Of a stretch of 64,000 bases of DNA, positions 1 to 64,000 are shown piece after piece. The stretch spans positions 186,001 through 250,000 of the forward strand of contig NZ_CP110395.1 in the NCBI RefSeq assembly GCF_029910215.1. Reading direction: 5' to 3'. Numbering within the stretch: position 1 is the first letter of the stretch; every line of letters starts with the position of its first letter. Made by a program: the position numbers and the translations under genes. The DNA comes from Paraburkholderia sp. D15. Lineage in GTDB: Bacteria > Pseudomonadota > Gammaproteobacteria > Burkholderiales > Burkholderiaceae. Below the pieces are notes generated by a model. It had not been told where the DNA came from and searched no databases. It was given only the letters and a program-made list of their open reading frames with translations.

Positions 1-208
1 CGACCAGCGACGCGGCCAGCGCCGCGCGCACGTCGTCGCGGCGGCCGAGGTCGATCCACTGCAAGGCGGCGAGCGCGTCGACGGCTTGCGCGGGCGACAT
101 CGGCAAGCCCGCGCCGCGCAGCACGCGCACGAAATGCACGACGTTGCGCGCAAGCGTCGGGAGGGGCGCGAGGGGTACGAGGGGTGGCGTAGCGGTCGGC
201 TGCGTCAT
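1..208 (-). CDS. VWA-domain CoxE-like protein, N-terminal part only
   Basis: The N-terminal 69 codons of a minus-strand gene are visible before the window edge. The start ATG (208-206) overlaps the TGA of the upstream MoxR gene by four bases (ATGA), typical of translational coupling. The N terminus has a Pro/Leu-rich stretch and then a segment around VHFVRVLRGAGLPMSP resembling the start of CoxE-type proteins, which carry a C-terminal von Willebrand A domain. CoxE works with the CoxD ATPase in maturing the molybdenum-copper or molybdenum cofactor site of CO-dehydrogenase-like enzymes. The VWA domain is outside the window, so the call rests on the N-terminal resemblance and on operon position after coxSLM-moxR. 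Confidence 0.7.
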   Translation of the reverse strand, partial: MTQPTATPPLVPLAPLPTLARNVVHFVRVLRGAGLPMSPAQAVDALAALQWIDLGRRDDVRAALAASLV

Positions 209-1101
209 GCTGGCGATCCCGGCGCGGCGAGGCACTGCGCGATCTGCGCGGCGTCCACGCGCGTCAGATCGTCCTGATACTTCAGTAGCACGCCCAGCGT
301 GTTCTGCACGGATTGCGGATCGAGTTCGGTCACCGACAGCGCCTCCAGCGCGCGGCACCAGTCGATCGTTTCGGCGATGCCGGGCGCCTTGAACAGATCC
401 ATGCCGCGCAGCCGGTGCACGAAATCGACCGCGCGCCGCTGTAATTCCGCCGATGTCCGCGGCGCGCGCGCGGCGACGATCTCCAGCTCGCGATCGCGTT
501 CCGGATAGCCGATCCATTGATACAGGCAGCGCCGCTTCAACGCGTCATGAACTTCGCGCGTGCGGTTGGACGTCATCACGACGAGCGGCGGCTGGGCCGC
601 GCGCACCGTGCCGTACTCGGGAATCGATACCTGGAAGTCCGACAGCAGTTCCAGCAGAAACGCCTCGAAGGGTTCGTCGGCGCGGTCGATCTCGTCGATC
701 AGCAACACGCGGCGCGCGCCGGGCTGCTGCTCGTCCGGCAACAGCGCCTGCAGCAACGGACGCTTCAGCAGGAATTCGCCGCGATACAGCGTGTCGTTGT
801 CCGGACGCTCACCGCTGGCTTCGGCCAGCCGCAGCGCCATGATCTGGCGCGGGTAGTCCCATTCGTAGAGCGCGCTCGCGGTGTCGAGCCCTTCGTAGCA
901 TTGCAGCCGCAGCATCGTCGTGCCGAGCATGCCGGCCGCCGCCTTGGCCAGCTCGGTCTTGCCGACGCCCGGCTCGCCTTCGACGAATAGCGGCCGCTCC
1001 ATGCGCAGCGCGAGATACAGCGCCGTCGCCAGCTCGCGGCTCGCGAAATAGCGCTGGCCGGCGAGTTGCGCGACGGTGTCGTCGATCGAGACGGGTTGCA
1101 T
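205..1101 (-). CDS. MoxR-family AAA+ ATPase, CoxD-like
   Basis: A 298-residue AAA+ ATPase with Walker A GEPGVGKT, Walker B VLLIDEID and a sensor-type TSNRTRE. MoxR ATPases act as chaperones with VWA partners; the Cox branch (CoxD) helps mature the active site of CO dehydrogenase and related molybdenum hydroxylases. It lies 30 bp after coxM and overlaps the next gene (CoxE-like) by ATGA, so it is the fourth gene of a coxS-L-M-D-E operon. Length and motif order are normal for MoxR proteins. Function in enzyme maturation is inferred from family and context. Confidence 0.88.
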   Translation of the reverse strand: MQPVSIDDTVAQLAGQRYFASRELATALYLALRMERPLFVEGEPGVGKTELAKAAAGMLGTTMLRLQCYEGLDTASALYEWDYPRQIMALRLAEASGERPDNDTLYRGEFLLKRPLLQALLPDEQQPGARRVLLIDEIDRADEPFEAFLLELLSDFQVSIPEYGTVRAAQPPLVVMTSNRTREVHDALKRRCLYQWIGYPERDRELEIVAARAPRTSAELQRRAVDFVHRLRGMDLFKAPGIAETIDWCRALEALSVTELDPQSVQNTLGVLLKYQDDLTRVDAAQIAQCLAAPGSPA

Positions 1102-1131
1102 GGCGGTGGGCCGGCGAGCGTGATGGCGTCG

Positions 1132-1953
1132 CTATGCGGTTGCCTTCGCGGTTGCCGGCGCGTTTGCCTTAACCACCGCACGCGCCGCGAGCACCGGGAT
1201 CAGATGCGCGCGGTACTCGGCGCTCGCGTGCATATCGGTGTTCAGATCGGCCGGCGACACCGTCACCGCGCGCGCCGCGTCCGGCGTGAAATCCGCCGAC
1301 AGCGCGCTTTCCAGCGCCGGCACGCGAAACACCGAAGACGCCGCGCCGGTCACCGCGGCCCGCACGCCGCTCGCGAACTTCGCGACGAACACGCCGACCA
1401 GCGCGAAGTGCGAAGCCGGATTGCGGAATTTCTCGTAGGCCGCGCGCTCGGGGACCGGGAACTCGACCGCGACGATCAGCTCGTCGGGCGCCAGCGCCGT
1501 CTCGTACATGCCGACGAAAAAGTCGCGCGCGGCAATGCGCCGCCGCTCGGTGACGATGGTCGCGTCCAACGCCATCGCCGCCGCCGGATAGCAGGCGGCG
1601 GGATCGTTGTTGGCGAGCGATCCGCCGATCGTGCCGAGCGCGCGCACCTGGCGGTCGCCGATGTGCGCGGCGAGATCCGCGAGCCCTGGCAACACGCGTC
1701 GCAAGTCAGCGTGATCCGCGACGTCGGCATGACAGACGGCGGCGCCGATGCTGACTTTCTGCGCGTCGACGCTGACCGTTTTCAGCGCGGGAATGCGCGT
1801 GACGTCGATCAATTGCGACGGCTGCGCGAGACGCAGCCGCATGGTGGGCAACAGGCTCTGACCGCCGGCGAGAAATTTCGCGTTGCCGTCGGCGGCGAGG
1901 GCGGCGGCGGCCGCTTGAGGGTCCGTCGCGCGTTGATATTCGAATGCGTACAT
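1132..1953 (-). CDS. coxM: Molybdenum hydroxylase FAD-binding medium subunit (CoxM-like)
   Basis: A 273-residue FAD-binding subunit of the xanthine oxidase / CO dehydrogenase family. The N terminus [13 protein letters not shown], the [14 protein letters not shown] segment and the [12 protein letters not shown] motif are the standard FAD pyrophosphate-binding signatures. The subunit takes electrons from the 2Fe-2S small subunit and passes them to an acceptor. A GGAGA ribosome site precedes the ATG at 1953. It follows coxL by 22 bp and precedes moxR by 30 bp. The gene order S-L-M is that of form II enzymes, while form I CO dehydrogenases are usually M-S-L. Confidence 0.92.
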
Positions 1954-1975
1954 GTCGATGTCTCCGCTCGGGATC

Positions 1976-4381
1976 TCAAGGGGCCGGTTGGGCCGCGGGT
2001 TGGGCTGCCTGGTTTGCCGCGCGGATCGCGGACCACACGCGATGCGGCGTCGCCGGCATTTGCAGGTCGGTCACGCCGAGCGGCGCGAGCGCGTCGAGAA
2101 TCGCGTTGATCACCGCGGGCGGCGAGCCGATCGCGCCCGCTTCGCCGCAGCCTTTGACGCCGAGCGGATTGTGCGTGCACGGCGTGCCCTTCGCGGTTTC
2201 GACGGTGAAGTCCGGCAGATCGGACGCGTGCGGCATCGCGTAGTCCATGTACGAGCCGGACAGCAACTGGCCGCTGTCGTTGTCGTACACGCAGCGCTCC
2301 AGCATCGCCTGGCCGATGCCTTGCGCGAGGCCGCCGTGCACCTGGCCGGTGACGATCATCGGATTGATCACGTTGCCGAAATCGTCGACGGCGGTGAATT
2401 GCTGGATGCGGCATACACCGGTGTCGGGGTCCACTTCGATCTCGCAGATGTACGCGCCGGCCGGATAGGTGAAGTTGCTCGGATCGTAGAACGCGCTTTC
2501 TTCGAGACCCGGTTCGAGCACGTCGAGCGGATAGTTGTGCGGCACGTACGCGGCGAGCGAAATCTCCGCGAAGGCCTTGGTGCGGTCGGTGCCCGCGACG
2601 CGGAACAGGCCGTCCTTGAACTCGATGTCTTCCGCCGCGGCTTCGAGCAGGTGCGCGGCGATCTTCTTCGCCTTGCTTTCGATCTTGTCGAGCGCCTTCA
2701 TGATCGCCGAGCCGCCCACCGCGATCGATCGCGAGCCGTAGGTGCCCATGCCGAACGGAATCCGGCCGGTGTCGCCGTGCACGATCTCGACGCTTTCCAG
2801 CGCGATGCCGAGCCGGTCCGCGACCACCTGCGCGAAAGTCGTTTCGTGGCCCTGACCGTGGCTGTGCGAGCCCGTGAAGACGGTCACCGATCCCGTGGGG
2901 TGCACGCGGATCTGGCCGACTTCGAACAGACCCGCCCGCGCGCCCAGCGCGCCCGCGATGTTCGAGGGCGCGAGGCCGCACGCCTCGATGTAGCACGAGT
3001 AGCCGAGACCGCGCAGCTTGCCGTTCTTCGCCGAGGCTTCGCGGCGCGCGGCGAAGCCCTTGACGTCCGCGAGTTCGAGCGAGCGATCGAGGATCGCGTC
3101 GTAGTCGCCGGTGTCGTAGGTGAGGCCGACCGGCGTCGCGTACGGGAACTGGCGGATGAAATTGCGGCGGCGGATTTCCGCGGGATCGAGCTTCATGTCG
3201 CGCGCGGCCGTTTCGACCAGACGCTCGACCACGTAAGTCGCTTCCGGACGGCCGGCGCCGCGATAGGCATCGACCGGGACGGTATTCGTGAAGACCGCCT
3301 TGACTTCGGCGTAGATCGCGGGCGTCGCGTACTGACCGGCGAGCAGCGTCGCGTACAGGATGGTCGGCACGCTCGACGCGAAGGTCGACAGATACGCGCC
3401 CATGTTGGCGATGGTGTGCACGCGCATCGCGAGGAACTTGCCGTCGGCGTCCATCGCGAGTTCGGCTTTCGTGACGTGGTCGCGGCCGTGCGCGTCGGAC
3501 ACGAAGGCTTCCGAGCGCTCGGCGGTCCACTTGACCGGGCGGCGGATTTTCTTCGACGCCCACGTCAGCGCGACGTCTTCCGCGTACAGGAAGATCTTCG
3601 AGCCGAAGCCGCCGCCGACGTCCGGCGCGATCACGCGCAGTTTCGACTCCGGCAGCGACAGCACGAAGGCCGCCATCAGCAGGCGTTCCACGTGCGGATT
3701 CTGGTTCGCGACGTACAGCGTGTAGCTGTCGTCCTGCACCGAATAGCTCGCGTTGACCGCGCGCGGTTCGATCGCGTTCGGGATCAGGCGGTTGTTGACG
3801 ATATCGAGCGTGGTGACGTGCGTGGCTTTGGCGAACGCGGCGTCGGTCGCGGCTTTGTCGCCGTGGCCCCAGTTGTAGCAGACGTTGTCCGGCACTTCGT
3901 CGTGCACGGCGGGCTGGCCGGAGTCGGACGCGTGCGCGGTATCGACCACGGCGGGCAGCACGTCGTAGTCGACTTCGATCAGTTCGGCGGCGTCTTTCGC
4001 GGCCTTGATCGAATCGGCGATCACGAGCGCGACCTGGTCGCCGACGTGGCGCACTTTCGTGTGGGCGATGATCGGATGCGGCGGCTCGTTCATCGGCTTG
4101 CCGTCGGTGCTGTGGATCAGCCAGCCGCACGGCAGACCGCCGACGTTGTCGGCTGCCATGTCCGCGCCGGTGAAGATCGCGACCACGCCGGGCGATTGCC
4201 TGGCCGCGGTCGTGTCGATGCTGTTGAGCTTCGCGTGCGCGTGCGGCGAGCGCAGGAACACGGCGTAGGTTTGCTGGGGCAGGACGATGTCGTCGGTGTA
4301 CTGACCGTTGCCGGTGAGGAAACGATAGTCTTCCTTACGTTCGACGGAAGAGCCGATGAGATGCGTGTCGGGTGCGTTCAT
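1976..4381 (-). CDS. coxL: Molybdenum hydroxylase large subunit, form II CoxL-like
   Basis: An 801-residue molybdopterin-cytosine-dinucleotide-binding large subunit. The active-site loop reads AYRGAGR, which marks form II (BMS) CoxL; true high-affinity form I CO dehydrogenases carry AYxCSFR with the copper-ligand cysteine. Other family motifs are [17 protein letters not shown] and GCGEAGAIG with the catalytic glutamate near the C terminus. A GAGGAG ribosome site lies just before the ATG at 4381, 10 bp after coxS. Form II enzymes have been reported with weak or no CO oxidation, and several oxidise other carbonyl or heteroaromatic substrates, so the substrate here is unknown. Confidence 0.92.
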
Positions 4382-4391
4382 CGTCGGCTCC

Positions 4392-4952
4392 TCAGGCGGT
4401 GGCGGGCGCGGCGGCCGTGGGGCTGGGCGCTGAGGTGGCGGCGGTCGTGCCGGTCGCGGCTTGATCGCCGGTGGCGGACGAGGCGGCGGCCTTCATGCCG
4501 GCGGCGCCTTCGAGCACGGCCTTGACGATGTTGTGATAGCCGGTACAGCGGCACAGGTTGCCGTCGAGCTGGGCGCGGACATCGTCGCCGGTGAGATCGG
4601 GCTGACGGTGGACCAGAGAGACCGCGCTCATGACCATGCCGGGGGTGCAGAAGCCGCATTGCAGGCCGTGGCAGTGTTTGAAGGCGGTTTGCATCGGGTG
4701 GAGCGCGCCGTTTTGCGCGAGACCTTCGATGGTGGTGATGTCGGCGCCGTCGGCCTGGACCGCGAGGATGTTGCAGGACTTGATGGCGCGGCCGTTCAGG
4801 TGGACGGTGCAGGCGCCGCATTGGGCGGTGTCGCAGCCGACGTGCGTGCCGGTGAGGCGGCGCTGTTCGCGCAGGAAGTGGACAAGCAGGGTGCCGGGGT
4901 CGATCGAGGCGCTGGTTGGTGTGCCGTTTATCGTCAGACTGATGCTGATCAT
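4392..4952 (-). CDS. coxS: Molybdenum hydroxylase 2Fe-2S small subunit (CoxS-like)
   Basis: A 186-residue small subunit with two 2Fe-2S clusters: a plant-type N-terminal cluster ([15 protein letters not shown] then IKSC) and a C-terminal helical cluster (CGFCTPGM and NLCRCTGY). It transfers electrons from the molybdenum subunit CoxL to the flavin subunit CoxM. The ATG at 4952 has an AGGAGA ribosome site and this is the first gene of the operon. The last roughly 25 residues are an Ala/Pro/Thr-rich tail beyond the conserved fold. The promoter must lie in the 4953-5190 stretch upstream, but no clear -35/-10 pair stands out. Confidence 0.93.
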
Positions 4953-5190
4953 GGGGTGTCTCCTGGGAGTGAGACTGGATTGGGGTTTGTGTTTTGTCTT
5001 CTGTTTGCTGTCTTTTGTCTCTTGTCTCTTGTCTTGCTTGTTCTTGGGGCGTTGCTGTTTGTGGTGAGGCTTGGGTCTTTTTTTATTGGGATGCCGAAAA
5101 AGTAAAGCACAAATTGGGGTGGGGCGCTATTCGGGGTTGTTGTTTGGGCTTTCTGCTGGAGGCGTTGCCTTGGGTTTTTTTGCTGGTGTT

Positions 5191-5789
5191 TTTGGCCTTT
5201 CCTTGTGTTCTTGGTGGTCTATTAGCGTTGCCCCTGTGCGGGGCGGCACCTACTTGTCTTTGCCGCGGCAAAGACAAGTAGGCAAGAGAAAGCCGCTCAC
5301 ACCGCTAATTCTTAAGCGGAGCCGCCGCACAGCCACGGTCGTGGCCCATCTGGAATCTGCGTTCTCGCGCATTTTGCGCTTGTGACAAAGGACTCATTCC
5401 TCCCGCCTCGCGCTGTGCGCTCGGCGGAGCGGTGCGCTTCAAACACGGGGTTTCGTTGTGCGCTGCGGGGGCCGTCGGCTACGCCTCGGCCAGCGCTGAC
5501 TTTTTGGAGAACTGGATATTGCGAGCACAGCCGGGAGGCGGCGCCCCGTTGACGCGGGGGCGCGCGCAGCGCCGCCGGAAGAATGACTGCTGTGTCACAA
5601 GCGCGAAGTGTGCGAAGACACGGATTCCAGATGGGCCACTACCGTGGCTGTGCGGGGGACCCGCTTAAGAATTAGCGGTGTGAGCGGCTTTCTCTTGCCT
5701 ACGTCTCTTTGCCGCGGCAAAGAGAAGTAGGTGCCGCCCCGCACAGGGGCAACGCTAATAGACCAACAAGAATACAAGGAAAGGCCAAA
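5191..5789. repeat. Long imperfect inverted repeat, about 197-bp arms
   Basis: Left arm 5191-5387 and right arm 5593-5789 are inverted copies about 90% identical by eye, separated by about 205 bp of other sequence. Each arm carries an internal palindrome: 5251-5280 is a perfect 30-bp palindrome centred on TTTGCCGCGGCAAA, and 5700-5729 is the same with one mismatch. No convincing gene lies inside; the short ORFs in the arms are read from the repeat. The gap 4953-5839 around it, between the divergent-side coxS start and the permease stop, otherwise holds nothing I can name. I remember this element as a multi-copy intergenic repeat of Paraburkholderia, but could not check copy number. Confidence 0.85.
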
Positions 5790-5839
5790 AAACCAGAAAC
5801 CAGAAACCAAAAAATCAGAATCCAGAAAAAACAAACCAG

Positions 5840-7231
5840 CTACTTAGCCAGCTTGGAATGCCGCCGAGAATACCCAAAATACACAGCCATCCCAATCAAA
5901 AGCCAAACAACAAAAGCAATCCACGTAACAGCCTGAAGATTAACCATCAAAAAAAGACAGGAAGCAACAGCCAACACCGGCACGACAGGCACCCCAGGAC
6001 ACCGGAACGCCCGCGGCAATTCCGGATGCGTCCGACGCAAAACCAGAACAGCAATCGACACCATCGAAAACGCCGCCAACGTGCCAATATTGATCAGCTC
6101 AGCAAGCACATTCAAAGGCACCAACGCCCCAATCAACCCAAAGAAAATCCCCACCATCCACGTCGTGAAAAACGGCGTGGCAAACTTCGGATGCACCTTG
6201 GACAACCGCGCCGGCAACAACCCATCCCGCGACATCGCGAAAATCACCCGCGTTTGCCCATAAGCCATCACCAGAATCACCGTCAACATCCCCAGCACAG
6301 CGCCCAGATCGATAAACCCCGCCACCCACGTCTGCCCGGCAACCTGCAAGGCATACGAAACCGGATGCGAAATGTTCGCGAACTGCGCCGACGGCACAAT
6401 GCCCGTCACCACCGCCGCCACCGCGACATACAACACCGCACACACACCCAGCGAAGCAATAATCCCCACCGGTAAATCGCGCGCCGGATTCTTCACCTCC
6501 TCCGCCGCCGACGACACCGAATCGAATCCGATAAACGCAAAAAACATCACCGCCGCCGCACCAAATACCCCGTTCCAGCCATTCGGCATAAACGGATGCC
6601 AGTTAGCCGGCGTGACGTGGAACACGCCCACGCCGATCACGAGCAGCACCACGGTCACCTTGATCGCCACCATCACATTGTTGATGCGCGCGGATTCGCG
6701 GATGCCGACCGACAGCAGCGCGGTAATCGCCATCATCACCAGAAACGCGGGCAGGTTGAACAACGTGTGATGACCGGGCAAGGCGCCCGGCGCCGCCGTC
6801 AGCTCGACGGGCAACGACACGCCGAAACCCGCCAGCAGCGATTGCAGATAACCCGACCAGCCCACCGAGACCGCCGACGTCGCCAGCCCATACTCCAGCA
6901 TCAAATCCCAGCCGATGATCCACGCGGCCAATTCGCCCAGCGTCGCGTACGAATACGTGTAGATAGAACCTGCCACCGGAATCGTCGAGGCGAACTCCGC
7001 ATACGCGAGCGCCGCGAAGCCGCATGCGACCGCCGCGATCAGGAACGAGATCATCAGTGCCGGACCGGCCTGCACGGCGCCGGTGCCGGTCAGCACGAAA
7101 ATGCCGGTGCCGATAATGGCGCCGACACCCAGGAAAGTCAGATCGAGCGCGCCTAGCGCTTTCTTCAGGCCGGCGGTCTGAGCGCTCGTGGCGATCATGT
7201 GCTCGACGCTTTTCTTGCGAAACAGGGACAT
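5840..7231 (-). CDS. APC-superfamily amino acid permease
   Basis: A 463-residue polytopic membrane protein of the amino acid-polyamine-organocation superfamily, closest in pattern to YfnA/CAT-type cationic amino acid permeases. The first helix carries the GVGAIIGTGIFVLTG signature that binds the substrate backbone, and about twelve hydrophobic segments follow. I chose the ATG at 7231 (MSLFRKKS) over the upstream in-frame ATG because GGAGA sits at proper spacing and family members start with this basic cytoplasmic segment. The substrate cannot be read from sequence. The gene stands alone, separated from coxS by the long inverted repeat. Confidence 0.9.
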   Translation of the reverse strand: MSLFRKKSVEHMIATSAQTAGLKKALGALDLTFLGVGAIIGTGIFVLTGTGAVQAGPALMISFLIAAVACGFAALAYAEFASTIPVAGSIYTYSYATLGELAAWIIGWDLMLEYGLATSAVSVGWSGYLQSLLAGFGVSLPVELTAAPGALPGHHTLFNLPAFLVMMAITALLSVGIRESARINNVMVAIKVTVVLLVIGVGVFHVTPANWHPFMPNGWNGVFGAAAVMFFAFIGFDSVSSAAEEVKNPARDLPVGIIASLGVCAVLYVAVAAVVTGIVPSAQFANISHPVSYALQVAGQTWVAGFIDLGAVLGMLTVILVMAYGQTRVIFAMSRDGLLPARLSKVHPKFATPFFTTWMVGIFFGLIGALVPLNVLAELINIGTLAAFSMVSIAVLVLRRTHPELPRAFRCPGVPVVPVLAVASCLFLMVNLQAVTWIAFVVWLLIGMAVYFGYSRRHSKLAK

Positions 7232-7540
7232 TGGCGGGGGTCTCCAGTAGTGCACGCGTTGTTGCGCGCCGAATGTCGGGAAACCCGCGATTTTAACGGA
7301 TGCACGCCCTTGCACCATTTTGGAACGGCGTTTTCAGGGCGCGGCGACGCGGCGGAAATTTCCCGTTTGCAACATCGCGGGCGGCACTTTCCGCGTCGCG
7401 AGATCGAGCGCGGCAAAGCTCTCGCGCGAGACGCGGCTAAACGGGAGGGATTCGCTCTCTTGCGGATGCGGATGCGGCGCGGCGCGAGGGCGCAGCCTTA
7501 AAGCGCCTGCGGCGCGGCGGGCCGATTCGAGGCGGTGGCT
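7232..7540. other. Intergenic region upstream of the permease
   Basis: About 310 bp between the permease start and the response-regulator stop. It must carry the permease promoter on the minus strand. I see no RNA gene, repeat or strong terminator; the ORFs here have shadow-like composition. Confidence 0.5.
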
Positions 7541-8197
7541 TCAGCCCGCCATCGCCGGATTCAGATCGACGAGCCGGTTGCTCATCACGTAGAACGTGAT
7601 TTCCGCGTTGTTGCGCAGCTTCATTTTTTCGAGCAGGCGCGTGCGGTACACGCTGACCGTCTTCACCGACAGCGACAGCGCCTCGGCGATATCGGTCAGC
7701 CGTTTGCCCGAGGCGAGCATGCACAGCGTCTGATATTCGCGGTCGGACAGCTTCTCGTGCGGCAACTGCTCGCCGTCGAACGACACGTAATCGGCCAGCG
7801 CCTCGGCCATCGCCGGGCTCACGTATTTGCGGCCGGCGGCGACCTGCTGGATCGCGCCGATCATCTGCGCGGCGTCGACCGTTTTCGACAGGTAGCCCGC
7901 CGCGCCCGCCTTCAACGCGCGCACCGCGTATTGATCCTCGCGGTACATCGAGAACATCAGCACCGCGACGCGCGGCGCCTTGCGCTTGAGCCGCTTCAGC
8001 ACTTCGACGCCGTTCATGTCGGGCAGCGAAATGTCGAGCAGCACGACGTCGTAACTATGTTGCGCGACCGCGTCGAGCGCTTCGGCGCCGCTTTCCGCCT
8101 CGGTGACTTCGCGCGCCACGCCCCGGTCGAGCAGCAATTGACGCACGCCCTGGCGGACCACGGCGTGGTCGTCGGCAAGCAGAATGCGCAGGCTCAT
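7541..8197 (-). CDS. NarL/FixJ-family response regulator
   Basis: A 218-residue response regulator. The receiver domain has the acidic pair D9-D10, phospho-acceptor D55 in LLDISLPDMNG, and the conserved Lys in GYLSKTVD. The C-terminal LuxR-type helix-turn-helix runs through LSDREYQTLCMLASGK and LSVKTVSVYRTRLLEK. The start at 8197 (MSLRILLADD) is set by the receiver fold; longer in-frame starts would add a tail without family resemblance. It begins 10 bp after the sensor kinase stop, so the two form an operon and cognate pair. Target genes are not evident. Confidence 0.93.
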   Translation of the reverse strand: MSLRILLADDHAVVRQGVRQLLLDRGVAREVTEAESGAEALDAVAQHSYDVVLLDISLPDMNGVEVLKRLKRKAPRVAVLMFSMYREDQYAVRALKAGAAGYLSKTVDAAQMIGAIQQVAAGRKYVSPAMAEALADYVSFDGEQLPHEKLSDREYQTLCMLASGKRLTDIAEALSLSVKTVSVYRTRLLEKMKLRNNAEITFYVMSNRLVDLNPAMAG

Positions 8198-8207
8198 GTC
8201 GGCGCGC

Positions 8208-9197
8208 TCACGATTGCAGCGCGCGGCGTTCGCCGCATAGCGCGTCGGCCAGCATCGCGTCCCACGCGAAGCGCGCCCGCACCAGCGTGCCGCGCGGCTG
8301 CGCATGCGCGGCCGATGCCGCGCCGCGGGATCCGCCCGATGCGCCCGAGGTGGCCGTGCGCCGGGCGCTGACGCGCAAGGTGCCGTCGAAGGCCGCGCAG
8401 CGCGCCTGCATGCCGCTCAGGCCAAAGTGGCCGCGCCGGTTGCGGGCCTTGCGCGTCAGGCCGATGCCGTCGTCGGCGACGATCACGGTGAGATGCCGCC
8501 GGCTGGTCTCGATCCGCACGTCCGCCGATTCGGCGCGCGCGTGCTTGGCGATGTTGTTCAGCGCTTCCTGGGCGACGCGGAAGACTGCCAGCGCCGCGTC
8601 GGCGGGCAGGCGGGTCAGGCGGACGTCGGCCGCGCAGACGAAGCTGGTGCGCAACTGCGTGCGTGCGGCGAAGTCGCCGGTCCAGTGCGCGAGCGCGCCG
8701 ACAATGCCGCTTTCCAGCGACGGCGCATGCAATTCGGCGACCGCCTGGCGGCTCGCCGCGCACACGGCGTCGAGCGAACGGTTCGCGACCGCGAGGGCGG
8801 CCGCGCATTGCGGCGGCGCGTCGGCGGGCAGCCAGGTTTCGACGCCGGCGAGCGCGAAGCGCGTCGCGGTCAGCTCGGCGCCCACGCCGTCATGCAGTTC
8901 ACGCGCGATGTGCCGGCACGCGGCCTCCTGCGCCTGCACCAGTTCCGCCGACAGCTCGCGGACCCGCGCGCGCAGCCGCGCCAGTTCGCGCCCGGCGGCG
9001 GTTTCGTCGCGACCGGCCCTAAGCGCCGAAGCCGCGCCGGCCGCGGTTATCGATCCTGCCGGGACGGTCGCGACAGTCGCCAAGCCCGCCGGCGACGCAG
9101 CCGATGCACCCGACGCACCCAATGCGCCCGCACCGTCACGAACGGCCGACGAAGGATGATGTGCGGTAAACGGGACGACGACAGTCGACATATCCAT
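8208..9197 (-). CDS. HisKA_3-type sensor histidine kinase without an obvious sensor
   Basis: A 329-residue kinase with a NarX/DegS-type dimerisation-phosphorylation domain (ARELHDGVGAELT, phospho-His about residue 102) and an HATPase domain (QEALNNIAKHA, DDGIGL, GLSGMQ). The start at 9197 (MDMSTVVV) follows a GAGAGG ribosome site. The first 65 residues are Ala/Gly/Ser-rich low complexity, then a coiled-coil-like stretch rich in Arg, Glu and Leu; there are no transmembrane segments and no PAS, GAF or HAMP domain that I can see. The signal may therefore come through a partner protein or the cytoplasmic N terminus. It sits directly upstream of its response regulator. Confidence 0.9.
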   Translation of the reverse strand: MDMSTVVVPFTAHHPSSAVRDGAGALGASGASAASPAGLATVATVPAGSITAAGAASALRAGRDETAAGRELARLRARVRELSAELVQAQEAACRHIARELHDGVGAELTATRFALAGVETWLPADAPPQCAAALAVANRSLDAVCAASRQAVAELHAPSLESGIVGALAHWTGDFAARTQLRTSFVCAADVRLTRLPADAALAVFRVAQEALNNIAKHARAESADVRIETSRRHLTVIVADDGIGLTRKARNRRGHFGLSGMQARCAAFDGTLRVSARRTATSGASGGSRGAASAAHAQPRGTLVRARFAWDAMLADALCGERRALQS

Positions 9198-9579
9198 GAC
9201 TTTCCCTCTCAGGAAGCGGTGTGGACAGCGAAGCGGGTGCGCAGCCGAGGCGCGAAGACGAAAGAACGCATACGGGTCTCCAGCCTCCAGGTGAACCGCC
9301 ACGCATACGGCGTGACAGGCGATTTGCTACGGTGCAACGTAACGAAATTTACATTCAGTAACATGACGGACGGACATCGGCAGGGCGGTTCCATTCGTCT
9401 GATCTTGCGCCGCGATCATATCTCAAAAGTAGAAAAAATGCAGTTGCACCAAGGGTTAGCGCCTACATTTCACGCAATGGTTGATGTTATGCAATATGAC
9501 AAAGCGGCGAATTTTGTAGGAATAATACCGACGCCAAATGTCAAATCAACGGCGTCATTTTGTAACGGGCAATAAAAAA
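9198..9579. other. AT-richer intergenic region upstream of the kinase
   Basis: The stretch from about 9340 to 9560 is clearly richer in A and T than the flanking genes and should hold the promoter of the kinase-regulator operon on the minus strand. No clear operator or RNA gene is recognisable. Confidence 0.45.
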
Positions 9580-9601
9580 GGAGCCCTCAGGCTCCTTTTT
9601 T
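9580..9601 (-). terminator. Bidirectional rho-independent terminator
   Basis: A perfect six-base-pair stem (GGAGCC / GGCTCC, loop CTCA) flanked by an A-run on the left and a T-run on the right, so it can stop transcripts from either side. It lies 37 bp past the fpr stop and most likely ends the fpr message. Confidence 0.85.
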
Positions 9602-9637
9602 GCTCGACGCGGCGAGATGCCGCTTGAATCGTTCGAC

Positions 9638-10408
9638 TTAGCCGACGAACGCCTTTTCCACCACGTAGTGACCCGGTGCATTGTTGCTGCCTTCCTGGAA
9701 GCCCAGGTCGTCGAGCAGCTTGCGCGTGTCGCGCAGCATGTGCGGGCTGCCGCAGAGCATCACACGGTCGTTTTCCAGCGAGAAGCCCGGCACGCCGAGG
9801 TCGGCGAACAGCTTTTCGGTTTCGATCAGTTCGGTGATGCGGCCACGGTTCTGGAACGCTTCGCGCGTGACCGTCGGGTAGTACAGCAGCTTTTCCTGCA
9901 CCAGTTCGCCAAGGTGTTCATGCGCCGGCAAGTGGTCGGTGATGTATTCCTTGTACGCGAGTTCGTCGACGAAACGGCAGGTGTGGGTCAGGACAACGCG
10001 CTCGTAGCGGTCGTAAATGTCCGGATCTTTGATGATCGACATGAACGGCGCGAGGCCCGTGCCGGTGGAAAGCAGCCACAGGGTCTTGCCCGGCAGCAGG
10101 TTGTCGGCCATCAGCGTGCCGACCGGCTTCTTGCCGATCAGCACTTCGTCGCCGACCTTCAGATGCTGCAGACGCGACGTGAGCGGGCCGTCCTGCACCT
10201 TGATGCTCAGGAATTCGAGGTGCTCTTCGTAGTTCGCGCTCGCCAGGCTGTACGCGCGGATCAGCGGCTTGCCGTCGACCTCGAGGCCGACCATCGTGAA
10301 CTGGCCGTTCTCGAAGCGGAACGACGGATCGCGCGTGCAGGTGAAGCTGAAAAGCGTATCGGTCCAGTGGTGGACGCTCAGGACGGTCTGTGTGTTCAGG
10401 TTGCTCAT
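9638..10408 (-). CDS. fpr: Ferredoxin/flavodoxin-NADP+ reductase
   Basis: A 256-residue FAD-containing reductase that moves electrons between NADPH and ferredoxin or flavodoxin. The FAD-binding motif RAYSLAS, the nicotinamide-binding STGTGLAPFMS and the C-terminal NAPGHYVVEKAFVG match bacterial Fpr, whose usual length is about 257. The start MSNLNTQT at 10408 was chosen over a longer in-frame ATG because it fits family N termini and has an AAGAAG ribosome site. It is monocistronic and followed by a strong terminator. No SoxR/SoxS box is recognisable upstream. Confidence 0.95.
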   Translation of the reverse strand: MSNLNTQTVLSVHHWTDTLFSFTCTRDPSFRFENGQFTMVGLEVDGKPLIRAYSLASANYEEHLEFLSIKVQDGPLTSRLQHLKVGDEVLIGKKPVGTLMADNLLPGKTLWLLSTGTGLAPFMSIIKDPDIYDRYERVVLTHTCRFVDELAYKEYITDHLPAHEHLGELVQEKLLYYPTVTREAFQNRGRITELIETEKLFADLGVPGFSLENDRVMLCGSPHMLRDTRKLLDDLGFQEGSNNAPGHYVVEKAFVG

Positions 10409-10889
10409 GGCTTCTTGGATAGTGCGAAAACAAAGGCGGCCAGTCGTTGGAGCCGGCCGGCACGGCAAGGGCGATGCTGCGTTCACCCGAGGACGGGAAT
10501 CGCGCGCAATCCGCTATTTTACCGCGCCCGCTGCCCGAGGGCCGCGCCGCGGCGGTTGTGCGTGGTAAAGCGGGTTACCGGACCAGGAAGCGACGGCGCC
10601 GGCTGTGGATCCACAATCGGGCGCCGCGAAGTGCGTTGGCGTGGCTGCTGCCGCGCTTCATCAAGGGTACGGCGATGGGCGAACGCCGCGCTGAGCGGCT
10701 GCCATCTGCTGTCCGGCGCACGCCGGATAGACGCGCCGCGCGGGCAACATCTCGGGATGATACCGAAACCCGCACGGCGGTGCAGCATTGACCCTGCTGA
10801 TAAAACTGACAAGATCGCGCGCGACGGCGAGCGGCGGGGCGAGGCCGGCGGCCGTGCGGCCAGGCGGCTCGCACCCCGGCCGCGCCTGT
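10409..10889. other. Intergenic region between fpr and the sugar permease
   Basis: About 480 bp of high-GC sequence. It should carry the fpr promoter and the 3' untranslated region of the sugar transporter operon. Open frames here are not gene-like and I see no distinct RNA structure or repeat. Confidence 0.45.
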
Positions 10890-11849
10890 CTACGCGGGCG
10901 CCGCCGCGCGTTTCTTGCCGCGTTGTTTCAGCACGCGCGCCTGCAATACGATCACCAGCAGCAGGAACACGCCACGGATCACGGATTGCCAGTATGCCGA
11001 CAGACTGATGAAGCCCAGCCCGTTTTCGAAGTTCAGCAGGTTGAAGACGAGACCGAGCAACAGCACGCCGGCAATCGTCATCGCGATCGAACCTTCGCCG
11101 CCGGTGAGCAGCGTGCCGCCGAGCACCACCGCCGAAATCGCGAACAGCTCCCAGCCGACGCCTTCGTTCGGCTGCCCCGCGCCGAACTGCGCGGCGAGGA
11201 TCACGCCCGCCATGCCGGCGAGCAGGCCGCTCACCGCATAAGCCAGCACCAGCGTGCGGTCGACGTTCAGGCCCATGAGGCGCGCCGCTTCCTCGCTGCC
11301 GCCGATCGCCAGCGAATGCCGCCCGAATTTCGTGCTGCGCAGCGCCAGCCAGCCCGCCAGCGCGGCCACCGCCGCGACGAGACCGGGAATCGGCAGCCCG
11401 AACAGATCGCCCTGGCCGAAGTTGCCGAAGTTCGAATCCGCCGCGATCGACACCGCATCGTTCTTGCCGAGCAGCAGCGCGACGCCGTGCGCGCCGAGGC
11501 TGGTGGCGAGCGTCACGATAAACGGCAGGATCTTGAGCCGCGTGATGATCACGCCGTTCAGCACGCCGACCGCGAGGCCCGCCGCGCAGCCGGCCAGCAC
11601 GGCGACCCAGGCGCCGTAGACGCTCGTCAGCGCGGCCACCACGCTTGCCAGCGCCGCGACCGTGCCGACCGACAGGTCGATGCCGCCGGTGATGATCACG
11701 AACGCCATGCCGATGGAGATCAGCGCGAACATCGAGTTGTAGCGCCAGAACGACGTGATGTTGTACGCCGAGCCGAAATGGTCGTAGCGCACGAGGCCGA
11801 AGACGACCAGCGCGACCAGCGCGAACAGGATAGGGAGATTCTTTTTCAT
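10890..11849 (-). CDS. yjfF: Sugar ABC transporter permease (YjfF-like)
   Basis: A 319-residue inner-membrane permease of the ribose/galactofuranose type (BPD_transp_2). It shows the family segments ITGGIDLSVGTVAAL near the N terminus and AISAVVLGGTLLTGGEGS toward the C terminus, with eight to ten hydrophobic helices. The start MKKNLPIL at 11849 gives a usual basic N terminus. It is the last gene of the importer and pairs with the upstream permease. The order binding protein, ATPase, permease, permease matches E. coli ytfQ-ytfR-ytfT-yjfF, the galactofuranose importer. The exact sugar is inferred. Confidence 0.88.
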   Translation of the reverse strand: MKKNLPILFALVALVVFGLVRYDHFGSAYNITSFWRYNSMFALISIGMAFVIITGGIDLSVGTVAALASVVAALTSVYGAWVAVLAGCAAGLAVGVLNGVIITRLKILPFIVTLATSLGAHGVALLLGKNDAVSIAADSNFGNFGQGDLFGLPIPGLVAAVAALAGWLALRSTKFGRHSLAIGGSEEAARLMGLNVDRTLVLAYAVSGLLAGMAGVILAAQFGAGQPNEGVGWELFAISAVVLGGTLLTGGEGSIAMTIAGVLLLGLVFNLLNFENGLGFISLSAYWQSVIRGVFLLLVIVLQARVLKQRGKKRAAAPA

Positions 11850-11928
11850 CGCATGGAGTCCGGAGTAGTCCTTGCCTTGGCCCGACGTGATGTGACTTGA
11901 CTTGAAGTGCCGTGACTTGGCGTGGCGC

Positions 11929-13038
11929 TCAGCGCGAACGCCGTTGCACATACACCGCCGCGACGATGATGCCGGCCTTCACCACCAGCGCCGCCGCGTC
12001 GGGAATGCCGTGCGCGAGCAGCGTGTAGCGCAGCAACTGGATGATCAGCGCGCCGATCAGCGTGCCGCCTATGTACGCCTTGCCGCCCGTCAGCGCGGTG
12101 CCGCCGACGGCCACCGCCGCGATCGCGTCGAGCTCGACGCCGAGCCCGACCACATTCGCATCCGACGACGAATTCACCGAGATCGAGATCAACCCGGCGA
12201 GTCCGGCGAGCGCCGCGCACAGCGTGTAGGCGATCAGCTTCACGGTCGCGGTCGGCACGCCGCACAGATACGCGGCTTTTTCGTTGCCGCCGGTGATCAG
12301 CAGATACTGGCCGAACAGCGTCTTGCGCACGACCCACACGAACAGACCGACCAGCGCCAGCATCAGCAGCACCTGGAACGGCACGCCCGCGACCTTGCCG
12401 AGCGCGATCCACTGGAAGGCGGGCGTGTTGAACGCCTGCAGGCTGCCGTCGGTGACGACCTGGGCGATGCCGCGTCCCGCGATGAACAGCACCAGCGTCG
12501 CGACGATCGGCTGCACCGCGAGCCGCGTCACCAGAAAACCGTTGAAGACGCCGCACAGCGCGGCCGCCAGCACCGGCAACACGAACGCGAGCGCGATGCC
12601 GGCCGGCCCGGCGATGTTCAGGAACAGCATCGGCGCGAGTGCGCCGGAGATCGCCATCGACGCGCCCACCGACAGATCGATGCCGCCCGTCGCCACCACC
12701 AGCGTCATGCCGATGCCGACGATCACGATCGTCACCACCTGCGTCATGTTGACGTTGAAGGTCTGCAGCGACCAGAAGTGCGGCGTGAAGATCAGATTGA
12801 ACAGCACCATCGCGAGCAGCACGATCACTTCGCGCTGCATGGCGAGATGACGCCATTTCTGCACGGTGCTCGTGGGGCGCTTGCCGGCATCGGCGCCGGC
12901 GCCGGCACTTTTGGCGGTAAGCGGGTTACCGCTCGCGGCAGGCGAGACGGCAGGCGCGGCAGGCGCGGCAGGCGCCGCGGCCTCGCCGCGCGCGGCCGGT
13001 TCGGTATGCAGGGAATCGCTGTGCAGCTTAAGCGCCAT
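11929..13038 (-). CDS. ytfT: Sugar ABC transporter permease (YtfT-like)
   Basis: A 369-residue permease of the same family as its neighbour, with VATGGIDLSVGASMAISG and AVAVGGTALTGGKAYIGG. Its N-terminal 65 residues are an Ala/Pro-rich cytoplasmic extension (AAAPAAPAAPA) before the first helix, longer than usual. The ATG at 13038 lies inside the ATPase gene, whose stop codon is at 13030-13028, giving an 11-bp overlap and translational coupling. With the YjfF-like protein it would form the heterodimeric membrane channel. Confidence 0.88.
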   Translation of the reverse strand: MALKLHSDSLHTEPAARGEAAAPAAPAAPAVSPAASGNPLTAKSAGAGADAGKRPTSTVQKWRHLAMQREVIVLLAMVLFNLIFTPHFWSLQTFNVNMTQVVTIVIVGIGMTLVVATGGIDLSVGASMAISGALAPMLFLNIAGPAGIALAFVLPVLAAALCGVFNGFLVTRLAVQPIVATLVLFIAGRGIAQVVTDGSLQAFNTPAFQWIALGKVAGVPFQVLLMLALVGLFVWVVRKTLFGQYLLITGGNEKAAYLCGVPTATVKLIAYTLCAALAGLAGLISISVNSSSDANVVGLGVELDAIAAVAVGGTALTGGKAYIGGTLIGALIIQLLRYTLLAHGIPDAAALVVKAGIIVAAVYVQRRSR

Positions 13039-14662
13039 GACGGTCGCCCTCCAACGCGTCTTCGATATGGGCGGCGTTCGCCGTTTGCGCGGCTTCGGCC
13101 AGTTGCGAGTGCGCATCGCCGCCGTAGGCGATCGCATCCATGATCGCGGTCTCGCTCATGTCCGCGCCGTTCAGTTCGGCGACGGTGCGGCCGTCGCGGA
13201 TCACCACCGCGCGATCGGCGACGGCGGTCAGTTCCTCCAGCTCGGAGGCCGACATCAGCACGCCGAGCCCGGCGTCGCGCAGCTCGCGCACGATCTTCGC
13301 GACGTCCGCCTTGGCGCCGACGTCGATGCCGCGCGTCGGTTCGTCGAGCAGCAGCAGCGACGGTTCGGCGGCGAGCCAGCGCGCCAGCAGCACCTTCTGC
13401 TGATTACCGCCGGAGAGCTCGCGGATCGGCTGGTCGGCGGAGCGCAGCTTGATGCCGAGCGACGCGATGAAGCGATCGACGATCGCCTGCTGCTTCTTCA
13501 CGTCGACGATGCCGTTTTTCGCCAGCGTGCGCAGGCACACCAGCGTCAGGTTGTCGCGCACCGACAGCTCGGGGACGATGCCCTCGGCCTTGCGGTCTTC
13601 GGTGAGATACGCGAGGCCGCGCGCGATCGCGTCCTGCGGCGACTTCAGCGCGACCTGGTCGCCGCCGATCGTCAGCGAGCCTTGCTCCAGTGGATCGGCG
13701 CCGAACATCAGCCGCATGGTCTCGGTGCGGCCCGAACCGAGCAGACCAGCCAGACCGACCGCTTCACCCGCATGCACTTCGAGCGACACGTCGTTTACTT
13801 TCGGATGCGCGCTCAGATTGACCGCGGCGATTGCCTGCTTGCCGCGCCGCGCGAGATTCGCTTCGCGCGACGCGGTGTCTTCCTGCACGACGGCGGCCAG
13901 CGTGCGGCCGAGCATCGTCGTGACGAGCTGCAGCTTGTCCATCTCGGCCATCGAGCTTTGCGCGACCGTCTGCCCGTCGCGCATCACCGTCACGCGGTCG
14001 CACAGCGCGTAGAGTTCGTCGAGCCGGTGCGACACGAAGATCACCGCGCGGCCGTCGTCGCGCAGCTTGCGCACCACGGTGAACAGCAGTTCGACTTCGC
14101 GTTCGTCGAGCGACGAGGTGGACTCGTCCATGATGACCATCTTCGCGTCGGCCGAGACCGCGCGCGCCAGCGCGACCATCTGCTGGATCGCGGTCGAATA
14201 GCGGCCCACCGGTTTCTTCACGTCGATCTGCAAGCCGAACGATTCGAGCAGCGCGGCGGCGCGCTGCTGCACCGCGCGCCAGTCGATCAGACCGAAGCGG
14301 CGCGGTTCGCGGCCAAGAAAAATGTTTTCCGCCACCGAGCGGAACGGCACCAGGTTGATCTCCTGATAGATCGTGCTGATGCCGGCTTCGCGTGCCTGTT
14401 TCGGGGTGCGGAAATCGACCTCGCGGCCCTCGAAGCGCACGCTGCCCGACCCGCGCCGGTAGGCGCCGGTCAGGATCTTGATCATGGTCGATTTGCCGGC
14501 GCCGTTCTGGCCGATCAGCGCATGCACTTCGCCGGCGGCGACGCTCAGATTGGCGCCGCGCAAGGCGGGCACGCCGCCGAAGCTGATGCCGATGTCCTGC
14601 ATCTCGAGCAGCGGCGAACCGGTGGGGGGAGTGTGCGGCGTGGGCGTGGCGGATTGCGTCAC
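13028..14662 (-). CDS. ytfR: Sugar ABC transporter ATP-binding protein (YtfR-like)
   Basis: A 544-residue double ATPase of the RbsA/MglA/YtfR type. The first cassette has Walker A GQNGAGKST and signature YSTAIQQMVALARA, with Walker B MVIMDEST; the second has a degenerate Walker A (GLLGSGRTE), signature LSGGNQQK and Walker B LLLDEPTRG, as usual for the family. I chose the GTG at 14662 (VTQSATPT) because AGGAGGA lies five bases upstream; the further upstream in-frame ATGs would add a Ser/Cys/Arg-rich stretch read from a repeat. It energises import of the sugar delivered by the YtfQ-like protein. Confidence 0.92.
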   Translation of the reverse strand: MTQSATPTPHTPPTGSPLLEMQDIGISFGGVPALRGANLSVAAGEVHALIGQNGAGKSTMIKILTGAYRRGSGSVRFEGREVDFRTPKQAREAGISTIYQEINLVPFRSVAENIFLGREPRRFGLIDWRAVQQRAAALLESFGLQIDVKKPVGRYSTAIQQMVALARAVSADAKMVIMDESTSSLDEREVELLFTVVRKLRDDGRAVIFVSHRLDELYALCDRVTVMRDGQTVAQSSMAEMDKLQLVTTMLGRTLAAVVQEDTASREANLARRGKQAIAAVNLSAHPKVNDVSLEVHAGEAVGLAGLLGSGRTETMRLMFGADPLEQGSLTIGGDQVALKSPQDAIARGLAYLTEDRKAEGIVPELSVRDNLTLVCLRTLAKNGIVDVKKQQAIVDRFIASLGIKLRSADQPIRELSGGNQQKVLLARWLAAEPSLLLLDEPTRGIDVGAKADVAKIVRELRDAGLGVLMSASELEELTAVADRAVVIRDGRTVAELNGADMSETAIMDAIAYGGDAHSQLAEAAQTANAAHIEDALEGDRHGA

Positions 14663-14700
14663 GGGTGTCCTCCTGATGCGTGTGCTGCTGCTTGTGCTGC

Positions 14701-14730
14701 TGCATGAGCTGCATGAGCTGCATGAGCTGC
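14701..14730. repeat. Nine-base tandem repeat in the ytfR leader
   Basis: Three direct copies of TGCATGAGC in the leader between the binding-protein gene and the ATPase gene, followed on the minus strand by a CAGCAG-rich stretch up to the ribosome site. It may be variable in copy number among strains; no function is evident. Confidence 0.6.
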
Positions 14731-14946
14731 ACGGCTTGCGGCGGCGCCGTCGAACCATGTTACGCCGCATAAAAGCGAAGCGACGGTCCGTGCGGACACG
14801 GGCGCGTCGCTTCGAACCCTTCTCGCCGACCGCCCGCCGCGCAAGTCGCTTGCGCGGGACCGGCATGTGCGCGTTTCAGGCGCGCATGCCGGTCGACCGG
14901 AGACTTGTCACAGGCGGTTGACGTCCTGCTGCAACGCTTGTTGGGG

Positions 14947-14968
14947 GAAGCCTCCGGAGGGAGGCTTC
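14947..14968 (-). promoter_or_regulatory. Intercistronic hairpin after the binding-protein gene
   Basis: A perfect nine-base-pair stem (GAAGCCTCC / GGAGGCTTC) with a four-base loop lies 23 bp past the ytfQ-like stop. It has no T-run on the minus strand. Such hairpins commonly protect the upstream message, allowing more binding protein than membrane components to be made; that role is inferred. Confidence 0.65.
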
Positions 14969-14990
14969 GCGGTTGCCCGTCGGGCGCCGA

Positions 14991-16010
14991 TCAATAGCCG
15001 TACTGCATGTTCTGCTGCACGTTGCTCTTGTCGTAGAAGCGGTCGGACACCTTGACCCATGTCGGGATCTTTTCGCCCTTCGCGTAGCGCTGCGCGACAT
15101 CGCAGGCGAGCGGGCCGAAGAACGGGCTCGACTGCACGCTCGCGCCGAGTTCGCCGGCCGCGATCGCGTCCATGCCGCCCTTGGTGCCGTCGATCGTGAC
15201 GATCTGGATGTCCTTGCCCGGCTGCTTGCCGGCCGCCTTGATCGCGGCGATCGCGCCGAGCGCCATTTCGTCGTTATGCGCGTAGACCGCGGTGACGTCC
15301 GGGTGCGCCTGCAACAGCGTTTCCATCACCTGACGACCCTTGTCGCGCGCGAAGTCGCCGCTTTGCGACGCGATGATCGACATGCCCGGGTTCTTCGCGA
15401 TCACTTCGTCGAAGCCCTTCTTGCGATCGTTCGCGGCGGACGCGCCGGTGGTGCCTTCCAGTTCGATGATCTTCGCCTTGCCGCCGGTCGCCTTGACGAG
15501 CCAGTCGGCGGCGCGATGCCCTTGATCGATGAAGTCCGAGCCGATGAAGGTGATGTAGTCGCGGCCCGCCTTGGCCACCGACTGATCGACATCGCGGTCG
15601 ACCAGGATCACCGGGATGCCGGCCTTTTTAGCCTGCAGCACGATCGGCGCGAGCGGTTTCTCCTCGCGCGGCGGGAACACCAGCAGATCGACGTGCTGCG
15701 CGATCATGCTCTGGATGTCGGAGACCTGCTTCGAGTTGGAGCCGTTGGCGTCGGTCATGACCATCTGCCAGCCGCACTTTGCCGCGATGTCCTTGAAGCT
15801 CTTGGTTTCCGCGAGACGCCACGGATTATTGCTTTCGGTCTGCGCGAAGCCGACCTTCAGCGGAGTCTTGTTCGGCAGTTTGGGCAACGCGTCGTCGGCG
15901 TGCGCGGTGGCGACGCCGAAACCGATTGCCAGAGCCAGCAGCGAACCCGCCAGCGGACGAATCTGCTGCTTGCGCATTTGAACGCGCGACTGCGTGTTGA
16001 GCGACGCCAT
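14991..16010 (-). CDS. ytfQ: Periplasmic sugar-binding protein (YtfQ-like)
   Basis: A 339-residue periplasmic binding protein. A signal peptide covers about the first 38 residues (basic start, hydrophobic core, cleavage after AHA). The mature protein resembles E. coli YtfQ strongly: KVGFAQTESNNPWR, VILVDRDVDQ, ELEGTTGASAANDRKKGF, SQSGDFARDKG and VYAHNDEMALGAIAAIKAAG. YtfQ binds galactofuranose. A GGAGGAAG ribosome site precedes the ATG at 16010. It is the first gene of the importer operon and lies downstream of the LacI regulator in the same orientation. Confidence 0.93.
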   Translation of the reverse strand: MASLNTQSRVQMRKQQIRPLAGSLLALAIGFGVATAHADDALPKLPNKTPLKVGFAQTESNNPWRLAETKSFKDIAAKCGWQMVMTDANGSNSKQVSDIQSMIAQHVDLLVFPPREEKPLAPIVLQAKKAGIPVILVDRDVDQSVAKAGRDYITFIGSDFIDQGHRAADWLVKATGGKAKIIELEGTTGASAANDRKKGFDEVIAKNPGMSIIASQSGDFARDKGRQVMETLLQAHPDVTAVYAHNDEMALGAIAAIKAAGKQPGKDIQIVTIDGTKGGMDAIAAGELGASVQSSPFFGPLACDVAQRYAKGEKIPTWVKVSDRFYDKSNVQQNMQYGY

Positions 16011-16101
16011 GTCTTCCTCCAGTACCTGGTGAGGTAGGTGTGTATTTGCTTTTGTGTTTCTCCTGCCGGCCGGCGCTGTTTCACCTGAACCGGACGTGCC
16101 G

Positions 16102-16131
16102 ATTATTCCACCCGGAATTATTATCGGTCAA
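16102..16131 (-). promoter_or_regulatory. Probable promoter of the sugar importer operon
   Basis: On the minus strand a TTGACC box (16131-16126) is followed after 18 bp by AATAAT (16107-16102), about 92 bp before the ytfQ start. The -35 box overlaps the last codons of the LacI gene and lies beside a copy of the ACTAATAATAT motif, consistent with repression by that regulator. Confidence 0.55.
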
Positions 16132-17210
16132 TCACTAATAATATTAATTATTGGCTTTTTTGCCTCGGTAATTACCCTGACCGACGACCGTTCGACAAGC
16201 GGACCATCCAGCTTCACCATCCGGTGCCGCACCGGCGCTCCGGCTGCGCGGTTGTGCTCCTCCTGAAGCAGGGTTTCGACGGCCCAGCGCCCCAGTTCGT
16301 AGTTCGGCAGCACCACGGTCGAGAGCGGCGGGTGCGTGTGGCGGGCGATTTCCTGGTCGTCGTAGCCGAGCACGGACACGTCTTCCGGCACGTGCAGGCC
16401 GAGCTGCTTGAGCGCTTCGATCGCGCCGATCGCGGTCAGGTCGTTCGCGCAGAAGATCGCGGTGGGCGGATTCGCTTCGCGCATCAGCGACAGCGTCAGC
16501 TCGAAGCCGAGGCCCGAGCTCCAGTCGCCGTCGCGCACCAGTTCGGCCGCGTACGGCAGATCGGCGGTGGCGAGCGCGGTGCGGTAGCCCTTCAGGCGAT
16601 CTTTCGACGCGTCCTGCCACGGCTCGCCGTTGATGTAGCCGATGCGCCGGTGGCCGGCCTGCAGCAGATAGTCGGTCGCGAGATGGCCGCCCGCGACCTC
16701 GGCCGGCACCACCGACGACACGCCGCCGTCGCTGGTGTAGCAGTTCAGCAGCACGGTCGGCACCTGCGACAGCGCGGCCGGCAGCGTGACCTTGCGCGTG
16801 TAGACGGTCGCGTAGATCACGCCGAATACGTGCGGGTTGGACAGCGTCGCGTCGAGCACCTGTTTCTCGATGTCGGCGTTGCCGTGCGTCGAGTAGACCG
16901 CCAGCATCTTGCCGCTCGCATAGGCCGCGTCGCGCGCGCCGTCGACGTTGACGACCGGATGCGGGCTGGTGGAGATCTCGTCGGCGAGATAGACGATCAG
17001 ATTGCGTTCATCGGCCGAGGCCGACACCGGCTCGCGCAACGACAGCCGGTAGCCGAGGTCGTGCGCGGCCTTCAGCACCTTGTTGCGGGTCGCCTCGGAA
17101 AACTTCGCGCCGGTGGCGTTGTTCAGCACCAGCGAGACAGTGGACTGCGACACGCCAGTGAGCTTGGCGATGTCGGTCATGGTGGGGCGGCGTTGAGTCG
17201 ATTTTTTCAT
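16128..17210 (-). CDS. LacI-family transcriptional regulator
   Basis: A 360-residue LacI/GalR repressor. The N-terminal helix-turn-helix reads TMTDIAKLTGVSQSTVSLVLNN, followed by a hinge and a periplasmic-binding-like effector domain (GHLATDYLLQAGHRRIGYING, FCANDLTAIGAIEALK, SVLGYDDQEIARH). It lies between the importer and the aldose 1-epimerase, so it probably senses the imported sugar and controls both. The 3' end is unusually AT-rich (codons for IINIISD) and includes a copy of the AT-rich motif found upstream of this gene. Confidence 0.92.
   Translation of the reverse strand: MKKSTQRRPTMTDIAKLTGVSQSTVSLVLNNATGAKFSEATRNKVLKAAHDLGYRLSLREPVSASADERNLIVYLADEISTSPHPVVNVDGARDAAYASGKMLAVYSTHGNADIEKQVLDATLSNPHVFGVIYATVYTRKVTLPAALSQVPTVLLNCYTSDGGVSSVVPAEVAGGHLATDYLLQAGHRRIGYINGEPWQDASKDRLKGYRTALATADLPYAAELVRDGDWSSGLGFELTLSLMREANPPTAIFCANDLTAIGAIEALKQLGLHVPEDVSVLGYDDQEIARHTHPPLSTVVLPNYELGRWAVETLLQEEHNRAAGAPVRHRMVKLDGPLVERSSVRVITEAKKPIINIISD
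16134..16145. promoter_or_regulatory. ACTAATAATATT motif, copy 1 (importer side)
   Basis: This 12-base motif lies in the last codons of the LacI gene, just upstream of the predicted ytfQ -35 box. It matches two other copies near the regulator start. It is a candidate LacI-family operator half or core. Confidence 0.5.
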
Positions 17211-17278
17211 TGTGCGGGCCGCATTGCTGCGGCGCTAAAGCAGGGGCATGCCGAGGGCATCGTGGTGCTGACGGTACC

Positions 17279-17290
17279 ACTAATAATATG
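17279..17290. promoter_or_regulatory. ACTAATAATATG motif, copy 2 (regulator upstream)
   Basis: Located about 70 bp upstream of the LacI start codon, in a GC-rich setting where an AT-rich 11-base match is striking. Candidate site for autoregulation. Confidence 0.5.
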
Positions 17291-17367
17291 CGCGCGGCAA
17301 CGCGCGCTAACCCGCCATTTGGGAGTATCGAATCGACCGGCAATGCGAAGTTTTCGGCTAATTTATT

Positions 17368-17379
17368 ACTAATAATATT
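17368..17379. promoter_or_regulatory. ACTAATAATATT motif, copy 3 (epimerase side)
   Basis: Lies about 93 bp upstream of the 14-codon leader ORF and the epimerase gene, and is followed by TTGACC as at copy 1 in the opposite sense. Candidate operator for the divergent epimerase promoter. Confidence 0.5.
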
Positions 17380-17471
17380 GACCGATGGGCTTTGGCGTGC
17401 GATTCTCGGTCGCGCGGACTCCGATAGTCCGCCGGCCGCGCACTGTGTGCGGCACGTTACAGGAGACACCG

Positions 17472-17516
17472 ATGCGCGTTGCTGCCGGCATTCGTCCGTG
17501 GCCCCGCCTGTTCTGA
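17472..17516 (+). CDS. 14-codon leader ORF before the epimerase gene
   Basis: A short ORF encoding MRVAAGIRPWPRLF, preceded by a strong AGGAG ribosome site at proper spacing. Its TGA (17514-17516) ends two bases before the epimerase ATG at 17519, in a different frame. The epimerase ATG has no good ribosome site of its own, so reinitiation after this ORF may drive its translation. It could instead be a chance ORF, with the epimerase starting elsewhere. Confidence 0.45.
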   Translation: MRVAAGIRPWPRLF

Positions 17517-17518
17517 CC

Positions 17519-18511
17519 ATGCGCGACGTTTCCCCTAATTCGCTCCAGCCGCGGCCCATCACGGCGCACGACGACCTTGTCTGGCTCGACGATCCCGTCA
17601 TCGCGGCGTCGCTCGTCACGTTGCGGGCGGGTGCGCTGCGCGTCGTGCTGGCGCCCGAGGTGGGCGGCGCGCTCGCAGCGTTCTACGAAGTGACGCCCGA
17701 GGGTCCGCTGCACTGGCTGCGTCCGGCAACGCCGGCGGCGTTTGCCGGGCGCGACCCGCTGCAAATGGCGAGCTTTCCGCTATTTCCGTATTGCAACCGC
17801 ATTCGCGACGCGCGCTTCACGTTCGACGGCGCCACGATCGATCTCGCCGGCAACGACCCGCGCTTCGCGCATGCGCTGCATGGCAACGCGTGGCGGCATC
17901 CGTGGCAGGTGGGCGCGCGTTCGGACAGCGCGGTGGAACTGCATTTCGAACACCAGCCGGATATGCGGCGGGTCGGCGACTGGCCGTTCCGCTATCGCGC
18001 GACTCAGCGGATCGCGTTGCGCGACGGCGCGCTCGTCATCACGATGTCCGCGCAAAATCTGTCCGGGCGGCCGATGCCGTTCGGCATGGGTCATCACCCG
18101 TACTATCCGCGCACCGCGGCAACCCGCGTGTACGCCGGCGTGCAGGCCATGTGGCATGCCGACGCCGACGTGCTGCCCACGCATCTCGGCGCGCATCCCG
18201 CCGTGGACGCATTGCGCACCGGCATGCCGGCGGACGAGTTCGACCTCGACAACAATTTCGCGAACTGGTCGCGCGAGGCGACGATCGCGTGGCCCGACGA
18301 GCAGCGTCAATTGACGATGACCGCCGACGCGCCGTTCGATCACATGGTGGTGTTTGCGCCGGCCAACGATCCGCAGCTGTGCGTGGAACCGGTGACGAAT
18401 ACGACCGACTGTTTCAACGCGGTAGGGCCGCGGGAGCAGGTGGGGGGCTGCGTGTTGCAGCCGGACGAGGGGATTGCCGCGACGCTGAGGTGGACGCCGC
18501 GCCGCGCGTAA
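17519..18511 (+). CDS. Aldose 1-epimerase (mutarotase) family protein
   Basis: A 330-residue GalM-like beta-sandwich protein that interconverts sugar anomers. Family landmarks are HALHGNAWRHPWQV, MGHHPYYP with the catalytic His, and the catalytic Glu in CVEPVTNTTD. Substrate-binding arginine is likely in FPYCNRIRDARF. The start at 17519 gives a normal length; upstream in-frame codons run through the promoter. It is divergent from the LacI gene, so import and mutarotation of the same sugar are probably co-regulated. Confidence 0.88.
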   Translation: MRDVSPNSLQPRPITAHDDLVWLDDPVIAASLVTLRAGALRVVLAPEVGGALAAFYEVTPEGPLHWLRPATPAAFAGRDPLQMASFPLFPYCNRIRDARFTFDGATIDLAGNDPRFAHALHGNAWRHPWQVGARSDSAVELHFEHQPDMRRVGDWPFRYRATQRIALRDGALVITMSAQNLSGRPMPFGMGHHPYYPRTAATRVYAGVQAMWHADADVLPTHLGAHPAVDALRTGMPADEFDLDNNFANWSREATIAWPDEQRQLTMTADAPFDHMVVFAPANDPQLCVEPVTNTTDCFNAVGPREQVGGCVLQPDEGIAATLRWTPRRA

Positions 18512-18612
18512 GTGCGGGGTGCAAACGCGTGCAAACGGGTGCAGACGGGTGGTACGTGATGGGCGGCCTCGCGTGCTTTACTTCACGCTCGCCCGCCTTA
18601 TTTCACCGTATC

Positions 18613-19410
18613 TCACTCCACCCTCAAGCGCGCCATATATGGCAGATGATCCGAGAGCCACGCGGTTTCCTGCGTCGGCTGAATCCATTCGACCGGTTTC
18701 ATCCCGCGCACGAACATCTTGTCGAGCGCGAGCGCCGGTGAAAACGCCGGGAACGTGCGGCCCGATTCGCCGAGCAGCGTCGCGACTTCCTGCAGGCCGT
18801 GTTCGCCGAACAGCGGCACCGAATCGTTGCGCCAGTCGTTGAAGTCGCCCGCGAGAACCAGTGGACCTTCCGGCGCTTCCTTCGCGATCCAGTGCGCGAT
18901 CCAGTTCATCTGCCGCAAGCGCGCGGAACGCGTCAGCGCGAGGTGCGCGCACAGCAGCGTCACGGAATGACCGCCGAAAGTCGCGCGCGCGACCAGCAAG
19001 CCACGCTTTTCGAAGCGATGCGCGGAGATATCCCAGCGCCCGCCGAGATCCAGCGGATGCGGCGACAGAATCGCATTGCCGTGCCGCCACGACGGTTTGA
19101 ACACATTCGGCCCGAGCGCGATTTCCAGTTCGAGCGCGCGGGCGATTTCCGTGGCCTGGCAGTGCCAGACGTCGCTCAATGGATCGCCGAGCGGCGCGCC
19201 GAAACTGCGCGCGAGAACCGGCGACGGCATGCGCCGCGCCATCGCTTCCTGTAGAAAATAGGCGTCGGCGTGAGTGGACTGCACCCAGCGCTGCATCGCC
19301 TGCCAGGCCTGAAAGCCGAGCGGCGTGCGGCCCTTGTGCAGGTTCCAGCTCACCGCAATGAAGTCCTTCTGCGCGATGCTTTCGCGGATCAATTCTTCGG
19401 GGTTTCGCAT
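18613..19410 (-). CDS. Endonuclease/exonuclease/phosphatase family protein
   Basis: A 265-residue EEP-fold metal-dependent phosphoesterase. The motifs in order are SWNLHKG, YFLQEA (metal-binding Glu), LAGDFNDW (catalytic Asp/Asn) and a C-terminal SDHLPYMA (catalytic Asp-His). No signal peptide is present, so it is cytoplasmic. Family members cleave DNA, RNA, phospholipids or phosphosugars, and the substrate is not clear here. It converges with the epimerase gene. The 100-bp gap at 18512-18612 contains three direct copies of GTGCA(A/G)ACG, with no evident function. Confidence 0.88.
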   Translation of the reverse strand: MRNPEELIRESIAQKDFIAVSWNLHKGRTPLGFQAWQAMQRWVQSTHADAYFLQEAMARRMPSPVLARSFGAPLGDPLSDVWHCQATEIARALELEIALGPNVFKPSWRHGNAILSPHPLDLGGRWDISAHRFEKRGLLVARATFGGHSVTLLCAHLALTRSARLRQMNWIAHWIAKEAPEGPLVLAGDFNDWRNDSVPLFGEHGLQEVATLLGESGRTFPAFSPALALDKMFVRGMKPVEWIQPTQETAWLSDHLPYMARLRVE

Positions 19411-19515
19411 GCCGCGTTATCCACGTGTTCTGTTTGAGGGCTTCGGTATCGCCCGTGTCGAGTTCGGTGTGACGCCGGTGCGCGACGGTGCGCTAGTCAG
19501 TGCATGGCCGGCGCG

Positions 19516-20019
19516 TCAATTCGCGGCGTCCGATGGCGTCGCGAGGCTTGCCCGCACGCGATAGACCAGGTTCGGGTTCCTGTCGACGATCGTCCAGCTC
19601 GCCCATTGCCCCGCCGGCACCTTCAGGCCCGGATGGCTCGCACTCACCTGACGCGGTTGCGGCGGCAGCTTGCAGCCGGTGTCGGTCTGCTGCGCGGTAT
19701 CGTCCTCGAAGGTTTCCTGCGCTTCGATCTGCAGCGTCACGTCGTTCGCATCCGCCTGCAACGGCGACACGGTGAGCGTGCGCGTCAGGTCGAGACTGCC
19801 GGCCGGTTGATCCTTGCAGCCGACATTGTGTTGCACCACCTTGTGGTGCGTATCCGTGCGTGCCTGACCGACGGTCGTCGTGCCGTCGAACGCGTCGATC
19901 TGCTGACCGTCGCGCATCACCTGCAACTGCCATTGCACGACCTGCTGCGCCGGAGGTTGTTGCGCATTCGCAAGCAACGAAGTGCCGAGCAACACGGCCA
20001 CGATACTGGTTTTCCACAT
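19516..20019 (-). CDS. Exported hypothetical protein
   Basis: A 167-residue protein with a clear N-terminal signal peptide (MWKTSIVAVLLGTSLLANA, cleavage before QQPP). The mature part is beta-rich, with two cysteines (VGCKDQ and TGCKLPP) that could form a disulfide in the periplasm. I do not recognise a family; conserved exported proteins of this kind occur in Burkholderiaceae. It lies in the same orientation as the EEP gene, about 105 bp upstream, possibly in one unit. Confidence 0.7.
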   Translation of the reverse strand: MWKTSIVAVLLGTSLLANAQQPPAQQVVQWQLQVMRDGQQIDAFDGTTTVGQARTDTHHKVVQHNVGCKDQPAGSLDLTRTLTVSPLQADANDVTLQIEAQETFEDDTAQQTDTGCKLPPQPRQVSASHPGLKVPAGQWASWTIVDRNPNLVYRVRASLATPSDAAN

Positions 20020-20286
20020 AGCTACGCTCTCCAGTCACTGCACCTGCCGCACGGGCAGAGGGTCATCTTACGCCTGATGGGCGGAACGCTTTTCTGACAC
20101 GGCAAACGGGGCCGGGTTCAGCAACACTGCATTGCAGATGCGTCCGCCGGTTACCGGAAACAACCGGTTGTTAGCAGCAGAGCCGCATGACTGCTGGCTT
20201 GCACGTCAATATGTCGTCGCTACACTGGACTCGAACCGGCGCGTATCCGGCGCCGTTGCAGCAAGACCAGCCAGACGGGGTGAGCG

Positions 20287-21264
20287 ATGACAACAGCAAT
20301 GGTCAAACAGGAAATCGCCGTGGCGTCCTTCAGTCAGGTGTACGACCTCGATCAGGTCGAGACCGCGCTGAACGATCTCGGCGACGGCGCGAACGAGGCG
20401 CTGCGTGCTACCTACGAAAAGATGCTGAAAACCGGCAATCTGCGTTTCTGCGTGAAGCCGAACCGGATGCCGTCGATCGACGATCTGATCGGCGCGCTGC
20501 CCAATTTTTCAGCGCCGCTCGACGATATCCGCAAGCAGGTCGCGCTGTGCCTCGAGACCGAGGACCGGCTCGAGTTGATGCCGATCCTGCTGCTCGGCGA
20601 CCCCGGCATCGGCAAGACTCACTTTGCCAAGCAGTTGGCGCGCCTGCTCGGCACCGCCTATCAATATGTCGCGATGAGTTCGCTGACGGCGGGGTGGATT
20701 CTGTCGGGCGCGTCGTCGCAATGGAAGAATGCGAAACCCGGCAAGGTGTTCGATGCGCTCGTGAACGGCAGTTACGCGAACCCGGTGATCGCCGTCGACG
20801 AAATCGACAAGGCCACCGGCGATTCGCAATACGATCCGCTCGGCGCGCTGTACGCGCTGCTCGAACACGATACCGCGCAGAGTTTCATCGACGAATTCGC
20901 GGAGATTCCGATCAACGCCGGGCACGTGATCTGGATCGCGACGGCGAACGACGAGCGCGCGATTCCCGAGCCGATTCTCAACCGGATGAACGTGTATGAA
21001 ATTCCGCCGCCGGATCACGCGGGCTCGCGCCGCATCGCCCAGGCGATCTACGACGAGATCCGCAGCGCGCACAACTGGGGGCTGCGTTTCCCCGAACTGC
21101 TTGGAGACGACGCGCTCGATGCGCTGAAGCCCGCCTCGCCGCGTGAAATGCGCCGCGCGATTCTCAATGGCTTCGGTGCGGCGCGCATCGACGGACGAGA
21201 CCGGATTGCCGCCGGCGATATTCGCCTCGATTACGGAAACCGGCGAAAACCGATTGGTTTTTGA
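20287..21264 (+). CDS. Lon-like AAA+ ATPase without protease domain
   Basis: A 325-residue AAA+ ATPase with Walker A GDPGIGKT, Walker B VIAVDEIDK, sensor IWIATANDE and an arginine finger in ILNRMNVYEIP. The order and spacing resemble the ATPase core of Lon, but the N-terminal substrate domain and the C-terminal Ser-Lys protease are missing. It is presumably a cytoplasmic remodelling ATPase or chaperone. The gene is monocistronic and is followed by a strong terminator. The region upstream (20020-20286) shows no clear promoter boxes. Confidence 0.88.
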   Translation: MTTAMVKQEIAVASFSQVYDLDQVETALNDLGDGANEALRATYEKMLKTGNLRFCVKPNRMPSIDDLIGALPNFSAPLDDIRKQVALCLETEDRLELMPILLLGDPGIGKTHFAKQLARLLGTAYQYVAMSSLTAGWILSGASSQWKNAKPGKVFDALVNGSYANPVIAVDEIDKATGDSQYDPLGALYALLEHDTAQSFIDEFAEIPINAGHVIWIATANDERAIPEPILNRMNVYEIPPPDHAGSRRIAQAIYDEIRSAHNWGLRFPELLGDDALDALKPASPREMRRAILNGFGAARIDGRDRIAAGDIRLDYGNRRKPIGF

Positions 21265-21288
21265 GTTTTTCGCCTGTTTTTCGTAGAA

Positions 21289-21312
21289 AAGCCGCCTCGT
21301 GCGGCTTTTTTT
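21289..21312 (+). terminator. Rho-independent terminator of the AAA+ gene
   Basis: Stem AAGCCGC / GCGGCTT with loop CTCGT followed by a run of T residues, 24 bp past the stop codon. Confidence 0.9.
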
Positions 21313-21527
21313 CGTCTCAAATCGGGAATCCCTACTGGAAATGCGGAGATTGCCGCAGCAATTGTTGCTAAATTTGAGATGCTAAGTTGTTTTCAATCGG
21401 GCTGGAATTTCAATAGCTAGGGAATACACTGAGTTCCATCGATGTGACGCGCAAAAAACCGCCAAGCGGCGCTCGGCGTCGCTCGGCAACGCACAGAACT
21501 CACTATCAACGACTATTGGAATCCATC

Positions 21528-21959
21528 ATGAGAACCGCTTCCCTCGCTCTGCTTTTCTCCGTTTCGGTGGCTGTCGCCGCGCCCGCTTTCGCTAGCGGCT
21601 ACGGTCCCGCGACCTCGTATCGTCCGGAAGTCGCCACCTACACGCAGCCGAGCACGGTGACCCGCGCCGACGTGAAGGCCGATGTGGTCCGTGCCCGCGC
21701 CGACGGCGAACTCAACCAGAATCCCTATGCGCCGATCTCGGCCGACAGCGTCGCCGCCACGCCCGACAACGGCCCGAAGACGCGTGCCCAGGTGAAGGCG
21801 GAACTGGCGCAGGCCCGTGCCAACGGTGAGCTGAATCTGAACCCGAACGCGCCGGCTTATCAGCAGCAGCTCGCGCTGGGCGGCTACACGGCGCCGCGTG
21901 CGCAGGCGACGAGCGCCGTCGCGAATACCGCGCGCCGTGGCGTCAGCACGCAGGACTAA
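21528..21959 (+). CDS. DUF4148-domain exported protein
   Basis: A 143-residue secreted protein typical of Burkholderiaceae. After a signal peptide ending AFA it carries two copies of the DUF4148 motif: TRADVKADVVRARADGELN and TRAQVKAELAQARANGELN, each followed by NP(Y/N)AP. The role of the domain is not known; it is usually periplasmic and small. The ATG at 21528 begins at a proper signal peptide (MRTASLALLFSV). The leader is AT-richer than the gene. Confidence 0.92.
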   Translation: MRTASLALLFSVSVAVAAPAFASGYGPATSYRPEVATYTQPSTVTRADVKADVVRARADGELNQNPYAPISADSVAATPDNGPKTRAQVKAELAQARANGELNLNPNAPAYQQQLALGGYTAPRAQATSAVANTARRGVSTQD

Positions 21960-22039
21960 GCTGAGCGCAACGAGCGCTGCACGCCGCCTCGGCGTACACT
22001 GAACCGTCTGGCCGCTACGTTTTACCTGCACTGAAACCC

Positions 22040-22073
22040 GAATGCCCGCCGTCGTTTGCGACCGCGGGCATTC
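22040..22073 (+). terminator. Hairpin without U-tract after the DUF4148 gene
   Basis: A perfect ten-base-pair stem GAATGCCCGC / GCGGGCATTC with a 14-base loop, 80 bp after the stop. It lacks a following T-run, so it is either a weak terminator or a 3' stabiliser. Confidence 0.5.
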
Positions 22074-22227
22074 GCGTCTATGCGCAGTCGTACAATTTTG
22101 CGTGGCAGTCAAAGAGACGGCAGGGCGTTCGATAACGAGCAGTCGGCGGCATGCATTCGCCGGATCCTGTCTACATCACCATCGGCTGAACGAGGCAGCG
22201 CGCGGCGAACGGGCCGCGTCAACGGAC

Positions 22228-23334
22228 ATGGACCAAATCGAATGTGTAGTGATCGGCGCGGGCGTGGTCGGTCTGGCGGTGGCACGCGCGCTGGCGGCGC
22301 GCGGCCGTGAAGTGATCGTGCTGGAAGCGGCCGAGGCGATCGGCGTCGGCACCAGCTCGCGCAATAGCGAAGTGATCCACGCGGGCCTCTACTATCCGCG
22401 CGGATCGCTGAAGGCCACCCTCTGCGTGCGTGGCCGCGAAATGCTCTACGACTTTTGCGCGGAACACCACGTGCCGCACTCGCGCTGCGGGAAACTGCTC
22501 GTCGCGACGTCGCGCAATCAGATTCCGCAGCTCGAAGCGATCATGGCGAAGGGGCGCGAGAACGGCGTGCTCGACCTGATGCGGATCACCGGCGATCAGG
22601 CTCAGGCGCTCGAACCGGCGCTCGATTGTGTCGAGGCGGTGTTCTCGCCGCAGACGGGCATCGTCGATAGTCATCAACTGATGCTGGCGATTCAGGGCGA
22701 CGCGGAACGCGACGGCGCGGTGTGCGCGTTTCATGCGCCGGTCGAAGCGATCACCGCGAGCAATGGACGCTTCATCGTGCAAGTGGGCGGCGGCGCGCCG
22801 ACCACGATCAGCGCCGCCTGCGTGATCAACAGCGCCGGTCTTCAGGCCAATGCGCTCGCCCGGAAAATTCGCGGACTCGACGCGCGTCACGTGCCGCCGC
22901 TTTATCTCGCGCGCGGCAACTACTTCAGCATCTCGGGACGCGCGCCGTTCAGCCGTCTGATCTATCCGATGCCGAACGAGGCCGGCCTCGGCGTGCATCT
23001 GACCATCGACCTGGGTGGTCAGGCGCGTTTCGGTCCCGACGTCGAATGGGTCGACGCGATCAATTACGACGTCGATCCGCAGCGGGCGGAATCGTTTTAC
23101 GCGGCGATTCGCGCGTATTGGCCGGCGCTGCCCGACGGTGCGTTGCAACCTGCCTATGCGGGCATTCGTCCGAAGTTGTCGGGACCGGGCGAGCCGGCCG
23201 CGGACTTCGTGATTCAAGGCCCGGCCGCGCATGGCGTGCGCGGACTCGTCAATCTGTTCGGGATCGAGTCGCCGGGTTTGACGGCGTCGCTAGCGATTGC
23301 GCAACGCGTGTGCGAGGTGAGCGGACGCGCGTAG
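22228..23334 (+). CDS. FAD-dependent oxidoreductase, L-2-hydroxyglutarate oxidase-like
   Basis: A 368-residue DAO-family flavoprotein. The N-terminal dinucleotide-binding motif is [30 protein letters not shown] and [11 protein letters not shown] are characteristic of the LhgO/YgaF group, and the C terminus has GIRPKLSG and [17 protein letters not shown]. Such enzymes oxidise L-2-hydroxyglutarate to 2-oxoglutarate and pass electrons to quinone. The start at 22228 (MDQIECVV) is at the usual distance before the FAD motif. Substrate assignment is by resemblance only. Confidence 0.87.
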
Positions 23335-23535
23335 TGTGTTGCGCGGCTCTTTGCGATTCATTCTCATTTCGCACGACCAACCGCTTAGCCGTTGCGCGAC
23401 ATTCTGGCGCAGCGCCCGTACCGATTCGGTTATCTCTATCATTTGGGTTGTCACGCGCGAGGCCTTCGTTGCTATCCTTGGGGACCGCTGTCACTAGAAC
23501 GGCGATCAGTTCTATATAAATGGAGTGAGTCCCCC

Positions 23536-23847
23536 ATGAAATCTTCCCGTCGTACATTTTTGATCACCAGCATTGGTGTGGCGTCCACGTTGGCACTGTC
23601 GCGCACGGCATTCGCCGACGCACCGAAAGTCGCCGAAACCGATCCGACCGCTCAAGCTCTCGGCTACAAGGCCGACGCCACCAAAGTCGACAAGGCCAAG
23701 TACGCGAAGTACGTGGCAGGTCAAGACTGCAGCAACTGCAGCTTCTACCAGGCGAAGCCGACCGACGCATGGGGCGGCTGCCCGATGTTCGCGGGCAAGC
23801 AGGTCGCGGGCAAGGGCTGGTGCAGCGCCTATAACAAGAAGGCCTGA
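23536..23847 (+). CDS. High-potential iron-sulfur protein (HiPIP)
   Basis: A 103-residue precursor with a twin-arginine signal (SSRRTFLITS, cleavage after AFA). The mature protein has the four cluster cysteines in CSNCSFYQ, GGCPMF and GWCSAY, the standard HiPIP pattern for one 4Fe-4S cubane cycling between +3 and +2. It acts as a soluble periplasmic electron carrier. A GGAG ribosome site precedes the ATG at 23536, and TATATAAAT just upstream (about 23512-23520) is a possible -10 region. The leader 23335-23535 holds nothing else. Confidence 0.96.
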   Translation: MKSSRRTFLITSIGVASTLALSRTAFADAPKVAETDPTAQALGYKADATKVDKAKYAKYVAGQDCSNCSFYQAKPTDAWGGCPMFAGKQVAGKGWCSAYNKKA

Positions 23848-23928
23848 TCACATGTGAATCGCGCGCGCCGTCCGGTGACGCGCGAAGTGCGCCGCGACAA
23901 GGCGGCGTGCGATCGAACTTCGATCATT

Positions 23929-23964
23929 GAGGCGTCTGTCGTCGAGTGCGGCAGACGCCTCTTT
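23929..23964 (+). terminator. Rho-independent terminator after the HiPIP gene
   Basis: A perfect ten-base-pair stem GAGGCGTCTG / CAGACGCCTC with a 13-base loop followed by TTT. It lies 80 bp past the HiPIP stop and before the convergent amidase. Confidence 0.75.
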
Positions 23965-24035
23965 GCATTGGGGCTTGCGTCTGCGAGGCGACCGCGAACT
24001 CGATCGCGAACACAACCGGGAACACGGTCGCGAAC

Positions 24036-25607
24036 TCAGCTACGAGCCTGCATCAACGGCGGCCGTTTATCGAACCACGGCCGCGCGGTTTCGAGTTGCG
24101 CGGCCAGACGCAGCAGCGTCGCCTCGCCGCCTTCACGCGCGGCGAACTGCACGCCGACCGGCAGACCACGCGCGTTCCAGTACAACGGCACCGACATCGC
24201 CGGTTGTCCGCTCAGATTGAACAACTCCGTGCAACCGGCCCACGCGAACGCCTTGTTCGACGCCTCGGTCAGCATCTTTTTCACCAGCGCTTCGATCGGC
24301 ACCGTGGTGACGGCGCGCATCTGCAATCGCTCGGCGCGCGTGGGATGCATCTCGCCGATCTTGATCGGCGCGGCGGCGAGCGTCGCGCACAGCAGCACGT
24401 CGTAGCGGTTCAGCAGATCGGTAAGCCGCGCGGAGATGCGGCGCTGCTCCTCGAGTGCGGCCGGCAATCCGCGCTCGCCGAGCTTGCGGCCGACGTGCGC
24501 CATCGCCCATGTCGAAATTTCGAATTCGCCGCGCGACGGTTTGCGGCCCGTGATGCTTTCGGCGTTCAGCACCAGTTCTTCCGCGGTCACCGACCACAGC
24601 GTCAGAAATGCATGACGAACCGCCGCGAAATCGATGCCGAGCGACACGGGTTCGATGTTGTGGCCGAGCGAGCGGGCGAGTTGCGCGGCGTCGTCGAGCG
24701 CGGCGCGCGAATCGGTGGAGAGCGACGGCGCCAGCATCGACTCGGTGACGTATGCAATGTTCAGCGGTTTGCACGGCTCGCGGCTCGCGCCGAGAAACGT
24801 GCCGGGCGCGCCGAGCGGACGCTGTGCGTTGCCCGTCAGCAGATCGAGCAGCAACGCGCTGTCGCGCACGCTACGCGAGATCGCATGGTCGACGCCGAGT
24901 TCGCCGGCGCCCGGCGGTGCGGCGCGCGGCACACGTCCGCGCGATGGCTTGAGGCCGAACAGTCCGCAGCATGACGCCGGAATGCGGATCGAGCCGCCGC
25001 CGTCGGATGCATGCGCGAGCGGCACGATGCCGGCCGCGACCGCTGCCGCCGCGCCGCCGCTCGATCCGCCCGGCGTGTGATCGAGATTCCACGGGTTGCG
25101 GCACGCGCCGAATAGTTCGGGCTCCGTATAAGGCATCTGCCCGAGTTCGGAGGTGCTGGTCTTCGCGAAGATGTTCAGACCGGCCGCCTTCGCAAGCGTG
25201 ACGACCGGCGCGTCCGTGGCGGGAATGAAGTGGCGGTAGTGACGGCTGCCCATCGCCATGCGCAGACCCGCGACCGGCGCGCCGAGGTCCTTGATCAGAT
25301 AGGGCACGCCGGCCAGCGCCTGTTGCGCGCTCGGATCGCTTCCGGTCGACGGGCCCGCGCCGTTGGCCCGGTTCGCATCGTCACGCGACGCGCGTTGCCG
25401 CGCGGCGTCGTAGTCCTTCAGCACGATGGCGTTGATCGCGGGATTGACGGCCTCGGTGCGCGAGATTGCGATGTCCAGCAATTCGCGGGCGCTCGCCTCG
25501 CGGGTGCGCACGAGTTCGGCGAGGCCGATGGCGTCATGGGCGAGATAGTCTGATTGCACGACGGAAGGGTCCTCGCTGTCGAAGGTGGATTTCGGCATTG
25601 CGTCCAT
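24036..25607 (-). CDS. Amidase-signature family amidase
   Basis: A 523-residue amidase-signature enzyme. The Ser-cisSer-Lys triad is visible: Lys in VPYLIKDL, cis-Ser in the glycine-rich [14 protein letters not shown], and nucleophile Ser in [11 protein letters not shown]. These enzymes hydrolyse amide bonds of varied substrates in the cytoplasm; no GatCAB partners are nearby, so it is a stand-alone catabolic amidase and not the tRNA amidotransferase. The length is a little above the usual 450-500 because of an acidic N-terminal lead. A second Met three codons in (25598) is an alternative start. Confidence 0.92.
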
Positions 25608-25841
25608 GCAACGGACGAAAGTCGTCGCGCATGGAAAGACGGCGCGTCACCGACGCGCCGTCTTCAGGAGAGTAACCGAGTTACACGCGTGTGTTATCGG
25701 CTTGAACAAAAAGGCACAAATCAGACACGCTTGATGGCGCTATCGAAACATGGAAACACAGAAACACCATCGGCAAGCGCTGCCGGCAGGCGCAGTCAAC
25801 AATGCGCCCGGCAACCGCGCTCAACGAACGTCAATCCATCA

Positions 25842-26540
25842 TCAAAGCCGTTCGCCGAGGAACGTCAACGTGCGGCCGTGCGCGAGCGCCGATGCGCGCT
25901 GGTTGTACGACGCGCGCTCCGAACAGTTGAAGCCGTGATCGGCGTTCGGATAGATGTGGAATTCGGCATCGGTGCGGCCCGCGAAGCGCTCCTGAATCTG
26001 ACCCACCGCCGACAGCGGAATATGCGCGTCCAGTTCACCGTAGTGGAACTGCATCGGCACGGTGATCTTCGCGGCTTCGTCGAGCTGGTTCTGGATGCCG
26101 CCGCCGTAGTAGGCGACCGCGCCGTCGAGCGTGCCTTGCGCCGCCGCCAGATACGCGAGCCGGCCGCCGAAGCAGTAACCGATCGCGGCGACCTTGCCGG
26201 TCACTTCCGGCATCGCGCGCAATGCGGCGGCCGCCGCGCCGATGTCGGCCACGGCTTCATCGACCTTCAGCTTCTGCATCAACTCGATGCCTTTCTCGCG
26301 ATCCGCACCGTCGTAGGTGAGTTCGACGCGCGGCTGCACGCGCCAGAACACATCCGGCGCGAGGGCCACGTAGCCGTCCTGCGCGTACTGATCCGCAACC
26401 GAACGGATGTGACCGTTCACGCCGAAGATCTCCTGAATGATGATGACGGCCGGCCCCGCGCCGCCGCGCGGCAAGGCCAGATAGCCGCCGAAGCTGTCGT
26501 TGCCGGCGGGAATGTCGATCCATCGGGAAGTGATGCTCAT
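25842..26540 (-). CDS. Dienelactone hydrolase family protein
   Basis: A 232-residue alpha/beta hydrolase. The Cys-Asp-His triad is visible as GYCFGG (Cys nucleophile), GELDAHIP (Asp) and NADHGFN (His), and VIIIQEIFGVN is the family N-terminal strand with the Glu that gates the nucleophile. The ATG at 26540 (MSITSRW) has a GGAGAG ribosome site; the ATG four codons upstream lacks one. It may act on lactones or esters in aromatic catabolism, but no other ring-cleavage genes are nearby. Confidence 0.92.
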   Translation of the reverse strand: MSITSRWIDIPAGNDSFGGYLALPRGGAGPAVIIIQEIFGVNGHIRSVADQYAQDGYVALAPDVFWRVQPRVELTYDGADREKGIELMQKLKVDEAVADIGAAAAALRAMPEVTGKVAAIGYCFGGRLAYLAAAQGTLDGAVAYYGGGIQNQLDEAAKITVPMQFHYGELDAHIPLSAVGQIQERFAGRTDAEFHIYPNADHGFNCSERASYNQRASALAHGRTLTFLGERL

Positions 26541-26841
26541 CGTGCTCTCCATGAACCCGCGCGCGAATGGCGCGAGGGTGGTGGTGTGAATGTCGGGGTG
26601 AGTGTCTGCGTGAACAGCGGACGCAGCGGCGGGTACGAATGTCTGAAGCGGTCAGTCAGTGTGCCAAAAAATGTCCGGCGCTGCAGCGCGGCGCCCACGC
26701 CAGGTACCGCGCGCCGCGTGATTCTCGTAAGGCGATTGAAACGTTCTCGATTATTCATTTTCCGGTCGCGGAGCAGCCCGGTAGAGTCGAACGTATCCGG
26801 CTCGCGAATGGCGCGAGCGCATCGACGACAAGGCCCCCATC
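26541..26841. other. Divergent intergenic region
   Basis: About 300 bp between the divergent hydrolase and nitronate monooxygenase genes, expected to hold both promoters. No recognisable operator or RNA gene. The stretch ATTCTCG...TATTCATTTT near 26720-26762 is the most promoter-like part for the plus strand. Confidence 0.4.
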
Positions 26842-27945
26842 ATGAGTGAAATCCGTTTTGTCACACCGTTCGCCGAACGTTTCGGTTTGCGCGTGCCGGT
26901 CGTGCAGGCGCCGATGGCCGGCGGCGCGACCACGCCCGCGCTGGTCGCGGCGGTGTCGAACGCCGGCGGCTTCGGCTTTCTGGCGGGCGCCGCGCTGAGC
27001 CCGGAGAAGATCGCGAGCGAAGTCGCGGCGATCCGCGCGCTGACGGATCGTCCATTCGGCGTGAACCTGTTCGTGCTCGATCCGGCCGCGCCGGACGACG
27101 CCACCGTGCGTCGCGCGCTCGAAGCGATCGACCCCGTGCGCGCCGATCTCGGCTTGCCGCCGGGCCAGCCGCTCGAACGCTACGCGCCGGACTTTCGCGC
27201 GCAACTGGAGATGCTGATCGAATTGCGCGTGCCGGTGGCGAGTTTCACTTTCGGGCTGCTGCCGGCACACGACGTCAAGCGTCTGCACGATGCCGGTCTA
27301 TATGTAATAGGCACCGCCACCCACACGGCGGAAGGCATCGCGTGGCGCGACGCGGGCGCCGATGCGATCGCCGCGCAAGGGGCGGAGGCGGGTGCGCATC
27401 GCGGCACCTTCATCGGCGCGTTCGAGGATGCTTTGGTCGGCACGCTGGCGCTCGTTCCGCAACTCGTCGATGCGACCGGCCTGCCGGTGCTCGCGGCGGG
27501 CGGCATCATGGACGGCCGCGGCATCGTCGCCGCGCTCGCGCTCGGCGCGCAGGCCGCCGCGATGGGCACCGCGTTTCTCACCTGCCGCGAGAGCGGCATT
27601 CCTCCGGTATGGAAGACCCGCATACGGGAAACGTCGGACACGTCGACCACCGTGACGCGCGCCATCACCGGCCGGCATGCGCGAGGCATACGCAATCCGT
27701 TGATGCAGCGATTGAGCGAAGCCGCGCAGAAGATCGCGCCGTATCCGGTGCAAAACGCATTGACGCAGGAGTTGCGGCAAAGCGCGGCGCGCGCGCAGAA
27801 CGGCGACTACCTGTCGCTCTGGTCGGGGCAGGGCGCGCCGCTCGGCCGCGCGCGTCCGGAAGGGATCGGCGCCGCCGAACTGATGGCGCAACTCGAACAG
27901 GAATGGCTCGCGGCGAGTGCGCGCATCGGGGCTCAGCGGAGTTGA
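26842..27945 (+). CDS. Nitronate monooxygenase family flavoprotein
   Basis: A 367-residue FMN-dependent TIM-barrel enzyme (2-nitropropane dioxygenase type). The N-terminal PVVQAPMAGG, the GAEAGAHRGTF motif with the catalytic His, and the FMN-phosphate-binding LAAGGIMDGRGI and GAQAAAMGTAFL are diagnostic. It oxidises alkyl nitronates such as propionate 3-nitronate to carbonyl compounds and nitrite, protecting against a toxic metabolite. It is monocistronic, followed by terminator-like hairpins, and divergent from the dienelactone hydrolase. Confidence 0.92.
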   Translation: MSEIRFVTPFAERFGLRVPVVQAPMAGGATTPALVAAVSNAGGFGFLAGAALSPEKIASEVAAIRALTDRPFGVNLFVLDPAAPDDATVRRALEAIDPVRADLGLPPGQPLERYAPDFRAQLEMLIELRVPVASFTFGLLPAHDVKRLHDAGLYVIGTATHTAEGIAWRDAGADAIAAQGAEAGAHRGTFIGAFEDALVGTLALVPQLVDATGLPVLAAGGIMDGRGIVAALALGAQAAAMGTAFLTCRESGIPPVWKTRIRETSDTSTTVTRAITGRHARGIRNPLMQRLSEAAQKIAPYPVQNALTQELRQSAARAQNGDYLSLWSGQGAPLGRARPEGIGAAELMAQLEQEWLAASARIGAQRS

Positions 27946-28015
27946 TCGAATGTGACGTGGGTATGTGACCCGGACAAGATAAGGACAAGACCAGGACAAC
28001 ACCCTGACACGCCTC

Positions 28016-28054
28016 AGGCGCGCCCCCGCTTCACGCGGCGGCGCGCCTTCTTTT
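28016..28054 (+). terminator. Rho-independent terminator after nitronate monooxygenase
   Basis: Nine-base-pair stem AGGCGCGCC / GGCGCGCCT with a 15-base loop followed by TCTTTTT, 70 bp past the stop codon. Confidence 0.85.
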
Positions 28055-28061
28055 TAAGCAC

Positions 28062-28087
28062 AACGCCTAATGGAGCATTAGCGTTTT
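28062..28087 (+). terminator. Second, tandem terminator-like hairpin
   Basis: AACGCCTAATG pairs with CATTAGCGTT around a GAG loop (one bulged C) and is followed by TT. It lies just after the first terminator. The rest of the gap to 28437 is the leader and promoter region of the next gene, where I see no distinct operator. Confidence 0.5.
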
Positions 28088-28437
28088 AACCGTCGAAATG
28101 CGAAAGAGCGTGCGGTTAGACGAAACTCTCACGTAGCGGAAACCCGCATGGGCTGGTGCTCTCCAGCCAGTCTGCCGGACCGGAATCGACCCCTGTTGGA
28201 TAAACGCTATTAGTGTTGATCCCACTTCCTCAAAAAAGCCCCACAAATTAATTTGATCGCCTACACTTGCGCGCAAGTACGGTTTGCCGCCTGCCACAAA
28301 CAGGTCCGGCGAGCGTACTGGCCAAGTGCATGAACGATGCAACCGGCGTGGTCGTCCACGGGACTGAGCGACACGTGTAGGGGAAGCGGGGGCACAGGGC
28401 GATTACGTTGTTTTTGGGACCGAAACTGGAGACTTAC

Positions 28438-29583
28438 ATGAACATCAAGATTCAAAAGCTGTTGCCGATCAGCGCTGCGGCGATGCTGTTCGCAACGTTG
28501 GCAACTTCCGCGGCAGCTGACCAGGTCGTCAAGATCGGCCACGTTGCACCGCTGACCGGCGGTATCGCTCACCTGGGTAAAGACAACGAAAACGGCGCGC
28601 GCCTGGCAGTCGAAGAAATCAATGCCAAGGGCCTCACGATCGGCGGCCAGAAAATCACGCTGCAACTCGACGCTCAAGACGACGCAGCCGACCCGCGTAC
28701 TGCTACGCAGGTCGCGCAGAAGCTGGTCGACGACAAGGTCGTCGCGGTGGTCGGTCACTTGAACTCGGGTACGTCGATTCCGGCTTCGAAGATCTATAGC
28801 GATGCTGGCATCGTGCAGATCTCGCCGTCGGCAACCAACCCGGCTTACACGCAACAAGGCTTCAAGACGACGTACCGCGTCGTCGCGACCGATGCGCAAC
28901 AAGGTCCGGCACTGGCTAACTACGCAGCCAAGGGTCTGAAAGTGAAGAGCGTCGCGATCGTCGACGACTCGACCGCTTACGGCCAGGGTCTCGCGAACGA
29001 ATTCGAAAAGACCGCAAAGTCGCTGGGTCTGAACGTGATGTCGCATGACGCGACGAACGACAAGGCTGTCGACTTCCGCGCGATTCTGACGAAGATCAAG
29101 GGCGAAAACCCGGACGCGATCATGTACGGCGGTATGGACGCAACCGGCGGCCCGTTCGCCAAGCAAGCCAAGCAGCTCGGCCTGCGCGCGAAGGTGCTGG
29201 CAGGCGACGGCGTCTGTACGGACAAGCTGTCGGATCTGGCTGGCGACGCAACCGACAACATCGTCTGCTCGGAAGCCGGTATGGCGCTCGAAAAGATGGC
29301 TGGCGGCTCGGCGTTCATGGCCAAGTATCAGAAGCGTTTCGGTCAGCCGATCCAGATCTACGCACCGTTCACGTATGACGCTGTGTACATCATCGTCGAC
29401 GCAATGAAGCGCGCTAACTCGACCGATCCGGCGAAGATCCTGGCAGCGATGCCGGCGACGGACTACAAGGGCGTGATCGGTGAAACCACGTTCGACTCGA
29501 AGGGCGACCTTCAGCACGGCGTGATCTCGCTGTACAACTACAAGGCAGGCAAGAAGACGCTGCTCGACGTAGTGAAGATGTAA
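28438..29583 (+). CDS. Branched-chain amino acid type ABC substrate-binding protein
   Basis: A 381-residue LivK/LivJ-type periplasmic binding protein. A signal peptide ends at SAAA before DQVVKIGHVAPLTGG. Family motifs are GAVDEIN-like ARLAVEEINAKG, GHLNSGTSIPAS, SPSATNPAYT and YGGMDATGGPFAKQAK. A GGAGA ribosome site sets the ATG at 28438. Codon use is strongly biased to a few preferred codons, as in highly expressed genes. It stands alone: no livHMGF genes follow, so it must work with transporter components encoded elsewhere or serve as a sensor. Confidence 0.92.
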   Translation: MNIKIQKLLPISAAAMLFATLATSAAADQVVKIGHVAPLTGGIAHLGKDNENGARLAVEEINAKGLTIGGQKITLQLDAQDDAADPRTATQVAQKLVDDKVVAVVGHLNSGTSIPASKIYSDAGIVQISPSATNPAYTQQGFKTTYRVVATDAQQGPALANYAAKGLKVKSVAIVDDSTAYGQGLANEFEKTAKSLGLNVMSHDATNDKAVDFRAILTKIKGENPDAIMYGGMDATGGPFAKQAKQLGLRAKVLAGDGVCTDKLSDLAGDATDNIVCSEAGMALEKMAGGSAFMAKYQKRFGQPIQIYAPFTYDAVYIIVDAMKRANSTDPAKILAAMPATDYKGVIGETTFDSKGDLQHGVISLYNYKAGKKTLLDVVKM

Positions 29584-29631
29584 ATCCGCATGATCGAAGA
29601 CGGCTTCGTCGCTGTCTTCGATTGGCCGGTC

Positions 29632-29668
29632 AAAAGGCACGCGCACCGTAGGGTTCGCGTGCCTTTTT
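29632..29668 (+). terminator. Strong rho-independent terminator of the binding-protein gene
   Basis: Stem AAAAGGCACGCG / CGCGTGCCTTTT with a 12-base loop and a T-rich tail, 49 bp past the stop. Confidence 0.9.
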
Positions 29669-29771
29669 CTTTTTGGATGGCGCTTCGTCGTGGCCCTTTG
29701 TCGTGGCGCCGCGCATGCAGACGTGCGACGGCCGGCGGCCAACGTGACGCGCCCCTGACGAGGAAAACGCC

Positions 29772-30788
29772 ATGAGCACCGTGCCCCGTTCGTTCGACGA
29801 CGACTGGCGCCGCTGGATCGCCGAGAATCTGCTGCTCGATGCGGCGCCCGCCGCGTTGCACGAGGCGTTGATCGAGCATGGCTTCGACGCGGCGCAGGCG
29901 GCACGCGAAATCGATGCGGTACTCGCCAGTCCTTATTTTCACGGCGCGACGCGCTTGCGCAATCGTTTGCGAAAGCGCGACTGGATTCTTTCGGTGTACG
30001 GCACGCTCGATCGCATGCGCGCGGACAGCGGCGAGATCGAGCGGCGCGAGCGTTTGCCGCGCGATGAATTCTTCGAGCAGTACTACTGCCGGAACCGGCC
30101 GGTCATCATCACCGGTGCATTCGATTTCTGGCCCGCGCGTACCGCGTGGAATTTCGATTATTTCCGCGAGCGTTGCGGCGAATGCGAAGTCGAAGTGCAG
30201 TTCGGCCGCGAGTCGGATGCGGACTACGAAATCAATCAGCCGCGACTCAGGCGAAGCATGCGATTCGCCGATTATGTCGATCTCGTCGAGCGCAGCGGTC
30301 CGACGAACGATTTCTATATGACCGCGAATAACACGTCGAAAAATCGCGCGGCGCTCGCGGCGTTGTGGGCGGATGTGCTGGTTATCGATGCATATCTCGA
30401 CGCGGCATCGGCGGATACCGGTTTTTTCTGGATGGGACCGCCCGGCACGAAAACGCCGTTTCACCATGACCTGACCAACAACTTCATGGCGCAGGTGATT
30501 GGCCGTAAAAAGATCAAACTGGCGCCGCTGTCGGATACGCCGCAGATGGCCAATCATCTGCATTGCTATTCGCAGGTGGACGGCGCGGCGATCGACTACG
30601 AACGTTTTCCGTCGATGCGCGACGCGCGGGTGTTCGAATGCACGCTCGCGCCCGGCGAGTTGCTGTTTTTGCCGATCGGCTGGTGGCATTACGTGGAAGG
30701 ACTGGACGCGTCGGTGACGATGACGTTCACCAACTTTCTGCGGGGTAACGATTTCGCGAGTCGATACGACACGTATCACGAGTTGTAA
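29772..30788 (+). CDS. Cupin-8/JmjC-like 2-oxoglutarate oxygenase
   Basis: A 338-residue protein with a C-terminal JmjC/cupin-8 barrel. The iron-binding triad is likely FHHDLTNN (HxD) and the distal His in GWWHYVEG; the Lys in RKKIKLAPL and the preceding Thr/Tyr would bind 2-oxoglutarate. The N-terminal hundred residues are helical and unassigned. Members hydroxylate protein side chains or small molecules in the cytoplasm. The gene follows the terminator of the binding-protein gene and appears monocistronic. Substrate unknown. Confidence 0.85.
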   Translation: MSTVPRSFDDDWRRWIAENLLLDAAPAALHEALIEHGFDAAQAAREIDAVLASPYFHGATRLRNRLRKRDWILSVYGTLDRMRADSGEIERRERLPRDEFFEQYYCRNRPVIITGAFDFWPARTAWNFDYFRERCGECEVEVQFGRESDADYEINQPRLRRSMRFADYVDLVERSGPTNDFYMTANNTSKNRAALAALWADVLVIDAYLDAASADTGFFWMGPPGTKTPFHHDLTNNFMAQVIGRKKIKLAPLSDTPQMANHLHCYSQVDGAAIDYERFPSMRDARVFECTLAPGELLFLPIGWWHYVEGLDASVTMTFTNFLRGNDFASRYDTYHEL

Positions 30789-30881
30789 AAAGATCGCGGG
30801 CGGGTCGCGTGCGTCGCGTGCGATTGGTTTGGCGCTTTCGATTCGTTGCGATTTCACGCACGCGCTGGACTCGGTGCCGAT

Positions 30882-30914
30882 AAAAAAACGGCGAGCCGGT
30901 TGCCCGGCTCGCCG
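30882..30914 (-). terminator. Rho-independent terminator of the Thr-Pro lipoprotein gene
   Basis: Perfect 11-base-pair stem CGGCGAGCCGG / CCGGCTCGCCG; read on the minus strand it is followed by seven T residues. It lies about 70 bp past the stop of the lipoprotein gene. Confidence 0.88.
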
Positions 30915-30982
30915 CCCCCCTTTCGACGCTGTGTGTGTCGCGCGTCGTTATTTGCTGCCTTTATCGGTTTTCACCGCCTTCG

Positions 30983-32704
30983 TTATTTTTTGGTCCCGAG
31001 GGCGCCAAGGCCGCCGAGCAAGCCGCCGCCCGCTGCGCCGCCGGCAGACGTCGCCGTGCTGGTCAACGTGCCGGTGACGGTGTTCAGCAGGCCAGTGACG
31101 GGTGCCAGCGGACTGCTGCCCCCGCTGCCGTTGCCGCTGCCGCCGTTGCCGCCGTTCGATCCGGCGCCCGTCGCCGAACCGAGCGCGCCGGTCAGCGACG
31201 ACACCGCGGACGTCACCGGCGCCAGCGGATTGCCGCCGCCGGCCGCACCGCCCAGCGCGCTGGTGATCGAACTCACGACACCCGTCAGCGGCGCCAACGG
31301 ACTGCTGCCGCCGGCCGCCCCGCTCAGTGCGCCCGTCACCGAATTCACGACACCGGTCAACGGCGCGAGCGGACTACCCGTGCCGCCCGCCGCACCGCTC
31401 AGGGTGCTGATCACGTTGTTCAGCGGCGCAAGCGGGCCGCTGCCGCTGCCACCGCTCAAACCGCTGCTCAGCGTGGCGGGCAACGCGGTGATGATGTTGG
31501 TCAACGGGGCGAGCGGGGTGCCGCTCAACGGATTGCCCGACCCGCCGCTGCCCGGATTGAAGATGCCGGTCAGACCGCCCAGCGGACTGCCGCCGCTGCC
31601 GCCCGATGTCAGCAAGCCGCCCGCCGACGTGACTGTGTCGCCGAGCTTCGTGACGACATTTCCGAGGTTCTGTCCGATCGGATTGCTGGTCGCGCTGCTG
31701 ATCTGGCCGCCCGCGCTGTCGAGGCCGTGGCCGATGGTCGACAGCAGTCCGTTCAGCGGGCTGCCGAGGCCGGTCGTGTCGCCGACGGTTTGCGTGGTCT
31801 GCGCGAGCGTGCTGGTGATCGGCGTGATCGTCGTGCTGACGGTTTGCGTGACCTGCTGGATCGGGCCGTTCGTCAACTGCGAGCCGAGTTGCGTGCCGAG
31901 GCCGCTCACCGCGTTGCCGAGGGTGGAGACGGTGCTGCCGAGCGGCGTCGTGAGTGGGCTGAGCGGGGCGGTCGGGCCGCTGCCGAGACTGGTCACGAGT
32001 TGCCCGGCGCTGTTGACCGCCTGGCCGGTGTCGACCACCAGGTTGCCGCTGCTGGCCAGCGTGGTGCCGAGCGGATCGGTCGAGTTGCCGAGCTGACCGA
32101 GGCCGTTCGCCGCGCCGGTGCCGAGCGCGGTGACGCCGCTGCCGAGGTTCGAGACGACGTTGCCGAGCGCCGTGGTGGTGGCCGGGTTGGCGCCGGGGAT
32201 CGGCGTGAGGCCGATCTGGCTGCCGACCGCGGACACCGTTTGGCCGGTCGCCGTGATGACGTTGCCGGTGTTCTGGACGACTACGCCGATGGGGTTGGCG
32301 GAGGTTGGGGTGGGCGTCGGTGTTGGCGTCGGTGTTGGTGTCGGTGTTGGTGTCGGTGTCGGTGTTGGTGTCGGTGTCGGTGTCGGTGTTGGCGTCGGTG
32401 TCGGTGTTGGTGTCGGTGTCGGTGTCGGTGTGGGCGTCGGAGTCGGAGTCGGCGTTGGTGTGGGCGTCGGCGTCGGTGTTGGCGTCGGTGTTGGCGTCGG
32501 TGTGGGTGTCGGCGTGGGCGTCGGTGTCGGCGTGCCGCCACCCGATCCGCCGCCGGAACCCGAACCACCCGCGCCTGCCCCCGCGCCCGCTCCACTGCCC
32601 GCGCCAGTCGGACCGACGCCGGTCAGCGTGCTACCGCATCCTGTGAGGATGATCATCGACGATACGCACATCGCGATCGCCGACAGTTTGAAATTGCGAT
32701 TCAT
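30983..32704 (-). CDS. Collagen-like-repeat lipoprotein with a (Thr-Pro)n stalk
   Basis: A 573-residue surface-type lipoprotein. The N-terminal signal ends in the lipobox LTGC (Cys 23). Next come a Gly/Ala/Ser-rich linker, about 38 Thr-Pro dipeptides forming an extended stalk, and roughly 400 residues of degenerate repeats built from phrases such as [23 protein letters not shown] and [11 protein letters not shown]. Proteins like this are annotated in Burkholderia as collagen-like triple-helix-repeat proteins, but regular Gly-X-Y triplets are not prominent here. Probably outer-membrane or exported, with a structural or adhesive role. It has its own terminator and no operon partners. Confidence 0.82.
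32305..32532. repeat. Hexanucleotide tandem repeat encoding Thr-Pro
   Basis: About 38 imperfect copies of the hexamer GGTGTC/GGTGTT/GGCGTC (minus strand ACNCCN), all in frame within the lipoprotein gene. Copy-number change would alter stalk length without breaking the frame. Confidence 0.9.
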
Positions 32705-33028
32705 GGTCTGCTCCCCCGTAGTCTTTGGACATTGCTGGGAGAGCTAACTGCAAGGCCTATGCCATTTTGATTTTCACTCGCGTGAGACGAGATAACTCGT
32801 TACGAATCAAAAGGATAGAGATGTCGGGTTCGACGTTGCAAGGCTTGCTTCGTGCCGATGTGTCGCGGAACACGCGAGGCTGTCAGCCGCGCGTAACGTA
32901 ACGCGACCAGGTGAGTTTGCGACCGGGCGGACTCGGCACTTCAGTCGGCAAACGCTCAGTCGCTCAAGCGCTCTGTCGCTCAGTCGCTCAGTCGCCGCAA
33001 ACCACAGCCGCTTCAATCCTCAACCGCC
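32705..33028. other. Intergenic region with short CAGTCGCT repeats
   Basis: About 320 bp between the lipoprotein start and the MFS stop. It must hold the lipoprotein promoter. Between about 32940 and 32997 the octamer GCTCAGTC or close variants recurs several times. No gene evident. Confidence 0.5.
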
Positions 33029-34240
33029 TCAAATCTTCAACCGCCGCAAGATCTTCGGCCCGCCGATCGCGATCGCCGCCGCGCACACCGCCACCACCGA
33101 CAAGCCGATCGGCAGACTCGTCGCCTGTGTCACCGCGCCGATGATCACCGGCCCGAACAGCAGCCCGAAGTAGGCTAGCCCGGCGACATGGGCCAAGCCT
33201 TCCGCTGCGTGAATCCCCTTGACGCTCGCCGCCGCGGCGAACAGCACCGGCATCATGTTCGCGAGCCCGAGCCCCATCAAGGTGAAGCCGATCAAGGCGG
33301 CGACCGGATTCGGCAGCAGCAGCGCGCCGACCATCCCCGCGCAGGCGAGCGATGCGCTCGCCATCACCAGTTGCGGCGCGCCGAAGCGGGCGCGCACCAC
33401 GTCGCCGGCAAAACGCGCGGCCGACATGCCGCCGGAGAACGCCGCATACGCCGCGCTCGCGAGCGCGGGCGTGGTCAGCACGACGTCGCGCATATAGACA
33501 GTCGCCCAGTCGTACATCGCGCCCTCGGCGATCAGCGCGACCAGCGCCATGGCGCCCAGCGCCCACAAGGCCGGCGAGCGCCAGCGGTTGGCGCGCGGCG
33601 TGCCGGCGTCCGGATGATCGGCGTGGGGCACGTGCGGCAATACGGCGGGACAGGCGATCACCAGCACCAGCGCACTGACCGCCGCAGCGAGCGCCAGATG
33701 CAGCGCCGGCGCCATGCCGTGCGCCAGCAGCGCGCCGCCGGCTGCCGCGCCGGCCATCCCGCCGATACTGAACATGCCGTGCAACGACGACATGATCGGC
33801 TTGCCGAGCGCCTTCTCCACGGCGCTCGCTTCGGCGTTCATCGCGACGTCCAGCGTGGCCATGCCGGCGCCGAACAGGGCCAGCACGATCAGCAGCATCC
33901 AGTAAGCGGGCACCAGCAGGATCAGCACGCCGCAGCCCGCCATCACGAGACCGCCGCTCAGACAGGCGCGCCGCGTGCCGACCCGCGCGATCCACGACGC
34001 GTTCATCACCATCGCGACGATCGAACCGCCTGCGAGCGCCAGCAGCGCGAGCGACAGCATGGCCGCGTTCAGATGGAACCGGTCGCGCACGGTCGGCACG
34101 TGAACCCCCCACGACGCGTACATCATCCCGGCGATGAAGAACAGCGCCATCGTCGCGTAACGCGCGCGCTGCCGGGCAGTGATGGATAGCGCGCGATGGG
34201 CGGCGGGCAGGGCGGCAAGGTCGGGGGAGTGGTCGGACAC
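33029..34240 (-). CDS. MFS transporter
   Basis: A 403-residue major facilitator with about twelve hydrophobic segments and a hydrophilic centre (HVPHADHPDAGTPRANRWRS). It starts with a short polar tail and first helix FFIAGMMYASWGVHVP, which places it near the YbjJ/YfcJ-like sugar/drug facilitators. A conserved acidic/His patch occurs in VAMNAEASAVEKALGKPIMSS. The substrate cannot be inferred. It has no operon partners; a GTTAGAATCGG stretch upstream on the minus strand may be part of its promoter. Confidence 0.88.
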   Translation of the reverse strand: MSDHSPDLAALPAAHRALSITARQRARYATMALFFIAGMMYASWGVHVPTVRDRFHLNAAMLSLALLALAGGSIVAMVMNASWIARVGTRRACLSGGLVMAGCGVLILLVPAYWMLLIVLALFGAGMATLDVAMNAEASAVEKALGKPIMSSLHGMFSIGGMAGAAAGGALLAHGMAPALHLALAAAVSALVLVIACPAVLPHVPHADHPDAGTPRANRWRSPALWALGAMALVALIAEGAMYDWATVYMRDVVLTTPALASAAYAAFSGGMSAARFAGDVVRARFGAPQLVMASASLACAGMVGALLLPNPVAALIGFTLMGLGLANMMPVLFAAAASVKGIHAAEGLAHVAGLAYFGLLFGPVIIGAVTQATSLPIGLSVVAVCAAAIAIGGPKILRRLKI

Positions 34241-34456
34241 GAAAAATCTCGGGGATGAGGCAGGAAGAAAGCGCGTTGAAAGCGAATTTCCGATTCTAAC
34301 GAAGCAGGCTGTCTTATGCTTGGAAGCGGGTTATTGCATATTGGCGGCGGTGCGCTTCGCGACCGGACTTTTTGCGGAGGGGCGTGAGTTACGAGTCGTG
34401 AGCCAGGCTTTGCCGAAAAGAAGCTCGCTGGCCGATTCATCGCCTGATCTATTCGC

Positions 34457-34520
34457 CGCCGGTTCCATTCACCGCCGGTTCGATTCACCGCTGGTTCGAT
34501 TCACCGATTCGCTGCTTCAC
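34457..34520. repeat. 16-bp tandem repeat in a leader region
   Basis: Three copies of CGCCGGTTCGATTCAC (with one or two changes each) at 34457, 34473 and 34489, and a decayed fourth copy to 34520. It lies in the 330-bp gap 34241-34573 upstream of the HugZ-like gene; nothing else is recognisable in that gap. Confidence 0.75.
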
Positions 34521-34573
34521 CGATCTGCCGCTTTCAACACCCTTTTCGCTGTCGATTCCCCAAGGACGCGCAC

Positions 34574-35236
34574 TTGAACATCCCCGCACACGCCCCGCTG
34601 CATCTGCTGCACACGGCTGCCGCCGGCACGCTCGCCACGCACGCGCGCCAGCCGGAGGGCTTTCCGTATCCGACGGTGCTGCCGTTCGCGCCCGACCTGC
34701 AGCATCGGCCGACGATTCTGGTGAGTCGCCTCGCGGAGCACACCCACAATCTGCACGCGGACCCGCGCGCGGGCTTCCTCGCCTTCGACGCGCCCGACGC
34801 CGATGTCCTGAGCGGTCCGCGCGTGACCCTGCTCGGCACGTTCGAACCGCTCGAATCGAGTCCGGAGGTCGTGCGACGTTATTTACGCTATCACCCCGAC
34901 GCCGAGCGCTACCTGGTGCTCGGCGACTTCACGTTCTGGTCGATGCGGCTGGAACGTCTGCGCTACATCGGCGGCTTTGGCGCAATGGGGTGGCTTTCCG
35001 GCGATGAACTCGATCCGCTGCCGCCGCTGTCGTTCGACGAAGAAAACACACTGATCGAGCACGTCGCCGACCGGACGGCGAGCGTCGACGGATTGCAGTG
35101 GCTCGGCGTCGATCGATACGGCGCCGACCTGAAGCGCGACGGAATACGCGCCCGCGTCGCCTTCGACGATCCCAAAATGAATAGCGAAAGCTTGCACGCT
35201 GCGCTCGAAGATTGCATCTCACGCTACGCGGAATAA
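34574..35236 (+). CDS. HugZ-like / pyridoxamine-phosphate-oxidase-fold protein
   Basis: A 220-residue split-barrel protein. The N-terminal half matches the FMN-binding/pyridoxamine 5'-phosphate oxidase fold (AAAGTLATHARQPEGFPYPTVLPFAPD, LVSRLAEHTHNLHADPRAGFLAF) and the C-terminal half is the DUF2470-like domain of HugZ-type haem oxygenases, with GGFGAMGWLS. The start is a TTG at 34574, chosen because AAGGA lies seven bases upstream and the frame opens at the expected distance. HugZ enzymes degrade haem to release iron; whether this one does is not shown, and no Fur box is evident. Confidence 0.82.
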   Translation: MNIPAHAPLHLLHTAAAGTLATHARQPEGFPYPTVLPFAPDLQHRPTILVSRLAEHTHNLHADPRAGFLAFDAPDADVLSGPRVTLLGTFEPLESSPEVVRRYLRYHPDAERYLVLGDFTFWSMRLERLRYIGGFGAMGWLSGDELDPLPPLSFDEENTLIEHVADRTASVDGLQWLGVDRYGADLKRDGIRARVAFDDPKMNSESLHAALEDCISRYAE

Positions 35237-35635
35237 TTTTTTTATCGTGATTCCGGGAAAACGCTCATACGGCAATAACAGCGCAGGCGCCTATCCGCAA
35301 TATGTTCCGATGTTTCATGTTAAAGCTCTCATGGCATGAAATGTTGATGCCGGATCGGTATCGCAAATTTCATGATTTGCTAATTAATCCCATAATTACA
35401 GGCATGCACCAGGAATTTTTAGCAAGAAAAGAAATTAGCTATTTGAAAGGCAGTGCGTAACGGTTAGGCGTACGCCGAAATTTTTTGAAACGACTACGCA
35501 TTAATTTTGCGTGCGTGCTTTTGCAGTCTTTCTATTTTGTGTTAATCTCGCCAACAAATTCCGAGGCATGATCAACCTTCAAAGGGCAAGCTGGCTTAAG
35601 ACTGGCAGTCATTTATCCAAACCACAAGGGAACCT
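35237..35635. other. AT-rich regulatory region upstream of the H-NS gene
   Basis: Nearly 400 bp far richer in A+T than the surroundings. It contains an inverted repeat TTTCATG...CATGAAA (about 35314-35342) and a perfect palindrome GGCGTACGCC (35466-35475). Such curved AT-rich DNA upstream of hns genes commonly serves autoregulation by H-NS. No ORF of note. Confidence 0.6.
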
Positions 35636-35941
35636 ATGTCTTCCTACAAGGAACTACTCGCACAGCGCGAGAAGCTTGAAAAGCAGATCGAAGAAGCGAA
35701 GTCGCGTGAATACGCTGAAGTGTTGAATGAGATCAAGCAGAAAATGGCCGATTACGGCATTACGCTGGCTGAACTCGGCGGTGGCCGTGCTGCAAAGGGC
35801 GGCGCTAAAGTCGGTCGTCCGCGCGCAGGCGTCGCACCGAAATACCGCGACCCGGATAGCGGCAGCACGTGGTCCGGCCGTGGCAAACCGCCGCGTTGGA
35901 TCGCAGGTCTGGATCGTGAGAAGTTTCTGATCCAGAAGTAA
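35636..35941 (+). CDS. H-NS family nucleoid-associated protein
   Basis: A 101-residue H-NS-like protein. The N-terminal coiled coil (LLAQREKLEKQIEEAKSREYAEVLNEIKQ) is for oligomerisation, followed by a linker with GRPRAG and a C-terminal DNA-binding domain YRDPDSGSTWSGRGKPPRWI carrying the AT-minor-groove-binding GRGKPP loop. Length is as usual for Burkholderia H-NS paralogues. It silences AT-rich, often foreign DNA. The AT-rich upstream region and a downstream terminator suggest a single-gene unit. Confidence 0.95.
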   Translation: MSSYKELLAQREKLEKQIEEAKSREYAEVLNEIKQKMADYGITLAELGGGRAAKGGAKVGRPRAGVAPKYRDPDSGSTWSGRGKPPRWIAGLDREKFLIQK

Positions 35942-36031
35942 TCCGGTAGGTCAGGCGCTAATACCGTCCGGTCTATACATATTACGAATGGCATGGATCC
36001 GCTGCGCGTATAGCGCGCTGCGTCGATCGAC

Positions 36032-36065
36032 AAAAAACCGCGTACCGGTCTGGGCGCGGTTTTTT
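36032..36065 (+). terminator. Rho-independent terminator after the H-NS gene
   Basis: Stem AAAAAACCGCG / CGCGGTTTTTT with a 12-base loop and T-run, about 90 bp past the stop. Confidence 0.9.
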
Positions 36066-36241
36066 ATTGGCGCTTGAAAGAGACGTGTGTTTTGTCGCAA
36101 GCGCTTCAGCGGAACCAGAACGCGAATGCTTTTCGTTTTCATAAGCGGCTGATTTGAAAGGTTTTTTTCGAAGGCATTCGCGCGATTTTTGCGATGGCCT
36201 GGGTAGAATGCGCGCATTGGCTTCCTCTTCGTGCGTCTCTC

Positions 36242-37489
36242 ATGCCTTCCGCCGCCACTGTCCAGTCCGCTGAAAAACATCGCATTGCGCGCAAAACGAC
36301 CTTTGTCAGTATTGCGCTCAATACGGTGCTGATGGCGCTGCAAATCGTCGTCGGCGTGGTCGCGCATTCTCAGGCGCTGGTTGCCGACGGCGTCCATTCC
36401 CTCGCCGATCTGATTTCCGATTTTGTCGTGCTGATTGCCAATCGGCATAGCGGCGCGAAGCCCGATGCCGATCACAATTACGGACATAGCCGCTATGAAA
36501 CGGTAGCGTCTTTATTTCTCGGCGGTCTGCTGATTTCCGTCGGTGTCGGCATGTTGTGGCGCGCCGGCACGCGTCTCGCCGATTTGCAGAGCATTCCGGC
36601 CGTGCATTTGAGCGCGCTCGGCGTCGCGGTGCTGGTGCTGATTTCCAAGGAAAGCCTGTTCCGCTACATGCTGCGCGAAGCGCAACGCGTGCGCTCCGCC
36701 ATGCTGATCGCCAATGCGTGGCACGCGCGTTCCGATGCGGCGTCCTCGCTGGTGGTCGCGATCGGGATTATCGGGAGTCTGGCGGGCGTGCGCCTGCTCG
36801 ATCCGATCGCCGCGGCGATCGTCGGCTTCATGGTCGCGCGGATGGGTTGGACGTTCGGCTGGGACGCGCTGCAAGACCTGTCCGATCGCGCACTCGACGA
36901 AACCGCCACCGCCGACATGCGCGCGCTGCTGCTCTCCACGCCCGGCGTGCGCGATGTGCACGAGATGCGCACGCGCAAGATGGGCGACTTCGCGCTGGTC
37001 GACGCGCATATCCTGGTCGATCCGCTGATCTCGGTATCGGAGGGGCATTTCATCGCCGAGTCGGCGCGCGTGCGCGTGCTGACCGACAGCCGCGTGCTCG
37101 ATGCGCTGATTCACGTCGATCCGGAAAACGATGCGCTTGCACATCCGCCGGTCGATCTGCCGGATCGTGAGCGCGTCGTCGCGGACGTGGACGCGGCGCT
37201 CGCCGCGATCGACGTGAAGGCGTCCACAATCAATATGCACTACCTGAGCACAGGGCTCGGTGTCGACATTGTCCTGCCGGCACGGAACGCGAACGGGGAA
37301 GCACTTGATTTCGCCCGCATCGATCTCGACGCCTTGAAGCGCCGCCTCGGCGCCCGCAAGCTGAACGTGTTACAGGAAGTGCCGTCGCGGCAGGAACCAG
37401 GCGGCGCATCAAATGAAAACGGCGGCATCGCTGCCGCCGTTCCAGTCCACACCTCAGTCCACACGAATGAGCCGCACGGCGCGACCTGA
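36242..37489 (+). CDS. Cation diffusion facilitator (CDF) metal exporter
   Basis: A 415-residue CDF transporter. About six transmembrane helices hold the metal-binding motifs ADGVHSLADLISD (HxxxD) and HARSDAASS (HxxxD), and a C-terminal cytoplasmic ferredoxin-like domain (GVRDVHEMRTRKMG) follows. It exports divalent metals such as Zn, Fe, Mn or Co. The start MPSAATVQ at 36242 was chosen because the upstream Met would add a short unconserved tail; neither has a strong ribosome site. The C-terminal domain is extended by about 90 residues compared with minimal CDF proteins. Confidence 0.92.
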   Translation: MPSAATVQSAEKHRIARKTTFVSIALNTVLMALQIVVGVVAHSQALVADGVHSLADLISDFVVLIANRHSGAKPDADHNYGHSRYETVASLFLGGLLISVGVGMLWRAGTRLADLQSIPAVHLSALGVAVLVLISKESLFRYMLREAQRVRSAMLIANAWHARSDAASSLVVAIGIIGSLAGVRLLDPIAAAIVGFMVARMGWTFGWDALQDLSDRALDETATADMRALLLSTPGVRDVHEMRTRKMGDFALVDAHILVDPLISVSEGHFIAESARVRVLTDSRVLDALIHVDPENDALAHPPVDLPDRERVVADVDAALAAIDVKASTINMHYLSTGLGVDIVLPARNANGEALDFARIDLDALKRRLGARKLNVLQEVPSRQEPGGASNENGGIAAAVPVHTSVHTNEPHGAT

Positions 37490-37530
37490 AGCCGCGTGGT
37501 CGGCAGCCTTGGCCCGGTGCGCGAAACGGA

Positions 37531-37989
37531 TTAAAGCGGCAATTGCGTGTCGAACTTGATCTCGCGCAGCACGACGCTCGTGCGGACCTGCGCGACGGCG
37601 GGAATCTTGAAGATGCGTTCGTGCAGAAAGCTGTCGTACGCCTTGATGTCCGGCGCGACGATCTTGAGGATGTAGTCCGATTCGCCGGTCGTGCTGTAGC
37701 ACTCGGTGACTTCGGGGCAGGTGGCGATTTCGCGCTCGAAGGCCTCGACGCCGCCCTCGGTGTGACGCGTGAGATGGATATGCGCCAGCGCGCACACGTG
37801 CAGGCCGAGCTTCTCGCGATCGAGCAGCGCCGTATAGCGCTGGATCACCCCCGATTGCTCCATGTCCTTGATGCGCCGCCAGCAGGGCGTGCTCGACAGG
37901 CCGACCTGATCGGAGATTTCTTGCACGGAGCGGCGTGCGTCCAGCTGCAGCAGGCGCAGGATTTTTTGTGAGAACGTATCGAGTGTCAA
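37531..37989 (-). CDS. Lrp/AsnC-family transcriptional regulator
   Basis: A 152-residue feast-famine regulator. The N-terminal winged helix reads SQKILRLLQLDARRSVQEISDQVGLSSTPCWRRIKDMEQSGVI; the C-terminal RAM domain has VTECYSTTGESDYILKIVAPD, the amino-acid effector site region. It converges with the CDF gene. The target is unknown; family members usually control amino acid metabolism or transport and often their own gene. Confidence 0.94.
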   Translation of the reverse strand: MTLDTFSQKILRLLQLDARRSVQEISDQVGLSSTPCWRRIKDMEQSGVIQRYTALLDREKLGLHVCALAHIHLTRHTEGGVEAFEREIATCPEVTECYSTTGESDYILKIVAPDIKAYDSFLHERIFKIPAVAQVRTSVVLREIKFDTQLPL

Positions 37990-38079
37990 CTGCGCCTCCG
38001 TTAGCGTCGCCGTATCAACGCATGGTAGAGGGCGCGAAAACGAAACGCAATGTAAAACGGCCTCGACGAGGGAGATTCC

Positions 38080-38706
38080 CTAATTTGCCGGTTTCTCGGC
38101 GGCGTTTTGCCCTGAGTCGTCCCCATCTTTCGCGGTCGCCAGCCAAGCCTGATCGGCCCGCAGATCCTTCAGCATGTTGCAGAACAGCGCGCCCTGTTCG
38201 ATTGCGTCGTCGAGCGCGACGTGGGTGTGCGGATGCTCGTCGAACCAGTGCTTCGGAAAGCGCGGCTTGATGTTCTTGCGATACGGCAGACCGGTCATCG
38301 CGAATGCGAGCGTCTTGATGTCCAGCGCCGACCACGAAAACGGGCAGCGGCCGACAAAACGCATCATGTACCAGAACATGTAGGTGAAGTCGAAGCCGGC
38401 CGGCATCGCGACGAACACCGGCTTGCCCGGCAGCGCCTCGACCCAGTCCACATAGGCGGTCAATGCGGCGGCCGGGTCCTGCAGGTCCTGGCGACAGGCG
38501 GCCCACGCCTCGGGCTGCGTCTTCCACCACGCCTCCTGCACCGGATGCGGCTTCGCGCCGTCGAGCAGTTCGAGATTCGCCGAGAAGGTGGCGATCAGCG
38601 TCTTGTCTTCCGTGTACGCGGCGGACGCGAAGCTGAGCATCGAATGCGGGCCGGGAATCGGGCCGTCCGCTTCGACGTCGGTGCTCACATAGATTTCGCC
38701 GCTCAT
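38080..38706 (-). CDS. DEDD-type 3'-5' exonuclease family protein
   Basis: A 208-residue RNase-H-fold exonuclease. Motif I is STDVEADGP, motif [12 protein letters not shown], and motif [14 protein letters not shown], giving the DEDDh metal-binding set. The family contains small nucleases acting on single-stranded nucleic acid ends. Its ATG overlaps the stop of the metallo-hydrolase gene by four bases (38703-38706), so the two are translationally coupled. The role in the pair is unknown. The C-terminal ten residues are polar and probably disordered. Confidence 0.82.
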
Positions 38707-39347
38707 GCGCTGACTCCGTCCGCGACGTACGGGTTGCTGCGACGCTCCGCGCCGAACGTCGACGTCGGTCCGTGGCCTGGCACGAAGGTGACGTCGTCAC
38801 CGAGTGGCCAGAGTTTTTCGCGGATGGAGCGCACCAGGTCCGCGTGATTGCCGCGCGGAAAGTCCGTGCGGCCGATCGAGCCGGCGAACAGCACGTCGCC
38901 GACCAGCGCGAGCCGGTGCGCGCGGCTGAAGAACACCACGTGGCCCGGCGTGTGGCCGGGGCAGTGATAGACCTCCAGGGTTTCGTCGCCGAAACGCACT
39001 GTGTCGCCGTCGTCCAGCCAGCGGTCCGGCTCGAATGCCTCGGCGGCGGGAAAGCCGAAGCGCGTGCTTTGATCCGGCAGCTTGTCGAGCCAGAAGCGCT
39101 CGTCCGGATGCGGACCTTCGATCGGCACGCCGTAGTGCGTCGCGAGCGTCTTCGCGCCGGCGCAGTGATCGATGTGGCCATGCGTCAGGAATACTTTTTC
39201 GACCGTCACCTGCTGACGCGCGATTTCGCCCTGGATGATGTCCAGGTCGCCGCCCGGATCGACGACGGCCGCGCGTCCGGTGACCTCGCAAACGAGCAGC
39301 GAGCTGTTCTGCTGGAACGGCGTGACGGGGATCAAGGTGACTTTCAT
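38703..39347 (-). CDS. Metallo-beta-lactamase-fold hydrolase, glyoxalase II-like
   Basis: A 214-residue MBL-fold enzyme of the YcbL/GloC type. The zinc ligands are visible: [10 protein letters not shown] (HxHxDH), CPGHTPGHV (third His), [15 protein letters not shown] (bridging Asp) and VPGHGPTS (last His). Such enzymes hydrolyse S-lactoylglutathione or related thioesters. It precedes the exonuclease gene with an ATGA overlap. Confidence 0.92.
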
Positions 39348-39495
39348 GGATGACGGCGCCGCTGGAAAAACGTTGATTGTACCGGCCTGCGACGCACGAC
39401 CGCCGATGGCCCGAAAGCCCCGCCGCAGCGGGCTTTTGGCCGCTCATTTTTGCAGCAGGTGTGAAAATTCATCAAGCTTTTCAGTCGCTTGCCGT
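39348..39495. other. Upstream region of the metallo-hydrolase gene
   Basis: This stretch holds a GC-rich hairpin AAAGCCC / GGGCTTT (about 39412-39435) with short T or A runs on both sides. It is part of the 638-bp gene-free interval between the metallo-hydrolase start and rlpA; the remainder is described as a promoter and structured RNA below. Confidence 0.5.
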
Positions 39496-39536
39496 CCCAA
39501 AATTTTGTTTTGGGTATAATGCGGCCTATGCATAGG
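39496..39536 (+). promoter_or_regulatory. Strong promoter flanked by two palindromes
   Basis: A consensus -10 box TATAAT (39515-39520) sits directly after a perfect palindromic repeat CCCAAAA-TTTTG-TTTTGGG (39496-39514) in the spacer position, and is followed five bases later by the palindrome CCTATGCATAGG (39525-39536) over the expected start point. The -35 is weak (TTGCCG at 39489-39494, 20-bp spacing), which suggests dependence on an activator or tight control. Confidence 0.6.
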
Positions 39537-39885
39537 GAACTGTGCATGCCACAAGGCGATGCGTCCCCATCAAAAATGGGCACGCGGATCGCCACTCAAG
39601 TTTGGGCTGTCGCAGGGTTGGACAGCCATCAAGTATCGATGCTTTCGATGCACACGTCTTGCCCAGCCAGGCGCCGCGCGCCTGCTACGGATCGAACTTC
39701 CGTGACGCTGGGTGGGGCCTACGCCGCCGTTCCTGTGCGCTGAGTTTGCGCGTGCAAGAACGTGTTTGCCACGTTCGATGGCGGCATGTGGGGTCTGGTC
39801 AGGCTGCCGGGGACAGGTTGCGCCAGACGTGAAAATTAACCGTGCGGTAGCGGCTGAGTGAGCCGCATCCGGGCTTCGACGTACT
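39525..39885 (+). ncRNA. Candidate structured RNA or long 5' leader before rlpA
   Basis: No gene-like ORF occurs here, but the plus-strand transcript would fold into a series of strong stems. They include nested GGCGAT...GATCGCC enclosing CCCAT/ATGGG (39554-39592), GGCTGTC/GACAGCC (about 39605-39627), a three-way junction closed by CCCAGC/GCTGGG with AGGCGC/GCGCCT and ACGGA/TCCGT arms (39662-39714), a second junction closed by GCCGCC/GGCGGC with GAACGTG/CACGTTC (about 39723-39787), GTCTGG/CCAGAC (39796-39829) and GCGGCT/AGCCGC (about 39849-39866). It follows the promoter above. I could not match it to 6S, RNase P, tmRNA, SRP or a known riboswitch by eye. Confidence 0.5.
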
Positions 39886-39985
39886 GCGCTTATTGGCGCG
39901 GCGCGTTGTCGTCCCTTGCCGCCGGAGTCGCAGGCAACACGCTCAACTTCGCGTGATGCGGCTCGACAATGTGATTGCACGTCTT

Positions 39986-40588
39986 ATGAAAACTCGGTTA
40001 TCCCGTAGTCTGGGGACTCTTTTTGCCTTTTTTGTGCTGGCCGGCTGTGCCACGCCTCCGGGCGCCACGAACACGTCCGCAAACGACGTGCCGCGCAGCA
40101 CGAAAGCCGCGCAGGCAGGCACCTTCGGGCCACAAGCCTTCGGTAGCGCGCCGGCCTCCGGCGCGGCGGCGCAAGGCTCGTCGCTGGCTGACGCCAAGCC
40201 TTTGACGGACGATGGTTCGGACGTTTCGGACTTTCATCAAACCGGTCGCGCGTCGTGGTACGGCCGCGGCTTCCATGGCCGCCGCACCGCCAACGGCGAA
40301 CGCTACGACATGCACGCCATGACCGCCGCGCATCGCACGTTGCCGCTCGGCTCGTACGTGCGCGTGACCAATCCGGCGACGTCGCGCTCGGTGGTCGTGC
40401 GGATCAACGATCGCGGTCCGTATGCACGCGGCCGGGTGATCGACCTGTCGATGGCCGCCGCGAGCGCGCTCGACATGCGCCATGCGGGCACCGCGCGCGT
40501 GAAGATCGAAGGCTTGACGCAGCAGGAAGCGCGCGCCGAGATGAACGAGACGCTGGCGTCGAATTCGGGGGCGGGGAACGAGAAGTGA
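39986..40588 (+). CDS. rlpA: RlpA-like septal ring lytic transglycosylase/lipoprotein
   Basis: A 200-residue lipoprotein. The signal ends with the lipobox LAGC (Cys 21), so I start at the ATG at 39986 (MKTRLSRSLG). The double-psi beta-barrel domain follows a low-complexity linker: GRASWYGRGFHGRRTANGERYDM, LPLGSYVRVTN and VVRINDRGPYARGRVIDLSMAAA, with the catalytic-type Asp in NDRGP. RlpA proteins cut denuded glycan strands at the division septum. The SPOR domain of longer RlpAs is absent. The long leader upstream may regulate it. Confidence 0.9.
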   Translation: MKTRLSRSLGTLFAFFVLAGCATPPGATNTSANDVPRSTKAAQAGTFGPQAFGSAPASGAAAQGSSLADAKPLTDDGSDVSDFHQTGRASWYGRGFHGRRTANGERYDMHAMTAAHRTLPLGSYVRVTNPATSRSVVVRINDRGPYARGRVIDLSMAAASALDMRHAGTARVKIEGLTQQEARAEMNETLASNSGAGNEK

Positions 40589-40594
40589 GATTGC

Positions 40595-41962
40595 CTAGAT
40601 CGGCCGGTTAGCGTCGATCCAGGCCTGCGTCGCGGTCATGGTCAGTCTGTACCGCGCGCAATTGAATACCTCCAGCTTTTTCAATTCGTCGAGCAACATA
40701 GCCTCGAATCCCGGGACGACGTTCTCGGTCAATCCCAGTTCTTCCATGGCGGCTCGCGTAGATCGCCGGTCACGCACGACGAGGCCCACCGCCTCGGTCA
40801 AATGCTCTCTGTATCGCAGTCTGAGTGGATTGGGCGCCCCCATCGACTCCAGCACAACGACATACTTCTTGAGTGAGCGCCGGTAGGTCCACGTAAACAG
40901 ATCCACGGCTCGCGAAACATCCAGGAACTCGTAGACACCAAGCATCGCTTGCGCGTAGTCGTGCGGATCCACGTCGAGAAATGACAGGGGTGAACAGTTG
41001 TAGAGCATCAAGGGAATGTTGGCTGCAAGGCGGCTGGTTCGCTTGTTGCCGTCCTCGAAGGGTTGCAGATACGCCAGATTGACCCACAGAAAAAAAGCGG
41101 CCTCGATTGGATTCTTGATGAGCCGTGATTTGGCCACGATCGAGTCCAGCATTTCCTCGAGCACGGTTGGGACTTGGGTCGGCACATAGACAGTGTCAGT
41201 GATGTTGACCAGCTTCTTGCGGATGACGCCCAATGCCTCCGTGTCGGCGAGAAGGTCCTGCATCAGCACGGCATGCAGGTTTCGGACAAGCGCCGTCGAG
41301 AGGCCCTGAAGCGGCACCGCGTCGACCAGAAACTCGATGGCCGTTTTGTGGTTGAGCAGCATGACCGCGTCGATATCGTCGCCGGCGGTTCCGCGCTTGA
41401 AAAGATCCTCTGTTGCCAGCAAGGTGTACCGATTGCCTTCCAGCCGCGAGGACGACCACGACAGGTCGATCAGCAACTGCTCCAGCACGTTGCGCGCGTA
41501 GGTTCCTGCAGGCTGCTGCTCGCGCAGACGTCCTTCGCGGTAAAGCGTGTCGGCCAGTTCCGGTGGCATGAGCCAACTCACGTTCGGCACGTAGTTCTCG
41601 ACGAATTCTCGCTGGTAGGTCACTGGATCGCGCGCGGCAAGAGGCATGTCGAGCTTGCGGCCGAGTTCAATGGACGCTGCGGACCATGGTGGATGAACGA
41701 CAGTGTTTGGCTCTTGCCCCGTGACCGTTAGCGTGGCAGCTGGCGTCAGGTCTTCGGCTTCGACCAGACGATAGCGTGTCGCTCGCGCCAAACCGCTTCG
41801 CGTGAGTAGTCCGCTGGCGCACAGGGCGTCTAGATGGCGCCGGACGGTGGCGGAACTGCCTTGCGTGGCGTGAATGACATCCGTGGATGAAACCTCCGAT
41901 TGGCCCGCTTGAGCGAGTTGCCGGACGGCCTCGAGGATGGATGATTGACTGATTCTGCTCAT
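40595..41962 (-). CDS. HTH-Fic family protein with altered active-site motif
   Basis: A 455-residue protein. Residues 1-70 form a winged helix (VSSTDVIHATQGSSATVRRHLDALCASGLL); the central Fic domain carries an N-terminal inhibitory helix SSSRLEGN ((S/T)xxxEGN) and the core motif QPFEDGNKRTSR. Canonical AMPylators have HPFxxGNGR, so the catalytic His is Gln (CAA) and the second Gly is Lys. A C-terminal helical domain follows. It may be an inactive or differently acting Fic protein that works as a DNA-binding regulator of its own promoter. It lies between rlpA and rsmI, separating otherwise core genes, and its promoter carries an array of GAGCAGAT sites. Confidence 0.88.
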   Translation of the reverse strand: MSRISQSSILEAVRQLAQAGQSEVSSTDVIHATQGSSATVRRHLDALCASGLLTRSGLARATRYRLVEAEDLTPAATLTVTGQEPNTVVHPPWSAASIELGRKLDMPLAARDPVTYQREFVENYVPNVSWLMPPELADTLYREGRLREQQPAGTYARNVLEQLLIDLSWSSSRLEGNRYTLLATEDLFKRGTAGDDIDAVMLLNHKTAIEFLVDAVPLQGLSTALVRNLHAVLMQDLLADTEALGVIRKKLVNITDTVYVPTQVPTVLEEMLDSIVAKSRLIKNPIEAAFFLWVNLAYLQPFEDGNKRTSRLAANIPLMLYNCSPLSFLDVDPHDYAQAMLGVYEFLDVSRAVDLFTWTYRRSLKKYVVVLESMGAPNPLRLRYREHLTEAVGLVVRDRRSTRAAMEELGLTENVVPGFEAMLLDELKKLEVFNCARYRLTMTATQAWIDANRPI

Positions 41963-42057
41963 TTATCTGCCCAGAATCTGCTCGAATGTGAGCAGATTTT
42001 GTTTTTCATGAGCAAATAGTAGGCTTTTTGAGCAGATTGATCAAATTTGAGCAGATA
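41952..42057. promoter_or_regulatory. GAGCAGAT operator array over the Fic promoter
   Basis: Four direct copies on the plus strand start at 41990, 42010, 42030 and 42049 (GAGCAGATT, GAGCAAATA, GAGCAGATT, GAGCAGATA), 19-20 bp apart, about two helical turns. Two inverted copies lie at 41952-41960, overlapping the Fic start codon, and 41975-41983, the latter making a 9-bp perfect inverted repeat with the first direct copy. The DNA is AT-rich compared with both flanking genes. This is the pattern expected for cooperative autoregulation, plausibly by the Fic protein's own HTH domain. Confidence 0.75.
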
Positions 42058-42131
42058 GTGGCCAGATTTGAAGACAGGCGCCACGTGCGAATTGAGCTAC
42101 GACGGCAAGGTCGCGTTTTTGTCCGTTCGTA

Positions 42132-43008
42132 TTACTTCCCATCCTGCTTCAACGCCAACGCCCGCGAATACAGCGCGTTGCGCGACACCCCGGTGATCGA
42201 CGCCGCGACCTTCGCCGCGCTGCTCACCGTCAACTCTTCCAGCAGGATCTCCAGCAGCGCGTCGTGATCGTGTTCGCCGGCGGCTTCCGGCTGCGCGCCT
42301 TCCACGACCAGCACGAATTCGCCGCGTTGACGGTTCGCGTCGGCGGCGAGCCATGCTGGCGCTTCGGCCAGGGTGTGTTGAGCCAGTGCTTCATGTAACT
42401 TTGTCAGCTCCCGCGCGATCAGCAGACGGCGCTCGCCGCCGAATGCATCGGCCAGTGCCTGCACCGTTTCGACGATCCGGTGCGGAGCTTCGTAGAACAC
42501 CATCGCGTGAGGATGGCGCGCGAGCGCCTGCAGCGCGGCGGCGCGCGCCTTCGGCTTGGGCGGCAGAAAGCCGAGGAACGAGAACGTCGCGACCCAGTCG
42601 CCGGCTGCGCTCAATGCCGTCGCGAGCGCGCTCGCGCCGGGCAGCGGGATGACCGGATAGCCTGCCTCGCGCACCGCGTCGACGAGCTTCGCGCCGGGGT
42701 CCGAGATGCCGGGCGTGCCCGCGTCCGATACATAGGCCACGCGCTCGCCGGCTTGCAGATGCTCGATCAGCCGCTGCGCCGCCGCGCGTTCGTTGTGCTG
42801 ATGCACCGCGACGAGCGGCTTGGAGATGCCGTAGCGCGCGAGCAGCTGGCCGGTGTTGCGCGTGTCTTCGGCCGCGATGCGATCCACCAGTCCGAGCACA
42901 TGCAACGCGCGCAGTGTGATGTCGGCGATGTTGCCGATCGGCGTGGCCACCACATACAGCGCGGCGGCGGGGTACTGCTGCCCTTGCGCGAATTCGGAGA
43001 GAGGAGTC

Positions 43009-43010
<2 letters not shown>
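42132..43010 (-). CDS. rsmI: 16S rRNA 2'-O-methyltransferase RsmI
   Basis: A 292-residue SAM-dependent tetrapyrrole-methylase-fold enzyme that methylates the ribose of C1402 of 16S rRNA. Signatures are [41 protein letters not shown] and VFYEAPHRI. The C-terminal domain ends [24 protein letters not shown]. Its start codon overlaps, in the opposite direction, the most upstream start of yraN (CATG at 43008-43011). The length is normal. Confidence 0.97.
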
Positions 43011-44347
<1,337 letters not shown>

Positions 44348-44372
44348 GACTGATCCGAAGGAGAGCTGGTTG

Positions 44373-45173
44373 ATGAGCGTATTCCGCGTCAAGAAGACAC
44401 TGGTGAGAACCGTGCTGGTGGTTGGGTTCGCGGCGGGGCTGTCCGCGACGTTGCAGGGGTGCTTCCTCGCCGTTGCGGGCGCGGCGGGCGGCGGCGCGCT
44501 GGTGGCGACCGACCGGCGCACGCTCGGCGCGCAGACGGAGGATCGCGAGTTGCAGGTGAAGGCGCTCTCGCAGATCAGCCAGAACCTGCCGGACAACGCG
44601 CACGTGAACGTGGCGGTGTTCAATCGTCGCGTGCTGCTGACCGGCGAGGTGGCGGGCGATGTGTCGAAGCAGCGGGCGGAGTCGATCGTGCGTGGGCTGA
44701 ACAACGTCAATACGATCGTCAACGAGCTGGCGATCATGCCTGCGAGTTCGTTCTCGTCGCGCACCAACGATACCTATCTGGAGACGCGCGTGAAGACCGC
44801 GCTGATCGCCGAGAAGAACATTTCGGCGAACAACTTCAAGGTGGTGGCCGAGCGTGGTTCGGTGTACCTGATGGGCCTCGTCACGATGGACGAAGGCAAT
44901 CGCGGCGCCGACGTCGCGAGCCGCGTGCCGGGCGTGGTGCAGGTCGTGAAGGTGTTCCAGTACATCCAGCCGCAGGAAGCGGCGGCCGCTGCTGCCGCGG
45001 CGGCGACTGCGCCGACGGCGCCGGCCGCTTCGCAGCCGGATGCGAGTGCGCCGACGGTGGGCGCGATTCCGGATTCGTCGGTGAGCTCGCGGCCGCTCGA
45101 TCAGCAGGCGCCGGCGCCGGTCAGCAATTCGAACTCGGTGCATCCGGGCAATCCCGCGGCGACGACGCCATGA
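44373..45173 (+). CDS. BON-domain lipoprotein (YraP/DolP-like)
   Basis: A 266-residue outer-membrane lipoprotein. The signal ends at LQGC; two BON domains follow (TEDRELQVKALSQISQNLPDN...VLLTGEVAGD and RTNDTYLETRVKTALIAEK...VYLMGLVTMDEG). The last 70 residues are an Ala/Pro/Ser-rich tail not found in E. coli DolP. BON domains bind phospholipid and support outer-membrane integrity. AAGGAGAG sets the start at 44373. It lies 25 bp after diaA and its stop overlaps the cytochrome start by ATGA. Confidence 0.9.
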   Translation: MSVFRVKKTLVRTVLVVGFAAGLSATLQGCFLAVAGAAGGGALVATDRRTLGAQTEDRELQVKALSQISQNLPDNAHVNVAVFNRRVLLTGEVAGDVSKQRAESIVRGLNNVNTIVNELAIMPASSFSSRTNDTYLETRVKTALIAEKNISANNFKVVAERGSVYLMGLVTMDEGNRGADVASRVPGVVQVVKVFQYIQPQEAAAAAAAAATAPTAPAASQPDASAPTVGAIPDSSVSSRPLDQQAPAPVSNSNSVHPGNPAATTP

Positions 45174-45544
45174 AGCGCGGCGTGATCGTTTTCGCGTCGG
45201 TGCTGGCGGGCGCGGTGCTGGGGATGTTTGTATCGACGGCGCATGCTGCGGATGCTGGGGCTGGGGCTACTGCGACGGATGCGGGGCGTGGGCAGGCCAT
45301 TGCCAATGCGAACGCCTGCATGGGGTGTCATGCGGTGGACCGGAAGCTGGTCGGGCCGTCGTTCCAGCAGATCGCCGCGAAGTATAAGGGCGATGCGCAG
45401 GCGCCTGCGAAGCTCGCCAGTAAGGTGAAGAATGGCGGGTCCGGCGTGTGGGGCATGATCCCGATGCCGGCGCATCAGTCGATGAGCGATGCGGATATCC
45501 GGACGGTGGTGGATTGGGTGTTGAAGGGGGCGCCGGGGAAGTGA
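45170..45544 (+). CDS. Class I cytochrome c (c551/c552-like)
   Basis: A 124-residue exported monohaem cytochrome. A signal peptide ends at AHA; the haem motif is CMGCH and the distal Met is in MIPMPAHQ, with the conserved C-terminal VVDWVLKG. It carries electrons in the periplasm. The ATG overlaps the stop of the BON lipoprotein gene by four bases, so it is the last gene of the diaA operon. Confidence 0.93.
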   Translation: MKRGVIVFASVLAGAVLGMFVSTAHAADAGAGATATDAGRGQAIANANACMGCHAVDRKLVGPSFQQIAAKYKGDAQAPAKLASKVKNGGSGVWGMIPMPAHQSMSDADIRTVVDWVLKGAPGK

Positions 45545-45602
45545 GCGGTGGTGAGTTGCCTTTTTTGACTCTCGTCGTCTTCTGGTTGTCGTAGGGGCGG
45601 GC

Positions 45603-45633
45603 TTGGCAAAACGGAAAATCCTTGTGCTAGAAT
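45603..45633 (+). promoter_or_regulatory. Promoter of the tRNA-Ala gene
   Basis: TTGGCA (45603-45608) and TAGAAT (45628-45633) with 19-bp spacing, 12 bp before the mature tRNA 5' end. Confidence 0.55.
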
Positions 45634-45645
45634 CGTCAGCACGTT

Positions 45646-45721
<76 letters not shown>

Positions 45722-45730
45722 GGAATATCA

Positions 45731-45766
45731 AAGGGTTACAGGTGATTTGCCTGTAACCCTTTTTTG
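45731..45766 (+). terminator. Rho-independent terminator of the tRNA gene
   Basis: Perfect 12-base-pair stem AAGGGTTACAGG / CCTGTAACCCTT with a 7-base loop and T-run, ten bases after the tRNA CCA end. Confidence 0.92.
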
Positions 45767-46071
45767 TTTCTGTGGGTCATGTAAGCGCTGTGTAACCGGA
45801 TTTGGTCGACATCGATCAATCTCGTTCCGCGTGGTGACTGGGGCACCCATTCTTCGCTTCTTCGGAGTAGAACCGGATTGCAGCAGCGTTCACTAGCAGA
45901 AGACCAGCGCCCGGGCGTCCTGCACCGCAAACGAATAGCAGTGAACTCGGCGAGGTCTGCCTCATGCTGTTTCACGGCCGCTGCTGAGGACTTTTTCCAG
46001 GGTATCAAACCACGAACGTGTGCGTACGAACTGCGTCACATATTTCAAAATCAACAAACCGCAACGGGGCT
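45767..46071. other. Junction region between core genome and accessory island
   Basis: About 305 bp without a credible gene. I looked for an integrase or integrase fragment in all frames and saw none. The change in codon style and gene content begins here. Confidence 0.5.
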
Positions 46072-47094
46072 ATGGCGCACGACCAATCACCAAGCGACCT
46101 AACTGTGGACGGCCGAACACAGCACGGGAACACCGCTGCCACGCGGCAGCCTTATGCCCCACCGGCACCTATGCCCTTAAGAAGCAACAGAAGAGCCAAA
46201 GTCGATTTTTTATCACTATCCAGCGTACTGGATGTGATAGCTCGCTGCATCGTGATTTGCGACGACGAACTGGACGGCAGTCCAAACACCAGTCGCATTG
46301 AGGACGGGCCAACCGCATATTTGAGGATGCTCGAAACGGGCGCAATCAAGCAATGTTACCGAGCGTCCCGAGCGGCAGCCATTTTAGGCTTGAGTCTTTC
46401 CAACGCGCCCGCTGATCGGCGGCCACGGTGGTTCGACATCGCTGTGGCTAGGGGCGAGCCATGGCAAAGCGATGTGGTATCCGTCGAGGGATACAACGTT
46501 CTTGCTGAGAACGCGAGATGGGAGCACTCCCACAAGCACGAACTGCGGCGGTTCGACCAGACTGCTGGCTCGCGTTGGTCAATCGACGAAACAGGGTTCC
46601 TGCCGGCCAAGGCACGTTTAGCCGATGTGCCGCTGGTGCCACGCATGCGTCAGATAGGTTTCGATCGCGCTGAAATACTCGAGTTTCTGCTCACTGAGCA
46701 CATCCCAAATACTCTCGCCGTTCCGCTCCCGGAGCGGGAAGCGCCCGTGTTGCAATCAGAAGACGGCACGGCAACTGCAACTGCGGATTGTGGATCAAAT
46801 CGACCGAACGCGCGGCAGGCTAGCCGGGAGCTTGCTCACCCACTAAAAAAACTCATTAACCAAGCCATTGTGGATATAGGGGGAGATCGTACTGACGTCA
46901 ATGCCGTTTGGAGTCGGCTGGTCGAGATGGCTCAAAGTAGGCCGCCGCCGAAGCCTATGCGCAAGTTCGTCGAGAAGGAAGGCATCGAGTACATATCAGG
47001 CGAGTCGACAAAATTCTTCAAGCACGACTCGCTGCGCAAACAGTTGATCCCCTCCGCTCGCGGAAAAAAAAAGAAGGCGGCGGCTAGGGCGTAG
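46072..47094 (+). CDS. Hypothetical protein, accessory island
   Basis: A 340-residue protein without a recognised domain. It has a disordered N terminus, a central mixed region (FLSLSSVLDVIARCIVICDD, then RASRAAAILGLSLSNAP) and a C-terminal block LKKLINQAIVDIGGDRTDVNAVWSRL followed by EGIEYISGESTKFFKHDSLRKQL and a Lys/Ala-rich tail. The last block resembles segments seen in unassigned proteins of integrative elements. The start at 46072 is the best Met near the onset of coding composition but has a weak ribosome site. It is the first gene after the tRNA. Confidence 0.65.
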   Translation: MAHDQSPSDLTVDGRTQHGNTAATRQPYAPPAPMPLRSNRRAKVDFLSLSSVLDVIARCIVICDDELDGSPNTSRIEDGPTAYLRMLETGAIKQCYRASRAAAILGLSLSNAPADRRPRWFDIAVARGEPWQSDVVSVEGYNVLAENARWEHSHKHELRRFDQTAGSRWSIDETGFLPAKARLADVPLVPRMRQIGFDRAEILEFLLTEHIPNTLAVPLPEREAPVLQSEDGTATATADCGSNRPNARQASRELAHPLKKLINQAIVDIGGDRTDVNAVWSRLVEMAQSRPPPKPMRKFVEKEGIEYISGESTKFFKHDSLRKQLIPSARGKKKKAAARA

Positions 47095-47120
47095 CCGCCC
47101 GTTGATCGGCACCCTGCCCG

Positions 47121-47170
47121 TTTCCGCCCGCTGACGCCGCTTTCCGCCCGAACTCTGGAGCGGGCGGGGA
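47121..47170. repeat. Iteron-like TTTCCGCCCG repeats
   Basis: TTTCCGCCCG at 47121-47130 and exactly again at 47141-47150, with an inverted relative CGGGCGGGGA at 47161-47170, all on a 20-bp grid; a partial copy (TGCCCG) precedes the first. They lie 126 bp before the HTH gene that starts the replication-like operon, so they may be an operator or replication iterons. Confidence 0.6.
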
Positions 47171-47295
47171 CTCCGAACTACGCTTGCATCCAATCGATCG
47201 ACACGGAGTTGCGAGTTGCGGGATAGATTGATGTCATCCTGCCTCCCAACTCCGAGCGACGAGAAACATTCGTTCGTCAATCCACTGGAGGCAAT

Positions 47296-47541
47296 ATGTC
47301 CCAACCCCTCTCTGTTTCCGCCCTCGATCGTTACCTCACGACTGAAGAACTCGCGGGTTTCGTCGCGTGCAAGGCACCGTCCATCCGCAAACGCTATAGC
47401 CAGACGGGCAGCTACCACGGAGTCCGGCCAATTAAGTTGAGGAATCGCCGTCTGCTCTGGCCGATGGATTCGATCGAGCAACTTGTAGCATGTGCCGGCG
47501 GTAGGATCGCGGTACACGCTGAATCCCCGGATGCGGCGTGA
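47296..47541 (+). CDS. Small excisionase-like helix-turn-helix protein
   Basis: An 81-residue protein with a MerR/excisionase-type winged helix: YLTTEELAGFVACKAPSIRKRYSQTGSYHGVRPIKLRNRRLLWPMDSIEQL. Such AlpA/Xis-like proteins on integrative elements control excision and early genes. A GGAGG ribosome site gives the start at 47296. It begins a four-gene unit with the next three genes and lies just downstream of the iteron-like repeats. Confidence 0.78.
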   Translation: MSQPLSVSALDRYLTTEELAGFVACKAPSIRKRYSQTGSYHGVRPIKLRNRRLLWPMDSIEQLVACAGGRIAVHAESPDAA

Positions 47542-47551
47542 GGAGGCGACT

Positions 47552-47920
47552 ATGGCCAAGATCACCACTGCGGAGCCAGCGAAGGTCGACGTCGACGCTA
47601 TAAAAAAGGCGATTCGCGAACTCGAATCTCCAAGGGCCAAGCGCGAACGCGAGCGTGTGGCCTTATTTTCGGAGCTCTACCCGGACCTCCGCGATCAGCT
47701 CAAGGCGGACGTTTCCAAAACAGCGATCATCAAGAAGCTGGTTGACCACGGCGTGTCGATGAGCAACCTGATATTCGAGGAATTGCTGGAAGCTGAGGCG
47801 CTGCGCCGGGGTGAGCCGGTACCGGGAAAAGGCGACAAGGCTGGTGAGGACTTACCGGCGTCCGATAACGCTCCGCCGGATGCGCCACAGGCCGGCACGA
47901 AGGTGGAGGTGGCGACGTGA
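47552..47920 (+). CDS. Hypothetical protein with coiled-coil N terminus
   Basis: A 122-residue charged protein. Residues 10-50 are helical and Arg/Glu/Lys-rich (AIKKAIRELESPRAKRERERVALF), followed by LKADVSKTAIIKKLVDHGVSMSNLIFEELLEAE, which looks like a small helix-turn-helix or regulatory fold similar to mobilisation or partition accessory proteins, then a disordered acidic tail. The ATG at 47552 has GAGGAG upstream. It overlaps the next gene by GTGA. Function unknown. Confidence 0.7.
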   Translation: MAKITTAEPAKVDVDAIKKAIRELESPRAKRERERVALFSELYPDLRDQLKADVSKTAIIKKLVDHGVSMSNLIFEELLEAEALRRGEPVPGKGDKAGEDLPASDNAPPDAPQAGTKVEVAT

Positions 47921-49329
47921 TTAATCCCCTCGCCTATCCAACAGGCGGGGGCCTCATGCCCTCGTCAAGTTTCGGCTCGCAGTCACGCCCGATTGGCTAT
48001 CTGCCGGCAGGCTACTATCCGCCTTCGTTACCGCAAGCTATCAGTGCTTTAACGCCGAGCCTGTACCGTGCGGCATGCGAATGTCATTCGATATACGGAC
48101 CCGGCTACGGAGCCGTTCTGGCTAACTTGCTCGGCAAGGTGTCTTTCGCGGTCTCGTGCAATTTTCGTGTTTGCGATCGCAATGGCAGATCAATACCGCT
48201 AATTTTGCATATTCGGTTCGCCGGTGCACGCTTGAGCGGCAAGTCCGAGGCTCACGTGCGATTCAATGCGCCTATCGTCGCGGCGATGAAGGGCTGGAGG
48301 AGGCGTTGGCTGTTCGACAACGTGTTGCCTCCGACATTGCTGCGCAAGATACGCACTGGTTCGGTTCTGACCTTACTCAGTATGGCGGAAGGGCGCGGCC
48401 ATCTGGGAGGTCCGCTCGGTCGCTCATTTCAGGATCTGAGTGACCTGTATGACAGCAATATGCCGTCGTTTGATCGTGCGAATGACGACGATGACGATCT
48501 CGTGGAGCACGCTCTGGACAGCGCTATTCTCGTCAAGTGTGTGAACGTACAGGACGATGCACATCGCGAATGGCTCGACAAGTACGGGCAGAGCGCCATT
48601 GCTTCGGGCTACCTGTTTCGCCTGCTCATGATGGAGAGCAACGAGCTCGCCGTTGAGGGCGCCGACGAGCAGCAAACGGAATTCGAGCTGCTCGACTACG
48701 ATCAGCGCATCGCTGAGTTGATCGAGAGTGGCCTGAACAAGCTCAAGCACATGCCAGTAAACAGGCTCCCGGAAATCAAGGTTGAATCCGCCGCTGAACA
48801 GATCCTGCGGCAAAGTCAGAAGCGCTTCGAGTTCATGGCGAGCGCAGTTCTGCCGGAGCGTGACGCGATCGTGTTCGCAGTACGTCTGGCAGCTAACGCG
48901 CGTCGGATCGCCGGATGCATGCACGTGTTCGAGGGTTATGAGGGTACTGTATCGCCCGAGACGATGGCGCGCGCCGTGACAATCGCGGAGCATTTCGGGG
49001 CGTGCTGGCTCGCAACGATGTTTCCGTCGAAGCCGATGCCCGATGCTGTGCAACGTGGACAGCGCCTCTTGGATACCCTCCACAATTGGGCTCGTCAAGC
49101 GGGAATGTGGGCGCCGAACTGGAGAGAGGCCGACGTCGTTGCCACTGCGCCAAACTTCGGCTGGAGCAAGTCAGAAATGAAGGCGGCGATTACGTGGATA
49201 TGCGGGCAGGGTTTCGCCCGGGTCGTGCCGCGCACTGAAAATGGTCGCCGAGTCATCAAGCTCGAGCTGATCTCCAACACCGTCGCGCTTCAGCCAGTCA
49301 GGCAGGCTTGGATGCCACACCACTTCTGA
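47917..49329 (+). CDS. DUF3987-like (YfjI-type) protein
   Basis: A 470-residue protein. The region ACECHSIYGPGYGAVLANLLGKVSFAVSCNFRV and SGKSEAHVRFNAP resembles the DUF3987/YfjI family, primase-helicase-related proteins of integrative elements, but a proper Walker A (GxxGxGKS) is not seen; SGKSE is a remnant at most. A central acidic patch (ANDDDDDLVEHALDS) and a C-terminal winged-helix-like WSKSEMKAAITWICGQGFARVVPR follow. It starts with GTG at 47917, set by GGAGGT, and overlaps the previous stop. It probably acts in element replication or maintenance. Confidence 0.65.
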   Translation: MINPLAYPTGGGLMPSSSFGSQSRPIGYLPAGYYPPSLPQAISALTPSLYRAACECHSIYGPGYGAVLANLLGKVSFAVSCNFRVCDRNGRSIPLILHIRFAGARLSGKSEAHVRFNAPIVAAMKGWRRRWLFDNVLPPTLLRKIRTGSVLTLLSMAEGRGHLGGPLGRSFQDLSDLYDSNMPSFDRANDDDDDLVEHALDSAILVKCVNVQDDAHREWLDKYGQSAIASGYLFRLLMMESNELAVEGADEQQTEFELLDYDQRIAELIESGLNKLKHMPVNRLPEIKVESAAEQILRQSQKRFEFMASAVLPERDAIVFAVRLAANARRIAGCMHVFEGYEGTVSPETMARAVTIAEHFGACWLATMFPSKPMPDAVQRGQRLLDTLHNWARQAGMWAPNWREADVVATAPNFGWSKSEMKAAITWICGQGFARVVPRTENGRRVIKLELISNTVALQPVRQAWMPHHF

Positions 49330-49433
49330 CATCCTCTCAGACCTCGTCCGCCGTGGGGCGGACGGGGCATTCGCACGCCGAGCAATACGGGTGCTCTGTT
49401 TTGAAACGCATCACCGGACGCTACAACGCCGTC

Positions 49434-50735
49434 ATGAATACAACGAAACCAGCAATTACTATCACTCCAGAACTCCTCGCTGGGATTGGACAGGAAATCG
49501 GCCGTAACTTCGACTTCAGAGTCAATCCTGATGGCAGCGGATCCTTCGTAGATGGCCCGGCGATTGCCCTTCTGGCGTTGCTCGATCAAATCGTCCGGTT
49601 GTCCCTTGAAACGTCGCTTCCACCTTTTCATATCAGCCGGAGGACGGTTAAGGGGCATGGTGGACCTGACTGGCGGCATGGGGAGCTTAGGCATGTCGAG
49701 TTGAAGACTGCCACCCCGAATCTGCGTTCGCCTGCCTCTGCGGAATTGGCCGCCCTTTTGCAGACTCTCAATAGTAGCGGCGCGGCACTTGGCCCTTTCG
49801 ATCCGATGGCAAGCCGGCTGCAATACGCGCCGCATATTGGCTTGTTGCTGGACGTATTTCTAGCTCACCACATGAGCGCTTGCCAGGGCCACAAACGCAA
49901 TGAGCCCGTAGGCGACACTGGCCTGATCAAGGCAGAGATCGATAACGATTTCGTAGCCCGGTTTCGTCAGTCAATGCTTGAGAGGAAACTGCTCCGGCGT
50001 GAACGGCACAACTGGAATCTTGGCAGTCGCGAGAACGCTGGGACTCTCACGGCTTATCTGCACGATCTGTTCGTGAAGCATGACAGCGTCACCGTGCTGC
50101 ATCTGCGTTTGTTCCATACCAGGGAGCGGGCCAGCCTTCTCTCCGCATCGGCGCAGGACCAGCATCTTGACCTGCTTGCACTTCGGACCTGCCGGGCAAA
50201 GTTTTTCGACCGCATGAGGCGCAAGCCAGCGCTATTCACCGACGAGCCCGGGTACGCTTGGGCCATCCTGCCGTCGTTGACGGGAGGGTACGACCTGCAC
50301 CTCACACTGCTGTTTGATACCGCTGCTTTACAGAAGATGCTGGACGACAGAAGGGTGGAAGCCGAACACACTGGAGCGGTCTTGGAAGATCACGCAGACC
50401 AGGTCGGTGAGTATTGGGTGAAGGGCGCAACCGGAGGGCGGGGAAGCTATCTTCGAGGCGATCGGAACCCCTGGCTTTATGGCCCGGACTGGGTACATGG
50501 CAAGGTTCGTGCCGATGACCGAGTGCGGCTCGGAAAGCTCACGGAAATGCTCAGCTATCTGGCGATGCGCCGTGCGCTGGTGCGCCTGAAAAACGAGCCC
50601 GCAGGGGTGTATTTCAGGACGCCAGACCGCAAGGCGCGACCCTTACGCCGTCCAAGCAAGACGGTCCAAAAGGAGCGCCAGAGCCGCGCGCCCGCACTGG
50701 GACTACACTCGAAAATCGGTATCCAAAATACCTAA
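49434..50735 (+). CDS. Inovirus Gp2 / YagK-YfjJ-like replication protein
   Basis: A 433-residue protein. The C-terminal half resembles the YagK/YfjJ C-terminal (inovirus Gp2) family: FFDRMRRKPALFTDEPGYAWAILPS, GGYDLHLTLLFD, GEYWVKGATGGRGSYLRGDRNP and the terminal LTEMLSYLAMRRALVRL. Members are thought to be replication initiators of phage-like and satellite elements. The N-terminal half (LAGIGQEIGRNFDFRV...) is unassigned. ATG 49434 was chosen; a TTG at 49308 overlapping the previous stop is an alternative that would couple it to the DUF3987-like gene. Confidence 0.68.
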   Translation: MNTTKPAITITPELLAGIGQEIGRNFDFRVNPDGSGSFVDGPAIALLALLDQIVRLSLETSLPPFHISRRTVKGHGGPDWRHGELRHVELKTATPNLRSPASAELAALLQTLNSSGAALGPFDPMASRLQYAPHIGLLLDVFLAHHMSACQGHKRNEPVGDTGLIKAEIDNDFVARFRQSMLERKLLRRERHNWNLGSRENAGTLTAYLHDLFVKHDSVTVLHLRLFHTRERASLLSASAQDQHLDLLALRTCRAKFFDRMRRKPALFTDEPGYAWAILPSLTGGYDLHLTLLFDTAALQKMLDDRRVEAEHTGAVLEDHADQVGEYWVKGATGGRGSYLRGDRNPWLYGPDWVHGKVRADDRVRLGKLTEMLSYLAMRRALVRLKNEPAGVYFRTPDRKARPLRRPSKTVQKERQSRAPALGLHSKIGIQNT

Positions 50736-51347
50736 CCTATTGATTTTATTGAGTCGCTGATTTCGGCGGGTTCGGGCGGCGGGTGCCAGACTTCCCTCAC
50801 GGTGTTGACCATCACTGCACGCTTCCTGTGCCGACTGCGCAAAATTTTTGAAGAATCGTCTGCGAGAAAACTTCGGAACAAACATGATCGCGTCCTCGCG
50901 CGCGCTATAAAACTTTAACGCTTAATCCCGGAGGAAAGTCGCGCGTAGATTTCTGTCTGCCTTGGGCGGTGGTGCACGGCATGCTGTCAGTGTAGTCGAC
51001 ATTGTCCGCCGTCCTAGAAACGCGGCCGGGTCGCTTACGAACTGGATGATCGACGCCAGTACGATTGAGCGTATGGAGCGACAAGTGTCGCGCTTAAGGA
51101 TCGATCCTCTGTTCCTCGTGCGGCGATGCATCATCATCGGTTTCCTGCGCCCGATCCCTTTGAGGCTCTTCGGTTCAAGACCCTGCATGCGGACGCGCGT
51201 TCTGTTGTGGCACGCAGTCTTCGGCCAGCCAGCGAAAACAATGAGATGCGATGTGAAATTGCTTCCGGCGCATCATCCTGACCGGCAGGCATAGCCTGCC
51301 GCCTTGTTCGCGCTCTATCCGGGGTAGTCGTCGACAGCGTGTCATCG
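50736..51347. other. Intergenic region between replication gene and relaxase stop
   Basis: About 610 bp with no credible gene on either strand. It contains the inverted repeat GCGACA-AG-TGTCGC (51078-51091). It may hold the element's control region or degenerate sequence. Confidence 0.45.
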
Positions 51348-52061
51348 TTACGCAAATTGCTGCCGGTGTGCGTTGTAGTGCTCGCGATCTTCCTTCGACA
51401 TGGCGCGAATCCGGGCTTGACCCATGTGGCGTTCCGGCGGCCGGTCGATGCCTTGGTCCTTGAGCGTTCGATGATCGACGCGCGTCGTGTGACCGTACTT
51501 CTCCAGCGCAGCGTTTTGCAGGTCAGCGCATTTCTTTCGCGTCGCAATCAGTTCGTCGCGGAGTTCCATCCGGTTCTTCCCGCCGCTGCTCTTTTTGCGG
51601 CCACCGTGTTCCGGATGCGTCGGGTTGTAGCGTCGGAATGTCTGCTCGGGTGATCTCTCGATACCATCATCTTCACGATCGGAATACATCAGGTGCATGT
51701 GTGTGTTCGTGCCGTGTCCGAGCGCAGCTTTCGGCGCATGGATCGCATATTGAAACGGCTTGTTGCCCACCAGTCCGGATACCAGTTGATTGACCAACTC
51801 TTGTTGCTGATCGTGCGTAAGTTCGTCGGGCAGAGCGATTTCGTGTTCGCGGTATACGGCGCCATTGGCGCGTTCGTATTTGTCGCCAGTCCTCCAGAAC
51901 TCAGATGCATCATGTCGTGCCCAGTTCGGCATGTTGCCGTGACCGGAGGCGATCAGATCTTCCTTGCGGTTGGTGTGCTTGCCCTTTCTCGAGATGTATG
52001 CGCTGTGATCCGTTGCCGAACCCTTCTTGCCGCTCTTGATCGTGTGGTGAAAGCTTGCCAT
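51348..52061 (-). CDS. MobA/MobL-type (MobQ) relaxase
   Basis: A 237-residue relaxase domain. The N terminus HHTIKSGKKGSATDHSAYISR carries the likely catalytic Tyr region, YREHEIALPDELTHDQQQELV is a typical second block, and GTNTHMHLMYSDRE is the metal-binding HxH motif. The C terminus has DHRTLKDQGIDRPPERHMG, characteristic of MobA/MobL proteins. It nicks oriT and pilots the strand during mobilisation by a helper conjugation system. The primase or helicase extension of longer relaxases is absent. No type IV secretion genes are in view. Confidence 0.88.
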   Translation of the reverse strand: MASFHHTIKSGKKGSATDHSAYISRKGKHTNRKEDLIASGHGNMPNWARHDASEFWRTGDKYERANGAVYREHEIALPDELTHDQQQELVNQLVSGLVGNKPFQYAIHAPKAALGHGTNTHMHLMYSDREDDGIERSPEQTFRRYNPTHPEHGGRKKSSGGKNRMELRDELIATRKKCADLQNAALEKYGHTTRVDHRTLKDQGIDRPPERHMGQARIRAMSKEDREHYNAHRQQFA

Positions 52062-52095
52062 AGTGTGACTACCCTTTCTCTTGCGTGAATGAAAG

Positions 52096-52119
52096 GCCAG
52101 CGAAGCACGCTTCGCTGGC
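52096..52119. repeat. Perfect 24-bp palindromic hairpin upstream of the relaxase
   Basis: GCCAGCGAAGC and GCTTCGCTGGC separated by two bases, 35 bp upstream of the relaxase start. It could be part of oriT, an operator, or a terminator-like structure. Confidence 0.7.
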
Positions 52120-52280
52120 TATGTCTGAGATGGGTAGGTCAATCGGATTTCTGCATTCTTTGGTAGAAAGGTTAAGTGCGCGTCCTTTATTCCCCCTCTC
52201 TTTGCTCATGACTCGGGAGATCTTCTATCGATGCACTACACGCTTCTGTTCTACCAGTGACTTCCTACCTCCGTGACTAC

Positions 52281-52303
52281 TCACCTCACATCATGAGAGG
52301 TGA
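52281..52303. other. Candidate oriT inverted repeat
   Basis: TCACCTC ... GAGGTGA with a nine-base spacer, followed by an A-rich stretch (AGTAAAAAAATATT). It lies about 220 bp upstream of the relaxase in a 345-bp gene-free, AT-richer region (52062-52407). An inverted repeat next to an AT-rich nick region upstream of a relaxase is the usual oriT layout; the nick site cannot be assigned. Confidence 0.45.
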
Positions 52304-52407
52304 AGTAAAAAAATATTCGCAGTAGTACAGGAGATGTTCGCGCTCGACTGAAAGCGTGGTACCGAGAGATATGCGGTGACTGCGGCCATGCAACGAGGAT
52401 CTAGACC

Positions 52408-52566
52408 ATGAAGTCGACACATTGTCGATGGCAGGTGAGCAATCTCGGCAAGGTAGCCATAGCGAAGCTCGGAAAAGCTACACTGGAGTCGTTTAAATCG
52501 TGCGAGGCATCGATGGGCATCAAAATGTCGGCGACTTTGTATGTGGTTCCACGGGCGGGTGACTGA
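52408..52566 (+). CDS. Small 52-residue ORF coupled to the GNAT gene
   Basis: An ORF of 52 codons, MKSTHCRWQVSNLG to LYVVPRAGD, with a good ribosome site (GAGGAT seven bases before the ATG). Its TGA ends two bases before the ATG of the GNAT-fold gene at 52569, so translation is probably coupled. I do not recognise a family. It is too short to be sure it is real; codon choice is plausible. If real, it could be a regulator or antitoxin-like partner of the downstream protein. Confidence 0.45.
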   Translation: MKSTHCRWQVSNLGKVAIAKLGKATLESFKSCEASMGIKMSATLYVVPRAGD

Positions 52567-52568
52567 CG

Positions 52569-53408
52569 ATGGCATTGCCTTCTTTCGATAGTGGGTGGAA
52601 AGACAGCGGGCGGACCAAGCCCCGCATTTATGTGCTAGAGATTCGGGATTGCGAGAAGCTCGGAAGCGAACTCGTTGCATGGCTGCTTATTGAGCGGCAA
52701 GAAAACTATCGACGGGATGCCTACGATGATTCCATTTGCGAGGCATCGATCCGTCTGTCTTACCAACGCGTTTTGCCGAAGTATTCTCGCCATGCAGATA
52801 GCAAGGGCTACTTCTCTGGAGGATACTCAAGAGGTTTCGGCGATGGCTCAGTGATTTCATTGACCTCGGAGTCCACTGCCAAGGGGGCTGTGTTTCTCGA
52901 TCTTCCTGGCCTGAAAGGGCATCGGATCGGCACCTACCTCATGAACGAGATAGTTACCTGGGCGAAGCAGTGGGCCGATGCGCGGGTCCTTTCTGTTGAG
53001 TTGCTTGCGGGTCAAGCTGACGAAGAAAACAAGTCGAGGCGCAATCGCTTTTATGAGCAGTTTGGCCTTGTATTCGATTACCGTGATCCGGACCGGCGTG
53101 AAGGACTGTCCAAGCCGATGTTGGCTGCTGAGTTGATCAAAGTCGACACCTGGAAACAGAACATTTGCGAGCGAGATGTCCGCGAGTACCTTGGCGAGGT
53201 TTTATACGAGCGGGAGCGGGATGGGTTTGAACTCTTGCAGCGTGGACGAGCCAACAAGGATCTTTTGGATGAGATCAAGCGGGCTGAGGCGCGTCCTATG
53301 CGCTGGGCATTGCGGCGCTTGCTGTGGCGATTTATCCCATCATTCGGCCAAGTAGCGATACTGCTGGGTCTTGTCGCCGTTGTGTGGTTAGGCCTCAAAT
53401 CAAGATAG
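52569..53408 (+). CDS. GNAT-fold protein with C-terminal membrane anchor
   Basis: A 279-residue protein. The central region resembles an acetyltransferase: KGAVFLDLPGLKGHRIGTYLMNEIVTWAKQW (with an R/GxxG/A-like HRIGTY acetyl-CoA loop) and NRFYEQFGLVFDYRDPD near the C end of the fold. A charged helical segment (ICERDVREYLGEVLYERERDGFELLQRG) follows, then a single terminal hydrophobic helix QVAILLGLVAVVWLGLKSR, so it is probably a tail-anchored inner-membrane protein. Canonical GNAT toxins are shorter and soluble. It lies downstream of the relaxase region and directly follows a 52-codon ORF. Acetyl acceptor unknown. Confidence 0.68.
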   Translation: MALPSFDSGWKDSGRTKPRIYVLEIRDCEKLGSELVAWLLIERQENYRRDAYDDSICEASIRLSYQRVLPKYSRHADSKGYFSGGYSRGFGDGSVISLTSESTAKGAVFLDLPGLKGHRIGTYLMNEIVTWAKQWADARVLSVELLAGQADEENKSRRNRFYEQFGLVFDYRDPDRREGLSKPMLAAELIKVDTWKQNICERDVREYLGEVLYERERDGFELLQRGRANKDLLDEIKRAEARPMRWALRRLLWRFIPSFGQVAILLGLVAVVWLGLKSR

Positions 53409-54061
53409 GCAATCAAGAGGACAGGCGAAAACGTGGCGATCCTGCAAGGTGGGCCGAGACATATGGCCGTGAAGAAATCCAAAGAGTAAAGTCGGGCCGG
53501 CGTGGCCAACGTGCATGCCATCGCAACGGTAGCGAAGGGGCAGCATCCGGCTGCGTTCCAGCAATAACGGCCGCCTGTACTGGTGTCTTTTCGACACAAT
53601 GACAGCCTGAACGAGCGATCACCCGGTGAAGCGCAGTCTCATCGCGGGTGGTTTGTAGTGGGCGAGAGGATTTCGGGCGTGAAGGTGCTGGTGGTTTGCG
53701 GGAGCGATCTACTAAACGATCAGCTAGATAGCTGACGCGATAGTTCATGAGATCCCGTATTGTGGTCGTTCGATGTTCAGCGGATTTTACTCGGGAGTGT
53801 GCTTTGACCTTCGTAAAGCGCGGCAAAGGCGCTACGCTAGAATGTGGGCGGTGCTATTGCAAGAAATGAAACTGAGTGGCGCCGATGAGTAGCGTACGCC
53901 GGCAAAGCCAACGACGAATAGGGCGGCTTCCTGGCTGTCAGTCATGAGCGGCGTAGCAGAACGAAGAAACCGCGGTCGTTCTGGCACGCCTTCCGACGGG
54001 GCGCTATCATCGGGGCTTTGACCCCATGCCGCGACTCGCGAAGTTAGAAGAGCCAAACCTG
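53409..54061. other. Gene-free region with a 20-base repeat
   Basis: About 650 bp without a convincing gene. It includes a minus-strand frame from 53748 that begins MNYRVSY, the same start as a small gene at 62120, but its continuation is Pro/Arg/Ser-rich and not gene-like. It should hold the promoter of the phosphatase-kinase operon near its right end, although no clear boxes are seen. Confidence 0.45.
53733..53752. repeat. 20-base direct repeat, copy 1
   Basis: TGACGCGATAGTTCATGAGA is repeated exactly at 62105-62124. On the minus strand both copies read TCTCATGAACTATCGCGTCA and would start a protein MNYRV(S/T)Y. Confidence 0.8.
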
Positions 54062-55228
54062 ATGTCGACCCAACTCCAAACGCCGGCCGCTAAATTGACG
54101 ACCTGGTTCATGAGACGCACTGCACCCAGCGCCGTGCGTCGCGTGGCGCCGCTGAACGCGGCCGTAGCGAGCGACGTCGGTGTTGTGCGCGCGGAGAATC
54201 AGGATCGAGTTGCCCTTGTGCGGGGAAGCGACCGTAGCGGGGCACCTTTTATCCTGGCCGTATTGGCAGATGGCATCGGCGGCATGAGGCATGGCGCGGA
54301 ATGTGCGTCGCTAACCTTGGCGACCTTCATTGACACGGTGATTTCCGAGGCGCAGCACACCGTCGAACCTAAGGACTGGCTACGTCGGGCCTCGCTACGG
54401 GCGAATCGAGTCGTGCATACGCTCCAAGGGGGAGATGGTGGTTCCACTCTGGCGGCCATTCTACTTGCCAAGGGCCATCGAGCCGTGTGGCTCAGTATCG
54501 GCGATAGCAGGGTTTATCACGTAGCCGAAGGAAAGATGACGCAGCTTTCCCGGGATGACACGCTTGATGGCCAGCTCGGAAAGCCGATCGACGGCGGAAG
54601 GAGGTCCGAGCTGCTCCAGTTTGTAGGCGTTGGCGATGCGCTTGAGCCGCACATCGAGTTCGTCCCTTGGGATCTATCTGGCACGCTACTTCTCACTACC
54701 GACGGTGTACATTTCATCGATGCCGATTACCTGGGTAAGGTGGCGCACTTTGCCGCAGACATAGGGGTATGTGCTCGCCGCTTCATGGATCTTGCCAAGA
54801 TGTTGGGCGGGCCTGATAACGCCTCAGTGGTTGCTCTCAGCGTAGACGCGCTTTCTGCAGACCCTGGTGCTCAGGTCGAGTCGGCCTTTGAAGTTTGGGA
54901 TCCTTTTGGTGATCTTTGCGTGATGTTTGATCGTGGTCGCAGCTACCGGACAAACGGACCGTCGTCAATTTCAGCAAACCTTAAAGCGGGAGCACCGGAA
55001 TCTAGTCCCCAGGATACCTCGGCTGCGGGCAACCCGGAGGCAGAGGGCGAGCTACCAATGGAGGAGCGTTCCGTCGGCACTGCGGCCAAGGGCAAGCCAT
55101 CTAGGCAGAAAAGCGGAAGCCGCCGCAAGGCTAAGGTCAAAGGCGTCAAGATTGAAGGTGGCCCCGAGGACGGCCATGAGGGCGAAGCTCCGCAATTGTC
55201 CATCGAGTTTCCACACAAGAAGCCCTAA
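54062..55228 (+). CDS. PP2C-family protein phosphatase
   Basis: A 388-residue metal-dependent Ser/Thr phosphatase. The core motifs are complete: GVVRAENQDRVAL, LADGIGGMRHGAE (metal-binding Asp), GGSTLAAILL, SIGDSRVYH, LTTDGVHFID and GGPDNASVVAL. The C-terminal hundred residues are a disordered, basic tail with RQKSGSRRKAKVKG, perhaps for docking to its kinases. ATG 54062 (MSTQLQTP) is preferred; ATG 54026 is in frame upstream. The stop lies two bases before the next kinase gene, so this is the first gene of a phosphatase-kinase-kinase operon, as in many bacterial reversible phosphorylation modules. Confidence 0.92.
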   Translation: MSTQLQTPAAKLTTWFMRRTAPSAVRRVAPLNAAVASDVGVVRAENQDRVALVRGSDRSGAPFILAVLADGIGGMRHGAECASLTLATFIDTVISEAQHTVEPKDWLRRASLRANRVVHTLQGGDGGSTLAAILLAKGHRAVWLSIGDSRVYHVAEGKMTQLSRDDTLDGQLGKPIDGGRRSELLQFVGVGDALEPHIEFVPWDLSGTLLLTTDGVHFIDADYLGKVAHFAADIGVCARRFMDLAKMLGGPDNASVVALSVDALSADPGAQVESAFEVWDPFGDLCVMFDRGRSYRTNGPSSISANLKAGAPESSPQDTSAAGNPEAEGELPMEERSVGTAAKGKPSRQKSGSRRKAKVKGVKIEGGPEDGHEGEAPQLSIEFPHKKP

Positions 55229-55230
55229 TC

Positions 55231-56292
55231 ATGCGCGCTATCCCCGACCGCTATGTTTCCTCCGGCCATGCGATGTCAGGCGGGATGGGTAGCGTGATTG
55301 TCTGCCAGGACACAATCCTGGAGCGCCCTGTGGCCATCAAGTTCATAAGCAGCGCCACTCACAAGCGGCGTATGGACGACGAAGTTTCAGCGCTTCTCAA
55401 ACTGCGTTCGAAACATGTCGTTCAGGTATACGACGTGTTACAAGCTGATGTCGACGAGATCGGAATTGTCCAGGAATTCATCGACGGCAAAGATCTCTTC
55501 CAATCCCATCAGATTCCCGCGACCGCTACCGACTACTACAGGCAGCTCTGGCAAATCTCCGCGGGCATATCGGACATCCACGATCTTGGGGTGATCCACC
55601 GCGACATCAAGCCGAACAACATGAAGACGGACCCTGAAGGGGTGATCAAGATCTTCGATTTTGGCTTGGCACGAGACGATGGTCCCAGTGCGAAGACCAA
55701 GAGCTTCGTCGGTACGAGAGGCTTTGCCGCTCCTGAACTCTACGCGAATCCCTTTAGCTTTACCAAAGCGGTGGATACGTATGCATTCGGCGCGACTGCT
55801 GTGTATTTGGCTACCGGCGGTTTGCCGACCGATATGCTAAAGCAGCCGCCTATTACTGGTTTGGTTAGCCATTTGGGCTCGCTTCCGTTCATGATCGCGG
55901 ACGAGATCACATGGCTTCTCGATGCATGCATCGCGCCTGAGCCGGCGAAGCGTCCGCCGATGCGAGAGGTGCGCGATGCGCTGGCCCGGCACATTCTCTT
56001 TGATAGGCATAGAGCCTTGGTGGTCTACCAAGGCAAGGCGTCGGTCCTTGGTGCCGACAATCGGTCTGTCAGCCTGAGCTTCGGCGATATTGCGAAGATC
56101 GCCATCCGCTACGACGGGCTCGCGTTCGTCGTCGACAGTGTCTCTGGCGAAGTTCAGATCAACAACCTGGTTGTGGTCGCCGGCTCCACGCTGCCCGGCG
56201 CGTGTGTGGTGGCTTTGGGTGGCAATCACCGTCGCAGCAACGAGCGGCGCTTCATTACTTTTGACATCTCTCATCCGGAGATTGTGCTATGA
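55231..56292 (+). CDS. Ser/Thr protein kinase with FHA-like C-terminal domain
   Basis: A 353-residue Hanks-type kinase with all key elements: glycine loop SGGMGSV, VAIKF (Lys), DDEVSALLKL (helix-C Glu), HRDIKPNNM, DFGLARDD and GTRGFAAPE. After residue 250 comes a beta-rich segment LAFVVDSVSGEVQINNLVVVAGSTLPGACVVALGG then RRFITFDIS, which has the strand pattern of a forkhead-associated phosphothreonine-binding domain, although the usual SxxH is not clear. No transmembrane segment, so it is cytoplasmic. Its stop overlaps the next kinase start by ATGA. Confidence 0.88.
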   Translation: MRAIPDRYVSSGHAMSGGMGSVIVCQDTILERPVAIKFISSATHKRRMDDEVSALLKLRSKHVVQVYDVLQADVDEIGIVQEFIDGKDLFQSHQIPATATDYYRQLWQISAGISDIHDLGVIHRDIKPNNMKTDPEGVIKIFDFGLARDDGPSAKTKSFVGTRGFAAPELYANPFSFTKAVDTYAFGATAVYLATGGLPTDMLKQPPITGLVSHLGSLPFMIADEITWLLDACIAPEPAKRPPMREVRDALARHILFDRHRALVVYQGKASVLGADNRSVSLSFGDIAKIAIRYDGLAFVVDSVSGEVQINNLVVVAGSTLPGACVVALGGNHRRSNERRFITFDISHPEIVL

Positions 56293-57365
56293 GCGGTCCA
56301 CTCTCAGCAGGAGACGTCATAGGTGGGCGCTACCAGATCGAGCGCTACATAGACGAAGGCGGCATGCAGTTCGTGTACGCGGCTAAGGATCAATTGTCCA
56401 GCCGGATCGTCGCCCTCAAGACGCCCAAGAACAAGTCCGCTATCAAGCGTTTCCGCCGTAGTGCTGTGGTAGCAGCAAAGGTCAATCACCCCAACGTAGC
56501 CAAGACGCTTGACTACGTAAGGGAGGGCGAGAGCCGCTATCTCATCGAGGAACTCATCGTCGGCTCCGATCTGAGCAAAGCACTTCTGCGCAAGACCGTG
56601 TTCCTAGACCCCTACCTCGTAGCGAAAGTCTTTCACCATATGGCCAAAGGGTTGGCGGCTGCTCATCACGCGGGCGTGATTCACCGCGACCTTAAACCTA
56701 CCAACGTTATGGTTGTGGGTGGTTACTCGCTGAGCGAACTCAAGATCACCGACTTCGGGATTGCCAAGATGGCCGAGGAGGAGCTCGCCGAGGCGGCTGA
56801 AGGCGGAGACCAGACCCTCACAACCTCACAGACGGCTGTGGGTGCGCTCCCTTACATGGCCCCGGAGGCCATCGATACGCCAAAGGAGGTTACTCAGAAG
56901 GCGGACGTATGGTCGCTGGGAGCGATGATGTTTCATCTGCTCACGGGGCAGCAACCCTTCGGTTCAGGTTTAAAGGCGGTGCAGAAAATCCTAGCTGCGG
57001 CGCAACCGGATGTTCCAGTGTTCGTGGTGCGTAACCCGCAGTTCGAGCCGCTTGCGCGTGAGCTTCTCGATATGACTTTTGCCTGTCTGCGGAAGAACCC
57101 GGCCGAGCGGCCCACCGCCGACGATCTGGTTCGGCGCTGCGGACTTCTCTGCTATACCGTCACGCAGCGGGGAGAGGGAGTGGTCAGGCGAGTCGACTAC
57201 GACAGCTATGGCTTCATCAACAGCGAAGGACGTGACGTGTTCTTCCACATGGACAGCGTCTTCGGGCCGCCGCCGAAGCTCGCCACGGGCGACCGCGTAA
57301 TCTTCTCCGCCTACGCGGGCGGTGGCTCGCCACGCGCCTACCCAGTTTTGAAAATGATTTCCTGA
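56289..57365 (+). CDS. Ser/Thr protein kinase fused to a cold-shock-like domain
   Basis: A 358-residue protein. The kinase domain has ALKTPK (Lys 44), HRDLKPTN (Asp 134) and DFGIAKM, but the helix-C glutamate position holds Ser 58 (FRRSAVVAAKVNHPN), and the glycine loop is DEGGMQFVY. The last 67 residues look like a cold-shock/OB fold: GEGVVRRVDYDSYGFINSEG then RDVFFHMDSVFG and LATGDRVIFSAY, matching the RNP1- and RNP2-like aromatic motifs that bind single-stranded nucleic acid. A kinase linked to a nucleic-acid-binding domain suggests that RNA or ssDNA controls, or is targeted by, phosphorylation. It overlaps the preceding kinase gene by four bases. Confidence 0.88.
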   Translation: MSGPLSAGDVIGGRYQIERYIDEGGMQFVYAAKDQLSSRIVALKTPKNKSAIKRFRRSAVVAAKVNHPNVAKTLDYVREGESRYLIEELIVGSDLSKALLRKTVFLDPYLVAKVFHHMAKGLAAAHHAGVIHRDLKPTNVMVVGGYSLSELKITDFGIAKMAEEELAEAAEGGDQTLTTSQTAVGALPYMAPEAIDTPKEVTQKADVWSLGAMMFHLLTGQQPFGSGLKAVQKILAAAQPDVPVFVVRNPQFEPLARELLDMTFACLRKNPAERPTADDLVRRCGLLCYTVTQRGEGVVRRVDYDSYGFINSEGRDVFFHMDSVFGPPPKLATGDRVIFSAYAGGGSPRAYPVLKMIS

Positions 57366-57867
57366 GGCTCCCGGAATATATCTGCTGATACAAGGCTCAC
57401 CCCGTGTAACGGGGACACTTTCGCGAAATGCGGGAAGCCTTTCTCGTGCATCAATCGCCCGATCTCGAAAAGCGCGGCCAATCGTTCGCTATTGACAGGG
57501 CCAAGTTTCCTGTCCGTTCCCATCTCTCGATAGGACACTGCATCGGCGTAAATCTCCGAGAAGAAAGGACTCGTGTCGTAGACGTAAGCCGTGGCGAGAA
57601 CGCCTTCGCCGGCAAGAATTCCCAGCCGCGCTGGAGTGGTTCTCTTCCTTGCACAAACGCGATTCGCGACGGCAGCCAGAGTGCCATGTGGTGATTGCCA
57701 TCCTTGTGCCACGCATCGGAGGGATGCCGGTTCCAGATGTTCGCTGAGTCAACTTTCCCGGAGCCAGTCCGAGCGAGAGTAGAAACGTATGAACTGTATT
57801 TCTACCGCCAAGGTGGCACGTGGATCACGTGCCAGATGGATCTCGAAATGATTTTTCTGGCATCCAT
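57338..57867 (-). pseudogene. Decayed gene of unknown function
   Basis: A minus-strand coding sequence of about 175 codons is broken. It begins MDARKIISRSIWH at ATG 57867 behind a GAGAGG ribosome site, meets an in-frame TAG at 57804-57802, and continues in frame as KYSSYVSTLARTGSGKVDSANIW and MALWLPSRIAFVQGRE. Near 57630 the gene-like reading shifts frame to ARLGILAGEGVLATAYVYD and runs to the stop at 57338 (FRGEPQEIIF-like end). Each part looks protein-like. I do not recognise the family. The 3' end overlaps the kinase/CSD gene by 28 bp. Confidence 0.55.
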
Positions 57868-58173
57868 TTCGCTTCCTCTCCGTGTTCGCTTGTACGCTAC
57901 CTTGCATCCACAGTTCGCGATCAGCCTGTCTTGATGCGACAGTTTAAGCGATGCTCTTTTTGAGGCCAAAGAGAGGCTTCGCGGTCGTCAGCAGCGGGAT
58001 TGACCCGTGATGTCCGATTGCATGCGATAAGCGACCTCGGCGCTACTGCGGGTTCGGGGTGATTTGATGATGGCTCCGCACAAGGATGCAGATTTCAGTT
58101 GACGGATTTCGGATTTTGCACAAAAATCCGGTTGACGTTTTTCTGAATTTGCACATTTTAAAGGTCAGCGCTA
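57868..58173. other. Divergent promoter region
   Basis: About 305 bp between the decayed gene and the next operon. The right half, from about 58090, is AT-rich and holds the paired repeats described next; the left half shows nothing specific. Confidence 0.5.
58098..58155 (+). promoter_or_regulatory. Paired 25-bp operator repeats at the XRE-ImmA operon promoter
   Basis: Two direct copies of GTTGACG(N)11TTTGCACA-type sequence, 58098-58122 and 58131-58155, match at 21 of 25 positions and are 33 bp apart, about three helical turns. Each contains TTGAC, so the -35 region is inside the repeat. Between them lies an inverted repeat CGGATTTT-GCAC-AAAAATCCG (58110-58130). An AAAGG ribosome site and the ATG at 58174 follow. 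The layout fits repression by the XRE-type regulator encoded in this operon. Confidence 0.65.
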
Positions 58174-58770
58174 ATGAATCTGCCGCTTCCGGAAGTGTTT
58201 CATCCCGCTCTTCGTTCCGATTGCCTTGGTGTTATCGCGGACATCCTGATCGACGAGCATTTCACGACGTTGACTGACCTTCAAAGCGAGTACGACGATG
58301 GGTATTCCCGTGGCACGACCCGTTTTGCCCGTCAGAAGAACCGACTCAAGTCGGTTGCGTTGTCAGGCCAATATGAATGGTTGCAGTTGCGGCACGCGGG
58401 TAATGACCTCATTTTTACGATCGACGGCATTCCGTGTCGTTTTGCAACGGACGATCCAGCTAATCCGACCAAACCCGCGGTTCTCGAAGCGACGCCCATT
58501 CAGCAGTCGTTCTTCGATGAAGTGGAGAGCGGTGTCCCATGCAAATTCTGTTTCATTCTCGATGGCGGTTACGCTGAGTCGGACGATCCGCGCGTGGTCT
58601 TTGTTGGCGAGGATTTGTATGGCGCTGTGAAATGCCGGTGGACCTCGGATGGCATGAAGACACTTCATGCCGTTTCCGCCAATACGCCGCCGGCGAAAGA
58701 CGTTGGCAAGGCGCCGGTTGGCCCCAAGCGCATCGAATCCGACAAGACCTCAACGCCTGAAGCGCCATGA
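58174..58770 (+). CDS. Hypothetical protein coupled to the XRE-ImmA gene
   Basis: A 198-residue soluble protein. It starts MNLPLPEVFHPALRSD and has an alpha/beta core: WLQLRHAGNDLIFTIDGIPCRFATDD and FCFILDGGYAESDDPRVVFVGEDLYGAVKC, followed by a disordered tail. I do not recognise a family; strand-rich blocks with DGIPCRF and PRVVFVG hint at a small effector or toxin-like fold. Its stop overlaps the next gene's ATG by four bases, so the two are made together. It could be the target or substrate of the downstream ImmA/IrrE protease. Confidence 0.7.
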   Translation: MNLPLPEVFHPALRSDCLGVIADILIDEHFTTLTDLQSEYDDGYSRGTTRFARQKNRLKSVALSGQYEWLQLRHAGNDLIFTIDGIPCRFATDDPANPTKPAVLEATPIQQSFFDEVESGVPCKFCFILDGGYAESDDPRVVFVGEDLYGAVKCRWTSDGMKTLHAVSANTPPAKDVGKAPVGPKRIESDKTSTPEAP

Positions 58771-59918
58771 CCTTTATTGGTTCAAATCTGCGTACCGCAC
58801 GTTTGTTTCATGGCTTGTCGCAGCAGGAACTGGGTGATCAGATCGGTTGCTCGAAACAATTTCTCAGTCGCCTAGAATCGGGCGTTGATGTGCCGGCGTC
58901 GACGCTCGTCACCCGGCTTTGTGATCGGCTCGCGGTCTTGCCGGATTTCTTCGTCGAGCCGGATCCCATGCCTATCGCAGATGAGCAGTGCCATTTCCGA
59001 AAGCAACTGACGACCAAGGTGGCTCTCCATCAAGGCGCGCGTGCGCGCGGCGAGTTTTTGAAGCGCATGATCAACGTGATGGACGAGCACTTGGAGTTGC
59101 CTCGGTACGATTTTGAGGAAGGCGACGCGTCGTCCGCGGAGGCGATCGAGCAGGCAGCAGAGCGTGCGCGCGAACATTGGGGCTTAGGCTTGGGACCCAT
59201 CCAGAACATGACGCATATTGCGGAAAACGCAGGCGCCGTCGTTATGCCGATTAATGGATTGGCTCCCGAGATCGACGCGATTTCGTTTGCGACGCGCCGG
59301 CCGGTTATTGCGATGAATTCGGATGGTCGATCATCGTGTCGTGCCCGTTTCGGAATCGCGCATGAGATCGGCCACTTCTGCTTGCATATCGGCGTGCAAA
59401 CGGGCGACAAGGTGACCGAATCCCAGGCGAATCGGTTCGCAAGCGCCTTTTTGATGCCGCGCCGATATTTTGCGGTGGAGTGTCGGGCAGGGCTGCGCGG
59501 TTCACGTCTGAACTGGTCGGGGCTGGCGGATATTAAGGCCCGCTGGGGCGTGTCGAAGGCAGCAACCCTCTATCGTGGACGGCAGCTCGGCGTGTTTTCC
59601 GATGAGCAATATCGAAGCGGTGTGATCGGCCTGACGCGACGCGGCGAGGCACGAGGCGAGTTTGAAGATAAAGACATGCCGCTTGAGCTGCCGGACCTGA
59701 TCGTAGACAGCATTCAGGTGTTACGCGAAGCGTTTGGCATTTCTCGCATCGCGTTGGCTCAGGAAATGAAAGTGCAAACGTCGTTGCTGGATGAATTGCT
59801 ATCGGCCCGCTTTGATATGGGGGCGTTTGCGACTAAGCCAGATAACGTTCTTTCCATGTCAGCGGAACGCCGCGCGCGAGGTGGCGCAACTGGCGTCAGC
59901 ACGAGGCGTGGGCAATAG
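58767..59918 (+). CDS. XRE-family regulator with ImmA/IrrE metalloprotease domain
   Basis: A 383-residue two-domain protein. The N-terminal XRE helix-turn-helix is LRTARLFHGLSQQELGDQIGCSKQFLSRLESG. The central ImmA/IrrE (DUF955) domain has the zinc motif AHEIGHFCLH and downstream QANRFASAFLMPRRYF. The C-terminal third is helical with a second weak helix-turn-helix-like block FGISRIALAQEMKVQTSLL. Such fusions switch operons by cleaving a repressor or partner, as in ICE and phage control, toxin-antitoxin and stress modules. The paired operators upstream of the operon suggest autoregulation. Confidence 0.9.
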   Translation: MTFIGSNLRTARLFHGLSQQELGDQIGCSKQFLSRLESGVDVPASTLVTRLCDRLAVLPDFFVEPDPMPIADEQCHFRKQLTTKVALHQGARARGEFLKRMINVMDEHLELPRYDFEEGDASSAEAIEQAAERAREHWGLGLGPIQNMTHIAENAGAVVMPINGLAPEIDAISFATRRPVIAMNSDGRSSCRARFGIAHEIGHFCLHIGVQTGDKVTESQANRFASAFLMPRRYFAVECRAGLRGSRLNWSGLADIKARWGVSKAATLYRGRQLGVFSDEQYRSGVIGLTRRGEARGEFEDKDMPLELPDLIVDSIQVLREAFGISRIALAQEMKVQTSLLDELLSARFDMGAFATKPDNVLSMSAERRARGGATGVSTRRGQ

Positions 59919-59987
59919 GTTCGTCGCTATCCTATGCTGAGGAACACGTCCCCCGAATTGTTCGTCGGCATGCTAGGAACCCTTTAT

Positions 59988-60017
59988 GGCCGGTGGTGGT
60001 ATTGCCGGCCTTTTTTT
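59988..60017 (+). terminator. Rho-independent terminator of the XRE-ImmA operon
   Basis: Six-base-pair stem GGCCGG / CCGGCC with an 11-base loop followed by seven T residues, 70 bp past the stop codon. Confidence 0.88.
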
Positions 60018-60131
60018 CGTTCGATTGATTGAATGAGACGGCGAGGTTAGCGCAATAGGATGTTGGTAGTAACAGCCAACGTACAGCGAGCCGCACAAGA
60101 AGTAGCCGCGCATTTGCCAACGCTATCAACA

Positions 60132-60875
60132 ATGCACAATCTCGACAAGATCCTCGATCATTTAGAAAAATGCAAACCCTACGCGCCGCAGAACCCAGTG
60201 GTAGTGAGAAGGATCACATTCACCGGATGGGCGCTTTTCCTGATTGGAGCCGCTGCATTGTTTGCAGTAAAAATCACCGTAACGACTCGTCCGCTGAGCG
60301 GGCTAAACCGCGCCGTCGCGGATGGCGCCGTTATTGGCGTCGTGCTGGGATCGGCGTTGCTCTTTCTTGCATTCATCGCCCAGTTTGTCGTAGGGGTGCA
60401 GACTACGCTTCGAGAGAGAGCAGAGTCGAACCCCAGGACCACGGCTCAACGGCGGCTCGAGGTCGACGAAAATAACGTGCGATTTCTGCTCGACCAACCC
60501 GACAGATCCTTGGAATACGCTCAGTGCTATCTCAGACAAATGAATTCCCGCACAGGCGAATGGATCGCTCACGTATTCGGAAGCGCGGCACCTGTTCTGC
60601 CTCTCCTGGCTGTTTTGCTCGCCGTCTCCAGGGAACTGGGTGTAACTCACTGGCTCGAGGATGCGTTTGCACAGGGTCACCCGGCTAATCCGCTGGTCCT
60701 CCGTTTGATCTTCTTTGCGATTGCCCTCGCCGTTTTGACGGTTGCCACTGCTTTTGGTTTGGCAGCAGAACAGCGGAAGAATAGTTACAGGCTTGGACTG
60801 ATCGAGATGGCGATAACGCTGAAGAACATGATGGACAAACCGGTTCGCGGGCGCAAGAGAGGCGGCGCTCGCTGA
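60132..60875 (+). CDS. Four-helix membrane protein, accessory island
   Basis: A 247-residue inner-membrane protein. Two helices lie near the N terminus (ITFTGWALFLIGAAALFAVK and AVIGVVLGSALLFLAFIAQFVVG), then a soluble loop of about 70 residues (RAESNPRTTAQRRLEVDENNVRFLLDQ), then two more helices (VLPLLAVLLAVSREL and LIFFAIALAVLTVATAFGLAA). The start could be ATG 60060 instead, adding 24 residues. I do not recognise a family. It precedes the Abi-alpha gene in the same direction; membrane partners are common for abortive-infection effectors, so a joint role is possible. Confidence 0.68.
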   Translation: MHNLDKILDHLEKCKPYAPQNPVVVRRITFTGWALFLIGAAALFAVKITVTTRPLSGLNRAVADGAVIGVVLGSALLFLAFIAQFVVGVQTTLRERAESNPRTTAQRRLEVDENNVRFLLDQPDRSLEYAQCYLRQMNSRTGEWIAHVFGSAAPVLPLLAVLLAVSRELGVTHWLEDAFAQGHPANPLVLRLIFFAIALAVLTVATAFGLAAEQRKNSYRLGLIEMAITLKNMMDKPVRGRKRGGAR

Positions 60876-60979
60876 GTACACGCGTGTACCGGTTTCAATT
60901 TCCATCAGTTGTTCGCGACGACGTGAACACGGCCACTCATGCTAGCCTTTTCAGCTTTCCTCTTCTACGGAGCAATACG

Positions 60980-61678
60980 ATGGACCCGAACGCTATAACA
61001 ACAACTACCGAGGCAGCCAAGGCAGTTCAAGAGGTCGCAAAAGCGACGGGGAAGGGAATTGATGCCGCGAGGGAAATGGGTGGCTTTATTGCGAATTATG
61101 TACGAGGGCCGATAGAGCAAGGTCTCGGTATCTTTGACGACAAGCTTCGATACTCTCGGTGGGAGCGGCAACAACGGTTGATGCAGAGGGCAGCGACGTT
61201 TTTGGCAGAGCAGGGACTGAAGGAGCCGCCTAATGGAGTGCCGCTGAAGTTTGCTGTTCCGCTTCTCCAGGCTGCATCGATTGAGGACGATGACGACTTG
61301 CAGGATCTGTGGGCTCATCTATTGGTGAATGCGTCAGTCGAACCTGAAGTTGCGCTGCATAGAGTGTTTGTCAGCATGCTGGAGAACATGTCGAGTTTTG
61401 ATGCCCAAGTGCTCTTTTGCCTCCAGCGTACTAGCAGGGGACCACACGATGCAATTATCACCGCCGAGTTACCGGCGTCTGCCTCAGTGTGGGGCGAAAA
61501 CATGGAACAGCCGCGTACGCAACCGTCTGATGAAGTGCTTTTCTCACTTGGTAATCTGGGACGCCTCGGTGCTATTACCGGGCTTGCGACCGCAGGTGGG
61601 GGAACAGCATGGGTTGCCGTGCACGTAACAATCTTGGGGAAGCGATTGGTCGACGCTTGCTCAGGCGCAGCAACCTGA
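60980..61678 (+). CDS. Abi-alpha (DUF4393-like) protein
   Basis: A 232-residue protein resembling the Abi-alpha / DUF4393 family. Evidence is the N-terminal amphipathic AAKAVQEVAKATGKGIDAAREMG, the conserved GPIEQGLGIFDDKLRYSRWERQQRLM, and the block PLKFAVPLLQAASIEDDDDLQDLWAHLLVNA. The family is named for a proposed abortive-infection role. The C terminus has a hydrophobic segment LGAITGLATAGGGTAWVAVHVTILG. An ATG at 60980 with GGAG upstream is used. It is followed by a strong terminator and preceded by a membrane protein gene. Confidence 0.8.
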   Translation: MDPNAITTTTEAAKAVQEVAKATGKGIDAAREMGGFIANYVRGPIEQGLGIFDDKLRYSRWERQQRLMQRAATFLAEQGLKEPPNGVPLKFAVPLLQAASIEDDDDLQDLWAHLLVNASVEPEVALHRVFVSMLENMSSFDAQVLFCLQRTSRGPHDAIITAELPASASVWGENMEQPRTQPSDEVLFSLGNLGRLGAITGLATAGGGTAWVAVHVTILGKRLVDACSGAAT

Positions 61679-61819
61679 GTAGTGCCAATGGCTCTGGCAA
61701 AGAGGCAATCCGTGACATGAACTTCTCAAATAGCGAGACGCGATCGCTTTTTTCTCCGTTGCCGTGAGGACACGCGTACGGCATGCATGTTGCGTGAAAA
61801 AGAAAGATGACGAGACATC

Positions 61820-61857
61820 AAAAAGCGAGGGGCGCCACATGGCGCTCCTCGCTTTTT
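61820..61857 (+). terminator. Rho-independent terminator, bidirectional
   Basis: AAAAAGCGAGG pairs with CCTCGCTTTTT, with an inner GGCGCC/GGCGC-type arm, 140 bp past the Abi-alpha stop. Runs of A and T on both sides allow it to act for the convergent small gene as well. Confidence 0.88.
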
Positions 61858-61928
61858 GATCTTTCCGAACGAAATTATCCGAGCCACTGCAGAATCCGCT
61901 GGCCCGGACGCGCAACGGGGTACTCCCG

Positions 61929-62120
61929 CTACAAGATTCGTAGATTCCGGATTTTTCCTATCTGCGGCGAGCGGCTCAAAATCATCTCCGCGATGAATTC
62001 CTGAACGAGCGCGCGGGGAATGTTCGCGGGTACGTCCTCGACTAATTGAGACGGAACCTGCACGATGAAGTTGTCCGACGCACTGGCCAGGCGGTGCTCG
62101 TAAGTGACGCGATAGTTCAT
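61929..62120 (-). CDS. Small hypothetical protein (MNYRVTYEH)
   Basis: A 63-residue soluble protein, MNYRVTYEHRLASASDNFIVQ then VEDVPANIPRALVQEFIAEMILS. Composition is gene-like and it ends before the bidirectional terminator, which suits a real transcript. Its first codons are part of a 20-base repeat also found at 53733-53752. It diverges from the next gene with overlapping start codons (CATG 62118-62121). Family not recognised. Confidence 0.6.
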   Translation of the reverse strand: MNYRVTYEHRLASASDNFIVQVPSQLVEDVPANIPRALVQEFIAEMILSRSPQIGKIRNLRIL

Positions 62121-62124
62121 GAGA
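62105..62124. repeat. 20-base direct repeat, copy 2
   Basis: Exact second copy of TGACGCGATAGTTCATGAGA (copy 1 at 53733-53752), covering the start of the small minus-strand gene. Confidence 0.8.
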
Positions 62125-62541
62125 AACGGTAATGCGCAAGAGCCACGGCCGGCGCACGAGACAGACGCTGCACTCTGTTTTTCGCAAGATGTGAGCGGTA
62201 GAGTTGCGATATTGCTTTTCCCCTACAAATCCGATCTGTCGAAGGCAAAAGAGGACAACATTCTGTTGCAGTTCGGTTTGCTTCCGAATGATTTGACTGA
62301 GAAGGTCATTCGGAAGACATTCAAAACATTCTTCCAGTATTGCGTAGCGACGAGTACTGTCTCGACCGGAAGCTATAGCGCTTATGCCTTCCGGCAGTGG
62401 CTGTCTTTCCGTGACATGCGCAATAAAAAGGCGCAAAGAGATGTAGCATTTCGTATGGTAGAAAAGATGCTGGTTCTCGCATTGACAGCGGTCGGAGCGT
62501 GGGCAACCTTGTTTGTCGCCGGCAAGTGGCCCTTGCACTGA
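62119..62541 (+). CDS. Hypothetical protein with C-terminal membrane helix
   Basis: A 140-residue protein. The middle (RVAILLFPYKSDLSKAKEDNILLQFGLLPNDLTEKVIRKTFKTFFQYCV) is mixed alpha/beta; the C terminus holds one hydrophobic helix MLVLALTAVGAWATLFVAG, suggesting a tail-anchored protein. The start is uncertain because the 62119 ATG has no ribosome site. Family not recognised. It lies 15 bp before the next open frame and may be in one operon with it. Confidence 0.6.
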   Translation: MRNGNAQEPRPAHETDAALCFSQDVSGRVAILLFPYKSDLSKAKEDNILLQFGLLPNDLTEKVIRKTFKTFFQYCVATSTVSTGSYSAYAFRQWLSFRDMRNKKAQRDVAFRMVEKMLVLALTAVGAWATLFVAGKWPLH

Positions 62542-62619
62542 CACTCGGCAGGTCGAGTGAAATCGCCGATGACCGGTTGCCTTTCTCTTCGCCCTATTAG
62601 GTACCACACGGTTCTAGAA

Positions 62620-63279
62620 ATGATCCTACACGCTACTGGTTGGCAGGTTATCGCGTCCGTTTCAGGTGTCAGTCTCCAGGTCATTGTTGCATGGTGGGGT
62701 GCGCGCCTGACCAGCAGGAACGCCAGAGCCACGATCGACGTGCAACGTTTGGTGACTGAGCGCACGGCGTCATCCTTCATCGCCGACAAGCGCCAGAAGT
62801 GGATAGACGAACTACGCACGGACGTGGCCCGATGTCTTGCACTCGGGCAGGAAATTAGCGAAGCTTGGCGAGCTTGGTTCTCCTGCACCGGTGAAATTCT
62901 GGATGAGGTCAACAGAGATCCGCGCGATCAGATCGAGGAGGTTGAAAACCATCGCAGGGTGTTCATCAACTTGAATGCGCCGCGTGATCGCGAGCACAGT
63001 GAACACCTGTTGCGCGTTCGGATGCGCCTTAACCTCGCTGAGGGCACCCATCAGGACTTGATGCGCGCGCTCTTCCACATGCGTGCTACTCTGGATGAAC
63101 TTGCGGAAGCGGCTAAACTTCAGCAATACGGACACAACGCTAAGTTTGACTCGATTGACGCGGATGTCCAGCATGCCTCAACGTTCGCATCTGTGATACT
63201 CAAGGAGGAATGGAACCGCTTGAAGCGTGAGGTTGCCCATCCTGACCAGTTGCTCGCTTCAATTCCTTCTTCTCCATGA
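62620..63279 (+). CDS. Hypothetical protein with N-terminal membrane helix
   Basis: A 219-residue protein. One hydrophobic helix at the start (WQVIASVSGVSLQVIVAWWGARL) is followed by a long alpha-helical, probably coiled-coil cytoplasmic part: RQKWIDELRTDVARCLALGQEIS, DQIEEVENHRRVFINLNAPRDREHSEHLLRVRMRLN and LDELAEAAKLQQYG. The layout resembles membrane-anchored helical proteins near some defence genes, but no family is recognised. The start may be as early as GTG 62557. It follows the previous small membrane protein in the same direction. Confidence 0.65.
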   Translation: MILHATGWQVIASVSGVSLQVIVAWWGARLTSRNARATIDVQRLVTERTASSFIADKRQKWIDELRTDVARCLALGQEISEAWRAWFSCTGEILDEVNRDPRDQIEEVENHRRVFINLNAPRDREHSEHLLRVRMRLNLAEGTHQDLMRALFHMRATLDELAEAAKLQQYGHNAKFDSIDADVQHASTFASVILKEEWNRLKREVAHPDQLLASIPSSP

Positions 63280-63582
63280 GTTTTCGTGTTCCGAATACCC
63301 TGCGTGGAATTTAGAGGACGGAACCTCGGAATATAGTCTTTCGGAACTTGGGCGGATGAGCTTTCGATGCCACTGTAAGGGGTGCGACGTTGAATGCGAG
63401 TTGTCGTGACTGAGTGTCTTCAATGACCCAATGCGAAATTGTGGATTGTCGGCCTGAAAGGGTCGTCGTCCGTCTCTGTCAGGCCAGAAACCCAGGCGCA
63501 GTCGCTTAAGTTAGTGACTAGCGAGTCCCCGGGGTTCCGCCGTAGAATCGGGACTGGCTGCCAAACTCAGCATTCGCTACCC
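63280..63582. other. Intergenic region before the last gene
   Basis: About 300 bp without a convincing gene; a frame overlapping the previous gene (63227-63409) is probably spurious. It should hold the promoter of the last gene. Confidence 0.45.
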
Positions 63583-64000
63583 ATGAGAAACGAGCACGAC
63601 TCACCTGTTCTCGCTCTTGAACATAACGTGACTTGGGCGTTTGAGCACGCAACACCCTATGCGGGAGCACGACTAGCGGAAGCAGTTGCCAGTGGAGTGG
63701 TTGCGCCCGAAATCGGATTGAACTTCGATGACAGCACAGCCCCCCCCAAGGGCCCATTCCTCCAGAGGCGCGGCAAGACGGATGTGCCGGAGATGCACAT
63801 CAGTTTGAAGCATTTGGAGTTGCTTTGGTCCTTCACATACTCGTGGATGGTGATCTACGAGCGTGGTATCCAGACACCTCTCATCGAAGGCAAATGGGTC
63901 GGCGAAGTTGATAGTTCCGATCCGGTCTTGCGGCGTGCACTGCGACTTCGAGATTGGTCTGCGTCACTGCAGACCCGATGCACGCCGTGGCCACAAGAAT
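63583..64000 (+). CDS. Hypothetical protein, C-terminus beyond window
   Basis: An open frame from ATG 63583 runs 139 codons to the window end without a stop: MRNEHDSPVLALEHNVTWAF, YAGARLAEAVASGVVAPEIG, then ISLKHLELLWSFTYSWMVIYERG and LRRALRLRDWSASLQTRCTPWP. It looks like a soluble helical protein; I do not recognise it. The ribosome site is weak. Codon choice is gene-like for the island. Confidence 0.65.
   Translation, partial: MRNEHDSPVLALEHNVTWAFEHATPYAGARLAEAVASGVVAPEIGLNFDDSTAPPKGPFLQRRGKTDVPEMHISLKHLELLWSFTYSWMVIYERGIQTPLIEGKWVGEVDSSDPVLRRALRLRDWSASLQTRCTPWPQE

Follow-up and report, generated by a model that had tools for sequence, protein, structure and literature searches.

The operon and its island

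The window analysed here is a 64,000-nucleotide stretch of the genome of Paraburkholderia sp. D15. It carries three tightly packed genes, all on the forward strand, and the 2-bp gap and the ATGA overlap that a sequence-only reading had described between them can both be read directly in the sequence. We name the genes after the system to which we will argue they belong. The features are listed below, those beyond the window in window-extended coordinates.

54062..55228, forward strand: pfpC, PP2C-type Ser/Thr phosphatase and predicted antitoxin (388 aa, 1167 bp; Pfam PP2C_2)
55229..55230, forward strand: gap from the pfpC stop to the pfkB start (2 bp, TAA-TC-ATG)
55231..56292, forward strand: pfkB (kinase 1), Ser/Thr kinase (1062 bp; Pkinase 126.7 bits)
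56289..56292, forward strand: overlap of the pfkB stop and the pfkA start (ATGA)
56289..57365, forward strand: pfkA (kinase 2), Ser/Thr kinase fused to a cold-shock domain (1077 bp; Pkinase 162.5 bits, CSD 27.8 bits)
PfkA residues about 294-355: cold-shock domain, with GFI at 308-310
45646..45721, forward strand: tRNA-Ala(cgc), integration site of the island (ARAGORN, Rfam tRNA)
45677..45714, forward strand: left att repeat, 38 bp, an exact repeat of the right copy
99105-100457 (window-extended), reverse strand: tyrosine recombinase match, adjoining the right att repeat
100638-100675 (window-extended, outside the window): right att repeat, beside the tyrosine recombinase

The operon lies on an island of about 55 kb in the tRNA-Ala gene, between the 38-bp repeats, and it is this site, the att repeats and the recombinase that associate it with a mobile element. 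It is upstream of RosmerTA and Abi-alpha-type genes of the island, recognised by RosmerTA and Abi_alpha matches. The three genes are accessory: of 144 genomes of the genus, only the one from which the window comes has them. The tRNA is the sole Rfam match over 45-64 kb, and scans for promoters and terminators gave a number of sites not above that in shuffles. The longest open reading frame of the phosphatase gene begins at 54026, as against the assigned start at 54062.

The phosphatase and the first kinase

PfpC matches PP2C_2 at 37 bits (Pfam cut-off 24) and is laid out as an N-terminal catalytic domain, a linker rich in Lys and Arg, and a C-terminal QLSIEF motif. It had been read as a phosphatase with full catalytic motifs, and D48, D70-G71, G147-D148, D214-G215 and D252, which we take to be the PP2C catalytic and metal positions, are kept in 25-26 of 26 rows of the alignment. 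The tail motif recurs as well: QLx[IVLM]x[FVIL] is present in 19 of 26 PfpC tails, the window included, against a mean of 0.44 and a maximum of 4 in 1000 shuffles, a comparison that is descriptive only since the motif was defined post hoc from these tails and the sequences are related. This count drops one of 27 rows (L109), which is without the GGxDN anchor, and leaves out the first half of the split PfpC of L102. The main text of PMC11341870, the paper that describes the system, has no mention of this motif that we found.

PfkB matches Pkinase at 126.7 bits (Pfam cut-off 31.7). It was said to keep all its catalytic motifs, and this is so: K37, E51, HRD and DFG are intact and conserved in 25 of 25 rows. 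The GGM, HRD and DFG motifs are found in both kinases of the window.

The tail of PfkB is harder to place. The AlphaFold2 model of PfkB (mean pLDDT 86.6) makes it a confident all-beta domain. We could not confirm the description of it as FHA-like. Pfam FHA (PF00498) at E<=1 matches 0 of 26 full-length PfkB homologues and 0 of 25 isolated tails. The tails aligned by hhalign to a profile of 18 FHA domains in the expected register at a probability of 2.4%, lower than the 4.4% of the cold-shock tail that served as negative control, while two halves of the FHA set scored 99.9%. The tail profile searched against PDB sequences gave four matches with E of 0.75-1.3, and no name among the four is that of an FHA protein. 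That PfkB tails go without a Pfam FHA match is a detail that we did not see in the main text of PMC11341870. Whole-chain searches with Foldseek and VIA-align returned kinases only among the matches listed (best 50 each), so they are uninformative on the tails; one such search has no FHA entry among the matches listed, from which it does not follow that there is none.

The second kinase and its cold-shock tail

PfkA matches Pkinase at 162.5 bits (same cut-off). Two kinase residues are missing from it. The missing helix-C glutamate, first noticed as Ser58 in the window, turns out to be a trait of the family: the position is Ser in 25 and Gly in 4 of 29 rows, the window included, and Glu in none, whereas 78 of 78 other bacterial kinases in a control set keep the Glu. 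The third glycine of the glycine loop is likewise absent from 29 of 29 PfkA, with Gln at the position (Gln27 in the window). These counts drop the L014 fragment and the duplicates L100 and L104, which are identical to other rows. We did not see either loss mentioned in the main text of PMC11341870.

Several lines of evidence agree that PfkA ends in a cold-shock domain of the OB type, as had been proposed. Pfam places a CSD (PF00313) at residues 297-355 with 27.8 bits, just above the cut-off of 27. The AlphaFold2 model (mean pLDDT 88.1) has five strands in the C-terminal part, with block-mean pLDDT of 92-96; structure prediction of this tail thus gives a cold-shock/OB-type barrel, an outcome that goes against refutation of the sequence-only reading. 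A profile of 29 PfkA tails matches solved cold-shock domains in the PDB with E down to 4e-9. Single-sequence Pfam searches at E<=0.01 find the domain in 9 of 29 homologues taken at full length; with the tails in isolation and E<=0.1 they find it in 23 of 29. Conservation of the residues that we take to form its nucleic-acid face, by comparison with CspB, is partial: of 29 rows, 28 have G308, 26 have F309, 28 have F318 and 24 have H320, and the residue after H320, Phe in CspB, is variable.

Identity of the operon

We believe the operon is very probably a KKP module (PfpC-PfkB-PfkA), that is, a phosphorylation-based tripartite toxin-antitoxin that would act in abortive-type phage defence. Guo et al. 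(2024, Nat Commun 15:7244; PMC11341870) described KKP as a three-part toxin-antitoxin that acts against phage, and what follows about it is taken from the main text of that paper. The search rule for KKP asks for genes of 900-1300 bp each, and the lengths of 1167, 1062 and 1077 bp all fall inside it. The order of PP2C, kinase and kinase on one strand is the same, as are the catalytic motifs, the extra C-terminal domain on the other kinase and the mobile context. The last kinase carries a CSD with GFI, and a CSD-fused PfkA has been suggested as a hallmark of KKP. The operon is unlike the published KKP in that it is on an integrative island in tRNA-Ala with no evident prophage, and in that the PfkB tail, called FHA in the KKP literature, is unrecognised by Pfam as FHA here. 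More than 1200 KKP clusters are reported, and prophages (P2, P4, Mu-like and Pf6-like among them) hold over 90%; 114 are outside prophages, and 70 of these are near mobile-element genes.

The assignment to the published system is made through architecture and context, and we infer all function at this locus, the triggering phage protein included, from homologues. In the tested homologues the two kinases are jointly toxic, PfpC neutralises this toxicity, and the module protects against phage (PMC11341870). Homology to these modules together with the island context supports the earlier proposal that mobile DNA here carries a defence module working through phosphorylation. The statement that no such pairing was known is out of date: this very triad, with its CSD, is described in the 2024 paper. 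A candidate new system becomes a known one, and what the window adds is a KKP carried by an integrative island that is not a phage, with other defence-type genes next to it. The arrangement was known, but the family details of PfkA, the PfkB tail and the PfpC tail look unreported.

A second paper (PMC13048266) concerns the PfkA/PfkB pair from Pf6, the same kinase pair, which phosphorylates PfiA; there the degradation of PfpC upon interaction with RepG4 is given as the activating event. It differs in that its subject is Pf4 regulation in P. aeruginosa.

We also considered whether PADLOC's PDC-M21C is an earlier name for KKP, and reject this. The window PP2C matches it weakly (E 0.0007; L133 7e-7), the PfpC of L104 has no match at 1e-5, and there is no PDC-M21 kinase among the best 25 of 33-35 families per kinase.

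Recurrence of the triad

The full set of partners is on the same strand at 28 of 32 PfkA places, the window included and some near-identical. No full set is detectable at L017, L014, L137 and L140, of which L137 is cut by the end of its contig. Among the 28 triads, L102 and L012 are interrupted, and in 21 of the 28, window included, the longest open reading frames of pfkB and pfkA share a 4-base overlap. Triads are found in P2-like prophages (L008, L099-L106) and also on plasmids. The synteny search proposed for this operon finds its homologues largely on mobile DNA, which again goes against refutation of the sequence-only reading, a result biased by the deliberate searching of viral and plasmid collections. 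From the plasmid places resembling full PfkA, H1, H3 and H6-H10 were used and H2, H4 and H5 left out, as was H86 from a Klebsiella phage record. The search of genome contigs with a profile of the PfkA alignment gave at least two KKP (L017 and L018) among the best 80 loci, and the remaining 78 are the kinase control set used above. This search filled with generic kinases, so KKP is undercounted in the genome-contig collection.

The nearest relative, L133, has a PfkA 83% identical and adjoins type I restriction genes. L017 belongs to a Pseudomonas MAG, where it is in a filamentous prophage with Zot, a context that we liken to that of Pf6; its PfkA is 65% identical, with a PfkB remnant and no PfpC. 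Thirteen neighbours of the window operon have no match in the sampled flanks of 31 other KKP loci, so it is the triad alone that these loci have in common.

How the module may work

If the operon works as its homologues do, PfkB and PfkA would form a hetero-pair active solely together, and PfpC would hold this pair and its substrates dephosphorylated. The trigger would be a protein of the infecting phage that either binds PfpC or depletes it, as Gp59 of T4 does by binding and inhibiting the phosphatase (PMC11341870). The released pair would then phosphorylate many essential host proteins, so that growth stops and phage production falls.

We tentatively suggest that the pair is asymmetric, although we regard this as rather less likely to be right than wrong. 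Under this proposal PfkA, an atypical kinase whose whole family has lost the helix-C Glu and the third loop Gly, could be brought into an active shape only by PfkB; its cold-shock tail would be a gate controlled by nucleic acid or by the partner, and PfpC would restrain the pair through docking of its C-terminal QLxIxF motif. If true, this would explain in structural terms why each kinase alone is inactive, and allosteric kinase heterodimers would have in KKP a bacterial counterpart. The PfkA changes seen throughout the family and the tail motif of PfpC are testable leads on pair-only activity and on restraint by the phosphatase.

Other explanations

An unlikely alternative is that the kinases act on a host silencer, as with MvaU in P. 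aeruginosa, whose phosphorylation would control whether the island or co-resident prophages are excised or expressed, with defence secondary. Regulation of the silencer type has been shown for the Pf6 KKP (PMC11341870), and the operon is on an integrative element with a recombinase and att repeats. Against this, modules from four other, non-filamentous prophages protected E. coli (PMC11341870), other defence-type genes are in the neighbourhood of the operon, and the triad is shared among loci apart from its neighbours.

We find more doubtful the idea that the PfkA tail switches the kinase on when it binds RNA or ssDNA that is foreign or damaged, with the phosphatase serving only to reset it. 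The fold of the CSD, its PDB profile match and the partly kept nucleic-acid face are in its favour, the variable residue after H320 is not. In the tested modules GFI is critical for joint toxicity, its alteration leaves minimal protection, and the Shewanella module needs a GFA motif (PMC11341870). But the CSD may instead tether the kinase pair or locate substrates, and the known trigger targets PfpC, not PfkA. Moreover, the two kinases co-expressed without phage are already toxic (PMC11341870), so a foreign ligand is not required. We saw no test of a nucleic-acid ligand for the CSD in the main text of PMC11341870. The nucleic-acid sensor of the sequence-only reading is unsupported; the published trigger is a phage protein, Gp59, that acts on the phosphatase.

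It is most improbable that the operon is another known kinase system (T6SS PpkA/PppA, TerY-P, PglW/BREX, MADS MAD6, Stk2 or PD-T4-6): the PADLOC similarity of kinase 2 to mad6 (9e-57) and PD-T4-6 (2e-56) is that of the kinase domain, the NCBIfam cut-offs are missed for MAD6 (kinase 2 130.2 and kinase 1 94.9 against 460 bits) and PglW (kinase 2 72.5 and kinase 1 27.1 against 990 bits), no T6SS or Ter family and no vWA are among the 17 other ORFs (7 + 10) around the operon at 40.6-63.3 kb, and Stk2, likewise a Ser/Thr kinase in phage defence, is unlike KKP a single gene with no phosphatase (per the main text of PMC11341870). The model of the retron Se72 effector (NCBIfam NF038236), which has 62 positions and no kinase domain, matches the cold-shock tail of PfkA at residues 306-354 with 24.6 bits, where the cut-off is 82.

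Identity of the operon

Three genes form the operon at 54062-57365:

54062-55228, +, PP2C phosphatase, 388 aa, first gene (PfpC)
55231-56292, +, Ser/Thr kinase ending in an all-beta domain, 353 aa, second gene (PfkB)
56289-57365, +, Ser/Thr kinase ending in a cold-shock domain (CSD), 358 aa, third gene (PfkA)

The 2-bp gap and the ATGA overlap claimed between them can be read in the sequence. The sequence-only reading also held that no such pairing was known, and this is outdated because the same triad was published in 2024 as KKP (PMC11341870). As defined there, KKP is a PP2C followed by two kinases, 900-1300 bp each, with the motifs GGM, HRD and DFG; PfkB has an FHA domain and PfkA a CSD bearing a GFI/GFA motif. 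The window triad agrees with this definition except for the FHA domain, for which we find no confirmation on the PfkB tail. The operon is a further KKP member, ordinary in kind, on an integrative island.

According to the same paper, toxicity appears only when both kinases are present together, PfpC neutralises it, and KKP modules of several hosts protect against phage. It also describes E. coli PfpC as bound by T4 Gp59, with its activity modestly reduced, and a 2026 paper (PMC13048266) reports that RepG4 interacts with PfpC, which is degraded. We infer every functional step at the window locus by homology: PfpC would hold back the PfkA/PfkB pair, and phage proteins that inactivate the phosphatase would leave the kinase pair to arrest growth. 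Nucleic-acid sensing by the CSD of PfkA, as first proposed, is possible, but the published behaviour of KKP is explained without it. Three structural details of this KKP member deserve testing.

Conserved features of the three proteins

The VAIK lysine, HRD and DFG of PfkA are invariant across 29 distinct rows. Its helix-C glutamate position holds Ser in 25 of these and Gly in the other 4, and all 29 have Gln at the third position of the glycine loop. The 78 control kinases from the genome scan all have Glu at the first position and Gly, Ala or Ser at the second; PfkB retains the helix-C Glu in 25/25 rows. Words starting with "glutam", "helix", "pseudokinase" or "salt bridge" are absent from the main text of PMC11341870. 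These residues suggest an atypical kinase in PfkA, one that may need PfkB to take its active shape.

The PfkB tail has its own invariant residues (H260, Y294, G306, V308, N311, N312, R339, S347, P349 and E350). R278, by eye close to the Gly-Arg of FHA domains, is conserved as Arg in just 14/25 rows and no SxxH of the FHA type was seen in the PfkB tails, so phosphopeptide binding by this tail is doubtful.

The full window PfkA passes the Pfam CSD cut-off narrowly (27.8 bits against a curated 27), and the domain is visible at E<=0.01 in 9/29 full-length homologues. Isolated tails match PF00313 at E<=0.1 in 23 of 29 cases. A profile built from the tails hits cold-shock proteins of solved structure, among them UNR and CspB, with E-values between 4e-9 and 1e-7. 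By these comparisons the cold-shock assignment is firmer on isolated tails than on the full protein.

PfpC tails are 15-28% Lys/Arg. QLx[IVLM]x[FVIL], a motif defined after the fact, occurs in 19 of 26, at most 20 residues from the end in 18 of these, and may be a docking motif.

The island

Past 46 kb of the window GC drops from about 0.65 to 0.52-0.60. The neighbourhood holds the following features (positions beyond 64,000 are window-extended; L141 numbers the island's continuation):

45677-45714, exact 38-bp repeat matching the 3' part of tRNA-Ala(cgc), copy 1
51348-52061, MobA/MobL relaxase, same island
52569-53408, GNAT acetyltransferase, weak match (E 8e-4, under the curated cut-off), upstream of the operon; hydrophobic stretch at the C-terminal end
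58174-59918, RosmerTA homologues, same island, downstream of the operon: RmrT (E 8e-43) and RmrA, HTH + M78 peptidase (E 1e-122)
60060-60875, 271-aa ORF, no family named, preceding the Abi_alpha gene
60884-61678, Abi_alpha-family protein (Pfam E 2e-17), same island
65977-67788 (L141:1977-3788), 604-aa protein, N-terminus of endonuclease-effector type (PADLOC matches to PDC-M68A, 5e-25, and to SAVED-HNH types); no Pfam match
67833-68720 (L141:3833-4720), -, DUF6602 protein, PADLOC PD-(D/E)XK and NucC-type matches; overlapped by a 207-aa ORF
99105-100457, tyrosine recombinase match
100638-100675, repeat copy 2, adjoining the recombinase

The tRNA-Ala(cgc) repeats and the adjoining recombinase place the operon on an integrative island roughly 55 kb long. 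This recombinase is 92% identical to the one beside the KKP of L133, the closest relative (PfkB 81%, PfkA 83%), which type I restriction genes flank.

None of thirteen window neighbours was matched in the examined flanks of 31 other KKP loci, by blastp on ORFs of at least 150 aa or by tblastn (positive control: 11 of 13 found themselves, the other two being under 150 aa). Within this locus set, therefore, the shared unit is the triad.

Recurrence of the triad

PfkA places were collected by tblastn, pattern scans and genome searches. At 32, window counted and some near-identical, PfkA extends through its tail, and 28 of these have PfkB and PfpC on its strand, including L102, where PfpC is split, and L012, where an IS5 lies between PfpC and PfkB. 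The longest ORFs of PfkB and PfkA overlap by 4 bases in 21/28 triads; the remaining 7 differ in that the longest PfkA ORF extends farther upstream.

A search with seven P2 baits from L008 located P2 structural genes in the examined flanks of 9/31 non-window loci (L008 and L099-L106). Many loci in this set were drawn from viral and plasmid collections, and its proportions are not natural frequencies. The same baits also gave a portal fragment at L013 and weak baseplate matches (28-29%) at L110.

A near-identical L008 module occurs in 14 of 5,426 complete E. coli genomes; the L105 module matches 18 E. coli genomes, 4 of them across 34% of the module only. With at most five candidates scored per genome in the larger draws, KKP was found in 5/398 genomes of the window's family, 3/399 at order level and 3/398 at phylum level, own genome included each time, and in 1/144 at genus level, the window's own. 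The KKP family is sparsely distributed. A sixth family-level match, L007 (E 3.5e-31), was rejected as a generic kinase.

In L017, a filamentous prophage of a Pseudomonas MAG with Zot present, PfkA is whole (9282-11068, 65% identity), PfkB is present as its C-terminal part only and PfpC was not detected; 8601-9400 is free of N. This KKP is degraded or misassembled. The megaplasmid of Paraburkholderia caribensis MBA4 (L014:10001-10774) has a C-terminal PfkA fragment (48%), its partners not detected. On an Agrobacterium plasmid (L010) and a Rhizobium plasmid (L011), an ABC system of three components (DUF3732) follows KKP at 13.3-16.9 kb; between the plasmids, two proteins of this system share 96-97% identity.
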